A stretch of 64,000 bases of DNA from Comamonas sp. (GTDB taxonomy: Bacteria > Pseudomonadota > Gammaproteobacteria > Burkholderiales > Burkholderiaceae_C): assembly GCA_015478895.1 (NCBI GenBank), contig JADMKK010000020.1, positions 1 to 64,000 of the forward strand, given 5' to 3'. The notes beneath the pieces are model-generated. The model was not told the origin of the DNA, searched no databases, and saw only the letters and a list, made by a program, of their open reading frames with translations. The position numbers and the translations under genes are program-made. Positions 1 to 64,000 of this stretch are shown piece by piece; position 1 is the stretch's first letter, and each line of letters opens with the position of its first letter.

Positions 1-1217
1 CGGCCAAACAGATGGAAGAAGACGGCCACAAGATCATCAAGCTCAACATCGGCAATCTGGCCGTATTTGGTTTTGATGCGCCGGAAGAAATTCAGCAGGA
101 CATGATCCGCAACTTGCCCAATTCGGCTGGCTATTCCGACAGTCGTGGCATTTTTGCGGCGCGCAAAGCCGTGATGCACGAAACCCAGCACCAGGGCATC
201 AAGGGCGTGACGCTGGACGACATCTACCTGGGCAACGGCGCCTCAGAGCTGATCAATCTGGCCACCAACGCCTTGCTGGACAACGGCGACGAGCTGCTGG
301 TACCAGCACCCGACTACCCGCTGTGGACGGCCTCTACCAGCCTGTCCGGCGGCACGCCCGTGCATTACATGTGCGATGAGGACAACGGCTGGATGCCCAA
401 TCTGGCGGACATCCGCGCCAAGATCACGCCGCGCACCAAAGGCATTGTGGTCATCAACCCCAACAACCCGACCGGTGCGCTGTATTCGACCGAGCTGTTG
501 CTGGCGATCATCGAGATTGCGCGCGAACACGGACTGGTGATTTTTGCCGACGAGGTCTACGACAAGGTGCTGTACGACGGTGTCAAGCACGTGCCCATGG
601 CCAGCCTGTCGCAAGACGTGTTGACGCTGACCTTCAACTCCTTGTCCAAGGCCTACCGTTCTTGCGGCTACCGCGCTGGGTGGATGGTGATTTCTGGCGA
701 CAAAAAGCCGGCCAAGGATTACATCGAGGGTTTGAACATGCTCTCGAACATGCGCCTGTGCGCCAATGTGCCCGGCCAGTGGGCGGTGCAGACCGCGTTG
801 GGTGGCTACCAGTCCATCAAGGATCTGGTGTGCGAAGGTGGCCGTCTGCGCGTGCAGCGTGACCTGGCGTGGGAGTTGATCAACGCCATTCCCGGGGTGA
901 GTTGTGTCAAGCCCCAGGGTGCGCTGTACATGTTCCCGCGTCTGGACCCCGAGGTATACCCCATCCAGAACGACCAGGAATTCTTCCTGGAAGTGCTGCA
1001 AGACACCAAGGTCATGCTGGTGCAAGGCACGGGCTTTAACTGGCCCCATCCCGACCACTTCCGCATTGTCTTCCTGCCCCATGAGGCGGACCTGCGTGAA
1101 GCCATCAACCGTCTGGCGGCCTTCCTGGCCAAGTACCGCCAGCGCCACGGCACCGACAAGCTGGCTGTCGCCAAGGCCGCAGGCAAAGGCAAGACCAAGC
1201 TGCACGTTGCCGCCTAA
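1..1217 (+). CDS. alaA: Alanine transaminase AlaA-type (5' partial)
   Basis: PLP-dependent class I/II aminotransferase, most like AlaA, which makes alanine from pyruvate and glutamate in the cytosol. The frame is open from base 3 (A-K-Q before the first visible Met at 12), and the family has about 20 more N-terminal residues, so the true start lies outside the window. Visible landmarks, numbered from the Met at 12: INPNNPTGA substrate/cofactor loop, ADEVYDK, the PLP-lysine motif SLSKAYR (Lys213) and the C-terminal VQGTGFNWPHPDHFRIV. The Lys/Ala-rich tail after about residue 375 is longer than in E. coli AlaA. It is followed, after a short repeat, by hom and thrC; the upstream position of an alaA-like gene suggests a shared amino-acid biosynthesis unit. 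Confidence 0.93.
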   Translation, partial: AKQMEEDGHKIIKLNIGNLAVFGFDAPEEIQQDMIRNLPNSAGYSDSRGIFAARKAVMHETQHQGIKGVTLDDIYLGNGASELINLATNALLDNGDELLVPAPDYPLWTASTSLSGGTPVHYMCDEDNGWMPNLADIRAKITPRTKGIVVINPNNPTGALYSTELLLAIIEIAREHGLVIFADEVYDKVLYDGVKHVPMASLSQDVLTLTFNSLSKAYRSCGYRAGWMVISGDKKPAKDYIEGLNMLSNMRLCANVPGQWAVQTALGGYQSIKDLVCEGGRLRVQRDLAWELINAIPGVSCVKPQGALYMFPRLDPEVYPIQNDQEFFLEVLQDTKVMLVQGTGFNWPHPDHFRIVFLPHEADLREAINRLAAFLAKYRQRHGTDKLAVAKAAGKGKTKLHVAA

Positions 1218-1224
1218 AATTTTC

Positions 1225-1265
1225 TGATAGCTGCAAGCGCAGACTCCATAAGCGCTGCAGCCCTT
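1225..1265. repeat. Comamonadaceae-type interspersed repeat
   Basis: Short intergenic element between alaA and hom with an imperfect inverted repeat: GATAGCTGCAAGCGC on the left, AGCGCTGCAGCCC on the right. It belongs to the same loose family (ATAGCT core plus a GC-rich partner arm) as the elements near 7831, 17392, 29757, 59157, 59453, 62830 and 63757. Function unknown; it could act as an mRNA-end or attenuating stem-loop. Confidence 0.55.
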
Positions 1266-1290
1266 TTTGACGTAGAACTGTAAGAGACTT

Positions 1291-2625
1291 ATGAAACCGA
1301 TCCAAGTAGGCCTGTTGGGCATTGGCACCGTGGGTAGCGGCACTTTCAACGTGCTGCAGCGCAACCAAGAAGAGATCCGCCGCCGTGCGGGTCGCGGTAT
1401 TGAGATTGCCATGGTGGCCGACTTGGACACGGCGCGCGCCAAGCAAGTTGTGGGGGATTCCGCCAAGGTAGTGGGCGATGCCCGTGAAGTCATTGCCAAT
1501 CCCGAGATCGATGTGGTGGTGGAGCTGATCGGTGGCTATGGCGTCGCCAAGGCGCTGGTGCTGGAAGCGATTGCTGCGGGCAAGCACGTGGTTACCGCCA
1601 ACAAGGCGCTGCTGGCCGTGCACGGCACCGAAATCTTCAAGGCTGCGGCTGAAAAGGGTGTGATCGTGGCCTATGAAGCGGCGGTGGCCGGTGGCATCCC
1701 GATCATCAAAGCGCTGCGCGAAGGGTTGACTGCCAACTCCATTCAGTGGGTGGCCGGCATCATCAACGGCACGACCAACTTCATCCTGTCAGAAATGCGT
1801 GACAAGGGCCTGGACTTTGACGTGGTGCTCAAAGAAGCGCAGCGTTTGGGTTATGCCGAAGCAGACCCTACTTTTGACATCGAAGGCGTGGACGCCGCCC
1901 ACAAAGTCACCCTGATGAGCGCGATTGCGTTTGGTATCCCTGTGCAGTTCGACAAGGCCTATGTCGAAGGCATCACCAAGCTGGCCGGTGCCGACATCAA
2001 GTACGCCGAGCAGCTGGGCTACCGCATCAAGCTGCTGGGCATCACCAAGCGCACCGACAAGGGTGTGGAGTTGCGCGTGCACCCCTCGCTGATCCCCGCC
2101 AAGCGCTTGATTGCCAACGTCGAAGGCGCGATGAACGCCGTGGTGGTGCATGGCGATGCCGTCGGCACTACGCTGTACTACGGCAAGGGCGCGGGCTCTG
2201 AGCCCACCGCTTCGGCAGTGATTGCGGACTTGGTCGATATTGCCCGCCTGCACGGCGCTGATCTGTCGCACAGCGTGCCGCCATTGGCGTTCCAAAACAG
2301 CAGCTTGGCGGCTGCGGGCGGTGAGCTGCCCGTGCTGCCCATGGCTGACGTGGTCACCAGCTACTACCTGCGCATTCGCGTGGCGGATGAAGCCGGTGTG
2401 CTGGCCAAGATCACTTCGCTGCTGGCCAATGCCGGTATCAGCATCGACGCCGTGATCCAGCGCGAAGCCGATGAAATCGGTGGCGAAGGTTCGACCCAGA
2501 CCGACCTGATCATCCTGACGCACGACACCCGTGAAGGTGATATGGACAAGGCGCTGGCCGAAATCCAAGGTTTGGGGACCGTGCTGGCACCCATCACACG
2601 CATCCGTAAGGAAGAGCTGAACTGA
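1291..2625 (+). CDS. hom: Homoserine dehydrogenase
   Basis: NAD(P)H-dependent reduction of aspartate semialdehyde to homoserine, the branch point to threonine and methionine. The 444-residue product is the usual length of the monofunctional enzyme. It has an N-terminal Rossmann motif GLLGIGTVGSG, the central GIINGTTNFILS catalytic-domain signature near residue 155, YAEADPTFDIEGVDAAHK, and a C-terminal ACT domain starting near residue 355 (YYLRIRVADEAGVLAKIT) for threonine feedback. The ATG start has GTAAGAGA upstream. The stop overlaps the thrC start by one base (TGATG), indicating translational coupling. Confidence 0.97.
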   Translation: MKPIQVGLLGIGTVGSGTFNVLQRNQEEIRRRAGRGIEIAMVADLDTARAKQVVGDSAKVVGDAREVIANPEIDVVVELIGGYGVAKALVLEAIAAGKHVVTANKALLAVHGTEIFKAAAEKGVIVAYEAAVAGGIPIIKALREGLTANSIQWVAGIINGTTNFILSEMRDKGLDFDVVLKEAQRLGYAEADPTFDIEGVDAAHKVTLMSAIAFGIPVQFDKAYVEGITKLAGADIKYAEQLGYRIKLLGITKRTDKGVELRVHPSLIPAKRLIANVEGAMNAVVVHGDAVGTTLYYGKGAGSEPTASAVIADLVDIARLHGADLSHSVPPLAFQNSSLAAAGGELPVLPMADVVTSYYLRIRVADEAGVLAKITSLLANAGISIDAVIQREADEIGGEGSTQTDLIILTHDTREGDMDKALAEIQGLGTVLAPITRIRKEELN

Positions 2626-4049
2626 TGTTGTATCTGTCCACCCGCGGTCATGCCGACCGCAAACGTTTTTGCGACATTCTGCTCGAAGGCCTGGCACCCG
2701 ATGGTGGCCTGTACCTGCCCGTTGAGTACCCGCAAATCGACGATGCCAAGCTGACGCAACTGCGCGAAACTTTGGCCTCCAAGGGCTACGCTGCGCTGGC
2801 GTTTGAAATCCTGTCGCTCTACATCGACGACATTCCTGCCGACGACTTGCGCGCCCTGTGCGACAAGACGTACACCCAGGAAGTCTTTGGCACGAAGGCC
2901 ATCGTGCCCGTGCGCCAGCTCGACGGCAATTTGCTGATTGAAGCCCTTTCCAACGGCCCCACGCTGGCCTTCAAGGACATGGCCATGCAGCTGCTGGGCA
3001 ACTTGTTTGAATACGAGCTGACGCGCCGTGGCGAAGAGTTGAACATTCTGGGTGCCACCTCGGGCGACACCGGCAGCGCGGCGGAATACGCCATGCGCGG
3101 TAAAAAGGGTGTGCGTGTGTTCATGACCAGCCCGCACGGCCGCATGAGCCCCTTCCAGCAGGCGCAAATGTTCAGCCTGCAGGACGAGAACATTCACAAC
3201 ATCGCCATCGAAGGCGTGTTTGACGACTGCCAGGACATCGTCAAGGCGGTCAGCAACGACCACGCTTTCAAGGCCAAGTACAAGATCGGCACCGTCAACT
3301 CCATCAACTGGGCGCGTCTGCTGGCCCAGGTGGTGTACTACTTTGCCGGTTACCTGCAAGCCACGACGCGCAACGAAGAGAAGGTGAGCTTCACCGTGCC
3401 TTCGGGCAACTTTGGCAATATCTGCGCGGGCCACGTGGCGCGCCAGATGGGCTTGCCGATTGCGCAACTGGTGGTAGCCACCAACGAAAACGATGTGCTG
3501 GATGAGTTCTTCCGCACCGGTGTTTACCAGGTACGTGGCTCGGCCAACACTTATGAGACCTCCAGCCCGTCGATGGACATCTCCAAGGCCAGCAACTTTG
3601 AGCGCTTTGTGTTTGATCTGGTAGGCCGCGATGGCGCACGCACCAAGCAGCTGTTTGCCGAAGGCGTGAGCCGTGACGGCAAGTTCGATCTGAGTCAGGA
3701 CGCCTGCTTTGAAGACGTTGCTGGCAACTACGGTTTTGTGAGCGGCAAGAGCACACACGCAGACCGTGTGGCTACCATTAAAGACACGTTTGAGCGCTTT
3801 GGCCAGATGATCGACACCCACACCGCCGATGGCGTGAAGGTGGCCCGCGAGCGTTTGCGCGCAGAACCGATGCTGGTGCTGGAAACCGCGCTGCCGATCA
3901 AGTTTGCGGCGACCATCGAAGAGGCATTGAACCGCCAGCCCGAGCGCCCCGCCAAGTTTGAAGGCATTGAAGCTCTGCCCAAGCGCGTGGTGGTGATGGC
4001 AGCCGATGTGGAGCAGGTCAAGGCCTATATCCAGCAGCACTGTGATTGA
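2625..4049 (+). CDS. thrC: Threonine synthase
   Basis: PLP enzyme converting O-phosphohomoserine to threonine. It is 474 residues, typical of the long proteobacterial class. N-terminal MLYLSTRG and the LEGLAPDGGLYLP motif are characteristic; the PLP lysine sits in PTLAFKDMAMQ (Lys117), and GATSGDTGSAA with the PSGNFGN loop form the phosphate/PLP pocket. It overlaps hom by one base, so the two are one operon. There is no thrB next to it in the window. Confidence 0.97.
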   Translation: MLYLSTRGHADRKRFCDILLEGLAPDGGLYLPVEYPQIDDAKLTQLRETLASKGYAALAFEILSLYIDDIPADDLRALCDKTYTQEVFGTKAIVPVRQLDGNLLIEALSNGPTLAFKDMAMQLLGNLFEYELTRRGEELNILGATSGDTGSAAEYAMRGKKGVRVFMTSPHGRMSPFQQAQMFSLQDENIHNIAIEGVFDDCQDIVKAVSNDHAFKAKYKIGTVNSINWARLLAQVVYYFAGYLQATTRNEEKVSFTVPSGNFGNICAGHVARQMGLPIAQLVVATNENDVLDEFFRTGVYQVRGSANTYETSSPSMDISKASNFERFVFDLVGRDGARTKQLFAEGVSRDGKFDLSQDACFEDVAGNYGFVSGKSTHADRVATIKDTFERFGQMIDTHTADGVKVARERLRAEPMLVLETALPIKFAATIEEALNRQPERPAKFEGIEALPKRVVVMAADVEQVKAYIQQHCD

Positions 4050-4241
4050 AATGGAAGAAGGGCTTGCATAAAAATGAGAGCTACAGGTCGTTGTGTAGTC
4101 TTGTATTGGGCATGAAAGTGCTTGCAATATGAGGTTTCACTAGGGCGACTTGCTCCTTTTGTTGCAAATTCCTGTTCTGCAAAATGTTGCCGGCGCTTGT
4201 GATCCAAGCGCCGGTTGCTATTTGGAAGAGAGTAAAAACGC

Positions 4242-4796
4242 ATGAAAGCCTTGGGCTTTGCCGCTTATTCCGGCATGGGTAAAACCACGCTGCTGGAGCA
4301 GCTGATTGCCGCCTTGCGCGAGCGTGGTCAGCGTGTGTCTACGGTCAAGCATGCCCACCATGATGTGGACATCGATATTCCGGGCAAAGACAGCTGGCGG
4401 CACCGCCAGGCCGGTGCCGCCGAAGTGCTGCTGGTGTGCGACAAGCGCCTAGCGCTGGTGCGCGAGTTTGATGCTGAGCAAGAGCTGGATGTCCATGCCA
4501 TGCTGGCCGAATTGCGCAGCGATGTGGACTGGGTGCTCATTGAAGGCTTCAAGCACGGCGATTTGCCCAAGGTGGAAATCTGGCGCGCGCCCGATCCTGC
4601 CTCTGGCAAGCCCGCCAAACCGTTGCGCTTTCCCGATGATCCGCACGTGGTGGCGCTGGCCACCGACGATGTGGCCGCGCTGTCCGAGCAGCCGCCCGCG
4701 CACATCGCCGTTTTAGATTTGAACCAGCCGGCGCAGATGGCCGACTGGATGCTGGCGAATGCCGCCCGTTTTGAATACCGAGGAGACAACGCCTGA
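4242..4796 (+). CDS. mobB: Molybdopterin-guanine dinucleotide adaptor MobB
   Basis: GTP-binding accessory protein for attaching GMP to molybdopterin. The 184-residue protein begins MKALGFAAYSGMGKTT, a P-loop at residues 8-16 with Lys14, followed by STVKHAHHDVDID, a typical MobB segment, and VLIEGFKHGDLPKVEIWR near residues 103-120. It is first of a Moco run; its stop overlaps the moeA start by one base (TGATG). The 190 bp upstream of it hold no gene, only a degenerate AGCTAC-type element near 4078. A lone mobB without mobA beside it is common in this group. Confidence 0.94.
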   Translation: MKALGFAAYSGMGKTTLLEQLIAALRERGQRVSTVKHAHHDVDIDIPGKDSWRHRQAGAAEVLLVCDKRLALVREFDAEQELDVHAMLAELRSDVDWVLIEGFKHGDLPKVEIWRAPDPASGKPAKPLRFPDDPHVVALATDDVAALSEQPPAHIAVLDLNQPAQMADWMLANAARFEYRGDNA

Positions 4797-6034
4797 TGGC
4801 TGCAATGACCACTTTGGATGACGCACTGGCCCACGTGCTGGCGCAGGCCCAGTTGCTGGGCACGGAACACGTCGATCTGTTCAACGCCGATGGCCGCGTG
4901 CTGGCGCAAGACTGCGTTTCGGCCTTGCAAGTGCCGCCGCAAGACAACTCAGCGATGGATGGCTACGCCGTGCGTGTGGCTGACATCTCCGCCGCTGGCG
5001 TGGCGCTGCCAGTCAGCCAGCGCATTCCCGCCGGCCATGTCGGCACAGCCTTGGCTGCGGGCAGCGTGGCGCGCATCTTTACTGGCGCGCCTGTGCCCGA
5101 AGGTGCCGACGCGGTGCTGATGCAGGAAGACACGCAAGTGCTCGATGATGGCCGCGTGCAGTTCAACGCCGTGCCCAAGCTGGGCCAGAACATTCGTCGC
5201 GCCGGTGAAGACATTGCCCTGAACAGCGCCGTACTGGCTGCCGGCATGCGCTTGACACCTGCTGCCATCGGTTTAGCAGCCAGCATTGGCATGGCCGAGT
5301 TGCCCGTGGGCCGCAAGCCGCGTGTGGCGCTGTTCTCCACGGGCGATGAACTGGTGGTTCCCGGCACCGTGGCACCCCAAGACATGCGCCCCGGCCATAT
5401 CTACAACAGCAACCGCTATTTTCTGCGTGCGCTGCTGCAGCGCTTGGGCTGTGAGGTAGTGGACGGCGGCATCTTGCCGGACAACCGCGAGCAGACCGTT
5501 GAAGCCATCCGCACCGTAGCCCAAGACTGTGATCTGGTGCTCTCCAGCGCCGGTGTGTCGGTCGGTGAAGAAGATCACGTCAAGCCCGCTGTCGAGCAGC
5601 AGGGCGAACTGAACCTGTGGATGATCTCCATGAAGCCCGGCAAGCCATTTGCCTATGGCAAGGTGTTTTGCAACGGCAAAGATGCGTCTGCGGGCGTTAC
5701 GCATTTCATGGGCCTGCCCGGCAATCCGGTCTCCAGCTTTATTACCTTCTTGCTGCTGGTGCGCCCGTTTGTGCTGCGCCTGCAAGGCATGCAGGATGTG
5801 GCACCCAAGGCCATTGAAGTGACCGCACAGTTCGACTGGCCCAAGAAAGAAAAGCGTCGCGAATTTCTGCGTGCGCGCCACACCGGTCATGGTGGTTTGG
5901 CGCTGTTTGGCAACCAAGGCTCGGGCGTGATGACATCGACCGTGTGGGGCGATGGCCTGATCGACAACCCACCACTGACGCCCATTCAGCCGGGCGACAC
6001 CGTGCGCTTTATTCCATTTACTGAGTTGATGTGA
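4796..6034 (+). CDS. moeA: Molybdopterin molybdenumtransferase MoeA
   Basis: Inserts molybdate into adenylated molybdopterin. The protein has 412 residues, the family norm. Landmarks in order: DNSAMDGYAV near residue 50, IFTGAPVPEGADAVLMQED, the FSTGDEL and NSNRYFL motifs of the central MogA-like domain, SSAGVSVGEEDHVKPA, MKPGKPFAYGK and GLPGNPVSSF, then the C-terminal beta domain. It starts inside the mobB stop codon. An in-frame ATG 9 bases downstream (AATGACC) is an alternative start, but the overlapping ATG is preferred. moaD follows after 17 bases. Confidence 0.96.
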   Translation: MAAMTTLDDALAHVLAQAQLLGTEHVDLFNADGRVLAQDCVSALQVPPQDNSAMDGYAVRVADISAAGVALPVSQRIPAGHVGTALAAGSVARIFTGAPVPEGADAVLMQEDTQVLDDGRVQFNAVPKLGQNIRRAGEDIALNSAVLAAGMRLTPAAIGLAASIGMAELPVGRKPRVALFSTGDELVVPGTVAPQDMRPGHIYNSNRYFLRALLQRLGCEVVDGGILPDNREQTVEAIRTVAQDCDLVLSSAGVSVGEEDHVKPAVEQQGELNLWMISMKPGKPFAYGKVFCNGKDASAGVTHFMGLPGNPVSSFITFLLLVRPFVLRLQGMQDVAPKAIEVTAQFDWPKKEKRREFLRARHTGHGGLALFGNQGSGVMTSTVWGDGLIDNPPLTPIQPGDTVRFIPFTELM

Positions 6035-6051
6035 ACGGCGAAGGAAACTCT

Positions 6052-6303
6052 ATGAATATCACCGTGCGTTACTTTGCTTCGATCCGTGAAGTCATGGGCA
6101 CTGGCAGCGAAGCGCTGACCACGACGGCCACCACCGTCGGCGCTTTGCGTGAAGAATTGATGGCCCGCAGCGAAGCCGCAGCGAGTGCTTTGGCCCACGG
6201 CAAGGCCGTACGCATGGCGCTCAACCAAGACATGTGCCAGGGCGATGTGGCGCTTCAAGCGGGCGATGAAGTGGCTTTCTTCCCGCCTGTCACTGGCGGT
6301 TAA
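6052..6303 (+). CDS. moaD: Molybdopterin synthase small subunit MoaD
   Basis: Ubiquitin-like sulfur carrier that donates its C-terminal thiocarboxylate to precursor Z within molybdopterin synthase. The 83-residue protein starts MNITVRYFASIRE and ends in the required Gly-Gly (PPVTGG). ATG at 6052 is chosen over an in-frame GTG at 6031 because GAAGGAAAC lies just upstream and because the family begins at the first beta strand. Its partner moaE is not next but about 1.06 kb downstream, after an unusual interruption. Confidence 0.95.
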   Translation: MNITVRYFASIREVMGTGSEALTTTATTVGALREELMARSEAAASALAHGKAVRMALNQDMCQGDVALQAGDEVAFFPPVTGG

Positions 6304-6312
6304 GTGGTCGGT

Positions 6313-6645
6313 ATGAGCGATAGAAAACCTGAAATCGACACCGCCATCAGCCAGCGCACGCGCCAAGCGCTCAGCGAAGCCAAGGCCCGGGGCGTGCAAT
6401 TGGGCAAGGCCGGGGCGGACAATATTCGTGCCACCGTGGAAAAGCGCAAGAGCGCGGCCGATGCCTTTGCCAAGCAGCATGAAGCGCTGTTTGCCGAATT
6501 CTTGGCGCAGGGCCTGACGCACCGCAAGATGGCCGAAGCGCTCAACGAACGCGGCATTGCAGCGGCCAAAGGTGGGCTGTGGACGCATGGGCAAGTGCAG
6601 CGCATCTTGAACCGCTATGCGGACTGGGCCCAAACTGCGCTATGA
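6313..6645 (+). CDS. Small protein resembling the C-terminal tail of serine recombinases
   Basis: A 110-residue protein. SQRTRQALSEAKARGVQLGK followed by a Lys/Arg-rich helix and a helix-turn-helix-like tail (LTHRKMAEALNERGI, GGLWTHGQVQRILNR) matches the part of resolvase/invertase proteins after the catalytic domain: the E-helix/linker and recombinase HTH. The N-terminal catalytic domain with its serine is absent and is not recoverable upstream, because moaD ends 9 bases before. An in-frame GTG at 6304 is an alternative start. It may be a domesticated DNA-binding protein or a remnant of a mobile element lodged in the Moco operon. Function unknown. Confidence 0.7.
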   Translation: MSDRKPEIDTAISQRTRQALSEAKARGVQLGKAGADNIRATVEKRKSAADAFAKQHEALFAEFLAQGLTHRKMAEALNERGIAAAKGGLWTHGQVQRILNRYADWAQTAL

Positions 6646-6660
6646 CACCTGGTTGGAGGC

Positions 6661-6978
6661 TTATTCTGCGGCAGGCAATTGCGGCGCTTTCCATTCCAGC
6701 AATTCCGCCAGACGCTGGATGATCCAGCCCGCTTCCTTGGTGTTGACGGCAGAGCCATCGCCTGAAATGGCGGTGTAGAAGCCTTGCAATACCCCTTCTT
6801 CTGACGAGTTGCCCGCGTGGTAGATGGTCTGGGCTTGCTCCACCAGGTGACAGGCCAGGTCCTCGCACAGCTCGTACCGTGCCACCACCTCGGCGATGGG
6901 CGTTTTCAAAATGCCGGCGCGGCTGCGAAACAGGTCAGCAAAGCTGTCGGGCGGCTGAATCTGGCTGGTGTCGTCCAT
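6661..6978 (-). CDS. Conserved hypothetical protein, 105 residues
   Basis: Acidic, soluble 105-residue protein with no signal peptide or membrane segment. It has YELCEDLACHLVEQAQT near residue 35 and EAGWIIQRLAELLEW near residue 85, suggesting an all-helical fold. I recall similar short proteins in Comamonadaceae carrying the label ATPase with chaperone activity, but no Walker motif is visible here, so that label is not supported. It is convergent with the recombinase-tail gene (15 bp apart) and second in a minus-strand pair, 11 bp after the 84-residue gene. Confidence 0.7.
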   Translation of the reverse strand: MDDTSQIQPPDSFADLFRSRAGILKTPIAEVVARYELCEDLACHLVEQAQTIYHAGNSSEEGVLQGFYTAISGDGSAVNTKEAGWIIQRLAELLEWKAPQLPAAE

Positions 6979-6989
6979 CTGCGGTGGCC

Positions 6990-7244
6990 TTATTCGGGGT
7001 CAAACAGGCGCTCAAAGCGCAGGATGTCGGTTTCCAGCTCGCAGGTCACCAGCTGGCCGTTCTTGCCATCGGCCTTGCGGCGCGCCGTGAACAAAGTGGC
7101 GCGGCCTTCAAAGTCGAAATCGGGCAGGTGGATGATTTCGTAGGGATAGAGCACAAAGCACTGGTGCTCAAAAACCACCCGGTGCTCGTTGCGTGGCGAG
7201 GGGTAGAGCAGGTATTCGGGGGTGTCAATTGTGGTGGTGGCCAT
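6990..7244 (-). CDS. Hypothetical protein, 84 residues
   Basis: Predicted product of 84 residues beginning MATTTIDTPEYLLYPSPRN. It has a beta-rich look (HRVVFEHQCFVLYPYEIIHL, RATLFTARRKADGK) and an acidic end. ATG at 7244 is chosen because translation further upstream gives low-complexity sequence reading over moaE; no clear Shine-Dalgarno is visible. It is followed after 11 bp by the 105-residue gene, so the two probably form a transcript running against the Moco genes. Family not recognised. Confidence 0.6.
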   Translation of the reverse strand: MATTTIDTPEYLLYPSPRNEHRVVFEHQCFVLYPYEIIHLPDFDFEGRATLFTARRKADGKNGQLVTCELETDILRFERLFDPE

Positions 7245-7359
7245 ACGAGGAAATGAGTGCTTGGGGCAATATCTAGCGGGCGACAATGCTAGCGCGATCA
7301 GGCTGGCTTTCATGCGCATGGGGGCATGTGGGCCATCACCTGCTGCGACAATCGTGCCC

Positions 7360-7830
7360 ATGACTGCTGCCCGTGTTTTGATCCAGACCCAAGATTTCGA
7401 TGTTTCCCGCGAACTGGCCCAGCTGCGCCACGCCGATGCGCGTGTGGGCGCGGTGTGCAGCTTTGTGGGTACTGTGCGCGACCGCAATGAAGGCGCCAGC
7501 GTCTCGGCCATGGAGCTGGAACACTACCCCGGCATGACCGAGAAAAGCATTGAAGCCATCATTGATCGTGCCGTCGAGCGCTTTGGCATTTATGGTGCCA
7601 AGGTGATTCACCGTGTCGGCCCGTTGCAGCCTCTGGATCAGATCGTGCTGGTGGCGGTGACGTCCGCGCACCGTGGCATGAGTTTTCAGGCCTGCGAATT
7701 CATCATGGACTATCTGAAGTCCGAAGCACCTTTCTGGAAAAAAGAGCAAACCCCCGAAGGCGCACGCTGGGTGGATGCCCGTGTGAGCGACGAGACAGCC
7801 TTGGCGCGCTGGGAAGGTGCTAGCAATTAA
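7360..7830 (+). CDS. moaE: Molybdopterin synthase catalytic subunit MoaE
   Basis: Large subunit of molybdopterin synthase, which makes the dithiolene with MoaD. The 156-residue protein contains VGAVCSFVGTVRD, MELEHYPGMTE, the active-site region HRVGPLQPLDQIVLVAVTSAHR, and the catalytic lysine segment LKSEAPFWKKE. The ATG at 7360 fits the family N-terminus; upstream in-frame codons lie in sequence antisense to the 84-residue gene. Its separation from moaD by a recombinase-like gene and an opposite-strand pair implies its own promoter, which I could not identify. Confidence 0.95.
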   Translation: MTAARVLIQTQDFDVSRELAQLRHADARVGAVCSFVGTVRDRNEGASVSAMELEHYPGMTEKSIEAIIDRAVERFGIYGAKVIHRVGPLQPLDQIVLVAVTSAHRGMSFQACEFIMDYLKSEAPFWKKEQTPEGARWVDARVSDETALARWEGASN

Positions 7831-7872
7831 ATAGCAGCTTGCCGTTACCAATTAAGCTTTTCAAGCTGCTAT
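7831..7872. repeat. Intergenic inverted repeat, Comamonadaceae type
   Basis: Perfect 11-bp arms ATAGCAGCTTG (7831-7841) and CAAGCTGCTAT (7862-7872) separated by 20 bases, directly after the moaE stop. The cleanest hairpin-forming copy of the interspersed element family. It may protect or end the moaE transcript; there is no U-tract directly after it. Confidence 0.65.
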
Positions 7873-8023
7873 TGTTTTGAAAGCCTTGTTGCTGCATGGC
7901 AGAGTGCTACGTTTTTTGCGTCAGGCATGAGCGACAGCCAAGGCTGGGCTTGGCCGACAGACGGCAGCCTGATCTTGCTGCACGATGGTGCTCATTGCAA
8001 CAGCCCTGACAAGGAGTTTTCTG

Positions 8024-8551
8024 ATGAGCAAGTCCATTGCCGTGCTGGTCACGGATGAGTTTGAAGACAGCGAATACTGGAAGCCAGTCGATACCCTGCG
8101 TTCAGCAGGCTATGCCATCTTCAATATCGAAAAAGAAAAGAACAACGTGGTCAAAGGCAAGAAAGACCAGACTCCGGTAACGATTGATCTGGGAATTGGC
8201 GATGCCAAGGTCGACGACTACGCAGCGCTGCTGATTCCTGGCGGGCACTCGCCCGATGCCTTGCGCGGAGATGACCGTTTCGCGCAGTTCGTTAAGGACT
8301 TCGACGCCACAGGGCGGCCCATTTTCACCATCTGCCACGGGCCGCAATTGCTGATCAGCGCCGGGGTGGTCAAGGAGCGCAAGATGACTTCGGTCAAGAA
8401 CATTGCCGTTGATCTGAAAAATGCCGGTGCGCAGTTCGAGGACAGTGCCGTGGTAATTGATGACAACCGCCTGGTTACCAGCCGCACGCCGGAAGATTTG
8501 CCGCAGTTCAACGAAGCCATGCTGAAGGTGCTGGAGTCGCACCAAAAGTAG
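8024..8551 (+). CDS. PfpI/DJ-1 family type 1 glutamine amidotransferase-like protein
   Basis: 175-residue member of the DJ-1/ThiJ/PfpI superfamily, close to YhbO/PfpI proteins proposed to act as deglycases or stress proteins. The nucleophile elbow is FTICHGPQLL with Cys104-His105; the acidic partner lies in DEFEDSEYW (residues 11-19), and LLIPGGHSPD is at 70-79. ATG at 8024 is chosen because AAGGAG is at 8011-8016; an in-frame ATG at 7985 adds 13 residues without a site. Stand-alone gene followed by a strong terminator. The exact substrate cannot be told from sequence. Confidence 0.88.
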   Translation: MSKSIAVLVTDEFEDSEYWKPVDTLRSAGYAIFNIEKEKNNVVKGKKDQTPVTIDLGIGDAKVDDYAALLIPGGHSPDALRGDDRFAQFVKDFDATGRPIFTICHGPQLLISAGVVKERKMTSVKNIAVDLKNAGAQFEDSAVVIDDNRLVTSRTPEDLPQFNEAMLKVLESHQK

Positions 8552-8570
8552 CAGCTTGCAGCACAAAAAA

Positions 8571-8595
8571 ACGGGCCCGAAAAGGCCCGTTTTTG
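8571..8595. terminator. Bidirectional Rho-independent terminator
   Basis: ACGGGCC, loop CGAAAA, GGCCCGT followed by a T run; an A run precedes the stem, so it can end both the PfpI gene (+) and the yceI gene (-) that converge here. Confidence 0.9.
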
Positions 8596-8612
8596 TTCAG
8601 CGCAATGGCAGA

Positions 8613-9185
8613 TTATTGCTTGACGGCTTCCATTTGCAGCACCAGGCGCACTTCCTTCGGGAAGCCCCAGTCGATGCCGTAGTTCACGCCCCACTGGGTG
8701 CGGTCAATGGTGGCTTCAAAGTCGCCGCCGCACACTTCGGTTTTAAGCATGGGGCTTTCGTAGCAATTGAATTTGTTGGACTGGATGGTGATGGGGTGGG
8801 TCTGGCCGTTCATCGTCAGCTTGCCAGTCACGTGCTTGAGCTTGTCGCCGTCAAACACAAACTTGTCGGAGACAAACTTGGCTTCAGGGTGCTTTTCCGC
8901 GTTCAAGATCTCGGCGCTCTTCAGGTGCTTGTCAAAGCCTGCAGTGCCGGAGTTGATGGAGTTTATGTCCAGCGTCACTTCCACTTTGCCGGTTTTGCCC
9001 GCTTTGTCGAACTGCACCGTGCCGCTTTTCTTGTCAAAACGTGCGCGGTTGGTGGAGGCGCCAAAGTGGTCGATCTCAAACGTCGCAAAAGTGTGTGTGG
9101 GGTCAATCGCGTAAGTAGCAGGGGCGGCTTGGGCGGCGGTGGCAAACAGGCCGGTGGCGGCCAGGGCAAGCAAGGTAGAGCGCAT
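8613..9185 (-). CDS. YceI family periplasmic lipocalin-like protein
   Basis: 190 residues with a signal peptide (MRSTLLALAATGLFATAAQA) and a YceI beta-barrel domain: YAIDPTHTFATFEIDHFGAS, INSINSGTAGFDKHLKS, ILNAEKHPEAKFVS, LTMNGQTHPITI. YceI proteins bind isoprenoid or amphiphilic ligands in the periplasm; the ligand here is unknown. ATG at 9185 has AGGAGAT just upstream. It lies downstream of a second yceI-like gene and a cytochrome b561 gene on the same strand. Confidence 0.92.
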   Translation of the reverse strand: MRSTLLALAATGLFATAAQAAPATYAIDPTHTFATFEIDHFGASTNRARFDKKSGTVQFDKAGKTGKVEVTLDINSINSGTAGFDKHLKSAEILNAEKHPEAKFVSDKFVFDGDKLKHVTGKLTMNGQTHPITIQSNKFNCYESPMLKTEVCGGDFEATIDRTQWGVNYGIDWGFPKEVRLVLQMEAVKQ

Positions 9186-9322
9186 AAAAAATCTCCTGAA
9201 AGTGAAATAGAGAAAGCAGATTGAAAAAAAGATGAGCAGCACGCCCTAGCCATTGCATGCTTTCAGCATTAAAAGCTGTTGAAAACAAGCTACCAAAAGG
9301 GCATAGTGCTACAAAAAATAAA

Positions 9323-9895
9323 TTACAGCTTGCCCACGCCGGTCAACGCCAGCTTGAAATTCACCGTGACGTCATTGGCCACCATGGACGTGTCGGCCCA
9401 GTCGCCATCGCCAATCTTGAAGGGCAAGCGCTGGATCGGCAAGCTGCCCGTGGCCGTGGTGGCATTGCCCGCTTGCGTCAGCTGCACAGGCACCGACACC
9501 TTTTGCGCGCTGCCCTTGATGGTCAATGTGCCATCAACTTGGTACTTGCCATTGCCCAGCGGCTTGACGGCGGTGGAGTCAAACGTAGCCTTGGGAAATT
9601 GGGCAATGTTGAACCAGTCTGCGCTGAACAGGTTGCTGTCCGTCTCTTTGGAGCCCATGGTGGCGCTGTCGGTGTCAATGCTCAGCTGAATCTTGCTGGC
9701 CTCGGGCTTGGCCGTATCAAACTGCACTTGCGCTGCAAACTGCTTGAAGTGGCCTTTGACGGGCACGCCCAGTTGTCTGGCAGTGAATTCAATGCTGCTT
9801 TGTGCCGGTACCAAAGCCTGTTGGGCCATGGCAGCGGTGCCTAGCAAAGCAGCGCTGGCCAAGACGGCGGTGCGCAAGGTGGGGGTGAAAGTCAT
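9323..9895 (-). CDS. YceI family periplasmic protein, second copy
   Basis: 190 residues with a Sec signal (LRTAVLASAALLGTAAMAQQ) and a diverged YceI domain: SIEFTARQLGVPVKGHFKQF, FPKATFDS, TLTIKGSAQKVSVPV. ATG at 9895 is preferred to one at 9910 because AAGGAA sits at the right distance. It follows the cytochrome b561 gene by 18 bp, so the two are probably co-transcribed. It is clearly a paralogue of the downstream copy, but of the Polyisoprenoid-binding YceI-2 type rather than a recent duplicate. Confidence 0.9.
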   Translation of the reverse strand: MTFTPTLRTAVLASAALLGTAAMAQQALVPAQSSIEFTARQLGVPVKGHFKQFAAQVQFDTAKPEASKIQLSIDTDSATMGSKETDSNLFSADWFNIAQFPKATFDSTAVKPLGNGKYQVDGTLTIKGSAQKVSVPVQLTQAGNATTATGSLPIQRLPFKIGDGDWADTSMVANDVTVNFKLALTGVGKL

Positions 9896-9913
9896 TAGAT
9901 ATTCCTTCATAAA

Positions 9914-10471
9914 TCAGGCGCGACCGGGCCACATGCGGCGCAGCAGCCCATCGCGGTCGATCAACTGGTGTTTCAGCGCGGCGGCAATGTGCAGCGCAAT
10001 CAGCGCCGCCAGGGTGTAAGCCAGCCACATGTGCCACGGTTTGAGTGCTTCAGCCAGTTGCGGGTTAGGGTTCACAAAGTCCGGTAACTGCAACACGCTA
10101 AACCAGACGATGGGAAAACCCGCTGCTGAGCTATAGGCCCAACCCATCAGCGGCACAGCAAAAAACAGCGCATACAGCAGATAGTGCACACCGTTATGCG
10201 CGACGTGCTGCCAGCCGGGCATGGCAGCGGCCATCTTTGCAGGTAAAGCTGGTGGGCGGTGGGTCAAGCGCCACAGCAAGCGCAGCACGCTCAAAGTCAA
10301 AATCGTCACGCCGGCCCATTTGTGCCAGTTGATGTATTTGAGCTTGGTGGGCGAAAACGGCAGTCCCACCATGTACCACCCAAAGCCCAGCAGGCCGATC
10401 AGCCCAAGGCCCAGTAACCAGTGAAAAAACATGGCGGTAAAGGTGTAGCGCGGGGCAGCAGTAGCAGGCAT
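9914..10471 (-). CDS. Cytochrome b561 family protein
   Basis: Inner-membrane di-haem b cytochrome of the CybB type, 185 residues with four membrane helices. Likely haem-ligand histidines are in MFFHWLLG, INWHKWAG, HNGVHYLLYA and LALHIAAALKHQ-like segments, in the usual helix 1/2/4 pattern. ATG at 10471 (MPATAAPRYTF) is chosen because the family begins with an aromatic stretch just before helix 1. It heads a cytochrome b561, YceI, YceI unit, an arrangement common in proteobacteria that suggests a joint redox or lipid-quinone role. Confidence 0.9.
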   Translation of the reverse strand: MPATAAPRYTFTAMFFHWLLGLGLIGLLGFGWYMVGLPFSPTKLKYINWHKWAGVTILTLSVLRLLWRLTHRPPALPAKMAAAMPGWQHVAHNGVHYLLYALFFAVPLMGWAYSSAAGFPIVWFSVLQLPDFVNPNPQLAEALKPWHMWLAYTLAALIALHIAAALKHQLIDRDGLLRRMWPGRA

Positions 10472-10641
10472 GGGGAGGGTATTGTGAGATAAGCACACAG
10501 TGTAGGAGTCGCACGAAGCCACGTCATTCAATGGGATTGACGACAGGATTCAAACCATTGCAAGGAACTTTTATGGCTGGCGCTGCATCTCGTGTGGATC
10601 GTGGATGTCTAAGAAATACGCATCTTTGCGGAAGTGCGGGT

Positions 10642-10667
10642 CTTGAAAATGCGGGGAAAGCCCTAAG
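10642..10667 (+). promoter_or_regulatory. Possible sigma-32 heat-shock promoter of clpB
   Basis: CTTGAAA at 10642-10648 followed after 12 bases by CCCTAAG at 10661-10667. The first element is a perfect -35 for RpoH; the second is a weaker match to CCCCAT. The location, about 45 bp before clpB, is right. Experimental start-site mapping is lacking. Confidence 0.45.
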
Positions 10668-10709
10668 GTTCTGAGGAATTAATTCACCGCTGTTGAAGGA
10701 AGCACAACC

Positions 10710-13319
10710 ATGCGCATCGACAAGCTCACCACCAAATTCCAGGAAGCCCTGGCCGACGCACAAAGCCTCGCGCTGGGCAATGACCACGCCTATATTGACC
10801 CGCTGCATTTGCTGACCGCCATGCTGCGCCAAAACGATGGTCCCAAGGCGCTGCTGCAGCGCGCGGGCGCCAACGTGGCTGCCATGACCACCGCAGCAGA
10901 AAATGCCGTCAAGCAATTGCCCCAGGTGACAGGGCAAGACCAAGTCACAGTGGGCCCTGATTTGGGCAAGCTGCTGCAAGCCACCGAAAAAGAATCCATC
11001 AAGCGCGGCGACCAGTTCATCGCCAGCGAATTGTTCCTGCTGGCGCTGGCTGACAGCGACAGCAAGGCGGGCAAAATTGCCAAAGACAACGGCTTGACCC
11101 GCAAGGCCATGGAATCTGCCATCAGCGCCGTACGTGGCGGCCAGACCATGGACAGCGCCGAGGGCGAAAGCCAGCGCGAAGCGCTGAAGAAATACACGCT
11201 GGATCTGACCGAGCGCGCCCGCATGGGCAAGCTCGACCCGGTCATTGGCCGCGACGACGAAATCCGCCGTGCCATTCAAGTGCTGCAGCGCCGCAGCAAG
11301 AACAACCCGGTGCTCATCGGTGAGCCCGGTGTGGGCAAGACCGCGATTGTCGAAGGTTTGGCGCAGCGCATTGTCGAAGGCGAAGTGCCCGAGTCACTCA
11401 AAGACAAGCGCGTCCTGGTGCTGGACATGGCGGGGCTGCTGGCCGGTGCCAAGTACCGGGGCGAGTTTGAAGAGCGCCTCAAAGCCGTGTTGAATGATGT
11501 GTCCAAAGAAGAGGGGCGCATCATCTTGTTCATCGACGAGCTGCACACCATGGTGGGTGCTGGCAAGGGTGAAGGCGCAATGGATGCGGGCAACATGCTC
11601 AAGCCCGCCCTGGCGCGTGGCGAATTGCATTGCATTGGCGCGACCACGCTGGACGAGTACCGCAAGTACATCGAAAAAGATGCGGCTTTGGAGCGCCGTT
11701 TCCAAAAGGTTTTGGTGGACGAGCCTTCGGTGGAAGACACCATTGCCATCTTGCGCGGTTTGCAGGTTCGTTATGAGGCGCACCACGGCGTGGACATTAC
11801 CGACCCCGCTATCGTTGCTGCAGCGGAGTTGAGCCATCGCTATATCACTGATCGTTTCCTGCCTGATAAAGCGATCGACTTGATTGACGAAGCGGCAGCC
11901 AAGATCAAGATCGAGATCGATTCCAAGCCCGAGGTGATGGACAAGCTGGAGCGCCGCATGATCCAGCTCAAGATCGAGCGCGAGGCGATGAAAAAGGAAA
12001 AGGATGAGGCTTCCCAAAAGCGCCTGCAGCTGATCGAAGACGAATTACTGGAGCAAGAGCGCGAGTACGCCGATCTGGAAGAAATCTGGAAGGCCGAAAA
12101 AGCCAGCGCCCAAGGCTCAGAGCAAATCCGCAAGGAAATCGATCAAATCCGCACGCAGATTGAAGACTTGAAGCGCAAGGGCGACTTCAACAAGGTGGCT
12201 GAGCTGCAATACGGCAAGCTGCCTGCACTGGATAAACAACTCAAGGAAGCGCAAGACAGCGAAGCCGGTGGCGCTGCGCCCAAGCACAGGCTGCTGCGCA
12301 CCCATGTGGGTGCCGAAGAGATTGCCGAGGTGGTCAGCCGCGCCACAGGCATTCCAGTGTCCAAGATGATGCAGGGCGAAAAAGACAAGCTGCTGAAGAT
12401 GGAAGCGAAGTTACATGAGCGCGTGATTGGGCAGGATGAAGCAATCTCGGCTGTGGCCAATGCCATCCGCCGTTCGCGTTCGGGCTTGTCTGACCCCAAC
12501 AAGCCGCTGGGCAGCTTCTTGTTCCTCGGCCCCACCGGCGTGGGCAAGACAGAGCTGTGCAAGGCGCTGGCCGGTTTCATGTTCGACAGCGAAGACCATC
12601 TGGTGCGCATCGACATGAGTGAGTTCATGGAAAAGCACAGCGTGGCACGCTTGATTGGCGCGCCTCCGGGCTATGTGGGTTATGAGGAGGGCGGCTACCT
12701 GACGGAAGCTGTGCGCCGCAAGCCCTACAGCGTGCTGTTGCTCGATGAGGTGGAAAAAGCCCACCCGGACGTGTTTAACGTGCTGCTGCAGGTACTGGAC
12801 GATGGTCGCCTGACCGACGGCCAAGGCCGCACGGTGGACTTCAAGAACACCGTGATCGTCATGACCAGCAACATTGGTTCGCATTTGATTCAAGCGATGG
12901 TCGGTCAGGACGGGGAAGACATCAAAGAAGCAGTGTGGGGGGAACTAAAAACCCATTTCCGACCCGAATTCTTGAACCGCATTGATGAAACCGTGGTTTT
13001 CCATGGTCTGGATGCGGCGCACATCGAGTCGATTGCCAAGATCCAGTTGCAGTTGCTGCAGCGTCGCCTCGAAAAAATGGATCTGGAAATGCACGTGAGC
13101 GAGCCGGCTTTGGCTGAATTGGCTAAAGTAGGATTTGATCCTGTGTTTGGGGCGCGCCCATTGAAACGGGCGATTCAGCAGCGCATTGAGAATCCACTCT
13201 CGCGCTTATTGCTGGAAGGTAAATTCCCACCCAAGAGTGTGATTGAGGTTTCGGTGGACCCCGTGCAGGCCCCCGGAGTCTTTAACTTTGGTTTAGGCAA
13301 TGCTGACAGCGCCGCTTAA
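10710..13319 (+). CDS. clpB: ATP-dependent disaggregase ClpB
   Basis: Hexameric AAA+ chaperone that works with DnaK to dissolve aggregates. The protein has 869 residues, full length. Order: N-domain ([14 protein letters not shown] onward), NBD1 with Walker [10 protein letters not shown] and Walker [15 protein letters not shown], the long middle coiled coil (about residues 400-530, rich in Lys/Glu/Gln), NBD2 with [14 protein letters not shown] and [10 protein letters not shown], and the C-terminal [11 protein letters not shown] sensor-2 region. GAAGGAAG ribosome site 8 bases before the ATG. Preceded by a candidate RpoH promoter. Confidence 0.98.
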
Positions 13320-13367
13320 GCCTTGGCTGCTAGCCTGTGGGTTAGCAGCACTGAGAAAGGCCTTGTT

Positions 13368-13745
13368 TTGAACGATTTTTTGAATGTGGTGAGCCGCTGG
13401 ACAGTCCGTCTGGTCCTGCTCATGGTCGGTGTCGTGTTTTTCTTGAGCCTGTTGAGCTTGGCGTGCGTATTGGCGGCAGTGTGGGGTTTGCGCGCGCTGT
13501 GGGCCAAGATCACTGGGCAACCTATAGCCCCGTGGGTGATGCCTTTGCGCACCGCCAGCAGCTGGGCCAGCAAGTACCAGCGCGCTGGTCAGTTTGGCGG
13601 CATGGGCAGTGCTGCAACAGCAACGACAGCCTCCGCGCAGGAAGACATTACTCCTTTTGCGCCCAGTGCCGGCAGCAAGCGCGGCGGCATTTTGGCCCAC
13701 GCCGCCGCTGAGGTCAGCGACGTGCAGGCGCGCGAAGTGCGATAA
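13368..13745 (+). CDS. Small inner-membrane protein of unknown function
   Basis: 125 residues if started at the TTG at 13368, which follows GAGAAAGG and gives MNDFLNVVSRWTVRLVLLM; no ATG gives this N-terminus. One or two hydrophobic helices (VLLMVGVVFFLSLLSLACVL) with a Trp/Arg-rich segment after them, then an Ala/Ser-rich cytoplasmic or periplasmic tail. I recall similar proteins in other Comamonadaceae, all uncharacterised. It starts 48 bp after clpB and may share its transcript; a terminator follows. Confidence 0.65.
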   Translation: MNDFLNVVSRWTVRLVLLMVGVVFFLSLLSLACVLAAVWGLRALWAKITGQPIAPWVMPLRTASSWASKYQRAGQFGGMGSAATATTASAQEDITPFAPSAGSKRGGILAHAAAEVSDVQAREVR

Positions 13746-13772
13746 CTGTTGCTCGCATGATTCCACCCCTCT

Positions 13773-13797
13773 AAAGCAGGCCTCGTGCCTGCTTTTT
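13773..13797 (+). terminator. Rho-independent terminator
   Basis: AAAGCAGGC, loop CTCGT, GCCTGCTTTTT after the small membrane-protein gene; arms of eight to nine bases and five T. Confidence 0.88.
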
Positions 13798-13939
13798 CTT
13801 TGTCACGGTGCGTGCGCGAAACACAAAGCCATTGTTTGGCACGGTCCCCAGTATTTGAGGCGAAATGCTTGGTGCTGGCGTTGTAACGTGTTGTTCAAAG
13901 GGATGAAACTAAGGCGGCTCTTGAGTTCACACCTCTATC

Positions 13940-15388
13940 ATGCAAGGTATGAACCACGTCGATCTGCGCTCACTCTTTGACCAACAGCACCACGCCAGCC
14001 GTACACAGGTGGAGGTGCCACTGGTGCTGCGCCGGGAGCGATTACTGCGCGTGCAAAAAATGCTGCACGAGCATGGCGCCACTTTGGCTGCCGCAGTACA
14101 GGCTGATTTTGGTGTGCGTTCACCGCAGCTGACTGAAATGGCAGATTTGATGGTGCTGCGCACCATGCTCAGCGATACCCTGCGCAAATTGGGCAAATGG
14201 ATGCGGGCCAACCGGGTCTGGACACCGCTGCACCTGCTCCCTGCCTCAGCGCGCATCGAGTGCCAGCCCTTGGGCGTGGTCGGCATCATTGCTCCGTGGA
14301 ACTATCCGATCCAGTTGGCCCTAGGCCCGGCGATTGCCGCCCTTGCTGCTGGCAACCGCGTTATGCTCAAACCGAGCGAACTGACGCCCCATACCTCCGC
14401 ACAGTTGGCCCACGTTATCGGACAGTTTTTCTCGCCCGAAGAGTTTTGTGTCGTGCAGGGCGACGCGCAGGTAGCCAGCCAGTTCTCGGGCTTGCCTTTC
14501 GATCACTTGGTGTTTACCGGCTCCACCGCCATCGGTCGCAAGGTGGCGATTGCCGCAGCCCAGCACCTGACACCCACGACGCTGGAGTTGGGCGGCAAGT
14601 CACCGTGCATCATCAGCAACGACTGTGATTTGGAACTGGCTGCGCTGCGCATTGCACATGGCAAATTGCTCAATGCTGGGCAGACCTGTATTGCGCCCGA
14701 TTACCTGTTGCTGCCGCGGGGCCGGGAAAAGGCGTTTGAGCAAGCTTTTCGCAAGGCGGTGGCGCAGTTGTTTCCCAGTTTGGCAGGCAACCCAGATTAC
14801 GCCGCCATCATCAATCAAAAACAGTTCAACCGCTTGCGCAGTCTGGCCCAGCAGGCCGAGGCTGAAGGCGCGCATGTCCAGTGGCTTGATGGTGCTGAAA
14901 CGACGCAGCCTGGCTCCGCAGCGCCAGGCTGGGGTGATGCCATGCAGCGGCAGATGACGCCGGCCTTGGTCTGGAATGTGCACTCCGGCATGGCCATCAT
15001 GCGTGAAGAGATTTTTGGCCCCTTGCTGCCGGTCATCAGCTATGACCGGCTGGACGATGTGATTCAAGCCATCAACGCAGGCGAGCGGCCGTTGGCGTTG
15101 TACTGGTTTGGCCATGACGACAAGCTGCGCGATAGCGTGTTGCGCCGCACTGTCAGTGGTGGCGTGACCGTCAATGACACCCTGATGCATGTGGCGCATG
15201 ACAATCTGCCATTCGGTGGAGTGGGGCACAGCGGCTGGGGTGCGTACCATGGCAAGCATGGTTTTTTACGCTTTTCTCACCAAAAGTCGGTCTTTTTGCA
15301 AGCAAAATGGAGCCCTGCATCTTGGTTGTACCCCCCGTACGGTGCCAAGTTTGAGCGCATCATGACGCTCCTCAAGCGATTGACTTGA
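13940..15388 (+). CDS. Coniferyl aldehyde dehydrogenase-like NAD(P)-dependent aldehyde dehydrogenase
   Basis: 482-residue ALDH of the CalB/class 3-like group, oxidising an aldehyde to the acid. Motifs: GIIAPWNYPIQLALGPAIAAL with the LKPSELTP cofactor lysine, FTGSTAIGRKV, catalytic Glu216 in LELGGKSP, nucleophile Cys250 in NAGQTCIAPDY, and EEIFGPLLPV. The C-terminus is long and hydrophobic/aromatic (residues about 455-482), as in CalB-type enzymes. Start 13940 or 13949: neither has a strong ribosome site. Substrate not determinable from sequence; no neighbours of an aromatic pathway are present. Confidence 0.88.
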   Translation: MQGMNHVDLRSLFDQQHHASRTQVEVPLVLRRERLLRVQKMLHEHGATLAAAVQADFGVRSPQLTEMADLMVLRTMLSDTLRKLGKWMRANRVWTPLHLLPASARIECQPLGVVGIIAPWNYPIQLALGPAIAALAAGNRVMLKPSELTPHTSAQLAHVIGQFFSPEEFCVVQGDAQVASQFSGLPFDHLVFTGSTAIGRKVAIAAAQHLTPTTLELGGKSPCIISNDCDLELAALRIAHGKLLNAGQTCIAPDYLLLPRGREKAFEQAFRKAVAQLFPSLAGNPDYAAIINQKQFNRLRSLAQQAEAEGAHVQWLDGAETTQPGSAAPGWGDAMQRQMTPALVWNVHSGMAIMREEIFGPLLPVISYDRLDDVIQAINAGERPLALYWFGHDDKLRDSVLRRTVSGGVTVNDTLMHVAHDNLPFGGVGHSGWGAYHGKHGFLRFSHQKSVFLQAKWSPASWLYPPYGAKFERIMTLLKRLT

Positions 15389-15600
15389 TCGCTTGCTACC
15401 TAAAAGTGAGTAACTGCTTGCAAGAAGCGGTCGGAGGCGGCTTGGCGCAAGGCCTAGCACATCCTTTTTGTGCGGGCAAGAAACCTTTGACAGCCGTACT
15501 CACCCAAATGGCTACAGGAACTAGGCGCAAGCGAAAAACGCGATTTCACTGACAATTGCCGACTTTCGTTTTCAACACCTGTTTCCGTTTCGGTTTCTCC

Positions 15601-16122
15601 ATGTCCAATTACCAGGTTCGTCCTGCAACCCTTCGTGATGCGAAGGCGATTGCACAAATCCACACCGCTTCTGCTCTGGAAGCCTACCGTGGCATCGTGC
15701 CTGACGACCAATTGAAAGCCATGTCTTCTGTCGAAAAACGCCAGGCTTACTGGCGTGAAGCGATTGAATACTCAGAACCCCAAGTGCAAGTGGCCATTGA
15801 TGGCGACAAGATTGTGGGTTTTGTAGGCTTTGACCGTTCCCGTGATGAAAAGTCTCGCCAGACCACTGGTGAGGTATGGGCTATCTATGCAGCGCCCACA
15901 CATTGGAGCAAGGGAGTCGGCGTGACGCTGTGGGACGCAGCCCGTGAAGGGTTGCTGGAAGAAGGTTGCACCAACGTTACCGTTTGGGTGCCGCTGCGCA
16001 ATGAACGCGCTTTGCGTTTTCATGAGCTGGCTGGCTTCAAACGTGAAATGTCGACAGCTAAAACAACCCCTGTCGGTAGCATCAAGATTGAGGAAATACG
16101 CTTAAAGCGTCCCTTAAACTAA
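15601..16122 (+). CDS. GNAT family N-acetyltransferase
   Basis: 173-residue single-domain GNAT enzyme. N-terminal YQVRPATLRDAKAIAQIH is beta1-alpha1; VWAIYAAPTHWSKGVG contains the acetyl-CoA motif A (Q/RxxGxG/A, here SKGVGVTL), then WVPLRNERALRFHELAGF motif B. ATG 15601 is used since it gives the standard fold N-terminus, though no ribosome site is visible (CGGTTTCTCC before it). Acceptor unknown (small molecule or protein N-terminus). Single gene with its own terminator. Confidence 0.85.
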   Translation: MSNYQVRPATLRDAKAIAQIHTASALEAYRGIVPDDQLKAMSSVEKRQAYWREAIEYSEPQVQVAIDGDKIVGFVGFDRSRDEKSRQTTGEVWAIYAAPTHWSKGVGVTLWDAAREGLLEEGCTNVTVWVPLRNERALRFHELAGFKREMSTAKTTPVGSIKIEEIRLKRPLN

Positions 16123-16132
16123 CTGCTGCTCA

Positions 16133-16160
16133 TGGCCCGCTTCGGCGGGCCAATTTTTTT
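16133..16160 (+). terminator. Rho-independent terminator
   Basis: TGGCCCGC, TTCG tetraloop, GCGGGCCA and a T7 run after the acetyltransferase gene. Confidence 0.92.
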
Positions 16161-16186
16161 CTCTCTCGTTCCCCAAGGAATTTCTC

Positions 16187-17362
16187 ATGCTGCAATGGCA
16201 ACACCACGGCACTGACCATCAAGCTGCATGGCGCAGTGACAGCGGCCTGCCCGCACCGCGTCGCGTGGTGGTGGCCGATGACACCATGCCTGCTGACACC
16301 GCTTACCGTCTGGCGTGTGAAGGCACGGCATTACTGTGGCAAGGTGACTTTCACAATGCCCGCCTGCTGATTGACTCGCTCAAGCGCCGTCTGGACAAGC
16401 CCGCTGGCAAAAGCACCGCCAAGGCGCGCAAGCAGTTGCGCAGCGTTAGTAACAAGCCTGAGCCTACGGCTGCAGAAACCTTCCATTTGCACCGCATGGC
16501 CCAAGGCCAGCGTGCGCGCGTGCTCAACAGCGTGCTGGTGGTGCTCCAGCCCGACTACTCCATCAAACTGCGCCGTGCGCCCGACTGGCGCGAAGCCTGC
16601 ACCGAAGCCTGGGGTGAACCTGCGGCCGATGCGGGCCTGCAAGTGCTGACGCTGCGTGAATTGACCGGCGTGGTCGGTGCTTACGAGTGGCGCAAAAAGG
16701 GCGTGGACATGCCTTTGCTGGGCAAGAATGCGCGCATTCACCCGCACTATGGCGTGTATTCGCCCGTGCGCGGCGAGTATGTGGCCATGGTCAACGAAGC
16801 ACCTTTGGCCTTTGGCATGCGCGATCTGGCATTCGATATTGGTACGGGTACGGGCGTGCTGTCCGCCGTGCTGGCCAAACGCGGCGTCAAGCGCGTGATC
16901 GCCACCGACACATCGGCACGTGCTTTGGCCTGTGCCCAGGACAATATGGAGCGTCTGGGCTTGAGCGACAAGGTGGAGCTGCAGCAGACCCATTTGTTCC
17001 CCGAAGGCCAAGCCGCCTTGATCGTCTGTAACCCGCCATGGGTGCCCGGACGTGCGGTGACCACGCTGGAGCATGCGGTGTACGACGAAAACAGCGGCAT
17101 GCTGCGCGGTTTTCTGGATGGCTTGCGTGACCACCTTCTGCCAGACGGTGAAGGCTGGCTGATTTTGTCGGATCTGGCCGAGCACCTGGGCCTGCGCAGC
17201 CGTGAAGAGCTGATGGGTTGGATCGATGCTGCGGGCCTGTACGTGGTCTACCGCATGGATACCGCGCCGACCCATGGCAAGGCGCAAGACAGCACCGACC
17301 CGCTGCATGCTGCACGCTCGGCAGAAGTGACTTCGCTGTGGCGCCTGAAGGCCAAGGTCTGA
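16187..17362 (+). CDS. Class I SAM-dependent methyltransferase (HemK/RsmC-like)
   Basis: 391 residues. The N-terminal about 190 residues are family-specific and basic (SLKRRLDKPAGKSTAKARKQ); the C-terminal half is a Rossmann methyltransferase with motif I FDIGTGTGVLSAVLAKRG, acidic TDTSARAL, and motif IV VCNPPWVPG. NPPW/NPPY marks N-methyltransferases acting on amide or exocyclic amino groups (Gln or adenine/guanine), so a PrmC- or RlmG-like target is likely, but the substrate is unknown. AAGGAA is 9 bases before the ATG. Confidence 0.85.
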   Translation: MLQWQHHGTDHQAAWRSDSGLPAPRRVVVADDTMPADTAYRLACEGTALLWQGDFHNARLLIDSLKRRLDKPAGKSTAKARKQLRSVSNKPEPTAAETFHLHRMAQGQRARVLNSVLVVLQPDYSIKLRRAPDWREACTEAWGEPAADAGLQVLTLRELTGVVGAYEWRKKGVDMPLLGKNARIHPHYGVYSPVRGEYVAMVNEAPLAFGMRDLAFDIGTGTGVLSAVLAKRGVKRVIATDTSARALACAQDNMERLGLSDKVELQQTHLFPEGQAALIVCNPPWVPGRAVTTLEHAVYDENSGMLRGFLDGLRDHLLPDGEGWLILSDLAEHLGLRSREELMGWIDAAGLYVVYRMDTAPTHGKAQDSTDPLHAARSAEVTSLWRLKAKV

Positions 17363-17391
17363 AATTCATTTCGCGCTGTCTTGTTCACTGA

Positions 17392-17446
17392 AAATATAGC
17401 TACTGGCCCTTTACCTATAAAGGCTAGAGCTGTATTTCATTGATAG
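17392..17446. repeat. Comamonadaceae-type interspersed repeat
   Basis: ATATAGCTACTGGCCC, then CTATAAAGGCTAGAGCTG between the methyltransferase and dusC genes. It matches the consensus seen at 59157 and 63757 (ATAGCTACT, GCCCTTT, GGCTAGAG). Confidence 0.65.
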
Positions 17447-17472
17447 AGCATAACGGCCATGCTGGAATTGTC

Positions 17473-18555
17473 ATGAGACTGCTGTTAGCCCCCATGGAGG
17501 GTTTGCTCGATTTCGTCCTGCGCGATGTGCTCACGCGCGTGGGCGGGGTTGATCGCTGCGTGTCCGAGTTCATCCGCGTCAGCGGCACAGTGCTGCCGGA
17601 CCGGGTGTTTTTGAGCTACATGCCAGAGCTGCTTAACGGGAGCAAAACTCTGTCGGGCGTGCCGGTGCGTGCGCAGCTGCTCGGTTCTGACCCGGAATGG
17701 ATGGCGATTAACGCCGCCAATCTGGCGCGCTTGAACCCTGAAGGCATTGATCTGAATTTTGGCTGTCCGGCCAAAACGGTGAACCGCCACGGCGGCGGAG
17801 CCTCCATGCTGCAAGACCCAGAAGCCATCGCCAAATTGATGGCCGCCGTGCGCAAGGCCGTACCTGCGCACTTGCCGGTGTCGGCCAAGATGCGTATGGG
17901 TTTTAACGACAAAAGCCTGATGCGCGAATGCGCGCAGGCCATGGTGGAAAACGGCGCGTGCGAACTGGTCGTGCACGCGCGTACCAAGGCGGAGGGCTAT
18001 CGCCCGCCCGCGTACTGGGAGCTGATCCCTGAGATCACTGCGGCTGTGAACGTGCCCGTGGTGGCCAACGGCGAGATCTGGACGGTGCAGGAAGCGCTGC
18101 GCTGCCGGGAGCAATCCGGTTGCAGCGACTTGATGCTGGGCCGTGGCAGCGTGGCTGATCCTGGGTTGGCACTCGCACTGCGTGCAGCGATGGCGCAGGG
18201 CGTGCCGCACTCAGAGGCTGTAGCGGCGGAACTGGCACCGGTTGTGACCTGGGCGCAGATGCTGCCGCACTTACAGCGTTTTTGGCTGCTGGTGTGCCGC
18301 GATCTCAATCCCAACCAGCGTGCAGGGCGCCTCAAACAGTGGCTTAACCTGATGCGCCGCCGCTATCCTGAAGCGGAAGCGGCTTTCCAGAGCGTGCGTG
18401 TGTTGACGCAGCAAAGCTTGGTGGCCGACTGGTTAGAGCAAGAGTGCGCACGCTTTGGCGCGGACTTTGTGCTGCAAAAACAAGAGCTGCTTGCCTATGA
18501 GCATCAATCACCTCAAGGTGAAATCATTCGCAATGCAAGCCTTGATCAAGGCTAG
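17473..18555 (+). CDS. dusC: tRNA-dihydrouridine(16) synthase DusC
   Basis: FMN-dependent reduction of U16 in the tRNA D-loop. The 360-residue protein has LLLAPMEGLLDFVLRDVLT at the N-terminus, LLGSDPEWMAINAANL, catalytic Cys98 in NFGCPAKTVNRHGGGASM (same number as in E. coli DusC), SAKMRMGF, HARTKAEGY and VVANGEIWT; the Met-Glu-Gly signature (rather than Met-Ala-Gly of DusA/B) supports DusC. ATG 17473 chosen for the family N-terminus. Convergent with the PLD gene 12 bp downstream. Confidence 0.93.
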   Translation: MRLLLAPMEGLLDFVLRDVLTRVGGVDRCVSEFIRVSGTVLPDRVFLSYMPELLNGSKTLSGVPVRAQLLGSDPEWMAINAANLARLNPEGIDLNFGCPAKTVNRHGGGASMLQDPEAIAKLMAAVRKAVPAHLPVSAKMRMGFNDKSLMRECAQAMVENGACELVVHARTKAEGYRPPAYWELIPEITAAVNVPVVANGEIWTVQEALRCREQSGCSDLMLGRGSVADPGLALALRAAMAQGVPHSEAVAAELAPVVTWAQMLPHLQRFWLLVCRDLNPNQRAGRLKQWLNLMRRRYPEAEAAFQSVRVLTQQSLVADWLEQECARFGADFVLQKQELLAYEHQSPQGEIIRNASLDQG

Positions 18556-18576
18556 TTGCTACAGTTATCATAGCAA
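18556..18576. repeat. Small inverted repeat between convergent genes
   Basis: TTGCTA (18556-18561) and TAGCAA (18571-18576) flank nine bases between dusC and the PLD gene. Possibly a degenerate member of the interspersed family; too short to call a terminator. Confidence 0.35.
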
Positions 18577-20367
18577 GTGATCTGGTGCCAAAGGGCCTAT
18601 CAGCCGAATCATCCAACGTAGCGGCAGGCTGGCGTCGGGCTCGGTGGTGGATTCGCCCCAGTCTTTGTTCTCGGGTGAACGCCACACCAGGCCGTTGGGC
18701 GTGAGCTGCACTTTCCAGGCGGCTTCCTGCAAGCTGGCTTCGATGTTCTGTGTCGCTTGTTTCGCCATCTGTCGCGAGGCGATCAGCAAGGCAATTTCGG
18801 TGTTTTGCAACTGCGAGCGCATGTCCAGATTCATGGAGCCAATCACCGTCAGTTTGTGATCAAGCACCAGCATTTTGGAATGCAACATGGCCCGCGATGC
18901 ACCCTGGGAGCCGGTAATGGAGCCCGCCGTGCTGCGCAAGGTGCCCGCGCCTATCTGCCCGTCTTGCAGGCTACGCAGCTCATACAACTCAATACCTTCA
19001 TGCAGCAATTCTTCACGGTGGCGCGCATAGCCCGCGTGCGCTAGCGGGGCATCATTGGACGCCAGCGAATTGGTCAAAATTCGCACACGCACGCCGCGTG
19101 CCTTCGCTCGGGCAAAAGCCTGTTTCATGTCGTCGCCCGGTACAAAGTAGGGCGAGACGATCAGGACATCGGTGGTGCTTTGGTCAATCAACGCCAGCAA
19201 GCCATTGACCACATTGTCTTGCTCAACCACTGGCGCCATGACCTCGCGCAACGCCTGCCGGTTGGAGGATGCCGTGCCTTTGGTGGCTTGCGCCGTCAGG
19301 TTGCGCGGTAAATCTGGGGCCAGAGTGTTGGGCGTAGCAAGGGTGGCCGTTTCCACTGTTGCTGCAGCTTCTACCTCTGCATCTGTTGTGAGTGAGAGGG
19401 GCGGGCTGTCTTCAGGCGGCGCTGGGATTTTGCTGGGCGCATCCACCAAAACCAATGCGGGAGCCCAAATCCATTTCACGGCCTGCAAATCCATCGGCTC
19501 CAGCAAGGCGGTCTTACTGGCCTGAATGGCCGTTTGCATGCGCTCACCCTCGGTGCTGGTTTGCACGGCCCGTGAGCCGAGCTTCAACAGCGCTTCCTCA
19601 GAAATCAAGGCACTGACCGGGTAGGCACGTTCGTCGTTCCAATACCGGTCAAAACTGCTGGAGAGCTGGCGCACGATGGCGCCCGCAGCCATGACATCCA
19701 GATCAATGAAATTGTCGCTGTCCAGCCCATCAAAGTAGGCATCGCCCAGATTGCGCCCGCCGGTGATGCCGATGCTGTTATCCGCAATAAACAGCTTGTT
19801 GTGCATGCGCTGCTGCGCGCGCTGAAAATCCATCAGCGTAGACAACGCACGCATGACGGTAGACCCACGCGGGCCAGTCAGCGGATTGAACATGCGCATT
19901 TCAATGCCCGGCACAAATGCCAAGCGCATCACCTGCGCGTTTTTGCCTGCGCCATGAAAGTCATCCAGCAACACGCGCACGCGCACGCCGCGCTGGGCAG
20001 CCTGCACCACGGCTTCCAGCAGCCGGGCGGTACTGGCATCGGCATGGATGGCGTAGTACTGCAGGTCAAGTGTCTGAGTGGCAGCATTCACCAAGGCCAA
20101 ACGGCTGGTGAAGGCGAATTCTGCACCGCCGAGCAAGGTAAAGCCAGTTTCGTAAGCGGTGCCTGCAGCTTGGCGTTGTACCTGAACCATCTGGCCCAGA
20201 TGCGTGGTGTGCGGCATCTCTAGTGCCGAGCTTTTGGGGTAGTTCTGCATCGGGGGCAAACCGCTGCATGCACTCACCATCAACGCGTAGACACAGAGGA
20301 ATGCACACAAAAACGTAGTGCGCAAAAGCCGCGTGCTCAGAACAGATGCATAGGTAGATGGGGGCAT
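18568..20367 (-). CDS. Phospholipase D/cardiolipin synthase-family lipoprotein (ClsC-like)
   Basis: 599 residues. An N-terminal signal ends at a lipobox (LMVSAC), so the protein is probably anchored to the inner or outer membrane. Two HKD catalytic motifs are intact: HNKLFIADN with GGRN (His189) and HSKMLVLD with GSMNLD (His496), the pattern of ClsC-type cardiolipin synthases that condense phosphatidylglycerol with another phospholipid. A variable Ala/Thr-rich insertion lies around residues 305-385. ATG 20367 is used since it keeps the signal peptide compact. Alternative: a periplasmic PLD-type nuclease or hydrolase. Confidence 0.87.
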   Translation of the reverse strand: MPPSTYASVLSTRLLRTTFLCAFLCVYALMVSACSGLPPMQNYPKSSALEMPHTTHLGQMVQVQRQAAGTAYETGFTLLGGAEFAFTSRLALVNAATQTLDLQYYAIHADASTARLLEAVVQAAQRGVRVRVLLDDFHGAGKNAQVMRLAFVPGIEMRMFNPLTGPRGSTVMRALSTLMDFQRAQQRMHNKLFIADNSIGITGGRNLGDAYFDGLDSDNFIDLDVMAAGAIVRQLSSSFDRYWNDERAYPVSALISEEALLKLGSRAVQTSTEGERMQTAIQASKTALLEPMDLQAVKWIWAPALVLVDAPSKIPAPPEDSPPLSLTTDAEVEAAATVETATLATPNTLAPDLPRNLTAQATKGTASSNRQALREVMAPVVEQDNVVNGLLALIDQSTTDVLIVSPYFVPGDDMKQAFARAKARGVRVRILTNSLASNDAPLAHAGYARHREELLHEGIELYELRSLQDGQIGAGTLRSTAGSITGSQGASRAMLHSKMLVLDHKLTVIGSMNLDMRSQLQNTEIALLIASRQMAKQATQNIEASLQEAAWKVQLTPNGLVWRSPENKDWGESTTEPDASLPLRWMIRLIGPLAPDHLL

Positions 20368-20438
20368 GACCTTGGTTATATGCGAGCCGAGGTGTGTCAA
20401 AACGTCAGACGCCAGAGCCTTTAACCCGCAGTGCGCAG

Positions 20439-21530
20439 CTAAAACTGATCCCGCTCTGCCACGCGGGCAATGATGCGCAGATCTTCCCCAAAGCGTCGCA
20501 CGTCATGCAGTTGAAGAGCAACGGCTTGCTTGAGCGTGTCTAGAGGCCCAAAGTTGGCCATCCCCATCCCACCGGCCCCAAGTAGCTTCGGCGCCATATA
20601 GAGCAGCAACTCATCGACCAAACCTTCTCGCAAGAAGGAACCATTGAGCTTGAACCCTGCCTCCACATGCAATTCATTGGTGCCGCGAGCACCTAAATCA
20701 CGCAGCATGGCGGCCAAATCCACTTTGCCCTGCGCATTCGGTAGTGCAATAACTGTAGCGCCTCGCCCTTGTAATGCCTCAGTTTTACGGTAGTTTATGC
20801 TTGATGTGTAGATAGTGCAACCGCTTGGTGCTTCTAAAACGTGAGCGTCCAACGGTATATCCAGTTTGCTGTCTATCACCACAATCTTGGGCTGCCGCTG
20901 CGTTTCTACCTCCCGGACGTTCAAACGGGGGTTGTCTTCCAGCACGGTTCCAATGCCGGTGAGTACAGCACAAGCTTGTGCGCGCCAGGCATGGCCGTCA
21001 GCCCGCGCTTGAGGGCCTGTAATCCATTGGCTTTGGCCATTGTGCAAGGCTGTCGCTCCATCCAGAGAAGTAGCGGCCTTCATGCGCACCCAAGGGGTGC
21101 CGCGCACCATGCGGCTGAAAAAACCAAGGTTGAGTTCACGCGAGAGGTGGCCTGCGGCGTGGTCAATTTCCACTTCAATCCCCGCTGCCCGCAGTTTGGC
21201 AAAACCTTGCCCTGCCACCTGCGGATTCGGGTCAAGAATGGCGCCCACTACTTTGGCAATGCCAGCATCGATCAAGGCGTTGCAGCACGGCCCCGTGCGA
21301 CCGGTGTGGGAGCAGGGCTCCAAGGTCACATAGGCTGTAGCACCGTGTGTGTCATAGCCCTGGCTGGCAGCGTCGCGCAGTGCCATCACCTCTGCGTGGG
21401 GGCCACCCGCCTGCTGGGTAAAGCCTTGACCAATGACAGAGCCACTTGGTGACACCAAGACGCAGCCCACGCGAGGATTAGGGTTGGATAGAAAAAGCGC
21501 CTGACGGGCAAGGTCAAGCGCTTGGAGCAT
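20439..21530 (-). CDS. ribD: Bifunctional riboflavin deaminase/reductase RibD
   Basis: 363 residues. The N-terminal deaminase has zinc ligands in GPHAEVMAL and TLEPCSHTGRTGPCC; the C-terminal reductase begins near residue 150 (WVRMKAATSLDGATAL, QWITGPQARADGHAWRAQ) and includes VDELLLYMAPKLLG. It catalyses the second and third steps of riboflavin synthesis. ATG 21530 gives the family N-terminus; a GTG at 21545 would add five residues. It lies 16 bp after fimT on the same strand, so it may be read from the pilin operon. nrdR, ribE and ribBA are not in the window. Confidence 0.95.
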   Translation of the reverse strand: MLQALDLARQALFLSNPNPRVGCVLVSPSGSVIGQGFTQQAGGPHAEVMALRDAASQGYDTHGATAYVTLEPCSHTGRTGPCCNALIDAGIAKVVGAILDPNPQVAGQGFAKLRAAGIEVEIDHAAGHLSRELNLGFFSRMVRGTPWVRMKAATSLDGATALHNGQSQWITGPQARADGHAWRAQACAVLTGIGTVLEDNPRLNVREVETQRQPKIVVIDSKLDIPLDAHVLEAPSGCTIYTSSINYRKTEALQGRGATVIALPNAQGKVDLAAMLRDLGARGTNELHVEAGFKLNGSFLREGLVDELLLYMAPKLLGAGGMGMANFGPLDTLKQAVALQLHDVRRFGEDLRIIARVAERDQF

Positions 21531-21546
21531 GAAAGGTGTGATCACT

Positions 21547-22110
21547 CTATTCAGTATCGCTCTTTGAGCAATCGGTATCAGTGGTGAGGTGCATGGGGGT
21601 GCAAATGCGCACGCGCCCAGTTTTAGCAATTATGATACGCCGCGTATTTCTGGTCGTAGCACTATCTTTTCGCTGCATCTGAATCGTAGTCTGTGCAGAT
21701 GCGCCATTTTTATCCTTGATGAACCCAGAGCCGTTATAAAACAAATACGCTGGATTATCTTTGGCGGTGCCGGTAGAGTCAATTGCGATATTGCTACTAA
21801 CGGCTTCACTCTCCATTATGAGAATATCGCCGGAATTATATGTTGCGCTTGAATCTACATCCACAAAAGCAATCCAACCAGAATTCCAATTATTATCTTG
21901 ATTTTTTGGCATTAAGAGACCATTCATGTTACGTTTCATCGCTTCGGAGCGTACAGCATAAATAGAAGCAATAAATTCATTAGCAACGCTGGTCAGCTCT
22001 GAACTGCGTCTTTGGTCAATAAAGCTTGGAGCCGCCAATGTGCTTAATAAAGCCAGAAGAGCTAAAGTTACCATTAGCTCAAGCAGCGTAAATCCATTGT
22101 TTTTAGGCAT
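21547..22110 (-). CDS. fimT: GspH/FimT family minor pseudopilin
   Basis: 187 residues. Class III prepilin signal [22 protein letters not shown] with Glu5 of the mature chain, then a typical GspH globular domain and a late Arg-rich strand (NTRRIIIAKTGRVRIC). Minor pilin proposed to prime type IV pilus assembly. Last pilin gene of the operon, 6 bp after pilE. The G+C is low like the rest of the island. Confidence 0.9.
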   Translation of the reverse strand: MPKNNGFTLLELMVTLALLALLSTLAAPSFIDQRRSSELTSVANEFIASIYAVRSEAMKRNMNGLLMPKNQDNNWNSGWIAFVDVDSSATYNSGDILIMESEAVSSNIAIDSTGTAKDNPAYLFYNGSGFIKDKNGASAQTTIQMQRKDSATTRNTRRIIIAKTGRVRICTPMHLTTDTDCSKSDTE

Positions 22111-22116
22111 GGATAT

Positions 22117-22551
22117 TTATTTCCAGCAAACGCTGGGTTTGCTACCAGAACAACTTTTTACACCTGTGCTAGTCAGTGTGATTTCTTCAATAAAAGGGTC
22201 ATTGTATTTGCTAGGTTTTGCGTAAAGCTCTACGCAGTCTTCAATTTTCTGGTTGTTGCAAGCACGCGCCCCAATCAAGAAAGCAGCTGTAAGGCGCGAA
22301 ACTCCTGTAAAGTTCTTAAAAGGTTGGTCAGTAGCAGTTTCTGAGAAAGAGGCATATTTATTATTTTGTGTCATATATCTTTCTTGTTGCTGAATTAATT
22401 CCATTAAGGCAACCCGTCCTTCGGCTCTTTTGGATTTTCTTACATATTCTTGATAAGAAGGATAAGCTATAGAAGCTAAAATTCCGATAATAGCAATGGT
22501 AATCATTAACTCTAAGAGGGTAAAGCCTTGATGTTTTTTACTGGTTAACAT
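22117..22551 (-). CDS. pilE: Type IV minor pilin PilE
   Basis: 144 residues; prepilin cleavage site [25 protein letters not shown] with Glu5, the ComP/PilE-like domain [23 protein letters not shown], and a pair of C-terminal cysteines ([10 protein letters not shown]) forming the D-region disulfide. The start overlaps the end of pilY1 by 14 bp. By position after pilVWXY1 it is the minor pilin PilE rather than the major pilin PilA. Confidence 0.92.
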
Positions 22552-25500
22552 TAAATTTCCTTCTCAGTTCTTGATAATTATGAATCTGGCGCCAGCTAAT
22601 TCTTCCTGTCAGTGAGTAGGCTTCCTGTATTTCATATGGTTCTGTTTTTCCAGTGCTGGATGGGTTGTAAATTCCTGCCCTGTCTGTCCTGATCCGATCA
22701 CCAGTACTGCCCGATGCGCTGTATTTAGAGCTTAAATTTAAGAGAATGGGTGCACCCAGTGCGCCATTAGTTAAGGCTGAAACCGTGCCGATACCTGAAG
22801 CTAATTCAGCAACGTAGCTGCGGCTAGATCCACCACCACAGGCATTGGTAGTTGCAGTAGGTGGCAAAATTGAATTGAAGTAAATATTTTTTCCAAATAA
22901 AACGGCTTGTGTAATTTGCTTTTCCCCACCGGAGCTGCCACTGAGTGGATAGTCAATATACCAGCCAGATTTTTTGTTTACTGGTGTATTTTGAGCATCA
23001 GTAGGTTTGCTCCAGATAAATTTCGCCGCGCTAATCGCATTACCGGAAATGGAGGCGGCTTGCAAACGATCTCTATTTCTTATTCTTGCGGAATCACCAG
23101 TACCGGCAGTGTCTAGAGTACTTTCAGGTAAATCGTAAAGAACATAAAAAGATTCTTTTTTAATGGCGTTGTTTACTAAATTGTCTGATGCTTCTAGATA
23201 TTTTCCAGTGCCAAAAGAAATTATATAGGATTGATTGGGGCCATGAGCAATGCTGGGAACCATGCTAATAGGTTGGATAGGCGCAGTAGTGCTTGACGAG
23301 GTTCTGGCCACAAACAAAGGTTTTGGAGAGCCACTTTTTTTAAAATATGAAAGTTTCGCTAAGTTCCAAGCACTTTCAGAGCTGCTACTAAAATTAGCTT
23401 CTGCCATATCTAGTTTCCACATTTGACCGTGCAAATCACCAAAGTAAATATATTGGATGGAGCCGTCGATATTTGAAGTCGCGTCAAAATTTATAATTCC
23501 GCTTGGAATGGCGGTGCCATTGCTATCTGCAGTTTGATCTGCGAGATTTTTAAAGATAGGAGTTGTTATTTTGAAATAGTTAACTCCGAGTTGCCACGAT
23601 GCAGTTTTTGATTTGCTCAAATCAAGCAGGAATAAAGCAGGCTCCCCTGTCGTGCTGTAATTGTTAATGCCATCATGCATATAATTGTTGATGCCTCCAG
23701 CAACTACAGCAAACCATTTATAAGAAATACTTTTACTTTCTGGAGCACTGGTTCTAAATTTAAAAATTTTAGGTTGTCCTACTACATTGCCAAGGCTGGC
23801 ATCGTCTGCATCAGTAAACTCCCAAAGGACTTTGTCTTTGGAAAACTGCCTGGGGTTGGTAACATCAAGTGCGAAAACTCCTTGGCCTCCAGCGCCAGTG
23901 CCTGAAACCAATACTGTTTTCCAATTGTTGCCTAGTTGCGCTTCTGCTACGGTAGGCGTCGCATCAACATAAGCGGTGTGCCGGCTGGAGTTGTAGTCAG
24001 ATGAAGTTAATCTAGAAAGTTTTGGGCTTAACCAACTTGGAATATAGGCAAATATCTCTTCCATGCTTTCTGCATTGAAGGCATGCAGCATGCCGTCGTT
24101 AGCGCCTACGAAAATAGCTTTCGTTCTATTTTTATTATTTTCATAAAATTCTTTATAGCTTGTATCGCTATAACGTGTCGTAGGGGCCCCTGAGTAAACG
24201 ACTCCTGAATTAACGATGTCTCCTAGACGTGAGGATCGATTTCTAAAAGGATTGCTTTCGTAGTTTCTATGACCGCGGATATATTCGAGACGCTTCTCTC
24301 CTAAGTTGTCAGGGAGGGCTTGGGGAGATTCTATGGGGTCTGCTTGATTTAGAAAAGCCTTTGTACCGTCTTCAAGAGAGTCCCACTTAAATTCGGTAGC
24401 AATAGGCTCTGTTATCTTTGTAGATTTCCCTATAATTATGTTCCTACTATTGAGTGCAGACGTTGATAACGCATCTAACTTATTAGCCGCAGATACTGCG
24501 CTGTCCAAACTGCCCATGATAATTGCATCGGTACTTGTAGAGCTTAAGCTTCGGCGTCTTACATCACCAGACCAATATTCAGGATTAAAATCAGTTTGAT
24601 ATATATAACTATCAGTAGTTGTGAGTTGGCTGCTTGATAGCGCCGGTTTTGCAATAGAAGTGCTTGCCTGGGTAACTGCAATAAAGATATCGTTAAGTGC
24701 TGTCAATACGGCTTGGGCATCACTTGCTAAAAAATAGGTTTTTGCTTCAGTGGGCTGAGCATCTTTATTCCAGCGATTTTGCGCAGAAAAAGGGTTTCCA
24801 CTATCGTCGCTGGAATATGAATAACCACCATATTTTGCTGTTATGAACAACTGTGAGTTCCACCGTGTACTGTCTATATCGCTGGCACTTCCCTCATTAA
24901 CATCTAAAACATAGGTTTTTACCCGAAGGCCTGGTCTCCTTTTGCTAGATTCAGACCATTGAGAACCACGTATATCGTGTGTATTGGCCCAATAGGCTGC
25001 CCCTGCAATGTAGTAAGCAGCTTGACCGGCACCAGTGTCGGCAGTATGTATGTTTTCAAGATTAGTTTTAATATTTTCTGTACGGATGGGAGTTTTTCGA
25101 GAGTTTCCGCTTCCATCCGTATAACTGACTTCAGTTCCTGATTCAAAGCCTCCAATAACTTTGGTCCAGAATTTAAAATCTGGTAAATTGGCAGAATTAT
25201 CAGCACTTCTGGCAAAGTCGTTATTGGATGTCCTGTCATTACCTGGGAGTGACTTGTCCGCGTGGGTGTTTTTGTCGGCAATAGTAAGAATACTATTTCT
25301 TAAGCAAGAATAATTTCCGGAGGCTGAAATACCTGCGAATGGGTCTGTCCAAGTTGTATATACAGGAAAGCCGTCTTTTTTTGTGTCTAAAATCCCGTCT
25401 GCACTTACTCCTGAGTAGGCTTGTGGTGTAGGGCTTAAACCCTGTAAATAGCGCAAGCTTTCATAATAGAGTTCGCCCAGAGGATCATTACTTTTGTACA

Positions 25501-26938
25501 TTCCATAAGTACCTGTACGGCCAAAGGTATTAAGGTAATTAATAACTCCACTTTTTCCATCGGCAGTTTTTCTGGGGTTTATATTAAATACACCAGTGCT
25601 GGTATTCCATTCGAGGTAGGGATTTTGGGTGGTTAAATATTGACCATTTTCATCGTAATTGCGCGGGCCTACATAAGTCATGGGGTTACGCAACACTCCC
25701 CCATAACGCGCCGTCCCACTATCCATCAAATAGCCAAATGCAGCTACACGCAAACGGTCACTATATTTTTGAAGATTTCCGATTGGCTTGTAATTGCCTG
25801 AGGGATAGCGTTGGCACAATTGAGTGCGAGGGTCAGTTAAACTAGAGTTGGTTGATTCGCAAACCCGGGAACGAGTATAGTAAAAGTTATCTGAATTGGT
25901 TGTGAAGTTACCCGTTGCGGTTGTTGCCACATCTTTGGTCAGTTCTGGAACGCTAGAAATTTTTCTTATGTAGCAAGATTTTCCTTGGCCTGAAGCAGGG
26001 TCTCCCAATATAGACCAGTAGCAAGGCATGCTAGTATTTGTATAGAAGCTAATCCATTTGTTGGCAGTGCCAAATAACATTTCTACTGGCTCGTTAATAA
26101 CACAAGTAGAATTTGAGCCGTCAGCAGCGCAAAATTTATATTTTGTTTGATCTAAATTTTTTCCACTATGCGTTTCGAAATTAGTATTTTCAGGGTTAGA
26201 AGGAGTACCTTTATTTTCATAAAAATAGGGTGGGATATCTTGGCACCCTGAACTGCCAGTAGCTAACGAATTGCTCCCGTTCACAAAAAAGTAAATTCTA
26301 TCTAAGCAGTTACTAATGCGTACTTCTTTGTTTGAAGCTACGCTATTTGAACTAAACATGCTATTTGGCAGATATTTTTTGGCAATTACCGCAGGAACTT
26401 TTTTTTGGGGAAAGACGCTGCTGTCATTGAAAAAACTAGTCATTAAGACAGCTCTTTGTAATACAGTTAGAGATTCCGTGTCTATGATTCTGTCGCCGCC
26501 AGTTAAGCCAAGTCTTAAAATGTCAATGGACGAGCTGCTGGCCCAATTCATGAAGTTTCCACTGAAACCATTGCCATTACACTCAAATTTTGTGGTGGAG
26601 GCGGTGGCACCTATGCGCATAAAATAACGCTGTGCTGCATCTGAGTTTTTTGTATAGTTATAACAGCTTTTGCTATCAAAATAACCAGGATATTCAGTAT
26701 TTTCGCTAAAAGAGTTTCGATATTGAGCACCAACTGTTGGGTATTCTACGGACAAGGCTAGCGTTAGAGTGGGCTTGTGTCCAGAACCTTGCGAGTAGAG
26801 AGGGTCGGCTGAAAGATTGACAGGGTGTATGTTTGCATCATTTGGTTTTATAAAACCACTCTGCGCTTGGGTATTACTTTTTGGTGTAAAAAACAATACT
26901 GAAATTATAAAAAAAGAAAATAAATATTTTTTTTGCAT
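22538..26938 (-). CDS. pilY1: PilY1-family pilus tip adhesin/assembly protein
   Basis: 1466 residues with a Sec signal ([19 protein letters not shown]). The N-terminal about 900 residues are variable and Ser/Asn/Tyr-rich; the C-terminal part from about residue 940 is the conserved Neisseria PilC beta-propeller domain ([54 protein letters not shown]). PilY1 sits at the pilus tip with the minor pilins and regulates retraction and adhesion. The calcium loop expected before YFGDLHG (near residue 1150-1165) looks degenerate. 5 bp after pilX; low G+C compared with flanking genes. Confidence 0.93.
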
Positions 26939-26943
26939 TTTCT

Positions 26944-27558
26944 TTATTTCCTGAAAATACTTTGAGTAACTGCATGAATATCATCGCGAGGGCCAAAGCC
27001 CAAGGATGTTATACGATATAAATATTTTTCCTGGCTGGCACTGGCATCTAATCCGGGGGCTGTGTCTATAAGGGCTTCTATAATATAGCGTGGACTTTTT
27101 CTAGGTTTTAATCCCCCTTCTCCGCTGGAGAAAGTGCGGTTTGTAAAGCTCCCAAAAACAACTGCGGGCGAGCTTTCAGAAGTTAGATCTATTGTGAACC
27201 ATAAAGGACCGGCATCGCTGCCTTCGAGTGCGCAAATTCCTTTGTAATTACCTTGGCCTATACATCCAGATGCAGGGAAGTTAATAATGTCGTTGGGATT
27301 GAATATGCTCGTGTTTGATAGGCGCGATGACGTGCCTTTATTACTGATGTCAATATCAAGCTCTGCATCCTGCAGGCCCGCTTCGGCGCTTTGCCAGGCA
27401 ATTTGATAGTCGCGATCGTTGCGTGCCGTGCGCTCCCCCATTAGTGAAATATTAACAGCGCTAATTCCCAGTAGCATAGTAATGGAAAGCAAAATAAGCA
27501 CGATAATCAAGGAAAGGCCCTTTTGCTTATTTATTGATTTGGTTCTTAATAAATTCAT
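26944..27558 (-). CDS. pilX: Minor pilin PilX
   Basis: 204 residues. KGLSLIIVLILLSITMLLGISAVN is a prepilin-like N-terminus lacking Glu5, as is usual for PilX, followed by the QIAWQSAEAGLQDAE motif of the PilX N domain and a divergent globular part. It overlaps the pilW stop (TAATG) and precedes pilY1 by 5 bp. Role: part of the pilus-initiating minor pilin complex that carries PilY1. Confidence 0.9.
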   Translation of the reverse strand: MNLLRTKSINKQKGLSLIIVLILLSITMLLGISAVNISLMGERTARNDRDYQIAWQSAEAGLQDAELDIDISNKGTSSRLSNTSIFNPNDIINFPASGCIGQGNYKGICALEGSDAGPLWFTIDLTSESSPAVVFGSFTNRTFSSGEGGLKPRKSPRYIIEALIDTAPGLDASASQEKYLYRITSLGFGPRDDIHAVTQSIFRK

Positions 27559-28532
27559 TACAGGCCTTGGGAATTTCTAAGATGCACTGTAAAGGTCACG
27601 CTTTGTCTCAAGCGTCCATCGTTTTGCGCGGCAACAATAGTCCCACTATCGCTGCTTGAGTTGAAGGCAGAATCCTCACCAAATGCATATTGAATTGGTG
27701 TACTCTTTTCCTGAGCAGATCCAGGTGGGCCTCTTAAAATCATACCAATACGAACAGAGCGAACCCTGGACCAATTTGCATTGGTGGCTGTTGAGTTACT
27801 CGCTACAACCATCTGATTCGCGCGCAGATAAACTTGGGGTGCCGGAGTGACGCTCGTTTCGGAAATTGGAGTTGGGCTGCTATTAGGTGTAACGTCGTGC
27901 ACGCCATAAAGAAATTGCAAACTCTCCACGCCAGGTATAATAGGTTCGGTACTCCATTTTCCTGTTTCTTCATTGCGCCAAGTGCACATTAAGCTAGGCT
28001 CGCCTTTGGACATGCTGATGTGGAGAACACTGATAGTACGTTCTTCTGCGCTGGTAGGTACTGTCTTTTGTGCTTGGCCAGCACAATTGATAATGCTTAG
28101 ATCAGAAGCTGCTTCTGTATTTCGGTTGATTTTGGATATTTGGTAACGAAGTACTAGAAGGTCACTCCCATTCATTGAGTTCGCACTTGCAGTGTTGCTT
28201 ACGCCGGTTGCAAGATTTTGCGAATAAATTGCATTATTGAAACCTTTTATATTAGGCTCCACATCCGATTCAATGTTGAAGTTATGTTTTTTAGATATGG
28301 CAAATTCACTAGAAAGATAACCTGTCTGAAGAATAACTCTTCGCATTAATTCTGTCGCAAAACGGCTGTTTTCTCTTAACTGAGAGGTTGCGTCGACACT
28401 GCGAAAACCTTGCTGCCCAACCAGCAGCGCTGCAACAGCAGCTAACGCAATAATTAAACCTAAAGCCATTGCTACTAAAAGCTCAATCAGCGTTAAACCT
28501 TTGGCGAGAAAATAATTTTTTGAATTTTTCAT
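27558..28532 (-). CDS. pilW: Minor pilin PilW
   Basis: 324 residues. Prepilin signal AKGLTLIELLVAMALGLIIALA with Glu5; then the typical GQQGFRSVDATSQLRENSRFATELMRR segment shared by PilW proteins, and a longer globular domain. 11 bp after pilV. It belongs to the minor pilin set pilVWX needed to start pilus assembly with PilY1. Confidence 0.92.
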   Translation of the reverse strand: MKNSKNYFLAKGLTLIELLVAMALGLIIALAAVAALLVGQQGFRSVDATSQLRENSRFATELMRRVILQTGYLSSEFAISKKHNFNIESDVEPNIKGFNNAIYSQNLATGVSNTASANSMNGSDLLVLRYQISKINRNTEAASDLSIINCAGQAQKTVPTSAEERTISVLHISMSKGEPSLMCTWRNEETGKWSTEPIIPGVESLQFLYGVHDVTPNSSPTPISETSVTPAPQVYLRANQMVVASNSTATNANWSRVRSVRIGMILRGPPGSAQEKSTPIQYAFGEDSAFNSSSDSGTIVAAQNDGRLRQSVTFTVHLRNSQGL

Positions 28533-28543
28533 ACGCAGGTTTT

Positions 28544-29131
28544 TTAAGGATTAACTGGGATCACAACGGATGGTCGCAAGGCTTTATCAAAAGCGCCGGT
28601 ATTGTTATCGCTTGCATCAGTCGCATCTACCCCTGTAGCACCACTCAGAGTGTTGCGCCGAGTCCAGCCGATCTTGATTGCAAGAGTTGAACCAGCGTTG
28701 CTGCACTCCCATTGCGGTAGCCCTTTCGAGTCATGCGGAGTGCTGTCAAAGCAAACGACTACGCGCGCAGAGGGGAGCTGTTTTTTGGTTCTTATCAGCC
28801 AGTCATTAATATCTCTTGTTGCAATGCTGGTAGATGTAGTGCAGTTGTTGCTGCCCGGGATTCCGCAAGTAATGTTCTTTTTATCGGGCATGAAAGTCTT
28901 GCTATCTATTAAATACGGGCTGCTGGTTTTGATTGCTTCTACGTGATTGCTGCGCAATATTTCTGATAGCTCATCGGCTAGCTGCACACCCGTAGATTGC
29001 AGGCGCGACTCACGAGTTAGTTGTAAGGAGGCTGCTTGTAAACCAACAGCCCCCAGAACGCCAAAACTAAGCACGAGAATAGAAATTAGGACTTCTAGTA
29101 AAGAAAATCCCTTTTGATGAGCTTGGTGCAT
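28544..29131 (-). CDS. pilV: Minor pilin PilV
   Basis: 195 residues with prepilin site QKG/FSLLEVLISILVLSFGVLGAVGLQ (Glu5), matching the PilV N-terminal domain, then a domain with paired cysteines (CGIPGSNNC). ATG 29131 gives an 8-residue leader MHQAHQKG; an upstream TTG at 29170 is in sequence that reads as another gene's end. No ribosome site is obvious: initiation may once have been coupled to an upstream gene whose 3' remnant ends 7 bases before the ATG. Confidence 0.88.
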   Translation of the reverse strand: MHQAHQKGFSLLEVLISILVLSFGVLGAVGLQAASLQLTRESRLQSTGVQLADELSEILRSNHVEAIKTSSPYLIDSKTFMPDKKNITCGIPGSNNCTTSTSIATRDINDWLIRTKKQLPSARVVVCFDSTPHDSKGLPQWECSNAGSTLAIKIGWTRRNTLSGATGVDATDASDNNTGAFDKALRPSVVIPVNP

Positions 29132-29138
29132 AAGTAGA

Positions 29139-29234
29139 TTACAGATTTTTAGGCATCCTAACCATTTCAACTGCTTGTATTTGCCATTGGTCGGCTAGAT
29201 CACTACCTTTGGGAACAAGGCGCAGACGTATTGG
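29139..29234 (-). pseudogene. Possible 3' remnant of a gene upstream of pilV
   Basis: An open frame of 31 codons ending in TAA 7 bases before pilV reads P-I-R-L-R-L-V-P-K-G-S-D-L-A-D and continues WQIQAVEMVRMPKNL. It has no start codon, and a stop codon precedes it. The sequence looks protein-like, and the spacing to pilV is what is seen between pilin genes, so it may be the tail of a lost first gene of the operon (for example a fimT-like pilin). Identity not established. Confidence 0.35.
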
Positions 29235-29376
29235 CTATGAGGTCTCGCGGAGGGCATGTGTTAGAATCGTCGGGTTTTGCATGGGGCAAGACGCACGCCG
29301 CCGGCCGTTCCAGCCTACGGCGCAAGTAACTTAGGTGGACTGCTTTTGCAGACTTCACCACAGACAAGGAAATGAA

Positions 29377-29643
29377 ATGATCGCTGCTTCCAAAAAAGCT
29401 GAAGTTGTAAAAGCTAACGCCCGTTCCGAAAACGACACAGGTAGCCCAGAAGTGCAAGTTGCACTGCTGACAGCACGCATCAACGAACTGACTCCTCACT
29501 TCAAGGCTAACGCTAAGGACCACCACGGTCGTCGCGGTCTGCTGCGCATGGTAAGCCGTCGTCGTAAGCTGCTGGACTACTTGAAGAGCAAGGACGCAGA
29601 GCGTTACACAGCTTTGATCGCCAAGCTGGGCCTGCGTAAGTAA
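29377..29643 (+). CDS. rpsO: 30S ribosomal protein S15
   Basis: 88 residues, essentially full family length: [55 protein letters not shown]15 binds 16S rRNA helix 22 early in 30S assembly. ATG 29377 follows AAGGAAATGAA. An extended -10-like TGTGTTAGAAT at 29257-29267 may be its promoter. Followed by a terminator and then pnp, the common rpsO-pnp order. Confidence 0.98.
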
Positions 29644-29663
29644 GCACGGTGCAAGATCGAAAC

Positions 29664-29697
29664 GCCTGAGTTAGTTTGCCTAGCTCAGGCGTTTTTT
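29664..29697 (+). terminator. Terminator after rpsO
   Basis: GCCTGAG, 13-base loop, CTCAGGC and a T6 run. Read-through into pnp is still possible, as in other bacteria. Confidence 0.85.
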
Positions 29698-29756
29698 ACT
29701 TTGGAGTTTGCCAAAACGGAGCGAAGCTGTGTCATTCCAAAAGTGTGTTTGCTTGT

Positions 29757-29848
29757 ATTTTGATAGCTACAAGCCGGCTTCTGGAATGGCATCGTGTTCT
29801 GTTTAGCCTCCAATGCAAGGCTAGATGACGGCATCTAGCTATTCCAAT
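29757..29848. repeat. Comamonadaceae-type interspersed repeat
   Basis: TTGATAGCTACAAGCCGGC on the left and GGCATCTAGCTATTCC on the right, with the GTTTAGCCTCCAATGCAAGGC core between them, in the rpsO-pnp gap. Confidence 0.6.
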
Positions 29849-29860
29849 AGGAGTACACAC

Positions 29861-32089
29861 ATGACTATGTTCAATAAAGTTACCAAGACTTTCCAGTGGG
29901 GCCAGCACACGGTCACCATGGAAACCGGCGAAATCGCACGCCAGGCCTCCGGCGCTGTGCTGGTGAATATCGATGACACCGTGGTGTTGGCCACCGTGGT
30001 CGGTTCCAAGATCGCCAAGTCGGGCCAGGATTTCTTCCCCCTGACCGTGGATTACATCGAGAAGACGTACGCAGCGGGCAAGATCCCCGGTAGCTTCTTC
30101 AAGCGCGAAGCCAAGCCTTCCGAGCACGAAACACTGACTTCGCGTCTGATCGACCGTCCTATCCGCCCTCTGTTCCCCGAAGGTTTCTACAACGACGTGC
30201 ACGTGGTCATCCACACCATTTCGTTGAACCCTGAAGTGGATGCCGACATCGCCGCGATGATCGCTGTGTCTGCCGCTTTGTCGGTTTCGGGCCTGCCTTT
30301 CAATGGTCCTATCGGTGCAGCCCGCGTGGGTTACATCAATGGCGAATACGTGCTCAACCCCGGTCAGACACAGCGCAAGGATTCGCTGATGGATCTGGTG
30401 GTGGCCGGTACCGAAGCCGCTGTGCTGATGGTCGAGTCCGAAGCCAAGCAACTGCCTGAAGAAATCATGCTGGGCGCTGTGGTCTACGGCCATGAGCAAA
30501 GCCAAGTGGCCATCAGCGCGATCCACGAGATGGTGCGCGAAGCTGGCAAGCCCGTGTGGGACTGGGCTGCGCCTGCCAAGGACGAAGCCCTGATCGCCAA
30601 GGTGGCCGAGCTGGGCGAAGCCAAGCTGCGCGCTGCTTACCAAGAGCGCAACAAGCAAGTGCGTACGCACGCTTGCCGTTTGGCTTACGCCGAAGTCAAG
30701 GCTGGCCTGACCGAACAAGGCGTGGCGTTTGACGGCGTCAAGGTCGAAAGCATGCTGTTCGATATCGAAGCTGGCATCGTGCGTTCGCAGATTCTGGCTG
30801 GTGAGCCCCGCATTGACGGCCGCGACACCCGGACCGTGCGTCCCATCGAAATCCGCAACTCCGTGCTGCCCCGCACGCACGGTTCAGCCCTGTTCACACG
30901 TGGTGAGACCCAGGCTCTGGTGATCTCCACGCTGGGTACTGAGCGTGATGCACAGCGCATTGATGCGCTGGCTGGCGAGTTCGAAGATAACTTCCTGTTC
31001 CACTACAACATGCCTCCCTTTGCCACTGGCGAAGTGGGTCGCATGGGTTCGACCAAGCGCCGCGAAATCGGCCACGGCCGTCTGGCCAAGCGCGCTCTGG
31101 CCGCTTGCCTGCCGACCAAGGAAGAGTTCCCGTACACCATCCGCGTGGTGTCGGAAATCACTGAATCCAACGGCTCTTCGTCGATGGCTTCGGTTTGCGG
31201 CGGCTGCTTGTCCATGATGGACGCTGGCGTTCCCATGAAGGCGCACGTGGCGGGTATCGCCATGGGCCTGATCAAGGAAGACAATCGCTTTGCCGTGCTG
31301 ACCGACATCCTGGGCGATGAAGATCACCTGGGTGACATGGACTTCAAGGTAGCCGGTACCACCAACGGTATTACTGCGCTGCAGATGGACATCAAGATCC
31401 AAGGTATCACCAAGGAAATCATGCAAGTAGCTTTGGCGCAGGCCAAGGAAGCGCGCATGCACATTCTGGGCAAGATGCAAGAAGCCATGGGCGAAGCCAA
31501 GACCGAAGTGTCGGACTTTGCTCCCAAGCTGTTCACGATGAAGATCAACCCCGAGAAGATCCGTGACGTGATCGGCAAGGGCGGCGCTACCATCCGTGCG
31601 CTGACCGAAGAAACCGGCACCCAGATCAACATCTCGGAAGACGGCACCATCACCATCGCTGCCACCGATGGTGCGAAGGCAGAAGCCGCCAAGCTGCGTA
31701 TCGAGCAGATCACGGCTGAAGTTGAAATCGGCAAGATCTACGAAGGCCCGATCGTCAAGATTCTGGAATTCGGTGCCCTGATCAACCTGCTGCCCGGTAA
31801 GGACGGTCTGCTGCACATCAGCCAGATCGCCCACGAGCGCGTGGAAAAGGTCACCGACTACCTGCAAGAAGGCCAAGTGGTCAAGGTCAAGGTGCTGGAG
31901 ACTGACGACAAGGGTCGCGTCAAGCTGTCCATGAAGGCTTTGATTGAGCGTCCTGCTGGTGAGCAGCGCAGCGAGCGCCCTGCACCCGCAGAGCGCCAGT
32001 TCCGCGATTCCCGCCAGCCCCGTGAGCAGCGTGCGCCGCGTGCTGAGCACAATGGTGACGACGTCGATCAGCAACAACAACAGCAGTAA
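29861..32089 (+). CDS. pnp: Polyribonucleotide nucleotidyltransferase (PNPase)
   Basis: 742 residues: two RNase PH domains, then KH ([16 protein letters not shown] near residue 565) and S1 ([31 protein letters not shown]). 3'-5' phosphorolytic exoribonuclease of the degradosome. The C-terminus is an Arg/Pro/Glu-rich tail ending in six glutamines, longer than in E. coli; such tails can bind RNase E or other partners, but no specific motif is evident. ATG 29861 follows TAGGAG. Confidence 0.98.
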
Positions 32090-32104
32090 TAAGTCTTCTG
32101 CGCT

Positions 32105-32142
32105 GATGCCTCGATCTGCTTTTTGGCAGGTCGAGGCATCTT
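32105..32142 (+). terminator. Stem-loop after pnp
   Basis: GATGCCTCGA (32105-32114) pairs with TCGAGGCATC (32131-32140), with an inner CTGC/GCAG pair. Only two T follow, so it may be a weak terminator or an RNA 3' end protector. Confidence 0.6.
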
Positions 32143-32270
32143 AAAAGTGAGCTGCTATCCGTGTGTTTATAAGGGGTTGAGCCTGATTTGGCTTAAATCT
32201 TCTTTGTGAACAAATGCTGCAGCTCACCACTGTGTTGTGATCCATTCCATCTTGATGATGTTGTGACCCC

Positions 32271-33014
32271 ATGAAGAAACTGATTGTTGGCAATTGGAAG
32301 ATGAATGGCAGTCTGCAAACCAATGCAGACTTGGTGTCAGATGTAGTGCAGGGATTGCCTGCGTCGCTGAACTGTGGTGTAGGTGTGGCGGTCCCTGCGG
32401 TGTATGTGGCGCAGGTGCAAGCCTTGGTGCAGGGCTCTGGCGTGGCTGTGGCGGCACAAGATGTCTCGCAACACGAAAAGGGCGCTTACACCGGCGAAAC
32501 CTCGGCCAGCATGCTGCAAGACTTGGGTGTGCGTTACACCTTGGTGGGGCATTCGGAGCGCCGCCAGTATCACGGTGAGACCGATGCTGTCGTTGCTGCC
32601 AAGGCCCAAGCTGCGCTGGCGAAGGGTGTGACGCCCATTGTCTGTGTGGGTGAAACTTTGGCGGAGCGTGAAGCGGGTCAGACCGAGCAGGTGGTCAAGC
32701 GCCAGTTGGCTGCGGTGATTCACCAGGTGGGACATTGCATCAGCGAGTTGGTGGTGGCCTATGAGCCTGTATGGGCCATCGGTACGGGCAAAACAGCGTC
32801 GCCTGAGCAGGCGCAGGCTGTGCATGCAGTACTGCGTGCACAGCTGGCTGCTGCGACAGAGCACGCTGGGCGTGTGCCGCTGTTATATGGTGGCAGCATG
32901 AATGCTGCCAATGCGGTGCCGCTGTTGTCACAAGCGGATATTGATGGTGGTTTGGTGGGCGGAGCGTCCCTCAAAGCGGCTGACTTTTTGCAGATCATTG
33001 CGGCGGCTAATTGA
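32271..33014 (+). CDS. tpiA: Triosephosphate isomerase
   Basis: 247 residues, the family norm. NWKMNG, His in LVGHSERRQYHGE, and catalytic Glu in AYEPVWAIGTGK; the phosphate loop is LLYGGSMNAANA and GGLVGGASL. Interconverts DHAP and glyceraldehyde 3-phosphate. It is followed 35 bp on by secG, a standard order in many proteobacteria. Confidence 0.98.
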   Translation: MKKLIVGNWKMNGSLQTNADLVSDVVQGLPASLNCGVGVAVPAVYVAQVQALVQGSGVAVAAQDVSQHEKGAYTGETSASMLQDLGVRYTLVGHSERRQYHGETDAVVAAKAQAALAKGVTPIVCVGETLAEREAGQTEQVVKRQLAAVIHQVGHCISELVVAYEPVWAIGTGKTASPEQAQAVHAVLRAQLAAATEHAGRVPLLYGGSMNAANAVPLLSQADIDGGLVGGASLKAADFLQIIAAAN

Positions 33015-33049
33015 TTGGCGTGCTGGGTGTATTTAACTGAGGAGTGAAG

Positions 33050-33415
33050 ATGAGCGCGTTTGCGACATTGATTTTGGCTGTGCAGATGTTGTCAGCCTTG
33101 GCCATGATTGGCTTGATTTTGATGCAGCACGGCAAGGGTGCTGACATGGGGGCTGCTTTTGGTAGTGGCACTTCAGGTAGCTTGTTTGGTGCCAGTGGCA
33201 GTGCCAACTTTTTGTCGCGCACAACCGGTGTGTTGGCAACAGTGTTTTTTGTTGCCACTTTAGCCTTGGCTTATTTGGGCAATGCAAAGCCTTCAAGCAC
33301 TGGGAGCGTGTTGGAAAGCGTGCCTGCTGCGATGAGTATTCCAGCCGGTCCTGCTGTTGATAGCACTGTGCCAGTAGCTCCTGTGCAAGGCGCAGAGCAA
33401 ATTCCAGCGAAATAA
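33050..33415 (+). CDS. secG: Preprotein translocase subunit SecG
   Basis: 121 residues with two membrane helices; FATLILAVQMLSALAMIGLILMQ and the conserved GKGADMGAAFGSGTSGSLFG cytosolic loop of SecG. The accessory subunit of SecYEG. ATG 33050 follows TGAGGAGTGAAG; a GTG 6 bases before is in frame. The extended C-terminal part after about residue 85 is Pro/Ala/Val-rich, common in Burkholderiales. Confidence 0.95.
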   Translation: MSAFATLILAVQMLSALAMIGLILMQHGKGADMGAAFGSGTSGSLFGASGSANFLSRTTGVLATVFFVATLALAYLGNAKPSSTGSVLESVPAAMSIPAGPAVDSTVPVAPVQGAEQIPAK

Positions 33416-33433
33416 TTGAATCTAACCTTGGGG

Positions 33434-33455
33434 AATGCTGTGATGCAGCATTTTT
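33434..33455 (+). terminator. Terminator after secG
   Basis: AATGCTG, loop TGATG, CAGCATT followed by T. It separates tpiA-secG from the tRNA-Leu/nuo unit; a TAGAAT hexamer at 33461-33466 just after it may be the -10 of the tRNA promoter. Confidence 0.75.
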
Positions 33456-33541
33456 CAGGCTAGAATTCAAGGATTGATCGGTAAGCGATAGCCCAGTTAG
33501 AGGGGGCTCCTCATGTTAGCCGAGCAGTTTGAGACTTAAAA

Positions 33542-33626
33542 GCCGTCGTGGTGGAATTGGTAGACACGCTATCTTGAGGGGGTAGTGGCGAAAGCTGTGC
33601 GAGTTCGAGTCTCGCCGACGGCACCA
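33542..33626 (+). tRNA. tRNA-Leu, anticodon GAG
   Basis: 85 nt including encoded CCA. Acceptor GCCGTCG pairs with CGACGGC (33616-33622); D-arm GTGGAATTGGTAGACACG; anticodon stem CTATC/GGTAG around loop TTGAGGG with GAG at 33576-33578; long variable arm (class II); T-arm GAGTTCGAGTCTC. Reads CUC/CUU. The secG, tRNA-Leu, nuoA order is conserved in related bacteria. Confidence 0.98.
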
Positions 33627-33698
33627 TCAAAAATACAGCCTGCCCATGATCAGGCAGTGGTCGAGGGCAAGGTCAACAAGCGGAAAACGCGACCTCAC

Positions 33699-34058
33699 AT
33701 GAACCTCGAGCAATATCTCCCGGTCCTGCTTTTCATCTTAGTAGGCATCGCTGTGGGAGTCGTCCCTCTCGTTCTTGGTTATGTACTGGGCCCTAATCGC
33801 CCAGACGAAGCCAAAAATTCTCCTTATGAATGCGGTTTTGAAGCCTTTGAAGACGCTCGAATGAAATTCGACGTTCGCTTCTATCTCATCGCCATTCTCT
33901 TTATCCTGTTTGATTTGGAAATCGCTTTCCTGCTGCCTTGGGCCGTTGCGCTGCAAGACGTAGGAGCAACCGGTTTCGTCGCTGTTCTCATCTTCCTGAC
34001 AGTCCTCGTTGTGGGTTTTGCCTACGAGTGGAAAAAAGGCGCTCTGGACTGGGAATAA
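33699..34058 (+). CDS. nuoA: NADH-quinone oxidoreductase subunit A
   Basis: Membrane subunit of complex I, 119 residues and three helices; the [35 protein letters not shown] loop and second helix are the family signature. ATG 33699 is chosen; longer in-frame reading would run back into the tRNA and lacks sense. First gene of the nuoA-N operon, 31 bp before nuoB. Confidence 0.96.
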
Positions 34059-34089
34059 GCACCACGTACTCCTCAAATAAGGACACACG

Positions 34090-34569
34090 ATGATTGAAGG
34101 CGTGATGAAGGAAGGCTTTGTCACCACCAGCTATGACGCGGTGGTGAACTGGGCCAAAACCGGTTCTATCTGGCCTATGACATTCGGCTTGGCCTGCTGT
34201 GCTGTAGAGATGATGCACTCTGCGGCTGCGCGTTATGACTTGGCGCGTTTTGGTGCAGAGGTGTTTCGCCCCTCGCCGCGCCAGTCAGACTTGATGATTG
34301 TTGCTGGCACCCTGTGCAACAAAATGGCACCCGCTTTGCGCAAAGTCTATGACCAGATGTCAGAGCCCCGCTGGGTGCTCTCTATGGGGTCATGCGCCAA
34401 TGGCGGTGGCTACTACCACTACAGCTACTCCGTAGTGCGCGGTTGCGATCGAATTGTTCCAGTGGATGTGTATGTGCCGGGCTGCCCCCCAACAGCCGAA
34501 GCGCTGATCTACGGCATCATCCAGCTGCAGCAAAAAATCCGCCGCACTAACACCATTGCCCGCGTTTAA
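34090..34569 (+). CDS. nuoB: NADH-quinone oxidoreductase subunit B
   Basis: 159 residues; carries the terminal N2 [4Fe-4S] cluster at the quinone site. Cysteines are in [23 protein letters not shown] and [13 protein letters not shown], all present. Peripheral arm, docking on nuoD and nuoH. 12 bp before nuoC. Confidence 0.98.
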
Positions 34570-34581
34570 GGAGCCGCAAGG

Positions 34582-35190
34582 ATGTCCGCAATTGCCATTC
34601 AGCCCGAAGTACTTCGGGAGCTGGTTGCTGCTGCCTTGGGTGACCAAGCGCGCAGTACCACCGTTACGCTGGGCGAAGTCACTGTCGAAGTGAATGCCGC
34701 CAATTATTTAGATGTCATGCGCAAGCTGCGCGACACCCCGGGTTGCCAGTTTGAACAACTGATTGATTTGTGTGGGGTGGATTACTCTGCCTACCAAGAG
34801 GTGGGCCGCGATGGTGCACGCTTTGCCGTAGTTTGCCACTTGCTGTCCGTCAGTCTGAATCAGCGTGTGCGTGTGCGTGTGATGTGTGCAGACGATGGCA
34901 TGCCGCAGGTCGCTTCGATGTGTGATCTGTGGAGCAGCGCTAACTGGTTTGAGCGTGAAGCCTTTGATCTGTTTGGCATCATTTTTGAAGGCCATGCCGA
35001 TTTGCGCCGTATTTTGACGGACTACGGCTTTATCGGCCATCCATTCCGCAAAGATTTCCCGCTCTCGGGCCACGTCGAAATGACATACGACACCGTGCAG
35101 CGACGCGTAGTCTATCAACCTGTCTCGATTGAGCCGCGCGAGATCACTCCTCGCATCATCCGCGAAGAGAACTACGGAGGACTGCGCTGA
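34582..35190 (+). CDS. nuoC: NADH-quinone oxidoreductase subunit C
   Basis: 202 residues, the 30 kDa subunit of the peripheral arm; [31 protein letters not shown]-type signature near residues 130-160. nuoC and nuoD are separate here, unlike the fused nuoCD of enteric bacteria. GGAGCCGCAAGG upstream of the ATG. Confidence 0.97.
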
Positions 35191-35220
35191 TTGGCGCTTT
35201 GCGCTGGTTAGCTGACGATC

Positions 35221-36474
35221 ATGGCTGAAATCAAAAACTATTCCATCAATTTCGGTCCCCAGCACCCGGCTGCACACGGTGTGCTGCGTCTGGTCTTGGA
35301 GCTTGACGGTGAAGTGGTGCAACGTGCTGACCCGCACGTGGGCCTGCTGCATCGCGGTACTGAAAAACTGGCTGAGCACAAGACGTATATCCAGTCGCTG
35401 CCCTATATGGACCGGCTGGACTATGTGTCCATGATGTGCAACGAGCATGCGTACTGCTTAGCCATCGAAAAAATGCTGGGCCTGGAAGTGCCCAAGCGCG
35501 CGCAATACATCCGCGTGATGTTCAGCGAAATCACCCGTTTGCTCAATCACCTGATGTGGCTGGGCTCGAACGGCATGGACTGCGGTGCCTCTACGGTGCT
35601 GATGTGGACGTTCCGCGAGCGTGAAGACCTGTTTGACATGTACGAAGCCGTATCTGGCGCGCGCATGCATGCGGCCTACTTCCGCCCGGGCGGTGTCTAC
35701 CGTGATCTGCCGGACAGCATGCCGCAGTTCAAGGCTAATAAAGTGCGCAATGCCAAGGGCATTGCCAAGCTCAATGAGAACCGCCAAGGTTCACTGCTGG
35801 ACTTTGTTGAAGACTTCACCAACCGCTTCCCTGCATGCGTGGATGAGTACGAAACACTGCTGACCGATAACCGCATCTGGAAGCAGCGCATGGTGGGTAT
35901 CGGTGTGGTCACGCCTGAGCGTGCTTTGAATATGGGCTTTACAGGGCCTATGCTGCGTGGTTCAGGCATTGCCTGGGATTTACGCAAGAAGCAACCTTAT
36001 GAGGTCTATAGCGAACTGGACTTTGATGTGGCAGTGGGCAAGACCGGGGACTGCTATGACCGTTACTTGGTGCGCGTGGCAGAGATGCGCCAGTCCAATG
36101 AACTGATCAAGCAATGTATCAAGTGGTTGCGCGCCAATCCCGGGCCGGTTATCACAGACAACCACAAGATTGCGCCCCCGGCCCGTGAGGACATGAAGTC
36201 CGACATGGAATCGCTGATTCACCATTTCAAACTGTTTTCCGAAGGCTTCCGTGTACCGGAAGGCGAGGCGTATGCAGCGGTGGAGCACCCTAAGGGTGAA
36301 TTTGGTATTTATATGGTGAGCGATGGAGCTAACAAGCCTTACCGCTTGAAGATCCGCGCCCCTGGGTTCGCCCACTTGGCGATGATGGACGAGGTGGTCA
36401 GTGGCCACATGTTGTCCGACGTGGTGGCGATTATCGGCACCATGGATATCGTGTTCGGAGAGATTGACCGATGA
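35221..36474 (+). CDS. nuoD: NADH-quinone oxidoreductase subunit D
   Basis: 417 residues, the 49 kDa subunit that forms the quinone-reduction pocket with nuoB. N-terminal [22 protein letters not shown] and [14 protein letters not shown] are diagnostic; the hydrogenase-like ancestry is visible in the late FGEIDR end. The stop overlaps nuoE by 4 bases (ATGA). Confidence 0.98.
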
Positions 36475-36962
36475 TTACTGAAGCGACCCAAGCGCGTTTT
36501 GCGCGTGAAGTGGCCAAGTACCCGGCAGACCAGAAGCAATCTGCAGTGATGGCATGCTTGACCATCGTGCAGCAAGAGCTGGGCTGGGTAAGCCCCGAGA
36601 GCGAGGCGGTGATCGCCGACGTGTTGAACATGCCCCAGATCGCTGTGCACGAAGTCACGACGTTCTACAACATGTACAACCAAAAGCCGATGGGCAAGTA
36701 CAAGTTGAACGTTTGCACCAACTTGCCTTGCCAGCTGCGTGATGGCTATCAAGCGTTGCACCATCTGGAAGCCAAACTGGGCATCAAGATGGGCGAGACC
36801 ACGGCAGACGGTATGTTCACCTTGCAGCAATCGGAGTGTTTGGGCGCCTGCGCAGACGCTCCCGTCATGCTGGTGAATGACCGCTGCATGTGCAGCCTGA
36901 TGACGAATGCCAAGCTCGATGAGCTGGTGGATGGTCTGCGCGCAGCGGAGGGGCAAGTATGA
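36471..36962 (+). CDS. nuoE: NADH-quinone oxidoreductase subunit E
   Basis: 163 residues, thioredoxin-like fold holding [2Fe-2S] N1a: [11 protein letters not shown] (C-x4-C) and [11 protein letters not shown] (C-x3-C). Part of the NADH module with nuoF and nuoG. Four-base overlaps on both sides (with nuoD and nuoF) show tight coupling. Confidence 0.97.
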
Positions 36963-38332
36963 GCACGATTTTGAACAATCCTGCCGCCAACGCCGTGCTG
37001 GCCAAGTTTGCTGCTTCGGGCAACGAGACTTGCTTCCATGACCGGCATATTGATCCGCAAATCTATGCCGGTTTGAATGGCAGCAACTGGTCGATCAAAG
37101 ACTATGAAGCGCGTGGCGGCTACCAGGCTTTGCGCAAGTTGCTGGGCACCGACGGCGGTAATGGTCTGACGCAAGATGAAGTTATTGCAACCCTGAAGGA
37201 GTCAGGTTTGCGTGGCCGTGGCGGTGCGGGTTTTCCCACGGGCTTGAAGTGGAGCTTCATGCCGCGCCAGTTCCCCGGTCAAAAGTATTTGGTCTGCAAC
37301 TCCGACGAAGGCGAACCAGGTACCTGCAAAGACCGCGAAATTTTGATGCACAACCCGCATCTCGTGATCGAAGGCATGGCGATTGCCGCCTTTGCCATGG
37401 GGATCACTGTGGGTTACAACTACATCCATGGCGAAATTTTCCAGGCTTACGAACGCTTCGAAGCGGCTTTGGAAGAAGCCCGTGCAGCGGGCTATCTGGG
37501 TAACAACATACTGGGCAGCAGCTTTAGCTTCCAGCTGCATGGCCACCATGGTTTTGGCGCTTACATCTGCGGTGAAGAAACGGCATTACTGGAGTCCTTG
37601 GAAGGCAAGAAGGGGCAACCCCGATTCAAGCCGCCATTTCCTGCCAGCTTTGGTCTGTATGGCAAGCCCACCACGATTAACAACACCGAAACGTTTGCGG
37701 CGGTTCCATGGATCATCCGCAACGGTGGTGCAGCGTATTTGGCGTGCGGTAAGCCCAACAACGGTGGTACCAAGATCTATTCGGTCAGTGGTGACGTCAA
37801 CCTGCCAGGCAACTATGAAGTTCCCATGGGCACACCTTTCAGCACATTGCTGGAATTGGCCGGTGGTGTACGCACAGGCCGCAAGCTCAAGGCAGTGATT
37901 CCTGGCGGCTCCTCGTCGCCGGTGTTGCCTGCCGATGTGATGATGCAATGCACGATGGATTACGACTCCATCTCCAAGGCCGGCTCCATGCTGGGCTCTG
38001 GCGCTGTGATCGTTATGGATGACTCGCGCGACATGGTCGAAAGCCTGCTGCGCTTGTCCTACTTCTATCAGCACGAATCCTGTGGCCAATGTACGCCTTG
38101 CCGTGAAGGCACAGGCTGGCTGTGGCGCGTGGTCAAGCGCATACAAGAGGGCGAAGGCCGCACTGAAGATATCGAGTTGCTGGACTCTGTGTCCGTGAAC
38201 ATCATGGGGCGCACCATTTGTGCGCTGGGCGATGCGGCTGCCATGCCGGTGCGCGCCATGATCAAGCATTTCCGCCACGAATTTGAAGCCAAGATTGCCG
38301 CCGCTTCAAAGTCTGACTCCACCGTTGCCTGA
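36959..38332 (+). CDS. nuoF: NADH-quinone oxidoreductase subunit F
   Basis: 457 residues, the NADH- and FMN-binding subunit. FMN/NADH glycine-rich [48 protein letters not shown], and [4Fe-4S] N3 ligands in [12 protein letters not shown] with a further Cys in GRTICALGD. Hydride entry point of complex I. Confidence 0.98.
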
Positions 38333-38345
38333 TCGCGAGAGACGT

Positions 38346-40466
38346 ATGGTTGAAATTGAATTAGACGGCAAGAAGGTGGAGGTCGCTCCGGGCAGCATGG
38401 TCATGCATGCTGCGGAGAAGGCGGGCACCTACATTCCGCACTTTTGCTACCACAAGAAACTTTCCATTGCCGCCAATTGCCGCATGTGCTTGGTGGAAGT
38501 GGAAAAGGCACCCAAGCCCATGCCCGCATGTGCCACGCCCGTGACGCAAGGCATGATTGTGCGCACCAAGAGCGACAAGGCCATCAAGGCACAGCAGTCG
38601 GTGATGGAGTTTTTGCTCATCAATCACCCATTGGATTGCCCTATCTGCGACCAAGGCGGCGAGTGCCAGTTGCAAGACTTGGCCGTGGGCTATGGCGGTA
38701 CAGGTTCGCGCTACGAGGAAGAAAAGCGCGTGGTGCCACACAAGGATGTGGGCCCGCTGATCTCCATGGAGGAGATGACACGCTGCATCCACTGCACCCG
38801 CTGCGTGCGCTTTGGCCAGGAAATGGCCGGCGTGATGGAGCTGGGCATGGTCAACCGCGGTGAACACTCCGAGATCACGACCGTGATCGGCGACACCGTG
38901 GACTCCGAGCTGTCGGGCAATATGATCGATTTGTGCCCTGTCGGCGCATTGACCAGCAAGCCGTTCCGTTACAGCGCCCGTACCTGGGAGCTGTCGCGCC
39001 GCAAATCGGTTTCGCCCCATGACTCCACCGGTGCCAACCTGATTGTTCAGGTCAAGAACCACAAGGTCATGCGCGTCGTTCCTTTTGAGAACGAGGCTGT
39101 CAATGAGTGCTGGATTGCTGACCGTGATCGCTTCTCCTACGAAGCGCTCAACAGCGACGAACGCCTGACACAGCCCATGCTCAAGCAAGGCGGTGAATGG
39201 AAGACTGTCGACTGGCAGACTGCCCTGGAATATGTGGCCAATGGCCTCAAGCAGATCAGGGAGCAGCACGGTGCACAAAGCATCGGTGCCCTGGTCAGCC
39301 CCCACAGCACCTTGGAAGAGCTGTTCCTGACAGGTCAGTTGCTGCGCGGCATGGGCAGCGACAACATCGACTGGCGTCTGCGCCATGCGCAGTTCAATGC
39401 TGCCGAAGGCGTGCGTTGGCTGGGTACCTCGATCGAATCGCTGTCGGACTTGCAAGCCACCTTGGTGGTGGGCTCCAACCTGCGAAAAGACCATCCTTTG
39501 TTTGCCCAGCGTATTCGCCAGGCGACGAAGAAGGGTGCACAAGTCTTTGCCTTGAATAGCCAGGTATATGACTGGGCCATGCCGGTCACGGCGTCGGTCG
39601 TGGCAGCGCAGGACTGGGCACAGGCGCTGGCAGATATTGCTGCAGCAGTGGCGCAGGCCAAGGGTGTGCAAGCACCAGTGACTGCACAGACCAATGCGGA
39701 AGCCGAAGCCATTGCACAGGCCTTGTTGTCTGGCGAACGTACTTCGATTCTGTTGGGCAATGCGGCCGCACATCATGCGCACGCTGCGCAGTTGCTGTCG
39801 TTGGCCAACTGGATTGGCACACACACGGGCGCCACGGTTGGCTACCTGACGGAAGCTGCAAACACCGTGGGTGCGCAGTGGGTGCAGGCGCAGCCACAGG
39901 TTGGCGGCTTGAATGCTGCGCAGATGGTGGCGGGCGGTTTGAAGGCCGTGATGCTGCTGAACAATGAACCTGCTTTGGATTCCGCAGCCGGTCAGCAAGC
40001 GCTGCAAGGTCTGAACAAATCCGAGATGGTGGTGACGCTCAGCCCCTTCAAGGCCAATTTGGAAATCAGCGACGTGTTGCTGCCCATTGCGCCGTTCTCT
40101 GAAACTTCGGGTACGTTTGTGAATGCCGAAGGCCGTGTACAAAGTTTCCATGCGGTGGTGAAGCCTTTGGCTGAAACCCGCCCAGCATGGAAGGTGCTAC
40201 GCGTCTTGGCCAACCTTTTGGGTGTACCTGGCTTTAACTATGAGTCCTCGCAAGACGTGCTGGCTGTGGCGATTGGTACAGGCGTTGCTGCGGTACCCGC
40301 ATCCGCGCTGAGCAACGCCACCCAAACCGCTGCACAAGTGATGGGCGGTGCTGTCGCAGAACCTGCAGTGGCAAGCATTTATCAGCTCGACAGCATTGTT
40401 CGCCGTGCAACATCGCTGCAATTGACGGCGGATGCACGTCAGGCACAAGTGGGAGGTGCCGCATGA
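38346..40466 (+). CDS. nuoG: NADH-quinone oxidoreductase subunit G
   Basis: 706 residues. N-terminal ferredoxin-like [2Fe-2S] ([19 protein letters not shown]), then the His/Cys [4Fe-4S] ([18 protein letters not shown]) and a further [4Fe-4S] ([13 protein letters not shown]), followed by a degenerate molybdopterin-oxidoreductase domain. The C-terminal 100 residues are variable and Ala/Gln-rich. ATG 38346 is the family start; an earlier in-frame ATG lies inside nuoF. 13 bp after nuoF, overlaps nuoH by 4 bases. Confidence 0.97.
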
Positions 40467-41539
40467 TTGGCGAACTCAAGATTGCAGGCGCAGGCCTGAT
40501 GGATGCGGCTTGGTGGACTGATGCGGCTTGGCCTGTCATCTGGATTTTGCTGGGCATCATCGCTATCGTGGCGCCGTTGATGATTGCAGTGGCCTATCTG
40601 ACCCTGTGGGAGCGCAAGTTCTTGGGCTGGATGCAAGTGCGTCCGGGTCCTAACCGTGTGGGTCCTTGGGGCTTGCTGCAGCCCATGGCTGACGGCTTGA
40701 AGCTGCTGACCAAAGAGCTGATCATGCCCACGGTGGCATCTAAGGGGCTGTTCTATGTAGGCCCGGTGATGGCCATCATGCCGGCCTTGGCTGCATGGGT
40801 GGTGATTCCTTTCGGCCCTGAAGTTGCCTTGGCGAACGTGAATGCAGGTTTGCTGCTGGTCATGGCGATCACCTCGATTGAGGTGTACGGCGTGATCATT
40901 GCGGGCTGGGCTTCTAACTCCAAGTACGCCTTCTTGGGTGCGCTGCGTGCCTCGGCTCAGATGATCAGCTATGAAATTGCCATGGGCTTTTGCTTCTTGG
41001 TGGTGATCATGGTGACTGGCAGCATGAACCTGACGCAGATCGTGCTGAGTCAAAGTCAAGGGCAGTTCGCCAGCATGGGCTTGAGCTTCCTGTCTTGGAA
41101 CTGGTTGCCACTGCTGCCGATCTTCTTTGTCTACCTGATTTCGGGGGTTGCGGAAACCAACCGCCACCCGTTTGACGTGGTGGAAGGTGAGTCAGAAATC
41201 GTGGCTGGCCACATGGTCGAGTACTCGGGCATGGGCTTTGCGATCTTCTTCCTGGCCGAATACGCCAGCATGTGGCTCGTATCGATCTTGGCGGTCACCA
41301 TGTTCTTGGGTGGCTGGTTGCCGCCGATAGAGGCCTTGTCCTTTATTCCAGGCTGGATCTGGCTGGCTGCGAAAACAGCGTTTGTCGTGAGTCTGTTTAT
41401 CTGGATTCGCGCCACATTCCCGCGCTTCCGTTATGACCAGATCATGCGTTTGGGCTGGAAGATATTCATCCCTGTCACCTTGGTGTGGCTGGTCATCGTG
41501 GGTGCTTGGTTGCACTCGCCTTGGAACATTTGGAATTAA
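40463..41539 (+). CDS. nuoH: NADH-quinone oxidoreductase subunit H
   Basis: 358 residues, eight helices; the membrane subunit at the arm junction. [27 protein letters not shown] is the family signature near residue 45, and [19 protein letters not shown] holds the conserved acidic E-channel residues. An N-terminal extra stretch with a Trp-rich start precedes helix 1. Confidence 0.98.
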
Positions 41540-41550
41540 GCGGGGACACC

Positions 41551-42060
41551 ATGGCTGCTGTTGCTGCTACACCTTTTTCGATCAAGGATTTCTTCAAGAG
41601 CTTCATGCTCGTGGAACTGTTCAAGGGCATGGCCCTGACCGGTCGCAAGGCATTCTCGCCCCGCGTCACGATCCAGTTTCCCGAAGAAAAAACACCTCTG
41701 TCACCACGTTTTCGTGGTCTGCATGCTTTGCGCCGTTATGACAACGGCGAAGAGCGATGCATTGCGTGCAAGCTGTGCGAGGCCGTGTGTCCCGCAATGG
41801 CAATCACGATTGAGTCTGACGTGCGTGACGATGGCTCTCGCCGTACGACGCGCTACGACATCGACTTGACCAAGTGCATCTTCTGCGGCTTCTGCGAAGA
41901 AAGCTGCCCCGTTGATTCGATTGTGGAAACACACATCTTCGAATACCACGGCGAAAAGCGTGGCGACCTGTACTTCACCAAGGACATGTTGCTGGCTGTA
42001 GGTGACCGCTACGAAGCCGACATCGCTGCTGCCAAGGCAGCCGATGCCAAATACCGCTAA
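41551..42060 (+). CDS. nuoI: NADH-quinone oxidoreductase subunit I
   Basis: 169 residues; two [4Fe-4S] ferredoxin motifs, [13 protein letters not shown] and [13 protein letters not shown] (clusters N6a and N6b). ATG 41551 starts [15 protein letters not shown] and avoids translation back into nuoH. Electron relay from nuoG to nuoB. Confidence 0.98.
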
Positions 42061-42090
42061 AGCGGCTCCTGATCCAGAAAGACTCGAATC

Positions 42091-42759
42091 ATGGACGCCA
42101 AAACTGGTTTCTTTTATCTCTTCTCGGCAGTGCTGCTGTTTGCAGCCTTCCGTGTCATCACCTCGCGCAATCCGGTGCATGCGGTGTTGAATCTGATCCT
42201 CGCGTTCTCCCAAGCCGCTGGCATCTGGTTGTTGCTCAAGGCAGAGTTCTTGGGTATTGCCTTGGTAGTGGTGTATTTGGGCGCTGTGATGGTGCTGTTT
42301 ATGTTCGTGGTGATGATGCTGGACATCCGCATTGACCGCGTACGACAAGGCTTCTGGAAACATTTCCCCATTGCCGCCTTCGTTGGCGCTTTAGTGGCCT
42401 TGGAAATGGCCTTGGTACTGATGGCGGGCTTTGGCTCGGTGGATGAGGCCAAACCTGTGGCAGAGATGCTGAACAAACAGGGCGAGGTCATCCCTTATTC
42501 GAATACCTTGGCACTGGGCCGTTTGCTCTATACCGAGTATTTGTACCCCGTTGAAATCGCAGCCGTTCTGTTGCTGGTAGCGATGATCACTGCCATTGCG
42601 CTGACCATGCGCAAGCGTAAAGACACAAAAGCAATCAACCCGGCCATTCAAGTGCGCGTGCGCGCTGAAGACCGCATCAGCCTGGTCAAGATGGCGCCCA
42701 CCCAGGCTGCTGTTGCCCCGGTGGCTGAGGGTGAGGTTGCTGTGGAGGAGAAAAAATGA
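42091..42759 (+). CDS. nuoJ: NADH-quinone oxidoreductase subunit J
   Basis: 222 residues, five helices ([30 protein letters not shown]). The C-terminal charged tail after about residue 175 (Ala/Glu/Val-rich) is longer than in E. coli. Overlaps nuoK by 4 bases (ATGA). Antiporter-adjacent membrane subunit. Confidence 0.96.
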
Positions 42760-43064
42760 CGCTTACACTCGGGCACTTTCTGACGCTGGGGGCGATGCTG
42801 TTCGCCATCTCGGTGATTGGTATTTTTCTGAACCGGAAAAACCTGATCGTCCTGCTGATGTGTATCGAAATGATGCTCTTGGCCGTCAACACCAATTTCG
42901 TGGCCTTCTCGCACTATCTGGGCGATATGCATGGCCAAGTGTTTGTGTTCTTCATCCTGACGGTTGCGGCCGCAGAGTCGGCGATTGGCCTGGCCATCCT
43001 GATCCTGCTCTTCCGTAACAAGTCCAGTATCAATGCGGAAGATCTCAACACCCTCAAGGGTTGA
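42756..43064 (+). CDS. nuoK: NADH-quinone oxidoreductase subunit K
   Basis: 102 residues, three helices; conserved membrane glutamates in [13 protein letters not shown] and [17 protein letters not shown], part of the proton path. Full family length. Confidence 0.98.
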
Positions 43065-43092
43065 GTCGCCGGTATTTGCAAGGTTCTGAAGA

Positions 43093-45123
43093 ATGAGTCA
43101 AACACTTTCTGCATCCATGCTCTTGGCAGTACCGCTGGCTCCGCTGGCGGGTTCTGTTCTTGCAGGCATATTCGGCACCGCTTTTGGTGGCAACAAGTTC
43201 GGTCGTGGCATCAGCCACTCGCTAACCATCTTGGGCGTGCTGATCTCTTTCATCTTGTCGGCCCTGGTATTCCAGTCGGTGGTTTTCGACGGCGCGCGCT
43301 TTGACCAAACCATCTATGAGTGGATGACGGTTGGCAGCCTGAAGATGGAAATCGGTTTTCTGATCGACTCCATCACCGCCATGATGATGTGCGTGGTGAC
43401 CTTTGTGTCGCTGATGGTGCACATCTACACCATGGGCTATATGGAAGAAGACGACGGCTACAACCGCTTCTTCTCGTACATCTCGCTGTTCACCTTCTCC
43501 ATGCTGATGCTGGTGATGAGCAACAACCTGCTGCAGCTGTTCTTCGGCTGGGAAGCCGTGGGCTTGGTGTCCTACCTGCTGATTGGTTTCTATTTCAAGA
43601 AGCCCACCGCCACCTTTGCCAACATGAAGGCCTTCTTGGTCAACCGTGTTGGTGACTTTGGTTTCATCTTGGGTATTGGTGTAATTGCCGCGTACACCGG
43701 CACGCTGAACTACAGTGAAATCTTTGCCAAGCTGCCTGAATTTGCCACGCAAACGCTGCCAGGCACGGACTGGTCGCTGGCCACGGTGACGGCAATTTGC
43801 CTGTTCGTCGGCGCCATGGGTAAATCTGCGCAGTTCCCACTGCACGCTTGGTTGCCTGATTCCATGGAAGGCCCCACACCTATCTCAGCGCTGATTCACG
43901 CCGCCACCATGGTGACGGCCGGTATCTTCATGGTCTCGCGCATGTCGCCGCTGTATGAGCTGTCGGATGTGGCGCTGAACTTCATCTTGGTGATTGGTTC
44001 CATCACGGCCCTGTTCATGGGTGTTTTGGGCATTATCCAAAACGACATCAAGCGCGTGATTGCGTACTCCACGCTGTCGCAACTGGGCTACATGACCATT
44101 GCGCTAGGTGTTTCGGCTTACTCCGTGGCCTCTTTCCACCTGATGACGCACGCTTTCTTCAAAGCGCTGCTGTTCCTTGGAGCGGGTTCGGTCATCATGG
44201 GCATGCACCACAACCAAGACATTCGCTGGATGGGTGGCGTGCGTAAGTACATGCCCATCACCTGGATTACGTTCTTGCTGGGTAATCTGGCGCTGATCGG
44301 TACGCCGTTCTTCTCCGGTTTCTACTCCAAAGACGCCATCATCGAAGCGGTGCACGCATCGAATTTACCGGCTGCTGGTTTTGCCAACTTTGCGGTGCTG
44401 GCGGGTGTGTTCATTACAGCGTTCTACTCGTTCCGTCTGTACTTCCTTGTGTTTCACGGGAAAGAACGTTACGACCAAAATCCCGATGCGCACCACGATG
44501 ACCACCACGCTCACGACGGCCACGGCCACGATGCCAAGCCGCATGAGTCGCCTTGGTCGGTGACAGCGCCTTTGGTGTTGCTGGCGATTCCTTCCGTGGT
44601 GATTGGTGCGATTGCGCTGATGCCTATGCTGTTTGGCGGCTTCTTTGATGGTGTGATCTTTATTGACCATGCCAAGCACGGCGCCATGACTGAATTGGCA
44701 GGCAAGATCCACGGCTGGTTGCCCATGGCTTTGCACGGCTTCCAGACCGCACCGTTCTGGTTGGCACTGGCTGGTGTGGCCGTGTCCTACTTCTTCTACA
44801 TGGTCAAGCCCGAGATTCCTGCCGCCATCATGGCTGCGTCCAAGAAGATCGGTCTGTACCAGGCACTGGAAGGCAAGTACGGCGTGGACTGGGTCTACGA
44901 GAACATCTTTGCCCGTGGTTCGCGTGTCCTGGGTACGGTGTTCTGGAAGGCTGGTGACCAGGCAGTGATCGACGGTGTGGTTGTCAACGGCTCCTGGAAG
45001 CTGGTGGGCAAGATCGCATCGGTGATTCGCTGGTTCCAGTCGGGCTACATCTACCACTACGCGTTGGTCATGATTTTGGGCATCTTCTTGCTCATGACCT
45101 ACTTCGTGTGGCTCAACAAGTAA
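43093..45123 (+). CDS. nuoL: NADH-quinone oxidoreductase subunit L
   Basis: 676 residues, Mrp-antiporter-like proton pump with the long lateral helix at the C-terminus. FFGWEAVGLVSYLLIGF, GKSAQFPLHAWLPDSMEGPTPISALIHAATMVTAG are the signatures. An unusual His/Asp-rich loop at residues about 467-484 (HHDDHHAHDGHGHD) lies between helices near the C-terminal third. Confidence 0.98.
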   Translation: MSQTLSASMLLAVPLAPLAGSVLAGIFGTAFGGNKFGRGISHSLTILGVLISFILSALVFQSVVFDGARFDQTIYEWMTVGSLKMEIGFLIDSITAMMMCVVTFVSLMVHIYTMGYMEEDDGYNRFFSYISLFTFSMLMLVMSNNLLQLFFGWEAVGLVSYLLIGFYFKKPTATFANMKAFLVNRVGDFGFILGIGVIAAYTGTLNYSEIFAKLPEFATQTLPGTDWSLATVTAICLFVGAMGKSAQFPLHAWLPDSMEGPTPISALIHAATMVTAGIFMVSRMSPLYELSDVALNFILVIGSITALFMGVLGIIQNDIKRVIAYSTLSQLGYMTIALGVSAYSVASFHLMTHAFFKALLFLGAGSVIMGMHHNQDIRWMGGVRKYMPITWITFLLGNLALIGTPFFSGFYSKDAIIEAVHASNLPAAGFANFAVLAGVFITAFYSFRLYFLVFHGKERYDQNPDAHHDDHHAHDGHGHDAKPHESPWSVTAPLVLLAIPSVVIGAIALMPMLFGGFFDGVIFIDHAKHGAMTELAGKIHGWLPMALHGFQTAPFWLALAGVAVSYFFYMVKPEIPAAIMAASKKIGLYQALEGKYGVDWVYENIFARGSRVLGTVFWKAGDQAVIDGVVVNGSWKLVGKIASVIRWFQSGYIYHYALVMILGIFLLMTYFVWLNK

Positions 45124-45135
45124 GGAAGAACAAAA

Positions 45136-46611
45136 ATGGGATTGTTGAGTCTTGCCATTTGGACACCCATCGTCTTCGGTGTCCTGCTACTTGCCTTCGG
45201 TAAAGACAGCTGCGCGCGTGGCGTGCGCTGGGTGGCACTGATTGGCTCCATCTTGGGACTGGTCGTGACCATTCCCTTGATTAGTGGTTTTGATACCAGC
45301 TCCGCGAACATGCAGTTCGTTGAGAAGTTCATGTGGATTGAGCGCTTTAGCATTCAATACCACTTAGGTCTGGACGGCCTGTCCATGTGGTTTGTGCCTT
45401 TGACGGCCTTCATCACTGTGATTGTGGTGTTGGCCTCCTGGGAAAACATTACGGAGCGTGTGAACCAGTACATGGGTGCGTTCTTGGTGCTATCGGGCCT
45501 GATGGTTGGCGTCTTCTGCGCGCTGGACGGCTTGCTGTTCTACGTATTCTTTGAAGCCACCTTGATCCCCATGTACCTGATCATTGGTATCTGGGGCGGC
45601 CCCAACAAGATCTACGCGGCCTTCAAGTTCTTCTTGTACACCTTGATGGGCTCGCTGCTCACCTTGGTGGCCATCATCTATTTGTACAACCAGTCGGGTG
45701 GCAGCTTTGATATCCAGGCATGGCACCAACTGCCTTTGGGCATGTTGCCGCAAACGCTGGTGTTCTTTGCCTTCTTTGCTGCTTTTGCGGTGAAGGTGCC
45801 TATGTTTCCGTTCCACACGTGGTTGCCCGATGTACACGTGGAAGCGCCTACGGGTGGTTCCGCCGTGCTGGCGGCCATCATGCTCAAGCTCGGTGCTTAC
45901 GGTTTCCTGCGCTTTTCCATGCCCATCGCACCCGATGCAGCACGTGAATACGCATGGTTGATGATCGCCTTGTCCCTGATCGCCGTGGTCTATGTGGGCA
46001 TGGTGGCTTTGGTGCAAAAAGACATGAAAAAGTTGGTGGCGTACTCGTCTGTAGCGCACATGGGCTTTGTCACTTTGGGCTTCTTCATCTTTAACGACCT
46101 GGGTGTGTCCGGTGGCATTGTGCAAATGATTGCCCATGGCTTTGTGTCCGGCGCTATGTTCTTGTGCATTGGCGTGCTGTACGACCGCGTGCATTCGCGT
46201 GAAATTGCGGCCTACGGCGGTGTGGTGAACACCATGCCAAAGTTCGCCGCATTTGCACTGCTGTTTGCCATGGCCAACTGCGGCTTGCCAGCTACGGCAG
46301 GTTTCGTGGGTGAGTGGATGGTGATCTTGGGTGCAGTGCAGTTCAATTTCTGGGTGGGACTATTGACCGCGACGGCGCTGATTTTCGGTGCTGCCTATAC
46401 CTTGTGGATGTACAAACGCGTGTACTTGGGCCCTGTGGGCAACGACAACGTGAAGAATTTGCAAGACATCGGTTGCCGCGAGTTCTTGGTGCTGGGCATA
46501 TTGGCTGTGGCGGTGTTAGCCATGGGCATTTATCCCAAGCCGTTTACGGATGTGATGGATCCTTCGGTGGTGCAACTGCTCAAGCACGTTGCCCAATCCA
46601 AGCTTCCTTGA
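45136..46611 (+). CDS. nuoM: NADH-quinone oxidoreductase subunit M
   Basis: 491 residues, second antiporter-like pump subunit: FFEATLIPMYLIIGIWGG with the key membrane Glu, KVPMFPFHTWLPDVHVEAPTGGS, and QKDMKKLVAYSSVAHMGF. 12 bp after nuoL. Confidence 0.98.
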   Translation: MGLLSLAIWTPIVFGVLLLAFGKDSCARGVRWVALIGSILGLVVTIPLISGFDTSSANMQFVEKFMWIERFSIQYHLGLDGLSMWFVPLTAFITVIVVLASWENITERVNQYMGAFLVLSGLMVGVFCALDGLLFYVFFEATLIPMYLIIGIWGGPNKIYAAFKFFLYTLMGSLLTLVAIIYLYNQSGGSFDIQAWHQLPLGMLPQTLVFFAFFAAFAVKVPMFPFHTWLPDVHVEAPTGGSAVLAAIMLKLGAYGFLRFSMPIAPDAAREYAWLMIALSLIAVVYVGMVALVQKDMKKLVAYSSVAHMGFVTLGFFIFNDLGVSGGIVQMIAHGFVSGAMFLCIGVLYDRVHSREIAAYGGVVNTMPKFAAFALLFAMANCGLPATAGFVGEWMVILGAVQFNFWVGLLTATALIFGAAYTLWMYKRVYLGPVGNDNVKNLQDIGCREFLVLGILAVAVLAMGIYPKPFTDVMDPSVVQLLKHVAQSKLP

Positions 46612-46634
46612 CCAGACTGAATTGAGAGATTGAG

Positions 46635-48128
46635 ATGATTGACAACATCAGCTGGCTTTCGATCTACCCTGAGATCGTGCTCTTCGTCATGGGGTGCGTG
46701 ATTACATTGGTGGACTTGGGTGTGAAAAGCGCTCGCCGCACCGGCACTTATGTGCTGACTATGTTGACGCTGGCAGTAGTGGCTGTTTTGCAAGCCAACT
46801 ATGCCCTCAGCGGTAACACCTTCTATGGCTGGGGCAACATGGTGGTCTCGGACGCCATGGGTAACTGGCTCAAGTGTTTCGCTACGGTGGCGATGATGGT
46901 GACCTTGGTCTATGCCCGCCCCTATGCAGCACAGCGTGACATGCTGCGCGGCGGTGAGCTGTTCAGCCTTTCGACCTTCTCGTTGCTGGGCATGTTCATC
47001 ATGATCAGTGCCAATAACTTGCTCCTGATTTATTTGGGCTTGGAGTTGTTGACATTGGCCAGCTACGCACTGGTGGCCCTGCGCCGCGACCACACCCAGG
47101 CCACGGAAGGTGCCATGAAGTACTTCGTGCTGGGTTCACTGGCTTCGGGTTTCTTGCTGTATGGCATGTCCATGGTGTATGGAGCTACTGGCTCTCTGGA
47201 TATCGGTGAAATCTTCAAGGCAATCAGTGCTGGTGAGATCAAGCACCAAGTCCTGGTGTTCGGTCTGGTGTTCGTAGTAGCTGGACTGGCGTTCAAGCTG
47301 GGCGCAGCACCCTTTCACATGTGGGTGCCTGACGTGTACCACGGCGCACCCACGGCTATCACGGCCTTGATCGGCGGCGCGCCCAAGCTGGCTGCGTTTG
47401 CCATCGTGATGCGCCTGCTGGTGGACGGCATGCTGCCCCTGGCCTTTGACTGGCAGCAAATGCTGGCGGTGCTGGCCATTGCTTCGCTGCTGGTAGGTAA
47501 CTTTGCAGCGATTGCGCAGACCAACCTCAAGCGCATGCTGGCGTACTCCACCATCGCGCAAATGGGTTTTGTGTTGCTGGGTCTGATCTCTGGTGTCATC
47601 GGCGGTGAGATTGATCCTGCCCGTGCTGCCAACGCTTACAGCGCTTCCATGTTCTACGTGGTGACCTATGTGCTGACTGCACTGGCTACCTTTGGTGTGA
47701 TCTTGCTGCTGTCGCGCGAAGGCTTTGAAAGCGAAGAAATCTCTGATCTGGCTGGCCTGAATCAACGCAGCCCGCTGTACGCCGGCATCATGGCTGCGTG
47801 CTTGTTCTCCATGGCGGGTATCCCACCGCTGGTGGGCTTTTATGCCAAGTTGTCTGTGCTGCAAGCGCTGGTGGCTTCGGGTCAAAGCTTCTACATCGGT
47901 TTGGCCGTCTTCGCGGTGGTGATGTCGCTGATCGGTGCGTTCTACTACCTGCGTGTGGTCAAGGTCATGTACTTTGACAAGCCTTTGACAGCCACCACCG
48001 TGTCTGCCCCTTGGGATGTGCGCGCGGTGTTGACTGTGAACGGTGCACTGGTCTTGATCCTGGGCATTGTTCCTGGCGGTTTGATGACGTTGTGTGCAGA
48101 TGCCATGGTTCGTGCTCTGGCATCCTGA
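46635..48128 (+). CDS. nuoN: NADH-quinone oxidoreductase subunit N
   Basis: 497 residues, third antiporter-like subunit: [61 protein letters not shown]. It ends the 14-gene complex I set; a DUF2818 gene follows 15 bp on. Confidence 0.98.
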
Positions 48129-48143
48129 ACCATAATGTGAAGC

Positions 48144-48449
48144 GTGACTCAAACCGCTTCCATTTGGCTAATTATTTTGGCGGCCCTGGTGGCCGCCAAT
48201 TTGCCTTTTATGAATGAACGCTGGCTCGCTGCCGGCCCTGTAGCTGCTCCGCACAAGCCCTTTTGGGGGCGATTGGCGGAGTTGTTTGTCTTGTACCTGC
48301 TGGTCGGTGGCCTGGCACTGGCGTTAGAGCGTCGGGCTGGTCAAATCTATCCGCAGGGCTGGGAGTTCTATGCCATTACAGCCACGCTGTTTGTGACATT
48401 GGCCTTCCCCGGCTTTGTCTACCGTTACCTGGCAAAGCGCCGCAGCTAA
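48144..48449 (+). CDS. DUF2818 family membrane protein
   Basis: 101 residues, three predicted helices (WLIILAALVAANLPF, LFVLYLLVGGLALAL, FYAITATLFVTLAFPGF), with NERW and a basic end. This family is found right after nuoN in many Burkholderiales and is probably co-transcribed with complex I; its role is unknown (assembly or accessory). Starts at GTG 48144, the only sensible codon for this frame. Confidence 0.85.
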   Translation: MTQTASIWLIILAALVAANLPFMNERWLAAGPVAAPHKPFWGRLAELFVLYLLVGGLALALERRAGQIYPQGWEFYAITATLFVTLAFPGFVYRYLAKRRS

Positions 48450-48469
48450 TATTTGCGACCACCTGATGA

Positions 48470-48495
48470 GGCAGAGCTTGGCTCTGCCTTTTTTT
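48470..48495 (+). terminator. Terminator of the nuo operon
   Basis: GGCAGAG, loop CTTGG, CTCTGCC and a T7 run after the DUF2818 gene. Confidence 0.92.
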
Positions 48496-48525
48496 CATTC
48501 TTGCCTTTGATGATGTTGGTGCGCC

Positions 48526-49005
48526 ATGAAAGTGTTTGATCTGTTGTGCCCGCAAGACCATGTGTTTGAAGCTTGGTTTGGCTCGGAAGCTGACTTTCGC
48601 AGCCAGATGGAGCGCAGTATGGTCGAATGCCCCCTGTGTGGCAGTGCCCAGCTGCGCAAAGGCCTGAGTGCCCCGCGCTTGAATCTGGGGGCGAAACCTC
48701 CCGAGAAAACAGCGCAAACTGCAGCAGCATCTGTTCCAGCCGTTGCTTCGCACACGCAGGTAGATCGGCAGAAACTGCATGCCATGCAGGCAGCTTGGCT
48801 GGAGGTATCGCGCAAGATTGTTAAGACGACAGAGAATGTCGGCGATCAATTCGCAGACGAAGCATTGCGTATGCACAGAGGCGAAGAGCCAGAGCGTCCC
48901 ATCCGTGGGCAAGCGACCCCTACACAGGCGATGGAATTGCTGGAGGAGGGTGTGCCGCTCCTGCCTCTGGCGCTGCCTGCATCCAGCAAAGAGACGTTGC
49001 AGTAA
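48526..49005 (+). CDS. DUF1178 family protein
   Basis: 159 residues. N-terminal MKVFDLLCPQDHVFEAWFGS with a zinc-ribbon-like pair (CPQDH, and CPLCGSAQLRKGLSAPRLN); the middle is Ala/Thr-rich and a conserved helix (VGDQFADEALRMHRGEEPERPIRGQA) ends the domain. Uncharacterised family; often downstream of nuoN in this order. It reads from its own start after the nuo terminator. Confidence 0.85.
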   Translation: MKVFDLLCPQDHVFEAWFGSEADFRSQMERSMVECPLCGSAQLRKGLSAPRLNLGAKPPEKTAQTAAASVPAVASHTQVDRQKLHAMQAAWLEVSRKIVKTTENVGDQFADEALRMHRGEEPERPIRGQATPTQAMELLEEGVPLLPLALPASSKETLQ

Positions 49006-49565
49006 TCCAATGGCTTGAAACGGCTTGTGCGTGCTACGGCTGTCTACGGTGTGTAACTTTCCAGCAATTGTTAGAAAGTCTCTATCGTTCCAGCACTGAG
49101 AAAGCGCCAGTTTTTAGGTCGTGAGATGGATGAAGCAAACGGTGCATCTAAAACAGTAGCTGCTCGCCTTGGTTGTTCAACGGTTTCAGCGAGAAAACTA
49201 TCTGAAGTCCTTATCTTTCCAGGGCATGCAGCTCTCATTATTTCTTCGTGGAGCGAAGAGCAAGCGTCCAATGCTTGTTCTTTGATGCTTACAGAATGCT
49301 GTTATTCGTCCCACCGAAGACATTGTTTAAAGCGCATGAAGTGAGCAGTTGCTATTTTTGTATGCGTTGTGCTTCATAGATAAATCTAGAATTATTTGGA
49401 AAATAGGGTTTGTGCCTAGGTTGTAAGTCTTAGGCGTAACTCCTAGGGGCTGTAAGAAAAGCCGCACTTACGATGCATTGCAACATGAGCAATGGTGCAG
49501 CGCTTCGTGCAGTGGAAATCACAGCCCTTGGCGTCGCACCTCAACTACGGAGCAGTTTGGGCGCA
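49006..49565. other. 560-bp intergenic region, no gene recognised
   Basis: Between the DUF1178 gene and livG-like gene. Two short open frames (49126-49344 + and 49071-49271 -) overlap each other and match nothing I recognise. Base composition is lower in G+C than the flanks. The downstream part contains a repeated CCTAGG motif (see 49414-49450) and probably the promoter for the ABC operon. Confidence 0.6.
49414..49450 (+). promoter_or_regulatory. Possible operator: repeated CCTAGG motif before the ABC operon
   Basis: GCCTA (49414-49418) and TAGGC (49431-49435) form an inverted repeat, and CCTAGG recurs 27 bp apart (49415-49420, 49442-49447). About 115 bp before the first ATPase start. Regulator unknown. 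Confidence 0.3.
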
Positions 49566-50336
49566 ATGAGCGACGTTATTCTTCAAACCACCAACCTCAC
49601 CAAAGAGTTCAAAGGCTTCACTGCGGTGAGCAATGTGAACCTTTCGGTGCAACGCGGCAGCATCCACGCGCTCATCGGCCCCAATGGGGCGGGCAAGACC
49701 ACTTGCTTTAACCTGCTCACCAAGTTTCTAGAGCCCACTTCGGGCGAGATTCGTTTCAACGGCCAAGACATCACCCGTGAGGCGCCAGCACAAATTGCGC
49801 GCAGGGGGGTGATTCGCTCCTTCCAGATTTCCGCCGTCTTTCCGCACCTGACCCTGATGGAGAACGTGCGCATCGGCCTGCAGCGCAAGCTGGGTACGGC
49901 CTTTCATTTCTGGAAGAGCGAGAAAACGCTCAACCAGCTCAATGGCCGTGCCATGCAATTGCTGGCCGAAGTAGGGCTGGACGACATGGCCGATGAAGTC
50001 ACCGTGAACCTGCCTTATGGCCGCAAGCGTGCGCTGGAAATTGCCACCACGCTGGCGATGGAGCCTGAACTCATGCTGCTTGATGAACCCACGCAGGGCA
50101 TGGGGCATGAAGATGTGGATCGCGTCACGCAACTCATCAAAAAAGTCTCGGTGGGTCGCACCATCTTGATGGTGGAACACAACATGAAAGTCATCGCCAC
50201 CATTGCTGACCGCATCACGGTGCTGCAGCGCGGTGCGGTGCTGGCGGAAGGCGCTTACGAAGAAGTCTCCAACAATTCTTTGGTGATGGAAGCCTATATG
50301 GGTACGACCGATGGCCAGCTGCAAGGAGCGCACTGA
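49566..50336 (+). CDS. Branched-chain-type ABC transporter ATP-binding protein (LivG-like)
   Basis: 256 residues. Walker A LIGPNGAGKTTCFNLL, Q-loop FQISAVFPHLTLMENV, a signature region VNLPYGRKRALEIATTLA in place of the usual LSGGQ form (as in LivG), Walker B LMLLDEPTQGMG and switch His in VEHNM. It powers the importer with the LivF-like partner. ATG 49566 is the family start; GGAG lies about 12 bases before. The substrate is not known; the two binding proteins downstream decide it. Confidence 0.92.
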   Translation: MSDVILQTTNLTKEFKGFTAVSNVNLSVQRGSIHALIGPNGAGKTTCFNLLTKFLEPTSGEIRFNGQDITREAPAQIARRGVIRSFQISAVFPHLTLMENVRIGLQRKLGTAFHFWKSEKTLNQLNGRAMQLLAEVGLDDMADEVTVNLPYGRKRALEIATTLAMEPELMLLDEPTQGMGHEDVDRVTQLIKKVSVGRTILMVEHNMKVIATIADRITVLQRGAVLAEGAYEEVSNNSLVMEAYMGTTDGQLQGAH

Positions 50337-50337
50337 G

Positions 50338-51048
50338 ATGACGACCCCTGCACTTGAAATCCGTAATCTCGAAGCCTGGTATGGCGAATCCCACGTGCTC
50401 CACGGTGTGGACATCGTGGTGCAACCCGGGGAGGTGGTCACGCTGCTGGGCCGCAACGGCGCAGGGCGCACATCCACTCTGCGCGCTGTGATGGGTTTGA
50501 CAGGGGCACGCAAAGGCTCAATCAAGATCCACGGGCAAGAGACCATTGGTTTGCCGACCCACAAGATCGCCCACTTTGGCGTGGGCTACTGCCCCGAAGA
50601 GCGCGGCATTTTCTCCAGCCTGTCGTGCGAAGAAAACCTGCTGCTGCCGCCCGAACTGAACACGGGCCACGAAGGCATGAGCGTGGCAGAGATCTACGCC
50701 ATGTTTCCCAACCTGGAAGAACGCCGCCACAGCCAGGGCACGCGCTTGTCGGGCGGTGAGCAGCAAATGCTGGCGGTAGCGCGCATCTTGCGCACCGGCG
50801 CGCGCTTGCTGTTGCTTGATGAAATCTCGGAAGGCCTGGCCCCGGTGATCGTGCAAGCGCTAGCTCGCATGATCCACACGCTGCGCGCCAAGGGCTACAC
50901 CATCGTCATGGTGGAGCAGAACTTTCGCTTTGCTGCGCCCCTGGCCGACCGTTTTTATGTGATGGAGCACGGTCGCATTGTGGAGACCTTTGTGGCTACA
51001 CAGCTGCAAGAAAAGATGCCCGTGCTCACCGAATTACTGGGCGTTTAA
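50338..51048 (+). CDS. Branched-chain-type ABC transporter ATP-binding protein (LivF-like), Walker A Lys to Arg
   Basis: 236 residues, second ATPase. Walker A reads GRNGAGRTST: Arg44 replaces the lysine that contacts the beta/gamma phosphate. The rest is intact: CPEERGIFSSLSCEENLLL, signature LSGGEQQMLAVARIL, Walker B LLLLDEISEGLAP, VEQNF switch. ATG 50338 follows AAGGAGCGCACTGAG. I recall the Arg form in LivF relatives of Burkholderiales, so it may be lineage-specific and functional. Two bases after the LivG-like gene. Confidence 0.92.
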   Translation: MTTPALEIRNLEAWYGESHVLHGVDIVVQPGEVVTLLGRNGAGRTSTLRAVMGLTGARKGSIKIHGQETIGLPTHKIAHFGVGYCPEERGIFSSLSCEENLLLPPELNTGHEGMSVAEIYAMFPNLEERRHSQGTRLSGGEQQMLAVARILRTGARLLLLDEISEGLAPVIVQALARMIHTLRAKGYTIVMVEQNFRFAAPLADRFYVMEHGRIVETFVATQLQEKMPVLTELLGV

Positions 51049-51103
51049 GCCCGCTATTGCGCGTTCACGGAAGTTTGCTACCCAACAACAACTAGGAGAA
51101 TTT

Positions 51104-52303
51104 ATGCACGCAATTCGCACACCTTTGACTGCGCTGGCCCTATCGCTGGCCGTGGCCGGCTTGGCCCAGGCGCAGGGCGCTGACAAAGTAAAAATCGGCT
51201 TTATCACCGACATGTCCAGCAACTATGCCGACGTAGACGGTAAAAACGGCGCGCTGGCCATTCAGATGGCGATTGATGATTTTGGCGGCAAGGTGCTGGG
51301 CAAACCGATTGAGTTGCTGACGCAAGACCACCAGCACAAGCCCGACATCGCCGCCACCAAGGCACGTGAGTGGATTGACACGCAAAACCTGACCATGCTG
51401 TTTGGCGGCACCAACTCTGGCGTAGCGCTGGCGCTGGCCAAAGTAGCGCAAGAAAAAAAGCGTGTCTACATCAACAACGGCGCTGGTGCTTCTGCACTGA
51501 CCAATGAGCAATGCACGCCCTACACCATCCACTACGCGTATGACACGGTGGCGCTGGCCAAGGGCACGGGCGGCGCGGTAGTGGACAACGGAGGCAAGGA
51601 TTGGTACTTCCTTACGGCTGACTATGCCTTTGGCCACTCACTGGAGGCCGACACAGCCAGCGTGGTCAAGGCCAAGGGCGGCACTATCAAGGGCAGCGTG
51701 CGCCATCCTCTGAATGCTTCGGATTTTTCCAGCTTCTTGCTGCAGGCACAAAACTCCAAAGCGCAAATTCTGGGGCTGGCCAATGCCGGGGGTGACACCA
51801 TCAATGCCATCAAGGCAGCGCGTGAGTTTGGCATTAACAAGAGCATGAAGATGGCGGGCTTGCTGGTGTTTCTGACCGACATCCATTCGCTGGGTCTGAA
51901 GAACACCGAAGGTCTGTTGCTGACCACCAGCTGGGACTGGAACCTGAACGACGAAACCCGTGCGTTTGGCAAGAAGTTCATGGCCAAGACCAAGCGCATG
52001 CCTACCGACGTGCAGGCCGCCAACTACTCGGCCACCACCAATTACCTCAAGGCAGTGGAGAAAGCCGGCACTGTAGATGCCGACAAGGTCATGGAAGTGC
52101 TCAAAAGCACCCCGCTTAAGGATTTCTATGCCGAAGGCGTGATTCGCCCTGATGGCCGCTACGCCCACGATATGTACCTCATGCAAGTGAAGTCACCCGC
52201 TGAATCCAAAGAAGCGTGGGACTACTACAAGGTGGTGACCAAGCTCTCGGCAGATCAAGTCTGGACCACCAAGGCAGAAAGCAAGTGCGCGCTGTGGAAA
52301 TAA
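51104..52303 (+). CDS. ABC transporter periplasmic substrate-binding protein, copy 1
   Basis: 399 residues with signal peptide (LTALALSLAVAGLAQAQ) and a type I periplasmic-binding (LivJ/HAAT) fold: VKIGFITDMSSNYADVDGK, INNGAGASALTNEQCTPYTIHYAYDTVALAKGTGG, LTADYAFGHSLEAD, GLANAGGDTINAIKAAREFGI. AGGAGAA precedes the ATG. Relatives bind amino acids, amides or aromatic acids; the ligand here is unknown. Nearly identical in layout to copy 2. Confidence 0.92.
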   Translation: MHAIRTPLTALALSLAVAGLAQAQGADKVKIGFITDMSSNYADVDGKNGALAIQMAIDDFGGKVLGKPIELLTQDHQHKPDIAATKAREWIDTQNLTMLFGGTNSGVALALAKVAQEKKRVYINNGAGASALTNEQCTPYTIHYAYDTVALAKGTGGAVVDNGGKDWYFLTADYAFGHSLEADTASVVKAKGGTIKGSVRHPLNASDFSSFLLQAQNSKAQILGLANAGGDTINAIKAAREFGINKSMKMAGLLVFLTDIHSLGLKNTEGLLLTTSWDWNLNDETRAFGKKFMAKTKRMPTDVQAANYSATTNYLKAVEKAGTVDADKVMEVLKSTPLKDFYAEGVIRPDGRYAHDMYLMQVKSPAESKEAWDYYKVVTKLSADQVWTTKAESKCALWK

Positions 52304-52435
52304 CAGCTTTGATGGCTGGCCGCTGATTCACCGCCACCGCACTCGTTTTTGTGCTCCTCGCTCCCTATCGTGTTGGTCGCCCATTTGGGCATTGGTTTCT
52401 CAAGGCGTCAGCCACATCACCCAGGAGACAAGGCA

Positions 52436-53650
52436 ATGACTAAGCAGCGTAACTTCACCAAACTGGCCCTCATGCTGGGGGCCGCAGGCCTTATGGCCGC
52501 CACAGCCCATGCGCAAGCACCGTCGCAAGACAAGGTGCGCATTGGATTTGTGACCGACATGTCCAGCCTGTATGCCGACGTGGAAGGCAAAAACGGCGTG
52601 GTGGCCATGCAAATGGCCATTGATGACTTCGGCGGCAAGGTACTGGGTAAGCCGATTGAGTTGTTGTCGGCCGACCACCAGAACAAGGCAGACATTGCCG
52701 CCAGCAAGGCGCGTGAATGGATTGACACCCAGGGCATCAGTCTGATTTTCAGTGGCACCAACTCGGGCACCGCTTTGGCGGTTTCCCAAGTGGCCAACGA
52801 GAAAAAGCGTTTGCACGTCAACAATGGCGCGGGCACTTCGGCGCTGACCAATGAGCAGTGCAACCCTTACACCATTCACTACGCCTATGACACTGTGGCT
52901 CTGGCCAAAGGCACTGGCGGCGCAGTGGTGGAGCGTGGCGGCAAAGACTGGTTTTTTCTGACTGCTGACTACGCCTTTGGTCAGGCGCTGGAAGCGGACA
53001 CTACGGCTGTACTGAAAGCCAAGGGCGGCACGGTCAAGGGCAGTGTGAAGCACCCACTCAATGCCTCAGATTTCTCCAGCTTCTTGCTTCAGGCGCAAAG
53101 CTCTAAAGCCCATATTCTGGGCTTGGCCAACGCTGGTGGGGACACCATCAACGCCATCAAGGCGGCCAAAGAATTCGGCATTGACAAGAGCATGAAAACC
53201 GCAGGTCTGCTGGTGTTCCTGACGGACATCCATTCTCTGGGGCTGCGCAATACCGCAGGCTTGCTGCATACCACCAGCTGGTACTGGGACATGAACGACG
53301 AATCGCGCAAATTTGCCGACAAGTTCTTTGCCAAAACCAAGCGCATGCCCACCGATGTGCAGGCGGCCGACTACTCCGCCATGTGGCAGTACCTGAAAGC
53401 GGTGGAGGCTGTCAAAACCACGGAATCTGACAAGGTGATGGCCTACCTCAAGAGCACGCCGCTGTCAGACTTCTATGCCAAGGGCAGCATCCGTCCAGAT
53501 GGCACGTATGCCCATGACATGTACCTCGTTGAGGCCAAGTCGCCCGCTGAATCCAAAAAACCTTGGGACTACCTAAAGGTGTTGCAGACCTTGCCTGCGG
53601 ACACCGTCTGGACCACCAAGGCCGAAACCAAATGCGCGCTCTGGAAGTAA
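52436..53650 (+). CDS. ABC transporter periplasmic substrate-binding protein, copy 2
   Basis: 404 residues, tandem paralogue of the preceding gene, very similar along its length including the conserved SALTNEQCNPYTIHYAYDTVALAKGTGG and LTDIHSLGL segments. Signal peptide LALMLGAAGLMAATAHAQ. ATG 52436 is used, with CAGGAGACAAGGCA before it. Differences concentrate in the N-terminal lobe (LFGGTNSGVALA in copy 1 versus IFSGTNSGTALA here) and at hinge residues, hinting at different ligands feeding one permease. Confidence 0.92.
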   Translation: MTKQRNFTKLALMLGAAGLMAATAHAQAPSQDKVRIGFVTDMSSLYADVEGKNGVVAMQMAIDDFGGKVLGKPIELLSADHQNKADIAASKAREWIDTQGISLIFSGTNSGTALAVSQVANEKKRLHVNNGAGTSALTNEQCNPYTIHYAYDTVALAKGTGGAVVERGGKDWFFLTADYAFGQALEADTTAVLKAKGGTVKGSVKHPLNASDFSSFLLQAQSSKAHILGLANAGGDTINAIKAAKEFGIDKSMKTAGLLVFLTDIHSLGLRNTAGLLHTTSWYWDMNDESRKFADKFFAKTKRMPTDVQAADYSAMWQYLKAVEAVKTTESDKVMAYLKSTPLSDFYAKGSIRPDGTYAHDMYLVEAKSPAESKKPWDYLKVLQTLPADTVWTTKAETKCALWK

Positions 53651-53733
53651 CGTGACCCACGCACGCCTGCCATAAGCGGGTGTGCGCGCCACACGCACAA
53701 GAGCAACCTCATTCACCCAATAGCGTCTCTCTC

Positions 53734-54618
53734 ATGGAAATCTTCGGTGTTTCATTACCGGGCTTGCTCAGCCAGCTTTTGCTGGGGCTGGTCAATGGCT
53801 CGTTCTACGCAATTTTGAGCTTGGGGCTGGCCGTGATCTTCGGTCTGCTCAACGTGATCAACTTTGCGCACGGCGCACTGTTCATGCTGGGGGCCATGGT
53901 CACCTGGATGGGACTGAGCTATCTGGGCATCAACTACTGGGTCATGCTGGTGGTGGCGCCCATCGTCGTGGGCTTGTTCGGGGTGTTGATTGAGCGCTTC
54001 ATGCTGCGCTGGATCTATAAGCTTGACCACCTCTATGGCCTGTTGCTCACGCTGGGCTTGTCGCTGCTCATTGAAGGCGTGTTCCGTTCCATCTATGGTG
54101 TCTCGGGCCTGGGCTATGACACCCCCGAGCTGCTCGAAGGCGCGACCAACCTCGGCTTCATGATCCTTCCCAACTACCGTGCCTGGGTGGTGGTTGCTTC
54201 GCTGGTGGTGTGTTTTGCCACTTGGTTTGTGATTGAGAAAACCCGTCTGGGCGCTTACTTGCGCGCAGGTACGGAGAACCCGCGTCTGGTCGAGGCGTTT
54301 GGTATCAACGTGCCGCTGATGGTCACTCTGACCTATGCCTTTGGTGTGGGTTTGGCCGCCTTTGCCGGGGTACTGGCAGCACCGGTGTACCAAGTGACGC
54401 CGCTCATGGGGCAAAACCTCATCATCGTGGTATTTGCCGTGGTGGTGATTGGCGGCATGGGTTCCATCATGGGCGCCATCCTGACCGGACTGGGTCTTGG
54501 CGTGATTGAAGGCTTGACCAAAGTGTTCTACCCCGAAGCTTCATCCACCGTGGTGTTTGTCATCATGGTCATTGTTCTGCTGATTCGCCCCGCTGGCCTG
54601 TTTGGCAAAGAGAAATAA
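53734..54618 (+). CDS. Branched-chain-type ABC transporter permease (LivH-like)
   Basis: 294 residues, about eight helices: LLLGLVNGSFYAILSLGLAVIFGLLNVINFAHGALFML is the LivH signature; the ATPase-contact loop GTENPRLVEAFGI and FAGVLAAPVY follow. ATG 53734 is the family start; upstream in-frame codons are polar and unlikely. 15 bp before livM. Confidence 0.93.
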   Translation: MEIFGVSLPGLLSQLLLGLVNGSFYAILSLGLAVIFGLLNVINFAHGALFMLGAMVTWMGLSYLGINYWVMLVVAPIVVGLFGVLIERFMLRWIYKLDHLYGLLLTLGLSLLIEGVFRSIYGVSGLGYDTPELLEGATNLGFMILPNYRAWVVVASLVVCFATWFVIEKTRLGAYLRAGTENPRLVEAFGINVPLMVTLTYAFGVGLAAFAGVLAAPVYQVTPLMGQNLIIVVFAVVVIGGMGSIMGAILTGLGLGVIEGLTKVFYPEASSTVVFVIMVIVLLIRPAGLFGKEK

Positions 54619-54633
54619 GAAGGGGCACACACC

Positions 54634-55632
54634 ATGAACTCTCAAAAACTTGCATTCTTTGGCTACGGCGTGCTGCTGCTGGCTCTGATTTTTGCCCCCT
54701 TCTTTGGCGCCTACCCCGTGTTTGTCATGAAGCTGATGTGCTTTGCACTGTTTGCTTCGGCCTTCAATCTGCTGCTGGGCTACACGGGATTGCTGTCATT
54801 CGGTCACGCCGCATTTTTGGGTGGCGCGGCGTACATGGCAGGCCATGCCATCAAGGTGTGGAGTTTCACGCCTGAGCTGGGCATGCTCCTGGGAACTTTG
54901 GGCGGGGCAGCATTGGGCTTGCTGGCGGGCTGGCTGGCCATTCGCCGCCAGGGTATTTACTTTTCGATGATCACACTGGCGCTGGCGCAGATGCTGTTCT
55001 TTGTAGCGCTGCAAGCCCCGTTTACCGGCGGCGAAGACGGCCTGCAGGGCGTGCCGCGCGGCAAGCTGTTTGGCGTGCTGGATTTGAGCAGCGACCTCAC
55101 CATGTACTACGTGGCGCTGGTGGTCTGTGTGCTGGGCTTTTTGGTGATTGTGCGCACAGTGCATTCGCCCTTTGGCCAGGTGCTCAAAGCCATCAAGGAA
55201 AACGAGCCGCGCGCAATTTCCTTGGGCTATGACGTGGGCCGCTTCAAGCTGCTGGTGTTTGTCCTGTCTGCCGCCATTACCGGCTTGGCCGGTTCACTGA
55301 AAACCGTGGTGCTGGGCTTTGCCACGTTGTCGGATGTGCACTGGACATCGTCGGGCCACGTGGTGCTGATGACGCTCATGGGTGGCATGGGTACGCTGTC
55401 CGGACCCATTGTAGGTTCTGCCATCGTGGTGGCGCTGGAAAACAAGATTGGCGACTTTGGCAGCTTCATGTCCAAGCTCACCGGCGTGGAATGGTTTTCC
55501 ACGCTGGGTGAATCCGTCACCATCGTCACCGGCTTTATCTTTGTGATTTGTGTGCTCGCCTTCCGCCGTGGCGTGATGGGTGAAGTCATCGCTTGGCTGG
55601 CGCGCCGTAAAGGTGGCAGAAAAGTGCTGTAA
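54634..55632 (+). CDS. Branched-chain-type ABC transporter permease (LivM-like)
   Basis: 332 residues. ASAFNLLLGYTGLLSFGHAAFLGGAAYMAGH, QGIYFSMITLALAQMLFF, and the coupling helix KAIKENEPRAISLGYDVGRFKLL are LivM landmarks. Completes the importer; a strong terminator follows. Confidence 0.93.
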   Translation: MNSQKLAFFGYGVLLLALIFAPFFGAYPVFVMKLMCFALFASAFNLLLGYTGLLSFGHAAFLGGAAYMAGHAIKVWSFTPELGMLLGTLGGAALGLLAGWLAIRRQGIYFSMITLALAQMLFFVALQAPFTGGEDGLQGVPRGKLFGVLDLSSDLTMYYVALVVCVLGFLVIVRTVHSPFGQVLKAIKENEPRAISLGYDVGRFKLLVFVLSAAITGLAGSLKTVVLGFATLSDVHWTSSGHVVLMTLMGGMGTLSGPIVGSAIVVALENKIGDFGSFMSKLTGVEWFSTLGESVTIVTGFIFVICVLAFRRGVMGEVIAWLARRKGGRKVL

Positions 55633-55655
55633 GCCGTGCCGCTGACACGCTAAGA

Positions 55656-55687
55656 ATAAGAAAACCGCCCTCGGGCGGTTTTCTTAT
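55656..55687. terminator. Bidirectional terminator, near-perfect palindrome
   Basis: ATAAGAAAACCGCCC (55656-55670) and GGGCGGTTTTCTTAT (55673-55687) around TC. It can end the livM-like transcript (+) and the DTW gene transcript (-). Confidence 0.92.
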
Positions 55688-55732
55688 GTGCGCGATATGG
55701 GTATGGAGGATGCTTTCAGGCCGGAGCTGGCT

Positions 55733-56503
55733 TTAAGGGGAGCAGGGCACCAAGGCTTTGGCCAATTGCACATGGGCAGGGCCATCCGTTTGGGCAGGTT
55801 GCTGGTTCTTCGCAGCCAGATAGTGGTGGGTGTACACCTCCAGATACTGCTCCAGCACCTGGCCTGCATGGGCATCGCGTGCGTGCTGGCTGAGTTCCAG
55901 ACACAAGGCCGCCACCTCGCTGGTGCAAAAGTGGTCTTCGCGTTTGGAGCGACGCAATTGGTAGCGCGAGATTTGCTCAGGCTTGAGGCTCAGCACCGGA
56001 AAGCCATCCAGATACGGGCTCTTGCGAAACATCTTGCGTGCCTCTGACCATGTGGCGTCCAGCAAAATAAACAATGGTCGCTTAGCGGGGCTGACAGCCT
56101 CTGCAGGCAAGCTGGTTACTACACGCTCCGGCAACTGGGCATATTCGCTGGGAAACACCACATAAGGCTGCCACTGCGGATCGTTAAGCAAGGCAGTCAG
56201 GCCAGCATCAACCTCCAGACGGCTCCAGCCAAAGGCAAAGGTGTCTTGCACCACATCGGCAATCAGCCAGCCCGTGTTGCTGGGCTTGAGCGGCTCTGCG
56301 TCGTGCATAAGCAGGCACATGCCCGCCGTGGTGGGCAAAGACGGGCGCAAAGCACACAGGCAATGCGAAGGGCGCAAGCGGCAGCCTTCGCAGCGTTCCC
56401 CCTTGGGGCCGCCACGGGCTAAAAAAGGGCGCGTACTACGCGCAAGGCGAGCGGTGCGCAAACGCGCCACCGCATGGGGGAAGGACGGGGTAGAAGCAGA
56501 CAT
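55733..56503 (-). CDS. DTW-domain tRNA-uridine aminocarboxypropyltransferase (TapT-like)
   Basis: 256 residues. RCEGCRLRPSHCLCALRP cysteine-rich segment, then the DTW domain: LLMHDAEPLKPSNTGWL, LILLDATWSEARKMFRKSPYL (here D-A-T-W) and ISRYQLRRSKREDHFCTSEVAA. Family enzymes transfer the 3-amino-3-carboxypropyl group of SAM to uridine 47 of tRNA (acp3U). ATG 56503 chosen because further upstream sequence is Ala/Arg-rich and unlike the family. Confidence 0.9.
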   Translation of the reverse strand: MSASTPSFPHAVARLRTARLARSTRPFLARGGPKGERCEGCRLRPSHCLCALRPSLPTTAGMCLLMHDAEPLKPSNTGWLIADVVQDTFAFGWSRLEVDAGLTALLNDPQWQPYVVFPSEYAQLPERVVTSLPAEAVSPAKRPLFILLDATWSEARKMFRKSPYLDGFPVLSLKPEQISRYQLRRSKREDHFCTSEVAALCLELSQHARDAHAGQVLEQYLEVYTHHYLAAKNQQPAQTDGPAHVQLAKALVPCSP

Positions 56504-56553
56504 GGTCAAGCGGCAGATTGTCGCAGTTGCGGCCCTCGGCTGCTGCGCACGAC

Positions 56554-57165
56554 TCAGTGCCCGCCGCCCGCACACTCCAGCTCAAACACAGGCACCGCAG
56601 ATTTGCGACTGAGCCACAAGCCACCGCCCAGTTCGCTGAAGTGGTGTTCCAAACCCTGGCGATACAGTGCAGCGCGGTGGCGGAACAGGCGCGTATCGGT
56701 CAAATCTTCATCAATGATGTCGCGCTCATAATCTTCGCGCGCTACGGCTTCCAGGTACAGCGCGCCATTAGAGAGCTTGCCCAGGTTATGCAAAGCACGC
56801 TTGAGGTCTGGCGGGCTTAAATACGGCAAGACACCTTGGCAGATCACCAAGTCAAAAGGCTGGCTGGCTTGGTAATCCACCACGGAGCCACGTTCCCAGC
56901 CAAAGCGGCCACACAGGTAATCACTGAACTCCACACCGTGGTAGCTACAACCGGGAAAATGCTGCTGCACCACATCCTTCCACAAGCCAATGCCGCAACC
57001 TACGTCCAGCACACGCGCCACTGGCACACGCAGGTACTTCAAATAACTGCACACAAAAGTGCCCAGCCGCTCAATGTGCTCTGGGTCTACCACGCTGGTC
57101 TTTTTGTCGAAATAAAAGCGCTCGTAGTACGCCTCGTCAAACCATTGGTCGCTTGCTGATTGCAC
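56554..57165 (-). CDS. Class I SAM-dependent methyltransferase
   Basis: 203 residues. Motif I ARVLDVGCGIGLWKDVV, acidic GVEFSDYLC and motif IV LVICQGVLPYLS place it in the small-molecule/Methyltransf_25 group. The N-terminal WFDEAYYERFYFD is aromatic/acidic. Target unknown. Just upstream (on the minus strand) of the DTW gene, 50 bp apart. Confidence 0.82.
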   Translation of the reverse strand: MQSASDQWFDEAYYERFYFDKKTSVVDPEHIERLGTFVCSYLKYLRVPVARVLDVGCGIGLWKDVVQQHFPGCSYHGVEFSDYLCGRFGWERGSVVDYQASQPFDLVICQGVLPYLSPPDLKRALHNLGKLSNGALYLEAVAREDYERDIIDEDLTDTRLFRHRAALYRQGLEHHFSELGGGLWLSRKSAVPVFELECAGGGH

Positions 57166-57325
57166 TCGCCCTCCTTCAGGGATTGGGATATTTAAACAGC
57201 CTTGGAGTATGTGTCACAGGGCTTTTCGGCATGAGTCGGTGCGGAATAGAAGGTGGCCCGCATGACAAATTGAAGCCGCATAAGCCCGCTATTTACGCTT
57301 GCTTACTACCAAAAGTATGCATGAC

Positions 57326-57354
57326 TTGCTTCTAAGTGACAATTTCGTTATAAT
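57326..57354 (+). promoter_or_regulatory. Consensus sigma-70 promoter of the small RNA candidate
   Basis: TTGCTT (57326-57331), exactly 17 bases, TATAAT (57349-57354). The strongest sigma-70 match in the window; predicted start near 57360-57362. Confidence 0.7.
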
Positions 57355-57359
57355 CAATG

Positions 57360-57524
57360 CATTGTTTGCGCAAACAACGCTGTATCTCACACCAGCACTT
57401 CGAGTACTGCGAAGAAAAAAATACAAGTGACAGCTGCAGAGACGTTCTGCCGTAAAACGATGATCGCGTAAGAGTCATCGTCCACATACCTATACACAAA
57501 GCCCGCAGTTCGCGGGCTTTGTCG
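57360..57524 (+). ncRNA. Candidate structured small RNA with four stem-loops and terminator
   Basis: About 165 nt downstream of a consensus promoter. Hairpins in order: TTGTTTGCGCAAACAA (57362-57377); CTTCG/CGAAG (57398-57414); GCAGA/TCTGC (57436-57450); ACGATGA/TCATCGT (57457-57481); and terminator AAAGCCCGC/GCGGGCTTT (57498-57520). The only frame is a 32-codon frame whose ATG (57358) sits on the predicted start, so a leaderless peptide is unlikely. Does not resemble 6S, tmRNA, SRP or RNase P RNA as I know them. Could be a trans-acting or Hfq-type sRNA. Confidence 0.6.
57498..57524. terminator. Terminator of the small RNA candidate
   Basis: AAAGCCCGC, loop AGTTC, GCGGGCTTT, then GTCGTTTTC: strong stem, modest U-tract. 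The A run on the left lets it also end the minus-strand MHYT gene, whose stop is at 57534. Confidence 0.8.
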
Positions 57525-57533
57525 TTTTCTCCC

Positions 57534-58350
57534 TCACATGCTTTCCCGCAAATGGGGGGCGTACATGCGGTCGAGCGCCACGGCCAGACCTGCACCAATG
57601 ATCAAGCAGATCAGCACCACGGGTAGATGCAGTTCATTGAGCATGCGCAGTGCACTGTGGGTCGGCAATAGCTCTCGCGTGGTGCAAACCACCTCGGCCG
57701 CTGCCATGCCTGTGTAATGCATGGCGCTTACCGCCATCCCCATGACCAGCGCCGCCAGAATGCGCGTTTGCTGGGTATTGGTCTGAAACGCCAGCCACAG
57801 CCCCGCCGTTGCTGCCACAAAGGCAATCAGCATCGACAGCAGCACCATGCTCCAATCCCACAGAAAAAAGCCGCCAAAGTACATGCTGTGCATGCCCAAG
57901 TAATGCATGGCACTGACGCCCAGGCCCAGCAGGGCCCCTGCCAGCATCAGACGCGGCACGCTGTAGGGGTTGCGCGCCACAATGCTCAGCCCGCCAGATG
58001 GCGGAGCCCACTGCTGCTATCAGTGAAAGAATGGTTTCAGGCACGGCGTAATTGACCTGCAACGGCAGATTCAGCGCCAGCTGACCAATAAAGTGCATGG
58101 TCCACACCCCAATGCCACCGAATGCAATACCTGCCACCAACAAGGTCGCGTTATAGATGCGGCTGCTGGGCACAATGGTGCGCTGTTCGGGCTGGCCAAT
58201 AATCTTCTCAATCCGGTGGCTGGTGTGGGCCTCGCGGAACGTGTGCAGCTTATAGACCCCGGTCAAAGCGATATACGAACCCATCACCGCAAAACAATAT
58301 GAAAGCACCACTAAAACAGGGTTGTAGCTGATCGGGATAATTTCATTCAC
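57534..58350 (-). pseudogene. MHYT-domain membrane protein, frameshifted
   Basis: An MHYT sensor protein (seven helices, each pair ending in Met-His-Tyr-Thr-like motifs, proposed to bind copper and sense gases) split into two frames. The N-terminal half starts at GTG 58350 (AGGAG site before it) and runs through TMHFIGQLALNLPLQ; the C-terminal half, with AMHYLGMHSMYF and AMHYTGMAAA, is in another frame ending at 57534. The shift lies near 58007-58009 in a run of three C on the + strand. Joined, it would be about 271 residues, a normal length. True mutation or a sequence error cannot be told apart here. Confidence 0.75.
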
Positions 58351-58676
58351 GGTGGTGCTCCTGGTGGTGCTGCACAGGGCTGGAAAAAACGCATACATTC
58401 AAGTATTGCGTTTAATGAAGCTGAATAAAAACATTTTGCAACCAAAGAAAATAATTGTTGATATAAAAATACTTTGAAAAATATTCAGTAATAGTTTTTA
58501 TAAAAATTCAGAAAATTTTTCCGAGAATATTTTGTTTTTATTATGGAAAAATTCTGTGTTTATTATTTTCGTTTGTAGTCATTAATCGATTGACTGATAA
58601 AAGGTATTTGCACTGCCCATTAAAAAGGCCACCTCGATGGTGGCCTTGGGCAGGTTAGCGCTGCGGGCGCTCAGAT
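58351..58676. other. 326-bp AT-rich intergenic region
   Basis: Between the MHYT gene and the VOC gene, which point the same way. Bases about 58400-58600 are very A/T-rich with several TTTTT/AAAAA runs and TATTTT motifs, suitable for a promoter or UP element of the MHYT gene; no clear -35/-10 pair was picked. The right edge holds the VOC gene terminator. Confidence 0.5.
58625..58647 (-). terminator. Terminator of the first VOC gene
   Basis: On the minus strand AAGGCCACC, loop ATCGA, GGTGGCCTTTTTA; nine-base arms and a T5 run. Confidence 0.88.
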
Positions 58677-59060
58677 TCAAGCTTTGGGTGGGCGGTGCAT
58701 CAGGCACACCTTGTTGCCCGATGGGTCACGCAGGTAGGCCAAATACAGCTTCATGCGCTCATCGCCACGCCAGCCGGGCGCATCTTCAATGGCTGTGCCA
58801 CCGGCAGCCAGAGCTGCTTCATAGGCGGCGGTGGCTTGCTCTACCGACTCTGCCGCAAAGCCCAGCGTAAAGCCGTTTGCCGCTGTGGCGGGCTCGCCGT
58901 CGATGGGTGTGGTCACGCTGAAGGTATTGCCCGCATGGCGCCAGAAATAGCGGTGACGGTCTTGAAAGCCCGGCTTGGCACCCAGCGTGCCAAGCAGCGC
59001 GTTGTAGAACTTTACCGAGGCGTCGAGGTCATTGGCGCCGAGCATGATGTGGCTGAACAT
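58677..59060 (-). CDS. VOC family (glyoxalase/bleomycin-resistance-like) protein, copy 1
   Basis: 127 residues with the beta-alpha-beta-beta-beta VOC module repeated twice: FSHIMLGANDLDASVKFYNALLGTLG, then AANGFTLGFAAESVEQATAAYEAALAAGG and LAYLRDPSGNKVCLMHRP. Metal ligands would be His5, a mid-chain residue and Glu/His near the end; not certain. A paralogue lies 438 bp upstream. Substrate unknown. Confidence 0.85.
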   Translation of the reverse strand: MFSHIMLGANDLDASVKFYNALLGTLGAKPGFQDRHRYFWRHAGNTFSVTTPIDGEPATAANGFTLGFAAESVEQATAAYEAALAAGGTAIEDAPGWRGDERMKLYLAYLRDPSGNKVCLMHRPPKA

Positions 59061-59156
59061 GGTGTGCGTGTCTCCTAGTGTTGTTGGTGAGTGTTCCGTG
59101 ACAGATGCTAGAGCAGCACGGTCTGGCGGGCGTCGCGCAGGTGATGGGGTAGTTTG

Positions 59157-59215
59157 AAATTAATAGCTGTCTGCCCTTATGGATATTGGGCTAGAGGCTG
59201 TTTTTGCTTGTAATT
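59157..59215. repeat. Comamonadaceae-type interspersed repeat, left copy
   Basis: AATAGCTGTCTGCCCTTAT then ATTGGGCTAGAGGCTGTTT. It is in inverse orientation to the copy at 59453, and together they flank the 59220-59450 repeat block. Confidence 0.65.
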
Positions 59216-59452
59216 GTTTTTTTGAGGGTGGCTGGTCGGGTGTCGGCCCGACGGCCGAGTAACTTTCTTATGGCGATAAGAAAGTCACCAAAGAAGCGCG
59301 TCTGCCGACGGCTGTCCGGCTGAACTCCCCGGCGCTCCTGCGTCGCTCTGATCAAACAGGCAGCCGGAGATTTGATTTTTTATATTGAAACGCGCGACGC
59401 TTGCGCGCGCGTGGTGCGTTGGCGCTGTGCTGCTAAGGGAATGTTTTTGTGA
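59216..59452. repeat. Hairpin-rich repeat block
   Basis: Contains ACTTTCTTAT, GGCG, ATAAGAAAGT (59262-59285), a perfect ten-base stem followed by TCACCAAAGAAG, then GC-rich palindromes and CGCGCGACGC/GCGCGCGCG. The ACTTTCTT...AAGAAAGT-(T/A)ACC-AAAGAA core is very like a repeated DNA module I have seen scattered in many beta- and gammaproteobacteria. No coding frame. With the flanks it accounts for the 59061-59498 gene-free stretch. Confidence 0.5.
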
Positions 59453-59508
59453 TTTAAACCAAATAAGGGTCTAGCCCTTATGTAGCAATGGTAAGTAGCT
59501 ATGGTTTA
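59453..59508. repeat. Comamonadaceae-type interspersed repeat, right copy
   Basis: AATAAGGGTCTAGCCCTTAT then GCAATGGTAAGTAGCTATGG, the reverse complement arrangement of the left copy at 59157. Confidence 0.65.
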
Positions 59509-59885
59509 TGAATAATGCAGAGCTTGTGCCCGTCCGGGTCACGCACATAAGCCAGATAGCGGCGGGGGCCACCGCCTTCGCGCCAGCCGGGGGGGTCTTC
59601 GATTTGGGTGCCGCCGTGGGCAAGGGCTGCGGCTACCGCTTGGTCAACCTGCTCGGGCGATGCTGCAGCCAAGCCCAGCGTAAAACCGTTGTAGTGCGTG
59701 GCAGGCTCACCATCTCTTGGCATGGCAATCAGCAGGCGAAAGCCGTTGTGACTCCACACAAAGCGGTCAAAACCATTGACATGAATGTGCGTGCTAGGCG
59801 CGGTGCCAAGTGCGCCCAGTACAGCGTCGTAGAAGCGGCGGCTGGCTTCGGGGTGGTTGGTGCCTAGGAGGAGATGGGTGAGCAC
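59499..59885 (-). CDS. VOC family protein, copy 2
   Basis: 128 residues, paralogue of the gene at 58677: LTHLLLGTNHPEASRRFYDAVLGALG, HYNGFTLGLAAASPEQVDQAVAAALAHGG, YLAYVRDPDGHKLCIIHKP. Starts at GTG 59885 with no ribosome site; just 7 bases before it lies the stop of the AT-rich gene, so its original upstream sequence may have been replaced and it may now depend on coupling. Confidence 0.82.
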   Translation of the reverse strand: MLTHLLLGTNHPEASRRFYDAVLGALGTAPSTHIHVNGFDRFVWSHNGFRLLIAMPRDGEPATHYNGFTLGLAAASPEQVDQAVAAALAHGGTQIEDPPGWREGGGPRRYLAYVRDPDGHKLCIIHKP

Positions 59886-59892
59886 AAGAAAA

Positions 59893-60858
59893 TTAAAAAT
59901 CTATATTGAATTGAAAATCTTCATCTATTGGGGTGCTCGATTTTAATATTAATGTTGGTCTTTTATCCATTTTTAAGGAGGTCTTCATATTCCTATTAAC
60001 GTGGCAGTCGACAATGCATTTTTTGAATAAAGAGTCCTTAAATCTAGAGACGTCGCCGGTTTCCGGATAACAGTTTAATATATGGCCTGAATATTTGAAG
60101 CCTAAAGAATTGGATGATTGATTGCCTCTAGTAAGAGTTCCCTCAAGTCTATACCGATGATTATGTTGAAGGTGAGGTAGTAGAATATCTTCTTCAGATT
60201 CATTAACTATTGGAATAAAAAATGACTTTTCTTTTTCATCAATTGTTTCTTTATTTATTTTATCGTCATTTAATACGGCAATTTCAAATAATCTTTCTTT
60301 TTCAATTGGATTTACTATTTTGTGTACAATAGCTGGTGGCATTTTCTTATACCAGTCCAAAAATTCATTGTCTATTTCAATTTTTGTTCCATTAGGGAGT
60401 GTAATTAGCGTGTAAACGATACCATTCCTGGTTAATTTTTTTCCCTTTTCTATTTCTTCATTGGAAACTCCAAGTTTTTTGAGTTTTATAAAATCTACAA
60501 ATGCATTCATGGATTTTGTGAGGATTTTTTTAAAGCTTACATCTTTGAAATCATTTTCTGCTATTTTTTCACCAGCTTTTTTTAAATATGATGCAGAAAA
60601 AATTCCACCACTTGTTAAAAGTAATGATGAAAATGGGTTGTCGACGATGGTAGCAATCCATGAACCTTCTTTTATTTTTACGGGAATCTCATATGGATTA
60701 TCGATAAAATAAGAATGTTGTTTGGAGTTGAAAAATTTAATAATATCGTTAAAGCCCGATAGTGCGTTAGCCGCTGCTGCTAGATCAATAACACCATCTT
60801 TGGTTCTTTCTCCATAATATTTAATATATGCAAAATTTTCTTTTGTTAGATTTTTCAT
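59893..60858 (-). CDS. AT-rich hypothetical protein coupled to the NERD helicase
   Basis: 321 residues, rich in Lys/Ile/Asn/Phe; the gene is about one-third G+C against about 60% around it, a clear sign of transfer. N-terminal pattern KYYGERTKDGVIDLAAAANA, SGFNDIIKFF and VKIKEGSWIA recalls a fold in uncharacterised prokaryotic proteins (ID-x-aliphatic helix then EGSW strand), but I cannot name the family. A hydrophobic patch (FSSLLLTSGGIFSASYL, residues about 76-92) may be membrane-interacting. The C-terminal part (about 225-321) is a beta-rich domain with HLQHNHRYRLEGTL and several cysteines. ATG is one base after the helicase TAA (TAATATG). Confidence 0.8.
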   Translation of the reverse strand: MKNLTKENFAYIKYYGERTKDGVIDLAAAANALSGFNDIIKFFNSKQHSYFIDNPYEIPVKIKEGSWIATIVDNPFSSLLLTSGGIFSASYLKKAGEKIAENDFKDVSFKKILTKSMNAFVDFIKLKKLGVSNEEIEKGKKLTRNGIVYTLITLPNGTKIEIDNEFLDWYKKMPPAIVHKIVNPIEKERLFEIAVLNDDKINKETIDEKEKSFFIPIVNESEEDILLPHLQHNHRYRLEGTLTRGNQSSNSLGFKYSGHILNCYPETGDVSRFKDSLFKKCIVDCHVNRNMKTSLKMDKRPTLILKSSTPIDEDFQFNIDF

Positions 60859-60859
60859 A

Positions 60860-62686
60860 TTAAATTGACATTAAGAGATTTATTGATCTAGTCGCCGCCA
60901 CATAAGCCAATTTGGATTCCATTTCCAAATCCTCTTGGTTCATCTTCTCTTTTGGCTCCGAAGTTAATACCGCCACCACCGGCCATTCCAGCCCTTTGCT
61001 GGCATGCATGGTCATCACTTTGATGGTGTTGTCTTGCGGCTTAAAGTCGCCGCTGCCTTTGCGCACTTTGTGCGGCATGCCTTTGCGGGCCAAGGCGCGG
61101 CTGCAGATGTCCATGCCGTCCCAGTCCCGGCACAGCACGGCCATCTCGCCCCAGGCGTGGCCTTGGGCGTGCTGCTCGGCTAATAGCTCTGCAATCTTGG
61201 CTGCGCGTTCGGGCAGGGTGGGCAGGTTGATGACGATGGGCTCTGGCCCTTCGCGCCCGCAGCCCATGGGGGCGAGCAGGGGGATGCCGTCTTCGTCCTT
61301 GGCGTCTTCTGCTTGGAGCATGCTGCCCGCCACTTGGTTGGCCAGTTGCAGAATCTGCCGCGTGTTGCGGTAGTTAATTTTGAGGATGGTGGTGCGGCCC
61401 ATGGCTTGGATGCCCACGCTCTTCAAACTAAAGCCCATCTTGCCGCTGCGGCGGTAGATGCTTTGCGCATCGTCATACAGCAGGAGCAGGCTGTTGGTGT
61501 TAGGGCAGATCATTTGGGTGATGAGCTTGAGCCACTCGGGCGCAAAGTCATGCCCCTCGTCGATCAGGATGGCGTGGTACTGGCCTGCGGGGATGTGGCC
61601 TTTGTCCACGCTCTCGATCAGGCAGCGCACGTATTCATCCATCTTCGCGCCCACCTCCCAGTTGGCGGCGTAGGCGGGCAGTTGGTGGTAGGCCTTGAGC
61701 TGGGCATACACCCATTTGTGAAAGTGGCGCACGTGCACGCGCTCGCTCAGGCCTTTGTGCTCGATGTGCGCGGCCAGTTTGACGGCCAGCGGCTCGTTGT
61801 AGCAAAGCACCAAGATCGGTTTGCTGCCGGGGCCTTGGGTTTGCGCCAGATGCTCGGCGCGGTAGCCAAGGATCATGGTTTTGCCAGAGCCTGCCACGCC
61901 GTGGATAACGCGGTGGCCGTCGCCCAGGCTGCGGGCCAGTTGCTCTTGCTGCAAGTCCATCACGCGCATGATGTCGGGCAGGCGTTCTTCGGCAGCGTTT
62001 TCTGCGGCGGCTTGGGCGTTGTCGTCGGCAAACAGGTTGTGCTGCTCGGGCACGCGCACTTCGGGGAAGAGAATCCAGCGGATGCGGTCAAGCTGGGGCA
62101 GGGTGATGGCGCTATGACGGCCAAATTGGTGTGGAAACATGTTCCACAGCCGTTCCTGAAAGGCTTCAGGTTCGACGTTTTCAAACATTTCGTCTTGGCA
62201 GATGGCCAGCCTTGAAGGGATCGCGCCATCCAGACCTGCTGCGTCGAACTGCGCGCGAGTAATGCGCGTTAAGACTACGCCATAGCCCCAAGGGAAGATG
62301 GGCTTGCCTTTGTGAGGCCCGTCAATATGTTGCAGCTGTGGGTCTTGCCCCAAGGCGTTGATGACTTGGATAGCGCAGTGGCGGGCTTGGGTGAGCGGGT
62401 TGTTCACCGTTTTGGGCTGGCCCGTTGAGGTATCGAGAATCTCGAAGCTATCTCGGCTGGCGTATCGGATGGTGTGGGGGTGCCAGTCCTTGGTCTCCAA
62501 AATTAGCGCGCCGCGGTGCGGGTGCAGCACGACAAAGTCTGGGTGCGTGTGCTTGGGGCCAATGGGCACGTCGTACCAGAGCAGGTAGTCGTCCTCCAGC
62601 TTTTGCTCTAAACGTTCGGATAAGCGCTTTTCACCCGTTGTCATTCGGTGCAGGCACGTCCCCCGTGCCGGTATTTGCGTTGCCAT
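60860..62686 (-). CDS. NERD-domain nuclease fused to UvrD-type superfamily 1 helicase
   Basis: 608 residues from ATG 62686 (a TTG at 62746 would add 20). N-terminal NERD domain, residues about 15-75: GEKRLSERLEQKL, Asp50 in HPDFVV, Glu64-x-Lys66 in LILETKDW, a PD-(D/E)xK-like nuclease core. SF1 motifs: I GVAGSGKT (Lys269), II LIDEGHDF (Asp376), III YDDAQSIY (404-411), IV NYRNTRQI (438), V MTMHASKGLEW (558-568), VI AYVAATRS (594-601). The chain ends soon after motif VI. Host-like G+C except the last codons. Likely DNA-acting; the pair with the AT-rich gene suggests an immunity system. Confidence 0.9.
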   Translation of the reverse strand: MATQIPARGTCLHRMTTGEKRLSERLEQKLEDDYLLWYDVPIGPKHTHPDFVVLHPHRGALILETKDWHPHTIRYASRDSFEILDTSTGQPKTVNNPLTQARHCAIQVINALGQDPQLQHIDGPHKGKPIFPWGYGVVLTRITRAQFDAAGLDGAIPSRLAICQDEMFENVEPEAFQERLWNMFPHQFGRHSAITLPQLDRIRWILFPEVRVPEQHNLFADDNAQAAAENAAEERLPDIMRVMDLQQEQLARSLGDGHRVIHGVAGSGKTMILGYRAEHLAQTQGPGSKPILVLCYNEPLAVKLAAHIEHKGLSERVHVRHFHKWVYAQLKAYHQLPAYAANWEVGAKMDEYVRCLIESVDKGHIPAGQYHAILIDEGHDFAPEWLKLITQMICPNTNSLLLLYDDAQSIYRRSGKMGFSLKSVGIQAMGRTTILKINYRNTRQILQLANQVAGSMLQAEDAKDEDGIPLLAPMGCGREGPEPIVINLPTLPERAAKIAELLAEQHAQGHAWGEMAVLCRDWDGMDICSRALARKGMPHKVRKGSGDFKPQDNTIKVMTMHASKGLEWPVVAVLTSEPKEKMNQEDLEMESKLAYVAATRSINLLMSI

Positions 62687-63024
62687 GGCTGTCTCGCTGC
62701 ATGCACCCCTGTTGGTCTGGGTGCTGGTTGTATCTATTCGTTGCAACGCTTATAGAAGCAAATGGCATGTGCCTCAACGCTGGCCTACCATCTGTCAGAT
62801 TAGGACTACAGAAATTTTTTGGTGTTTTTTGGGGTTAGCCCTTGATAGGTAAGGGCAAGTAGCTATATTTATTGAATTTCTACCCATCGCAAACTCTGAC
62901 AAGCGGCAGCTTTGGTACGCGTTTGTCGGGTGCTTAAGGGGCATACATTGACTTGTGCGCTGCTGTGTTGGCAGGCACCATGCGGTATGAGTGGCCCATG
63001 CTTGCAAATTTAGAAGGAAGAACC
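62687..63024. other. 338-bp intergenic region between divergent genes
   Basis: Carries the promoters for the helicase (-) and DUF924 gene (+). It contains the repeat at 62830-62880; no other feature is evident, and no clear promoter hexamers were chosen. Confidence 0.6.
62830..62880. repeat. Comamonadaceae-type interspersed repeat
   Basis: GGGGTTAGCCCTTGATAGG then AAGGGCAAGTAGCTATATTT; same consensus as at 63757. Confidence 0.65.
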
Positions 63025-63681
63025 ATGTCTGCACCCTACAAACCCATGTCTTTGCCCATCGCCCAAGTGCTTGATCCGCGCCTGTCGCAGGTGCTGGAGT
63101 ACTGGCTGGGCGCAGAGCTGCCCTCCAACGAGAGCGCGCTGGCGCGCAAGGCGTTGTGGTTTACCAAATCCGAGGAGATGGATGAAGAGATTCGCCACCT
63201 CTTTGGCGGGCTGCTGCAAGAGGCTTTGTTGGGCAAATTGGATGCGGAGGCGATGGAGTCGCCGCTGGGTTTACTGGCGGTGTTGATCGTGCTCGATCAG
63301 TTCACGCGCAATGCCTACCGGGGCACGCCCAAGAGTTTTGCGGGTGACAAGCGGGCGCTGGAGTTGGCGCTCAAGGGCATTGATCGGGGCTGGGACGTGG
63401 AGGACACCATTCCTCCCGTCGCGCGCATTTTTCTGTACCTGCCGCTGGAGCATGCAGAAGATATGGAAATGCAGAACAACAGTGTGGTGGCGTTTGAGCA
63501 GCTGCACCAAGAGTCAGAGCCTGAGTTGCAGGATTTTTTTGCGGGCACGCTGGATTACGCGCACAAGCACCTGGATGTGATTGAGCAGTTTGGGCGCTTT
63601 CCCCACCGCAATGCCATTTTGGGACGCGAGAGCACGCCTGCAGAAAAAGCCTATTTGAGCCAGCCGGGCGCTGGTTTTTAG
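63025..63681 (+). CDS. DUF924 family protein
   Basis: 218 residues. VLEYWLGAELP, KALWFTKSEEMDEEIR, LIVLDQFTRNAYRGTPKSFAGD, FLYLPLEHAEDMEMQ and EQFGRFPHRNAILGRESTPAE are all family hallmarks; all-helical, TPR-like fold expected. Biochemical role unknown. ATG 63025 follows GAAGGAAGAACC. Confidence 0.9.
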   Translation: MSAPYKPMSLPIAQVLDPRLSQVLEYWLGAELPSNESALARKALWFTKSEEMDEEIRHLFGGLLQEALLGKLDAEAMESPLGLLAVLIVLDQFTRNAYRGTPKSFAGDKRALELALKGIDRGWDVEDTIPPVARIFLYLPLEHAEDMEMQNNSVVAFEQLHQESEPELQDFFAGTLDYAHKHLDVIEQFGRFPHRNAILGRESTPAEKAYLSQPGAGF

Positions 63682-63708
63682 CGCAGCGGTAGCCACGGCT
63701 TTCTCGTT

Positions 63709-63745
63709 AAAAAGCCGCTTGGGCAGGAACCCAGGCGGCTTTTTT
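63709..63745. terminator. Terminator after the DUF924 gene
   Basis: AAAAAGCCGC pairs with GCGGCTTTTT, with inner TGGG/CCCA, and a T6 run; an A run on the left allows use from the minus strand as well. Confidence 0.9.
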
Positions 63746-63756
63746 AATGTTTTAGG

Positions 63757-63800
63757 CCTCTAGCCCTTATGCAGCAAGGGCAAGTAGCTATCAATTGATG
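63757..63800. repeat. Comamonadaceae-type interspersed repeat
   Basis: CTCTAGCCCTTATGCAGCAA then GGGCAAGTAGCTATCAATTG; the best copy of the consensus in the window. Confidence 0.7.
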
Positions 63801-63874
63801 AATCATCCACCCTGCGCCGCGATGGCAAATGCCATTGCAGCGCAGAAAATCGATGGATTGGGTTGCTGAGCGAA

Positions 63875-64000
63875 TTATGGTTTGGCGGTGCTGAACATGT
63901 CCTTGAAGCTTTCGCGCAGCACGTTTTTTTGCACCTTGCCCATGGTGTTGCGGGGCAGTTCTTGCTCAATAAAGCAGCGCTTGGGCACCTTGAAGTTGGC
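63875..64000 (-). CDS. AMP-binding acyl-CoA synthetase, C-terminal end only (MatB-like)
   Basis: The last 41 residues of an ANL-superfamily enzyme: FKVPKRCFIEQELPRNTMGK and VQKNVLRESFKD. The Lys in PRNTMGKVQK is the adenylation lysine. The TMGKVQKNVLR form is what I associate with malonate-CoA ligases, so MatB is likely, but the substrate pocket lies outside the window. Confidence 0.8.
   Translation of the reverse strand, partial: ANFKVPKRCFIEQELPRNTMGKVQKNVLRESFKDMFSTAKP

Follow-up and report, generated by a model that had tools for sequence, protein, structure and literature searches.

The window, i.e. the whole stretch of 64,000 nucleotides of Comamonas sp. DNA analysed here, carries a gene for a NERD-UvrD helicase-nuclease, P0001, followed closely by an AT-rich gene, P0002. 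The locus probably combines a fixed helicase-nuclease gene with a downstream module that can be exchanged, in what would be a putative defence locus. As judged from sequence comparisons, this module would consist of the last 7 to 11 codons of the helicase together with one or two AT-rich genes of the same strand, P0002 being the module of the window's genome (G000). The evidence comes from a slot of distinctive composition behind the helicase, a breakpoint just past motif VI, tails linked to cargos, empty sites, and a site where only tail and cargo are left. The P0001-P0002 pair is best read as one case of a plug-in arrangement, and not as a fixed two-gene system. The features concerned are the following.

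60860..62686, minus strand: NERD-UvrD helicase gene, P0001, 608 aa, the putative fixed part (ORF, Pfam and PADLOC matches)
62348..62638, minus strand: NERD (PD-(D/E)xK-like) domain, residues 17-113 (Pfam PF08378, E 2.4e-11; Asp50, Glu64 and Lys66 conserved)
60872..61951, minus strand: UvrD-type helicase core, about residues 246-605 (Pfam UvrD-helicase and UvrD_C)
60860..60886, minus strand: putative exchanged helicase tail SINLLMSI, last 8 codons and stop, past motif VI, AT-rich (breakpoint comparison, tail lengths)
59893..60858, minus strand: P0002, AT-rich cargo gene, 321 aa (ORF; phrog_32975, E 3.2e-47; weak distant matches to PDC-S42 and LAPAL)
59929..60156, minus strand: candidate OB-like barrel, C-terminal in P0002, about residues 235-310 (AlphaFold2 model, weak Foldseek matches)
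63031..63681, plus strand: upstream flank of the site, a gene presumed to be DUF924-like (same position in G050 and G034; weaker match in G036)
59499..59885, minus strand: downstream flank of the site, a gene we take to be glyoxalase-like (VOC) (directly after the helicase in G050, after the cargo in G036)

The helicase gene and its neighbour in the window

P0001 was confirmed as an open reading frame in which Pfam recognised the NERD domain and both UvrD domains (N-terminal, E 4.7e-11; C-terminal, E 8.8e-19). Its residues 1-604 matched positions 1-538 of the 559 of PADLOC model C3a187, 'NERD+UvrD' (E 1.1e-145). Walker A Lys269 and Thr270, Walker B Asp376 and Glu377, and NERD Glu64 and Lys66 were invariant in the 24 helicases of the genus, and Asp50 in 23 of them; the Walker and NERD catalytic residues of P0001 thus appear intact. 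The protein ends 8 residues past motif VI, which is shorter than homologues outside its clade, and AT-rich composition starts already within the last ~40 bp of the gene. Helicase stop and P0002 start form the junction TAA-T-ATG, with a one-base gap on the same strand, and GC content is 0.59 in the helicase gene versus 0.31 in P0002. A sequence-only reading of this DNA had described the NERD-helicase fusion, the gap and the foreign composition of the 321-residue partner, correctly in all three cases. Viral contigs, scanned for close relatives of the helicase, had no match.

Two tandem genes, which we take to be glyoxalase-like and which are ~50% identical, lie beside the cargo (58677-59885, minus strand). 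Within positions 21801-27200, the window has two further AT-rich patches, at ~21.8-23.8 kb and ~25.8-27.2 kb (600 bp windows, GC below 40%).

The HMM and structure searches suggested by the earlier reading gave the helicase a clear family, C3a187, and P0002 a top match to phrog_32975, a family without assigned function, plus weak OB-type matches. LAPAL scored 18.9 bits against P0002, below its curated cut-off of 60, and PDC-S42 is a PADLOC family without a given cut-off. PDC-S42 and LAPAL each matched 13 of 23 P0002 relatives at E up to 0.01 (best 5.9e-7 and 1.5e-5); with a score below cut-off and weak matches among the relatives, any relation is distant only. The GajA-type AAA/TOPRIM domain was absent from P0002 in Pfam and PADLOC searches at E up to 1. 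With the AlphaFold2 model (mean pLDDT 78.9, pTM 0.60, built on 23 sequences), Foldseek returned one PDB match at E <0.001, the remainder being weak OB-fold-type matches; a further fold search yielded three matches to phage proteins at E <0.001, all with poor superposition, and a profile search of PDB sequences returned nothing. The model suggests that the C-terminus of P0002 probably forms an OB-like barrel. As the barrel comes from weak matches, it is a guess that P0002 may bind nucleic acid.

Searched with P0002, phage records (E 1e-3) and, in two scans, viral contigs gave nothing; plasmid records gave one match. A relative on a Vibrio megaplasmid (L022:11983-13657, plus strand) has no helicase beside it; the small gene after it presumably resembles a phospholipase-D-type nuclease. 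PADLOC scanning of 63 out of the 179 ORFs predicted around P0002 relatives gave scattered hits, some being probably housekeeping genes.

The earlier reading had made P0002 a dedicated sensor or regulator of the helicase. The one-base gap and the common strand fit such a two-gene defence system, which we nevertheless hold to be highly improbable and largely refuted. The helicase was present in 29 of the 100 genomes searched, in 24 of the 53 genomes of the genus and in 17 of the 369 of the class (own genome included each time), and P0002 in 1 of the 100, the window's own, and in 3 of the 369, own included. Among 26 loci with P0002 relatives (23 from a genome-contig scan, plus L022, L024 and L025), none had a helicase homologue (E 1e-5) in the flanks examined, which for some loci were as short as 1 to 2 kb. 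P0002 relatives therefore exist without a P0001-type helicase, and sister helicases have other genes, or none, in its place. On these counts P0002 was rejected as a conserved partner: the neighbourhood survey did not find its co-occurrence with the helicase repeated, but it found other AT-rich genes in the same position. The possibility that the helicase is a core housekeeping gene was rejected as well, as 24 of 53 in the genus and 17 of 369 in the class make it accessory.

The downstream slot and the breakpoint in the helicase gene

All 24 helicase loci of the genus were oriented and their genes mapped by a simple script, which also picks spurious ORFs. In 12 of the 24 genomes, one or two AT-rich co-directional genes start between -4 and +39 bp from the helicase stop. 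A fixed composition test (GC below 40% in the next 600 bp) was positive for 11 of 24 downstream regions, 0 of 24 upstream regions and 3 of 425 other tiles (Fisher p 2.5e-13, a figure that overstates certainty because the loci are related and the tiles adjoin). G002 fails this test because of an insertion in its cargo: the OLD-like gene is interrupted right past its start by a gene which, from its motif, we take to be transposase-like. The coupling seen in the window is not accidental, albeit not with P0002 as a fixed partner, for this slot is filled in 12 of 24 genomes. A single chance insertion was rejected on the filled slots and on the downstream-upstream difference; that the partner occurs only here is true of P0002, that it came by chance insertion is not.

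The 12 cargo-bearing genomes hold ten cargo sets:

G000 (the window's genome): P0002
G001: radical SAM protein
G002 and G003: OLD-like AAA protein
G013 and G047: a protein of 199 or 206 aa, and one of 208 aa
G016: 220 aa protein
G017: AAA protein, in two pieces
G036: NsnB-like ATPase and 157 aa protein
G038: AriA-like ATPase and DUF4435 protein, the PARIS layout
G044: proteins of 277 and 142 aa
G052: 401 aa protein

Three of the ten sets match anti-phage families (OLD-like, AriA-like with DUF4435, and NsnB-like), and seven, that of P0002 included, are without clear defence assignment. The PARIS layout of G038 rests on AriA models at E 4.7e-33 and on DUF4435 at E 4.3e-6, with 27.1 bits for a cut-off of 27. 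The 208 aa protein of G013 matches a transglycosylase domain. In an all-against-all comparison, cargos were homologous within both repeated sets, and the ATPases of G036 and G038 shared one match of 49 residues; one Pfam ATPase family is common to three sets (G003, G036 and G038). In G038 (L139, oriented 7810-9613), the helicase is split over two frames near residue 490 and the PARIS-like cargo genes are open.

To locate the breakpoint, 12 helicase pairs were compared, nine with different downstream content and three sharing a tail. In the nine pairs, identity is high in the helicase body and drops in the last 20-40 bp, just past the codons of motif VI; over the last 20 bp it is 0.35-0.65, the least sharp case being G000-G050 with 0.65. 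In the three tail-sharing pairs, identity holds at 0.90-0.95. Their tails read AIHRVLYL (G002) and AIHRVVYL (G003), ATGLAISA (G013 and G047), and ATYKAIQV (G016 and G022); without a cargo gene of its own, G022 retains ~60 bp of similarity to G016 past the stop. As similarity breaks past motif VI, each cargo brings along the last 7-11 residues of the helicase, and the tail SINLLMSI of P0001 (60860..60886) is taken to belong to the module of P0002.

A tree was then made of the helicase bodies, cut at motif VI. It rejects the grouping of G002 with G003 (AU p 4.7e-4) and of G016 with G022 (AU p 8.3e-6), for groups that were set by shared tails, the tree having been seen before the test. G013 and G047 do group by their helicase bodies and for this reason say nothing on exchange, so that out of three tail-sharing pairs, exchange rests on two.

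Such an exchange of tail and cargo as a unit, together with the tight spacing and common direction in 12 of 12 genomes, would also fit an integrated system, in which the helicase-nuclease would serve all cargos as sensor or processor, and each cargo-specific tail would dock the matching partner or regulate it. It would amount to a modular immune operon, with a common helicase-nuclease core, a replaceable last beta strand, and a module made of tail adaptor and effector, the arm being changed by recombination. We regard both wordings as rather unlikely. The cargo types are very unlike one another (radical SAM protein, transglycosylase, ATPases), P0002 relatives do without the helicase, and the tails may merely complete the last beta strand. 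Moreover, one cargo is a PARIS-like pair; such a pair is expected to act alone, a point in favour of independent cargos rather than one machine.

Empty, scarred and outside sites

Cargo-bearing helicases occupy several sites. At site A, the helicase lies just downstream of c5, presumably an oxidoreductase-like gene, in nine genomes, which carry six cargo types (none in G022). Downstream of the unit, c16 and/or c19 are found in 6 of the 9, and other genes (c20-c23) in G047, G003 and G038. The c5 gene is present in 33 of 53 genomes, and 13 c5 regions without adjoining helicase were compared, eight further helicase-less c5 genomes being outside this set. In six regions (G021, G019, G035, G030, G028 and G051), c16 or c19 comes next after c5, and there is no helicase and no AT-rich DNA; the remaining seven are without the c16/c19 flank and likewise have no AT-rich DNA. 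The absence of both parts from six empty sites speaks for the integrated system.

The site of the window (site B) holds P0002 in G000. G050 lacks a cargo here, the glyoxalase-like gene beginning 20 bp past the helicase stop; G036 has the NsnB-like set, and its upstream flank is weaker (38%). In G034 the helicase frame continues into further coding sequence, which we take to resemble a type I methylase; as this genome is 75% complete, the read-through may be an assembly fault.

G029 was counted as helicase-less. It retains helicase residues 575-607, ending ATALIINQYARH; the beginning of an AT-rich gene of 122 aa overlaps with this end, and a second AT-rich gene follows (L110:1761-2232, minus strand). 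These genes are an eleventh cargo, and from the sequence we read G029 as the scar of a module left after the helicase body was lost. A cargo kept without helicase body argues against the integrated system. G026 has another helicase remnant, with a long tail and no AT-rich DNA behind it.

Of eight genomes tested, G050 and G036 have no match to a partly self-complementary intergenic repeat of ~607 bp (L054:9862-10468), and the other six have 3 to 24 matches each, overlapping or partial ones included. Copies stand on either side of the helicase-cargo unit in G017 and G044, and partly so in other genomes. Among the empty sites, G021, G019 and G028 have one copy, full or shortened, G035 has pieces, and G030 none. 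Beside the helicase of the window, G050 and G036, there is no repeat copy.

An ordinary chromosomal hotspot, i.e. sites that gather foreign DNA with the helicase as one frequent visitor, would account for this repeat around the unit in G017 and G044 and for the accessory nature of the helicase. It would also account for helicase-less G010, where an unrelated 691 aa gene lies between the flanks of the window's site, with no helicase remnant. We nevertheless think it improbable: AT-rich genes are co-directional and downstream in 12 of 12 genomes and upstream in 0 of 24, cargo-bearing helicases are found at several sites (G001 and G052 being elsewhere), and the breakpoint lies within the helicase gene.

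The tail past motif VI measures 7-11 residues in 19 of 20 short-tail genomes (that of G034 is not measurable), and 8 of the 20 short-tail helicases have no adjoining AT-rich cargo. G045, G006, G031 and G014, the four deeper members of the genus, have tails of 23-24 residues, with no cargo directly behind the helicase. Among 29 outside loci, tails were 21-37 residues long in the 18 measured by script and similarly long by eye in the others, except for fragment L156. Downstream GC had a minimum of 0.45 in 18 loci of the class and order, and was at most 0.40 in three of 11 plasmid and E. coli records: L124, with no listed gene for 900 bp, L126, with a GC equal to that of its helicase, and L160, with 0.40. 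Some outside helicases do have a co-directional neighbour: in two E. coli chromosomes it is a small gene lying 65 bp downstream, in Pantoea a type VI secretion gene. This means that, as far as sampled, tail loss and cargo slot coincide, and the pattern is confined to one clade of one genus; a slot restricted to the clade that lost the longer tail is a further point for the integrated system.

In E. coli, a near match to the helicase, whole or part, was found in 1036 of 5426 genomes, covering at least 80% of its length in 605; the neighbourhoods of three chromosomes and three plasmids were inspected. In 16 of 40 listed E. coli records (H47-H62), many of them O157:H7, the match is the first 43% of the helicase with an IS66 transposase annotated under it, and these copies are apparently interrupted.

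The distribution of the helicase is patchy and partly plasmid-borne, and type III CRISPR, viperin and Zorya genes lie near it in three records. Given its domains, this distribution and these neighbours, the helicase probably processes foreign DNA. In the plug-in arrangement that we favour, homologous recombination would enter at the conserved codons of motif VI and leave in downstream DNA, in some genomes perhaps at the multi-copy repeat of ~600 bp. The helicase would process or degrade invading DNA, and the cargos, expressed from its operon, would mostly be independent second defence genes profiting from the position. P0002 would be one such second gene, possibly a nucleic-acid binding one.

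Relation to known systems and meaning

The family C3a187, which P0001 matches over its full length, is a single-protein family and is silent on the downstream slot. Names of this type presumably originate in surveys of type III CRISPR accessory genes. In a figure legend of PMC10910872, NERD and UvrD appear as putative auxiliary genes of CRISPR. Gabija also has a UvrD-type helicase, and the OLD-like AAA/TOPRIM gene adjoining the helicase in G002 and G003 resembles the GajA-GajB layout; unlike Gabija, P0001 has a NERD domain, and its partner in the window is not GajA. GajB models matched P0001 partially (best E 1.7e-18), far more weakly than C3a187 in PADLOC. Nhi-like proteins, for which a table of PMC10952713 gives a NERD domain, share this domain with P0001; they form a single-protein system, and the passages on them in that source mention no exchangeable neighbour. 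No Nhi model was among the best 25 of 40 PADLOC matches of P0001. The PADLOC model RTasNERD-Hel (RT-associated NERD helicase) matched it partly (E 1.1e-18).

Polymorphic toxins exchange their C-terminal tips. They resemble our locus in a conserved GC-richer body, an exchange point near the 3' end and an AT-rich variable part, but here this part consists of 7-11 residues and separate downstream genes, with no fused toxin domain. Core-gene defence hotspots, such as those of Pseudomonas aeruginosa (PMC10250203), have in common with our locus different defence genes at a fixed place; here, however, the place is anchored by an accessory helicase gene that exchanges its own last codons. Both kinds, the defence hotspot and the exchanged toxin tip, are known. 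No description of a helicase with its last strand exchanged alongside unrelated downstream genes was found in the portion of the open-access literature covered, subscription papers being mostly outside its scope, nor in the passages of PMC10952713, PMC10910872, PMC12458937, PMC7864180 and PMC10853773.

If our reading is true, the codons past motif VI of the helicase would mark a loading place for defence-type genes. Because 7 of the 10 cargo sets are without clear assignment, reading the DNA behind motif VI in many strains would then offer an inexpensive way to look for undescribed defence genes. It would also make it testable whether a gene caught downstream of a conserved defence gene cooperates with it, or only rides its promoter.
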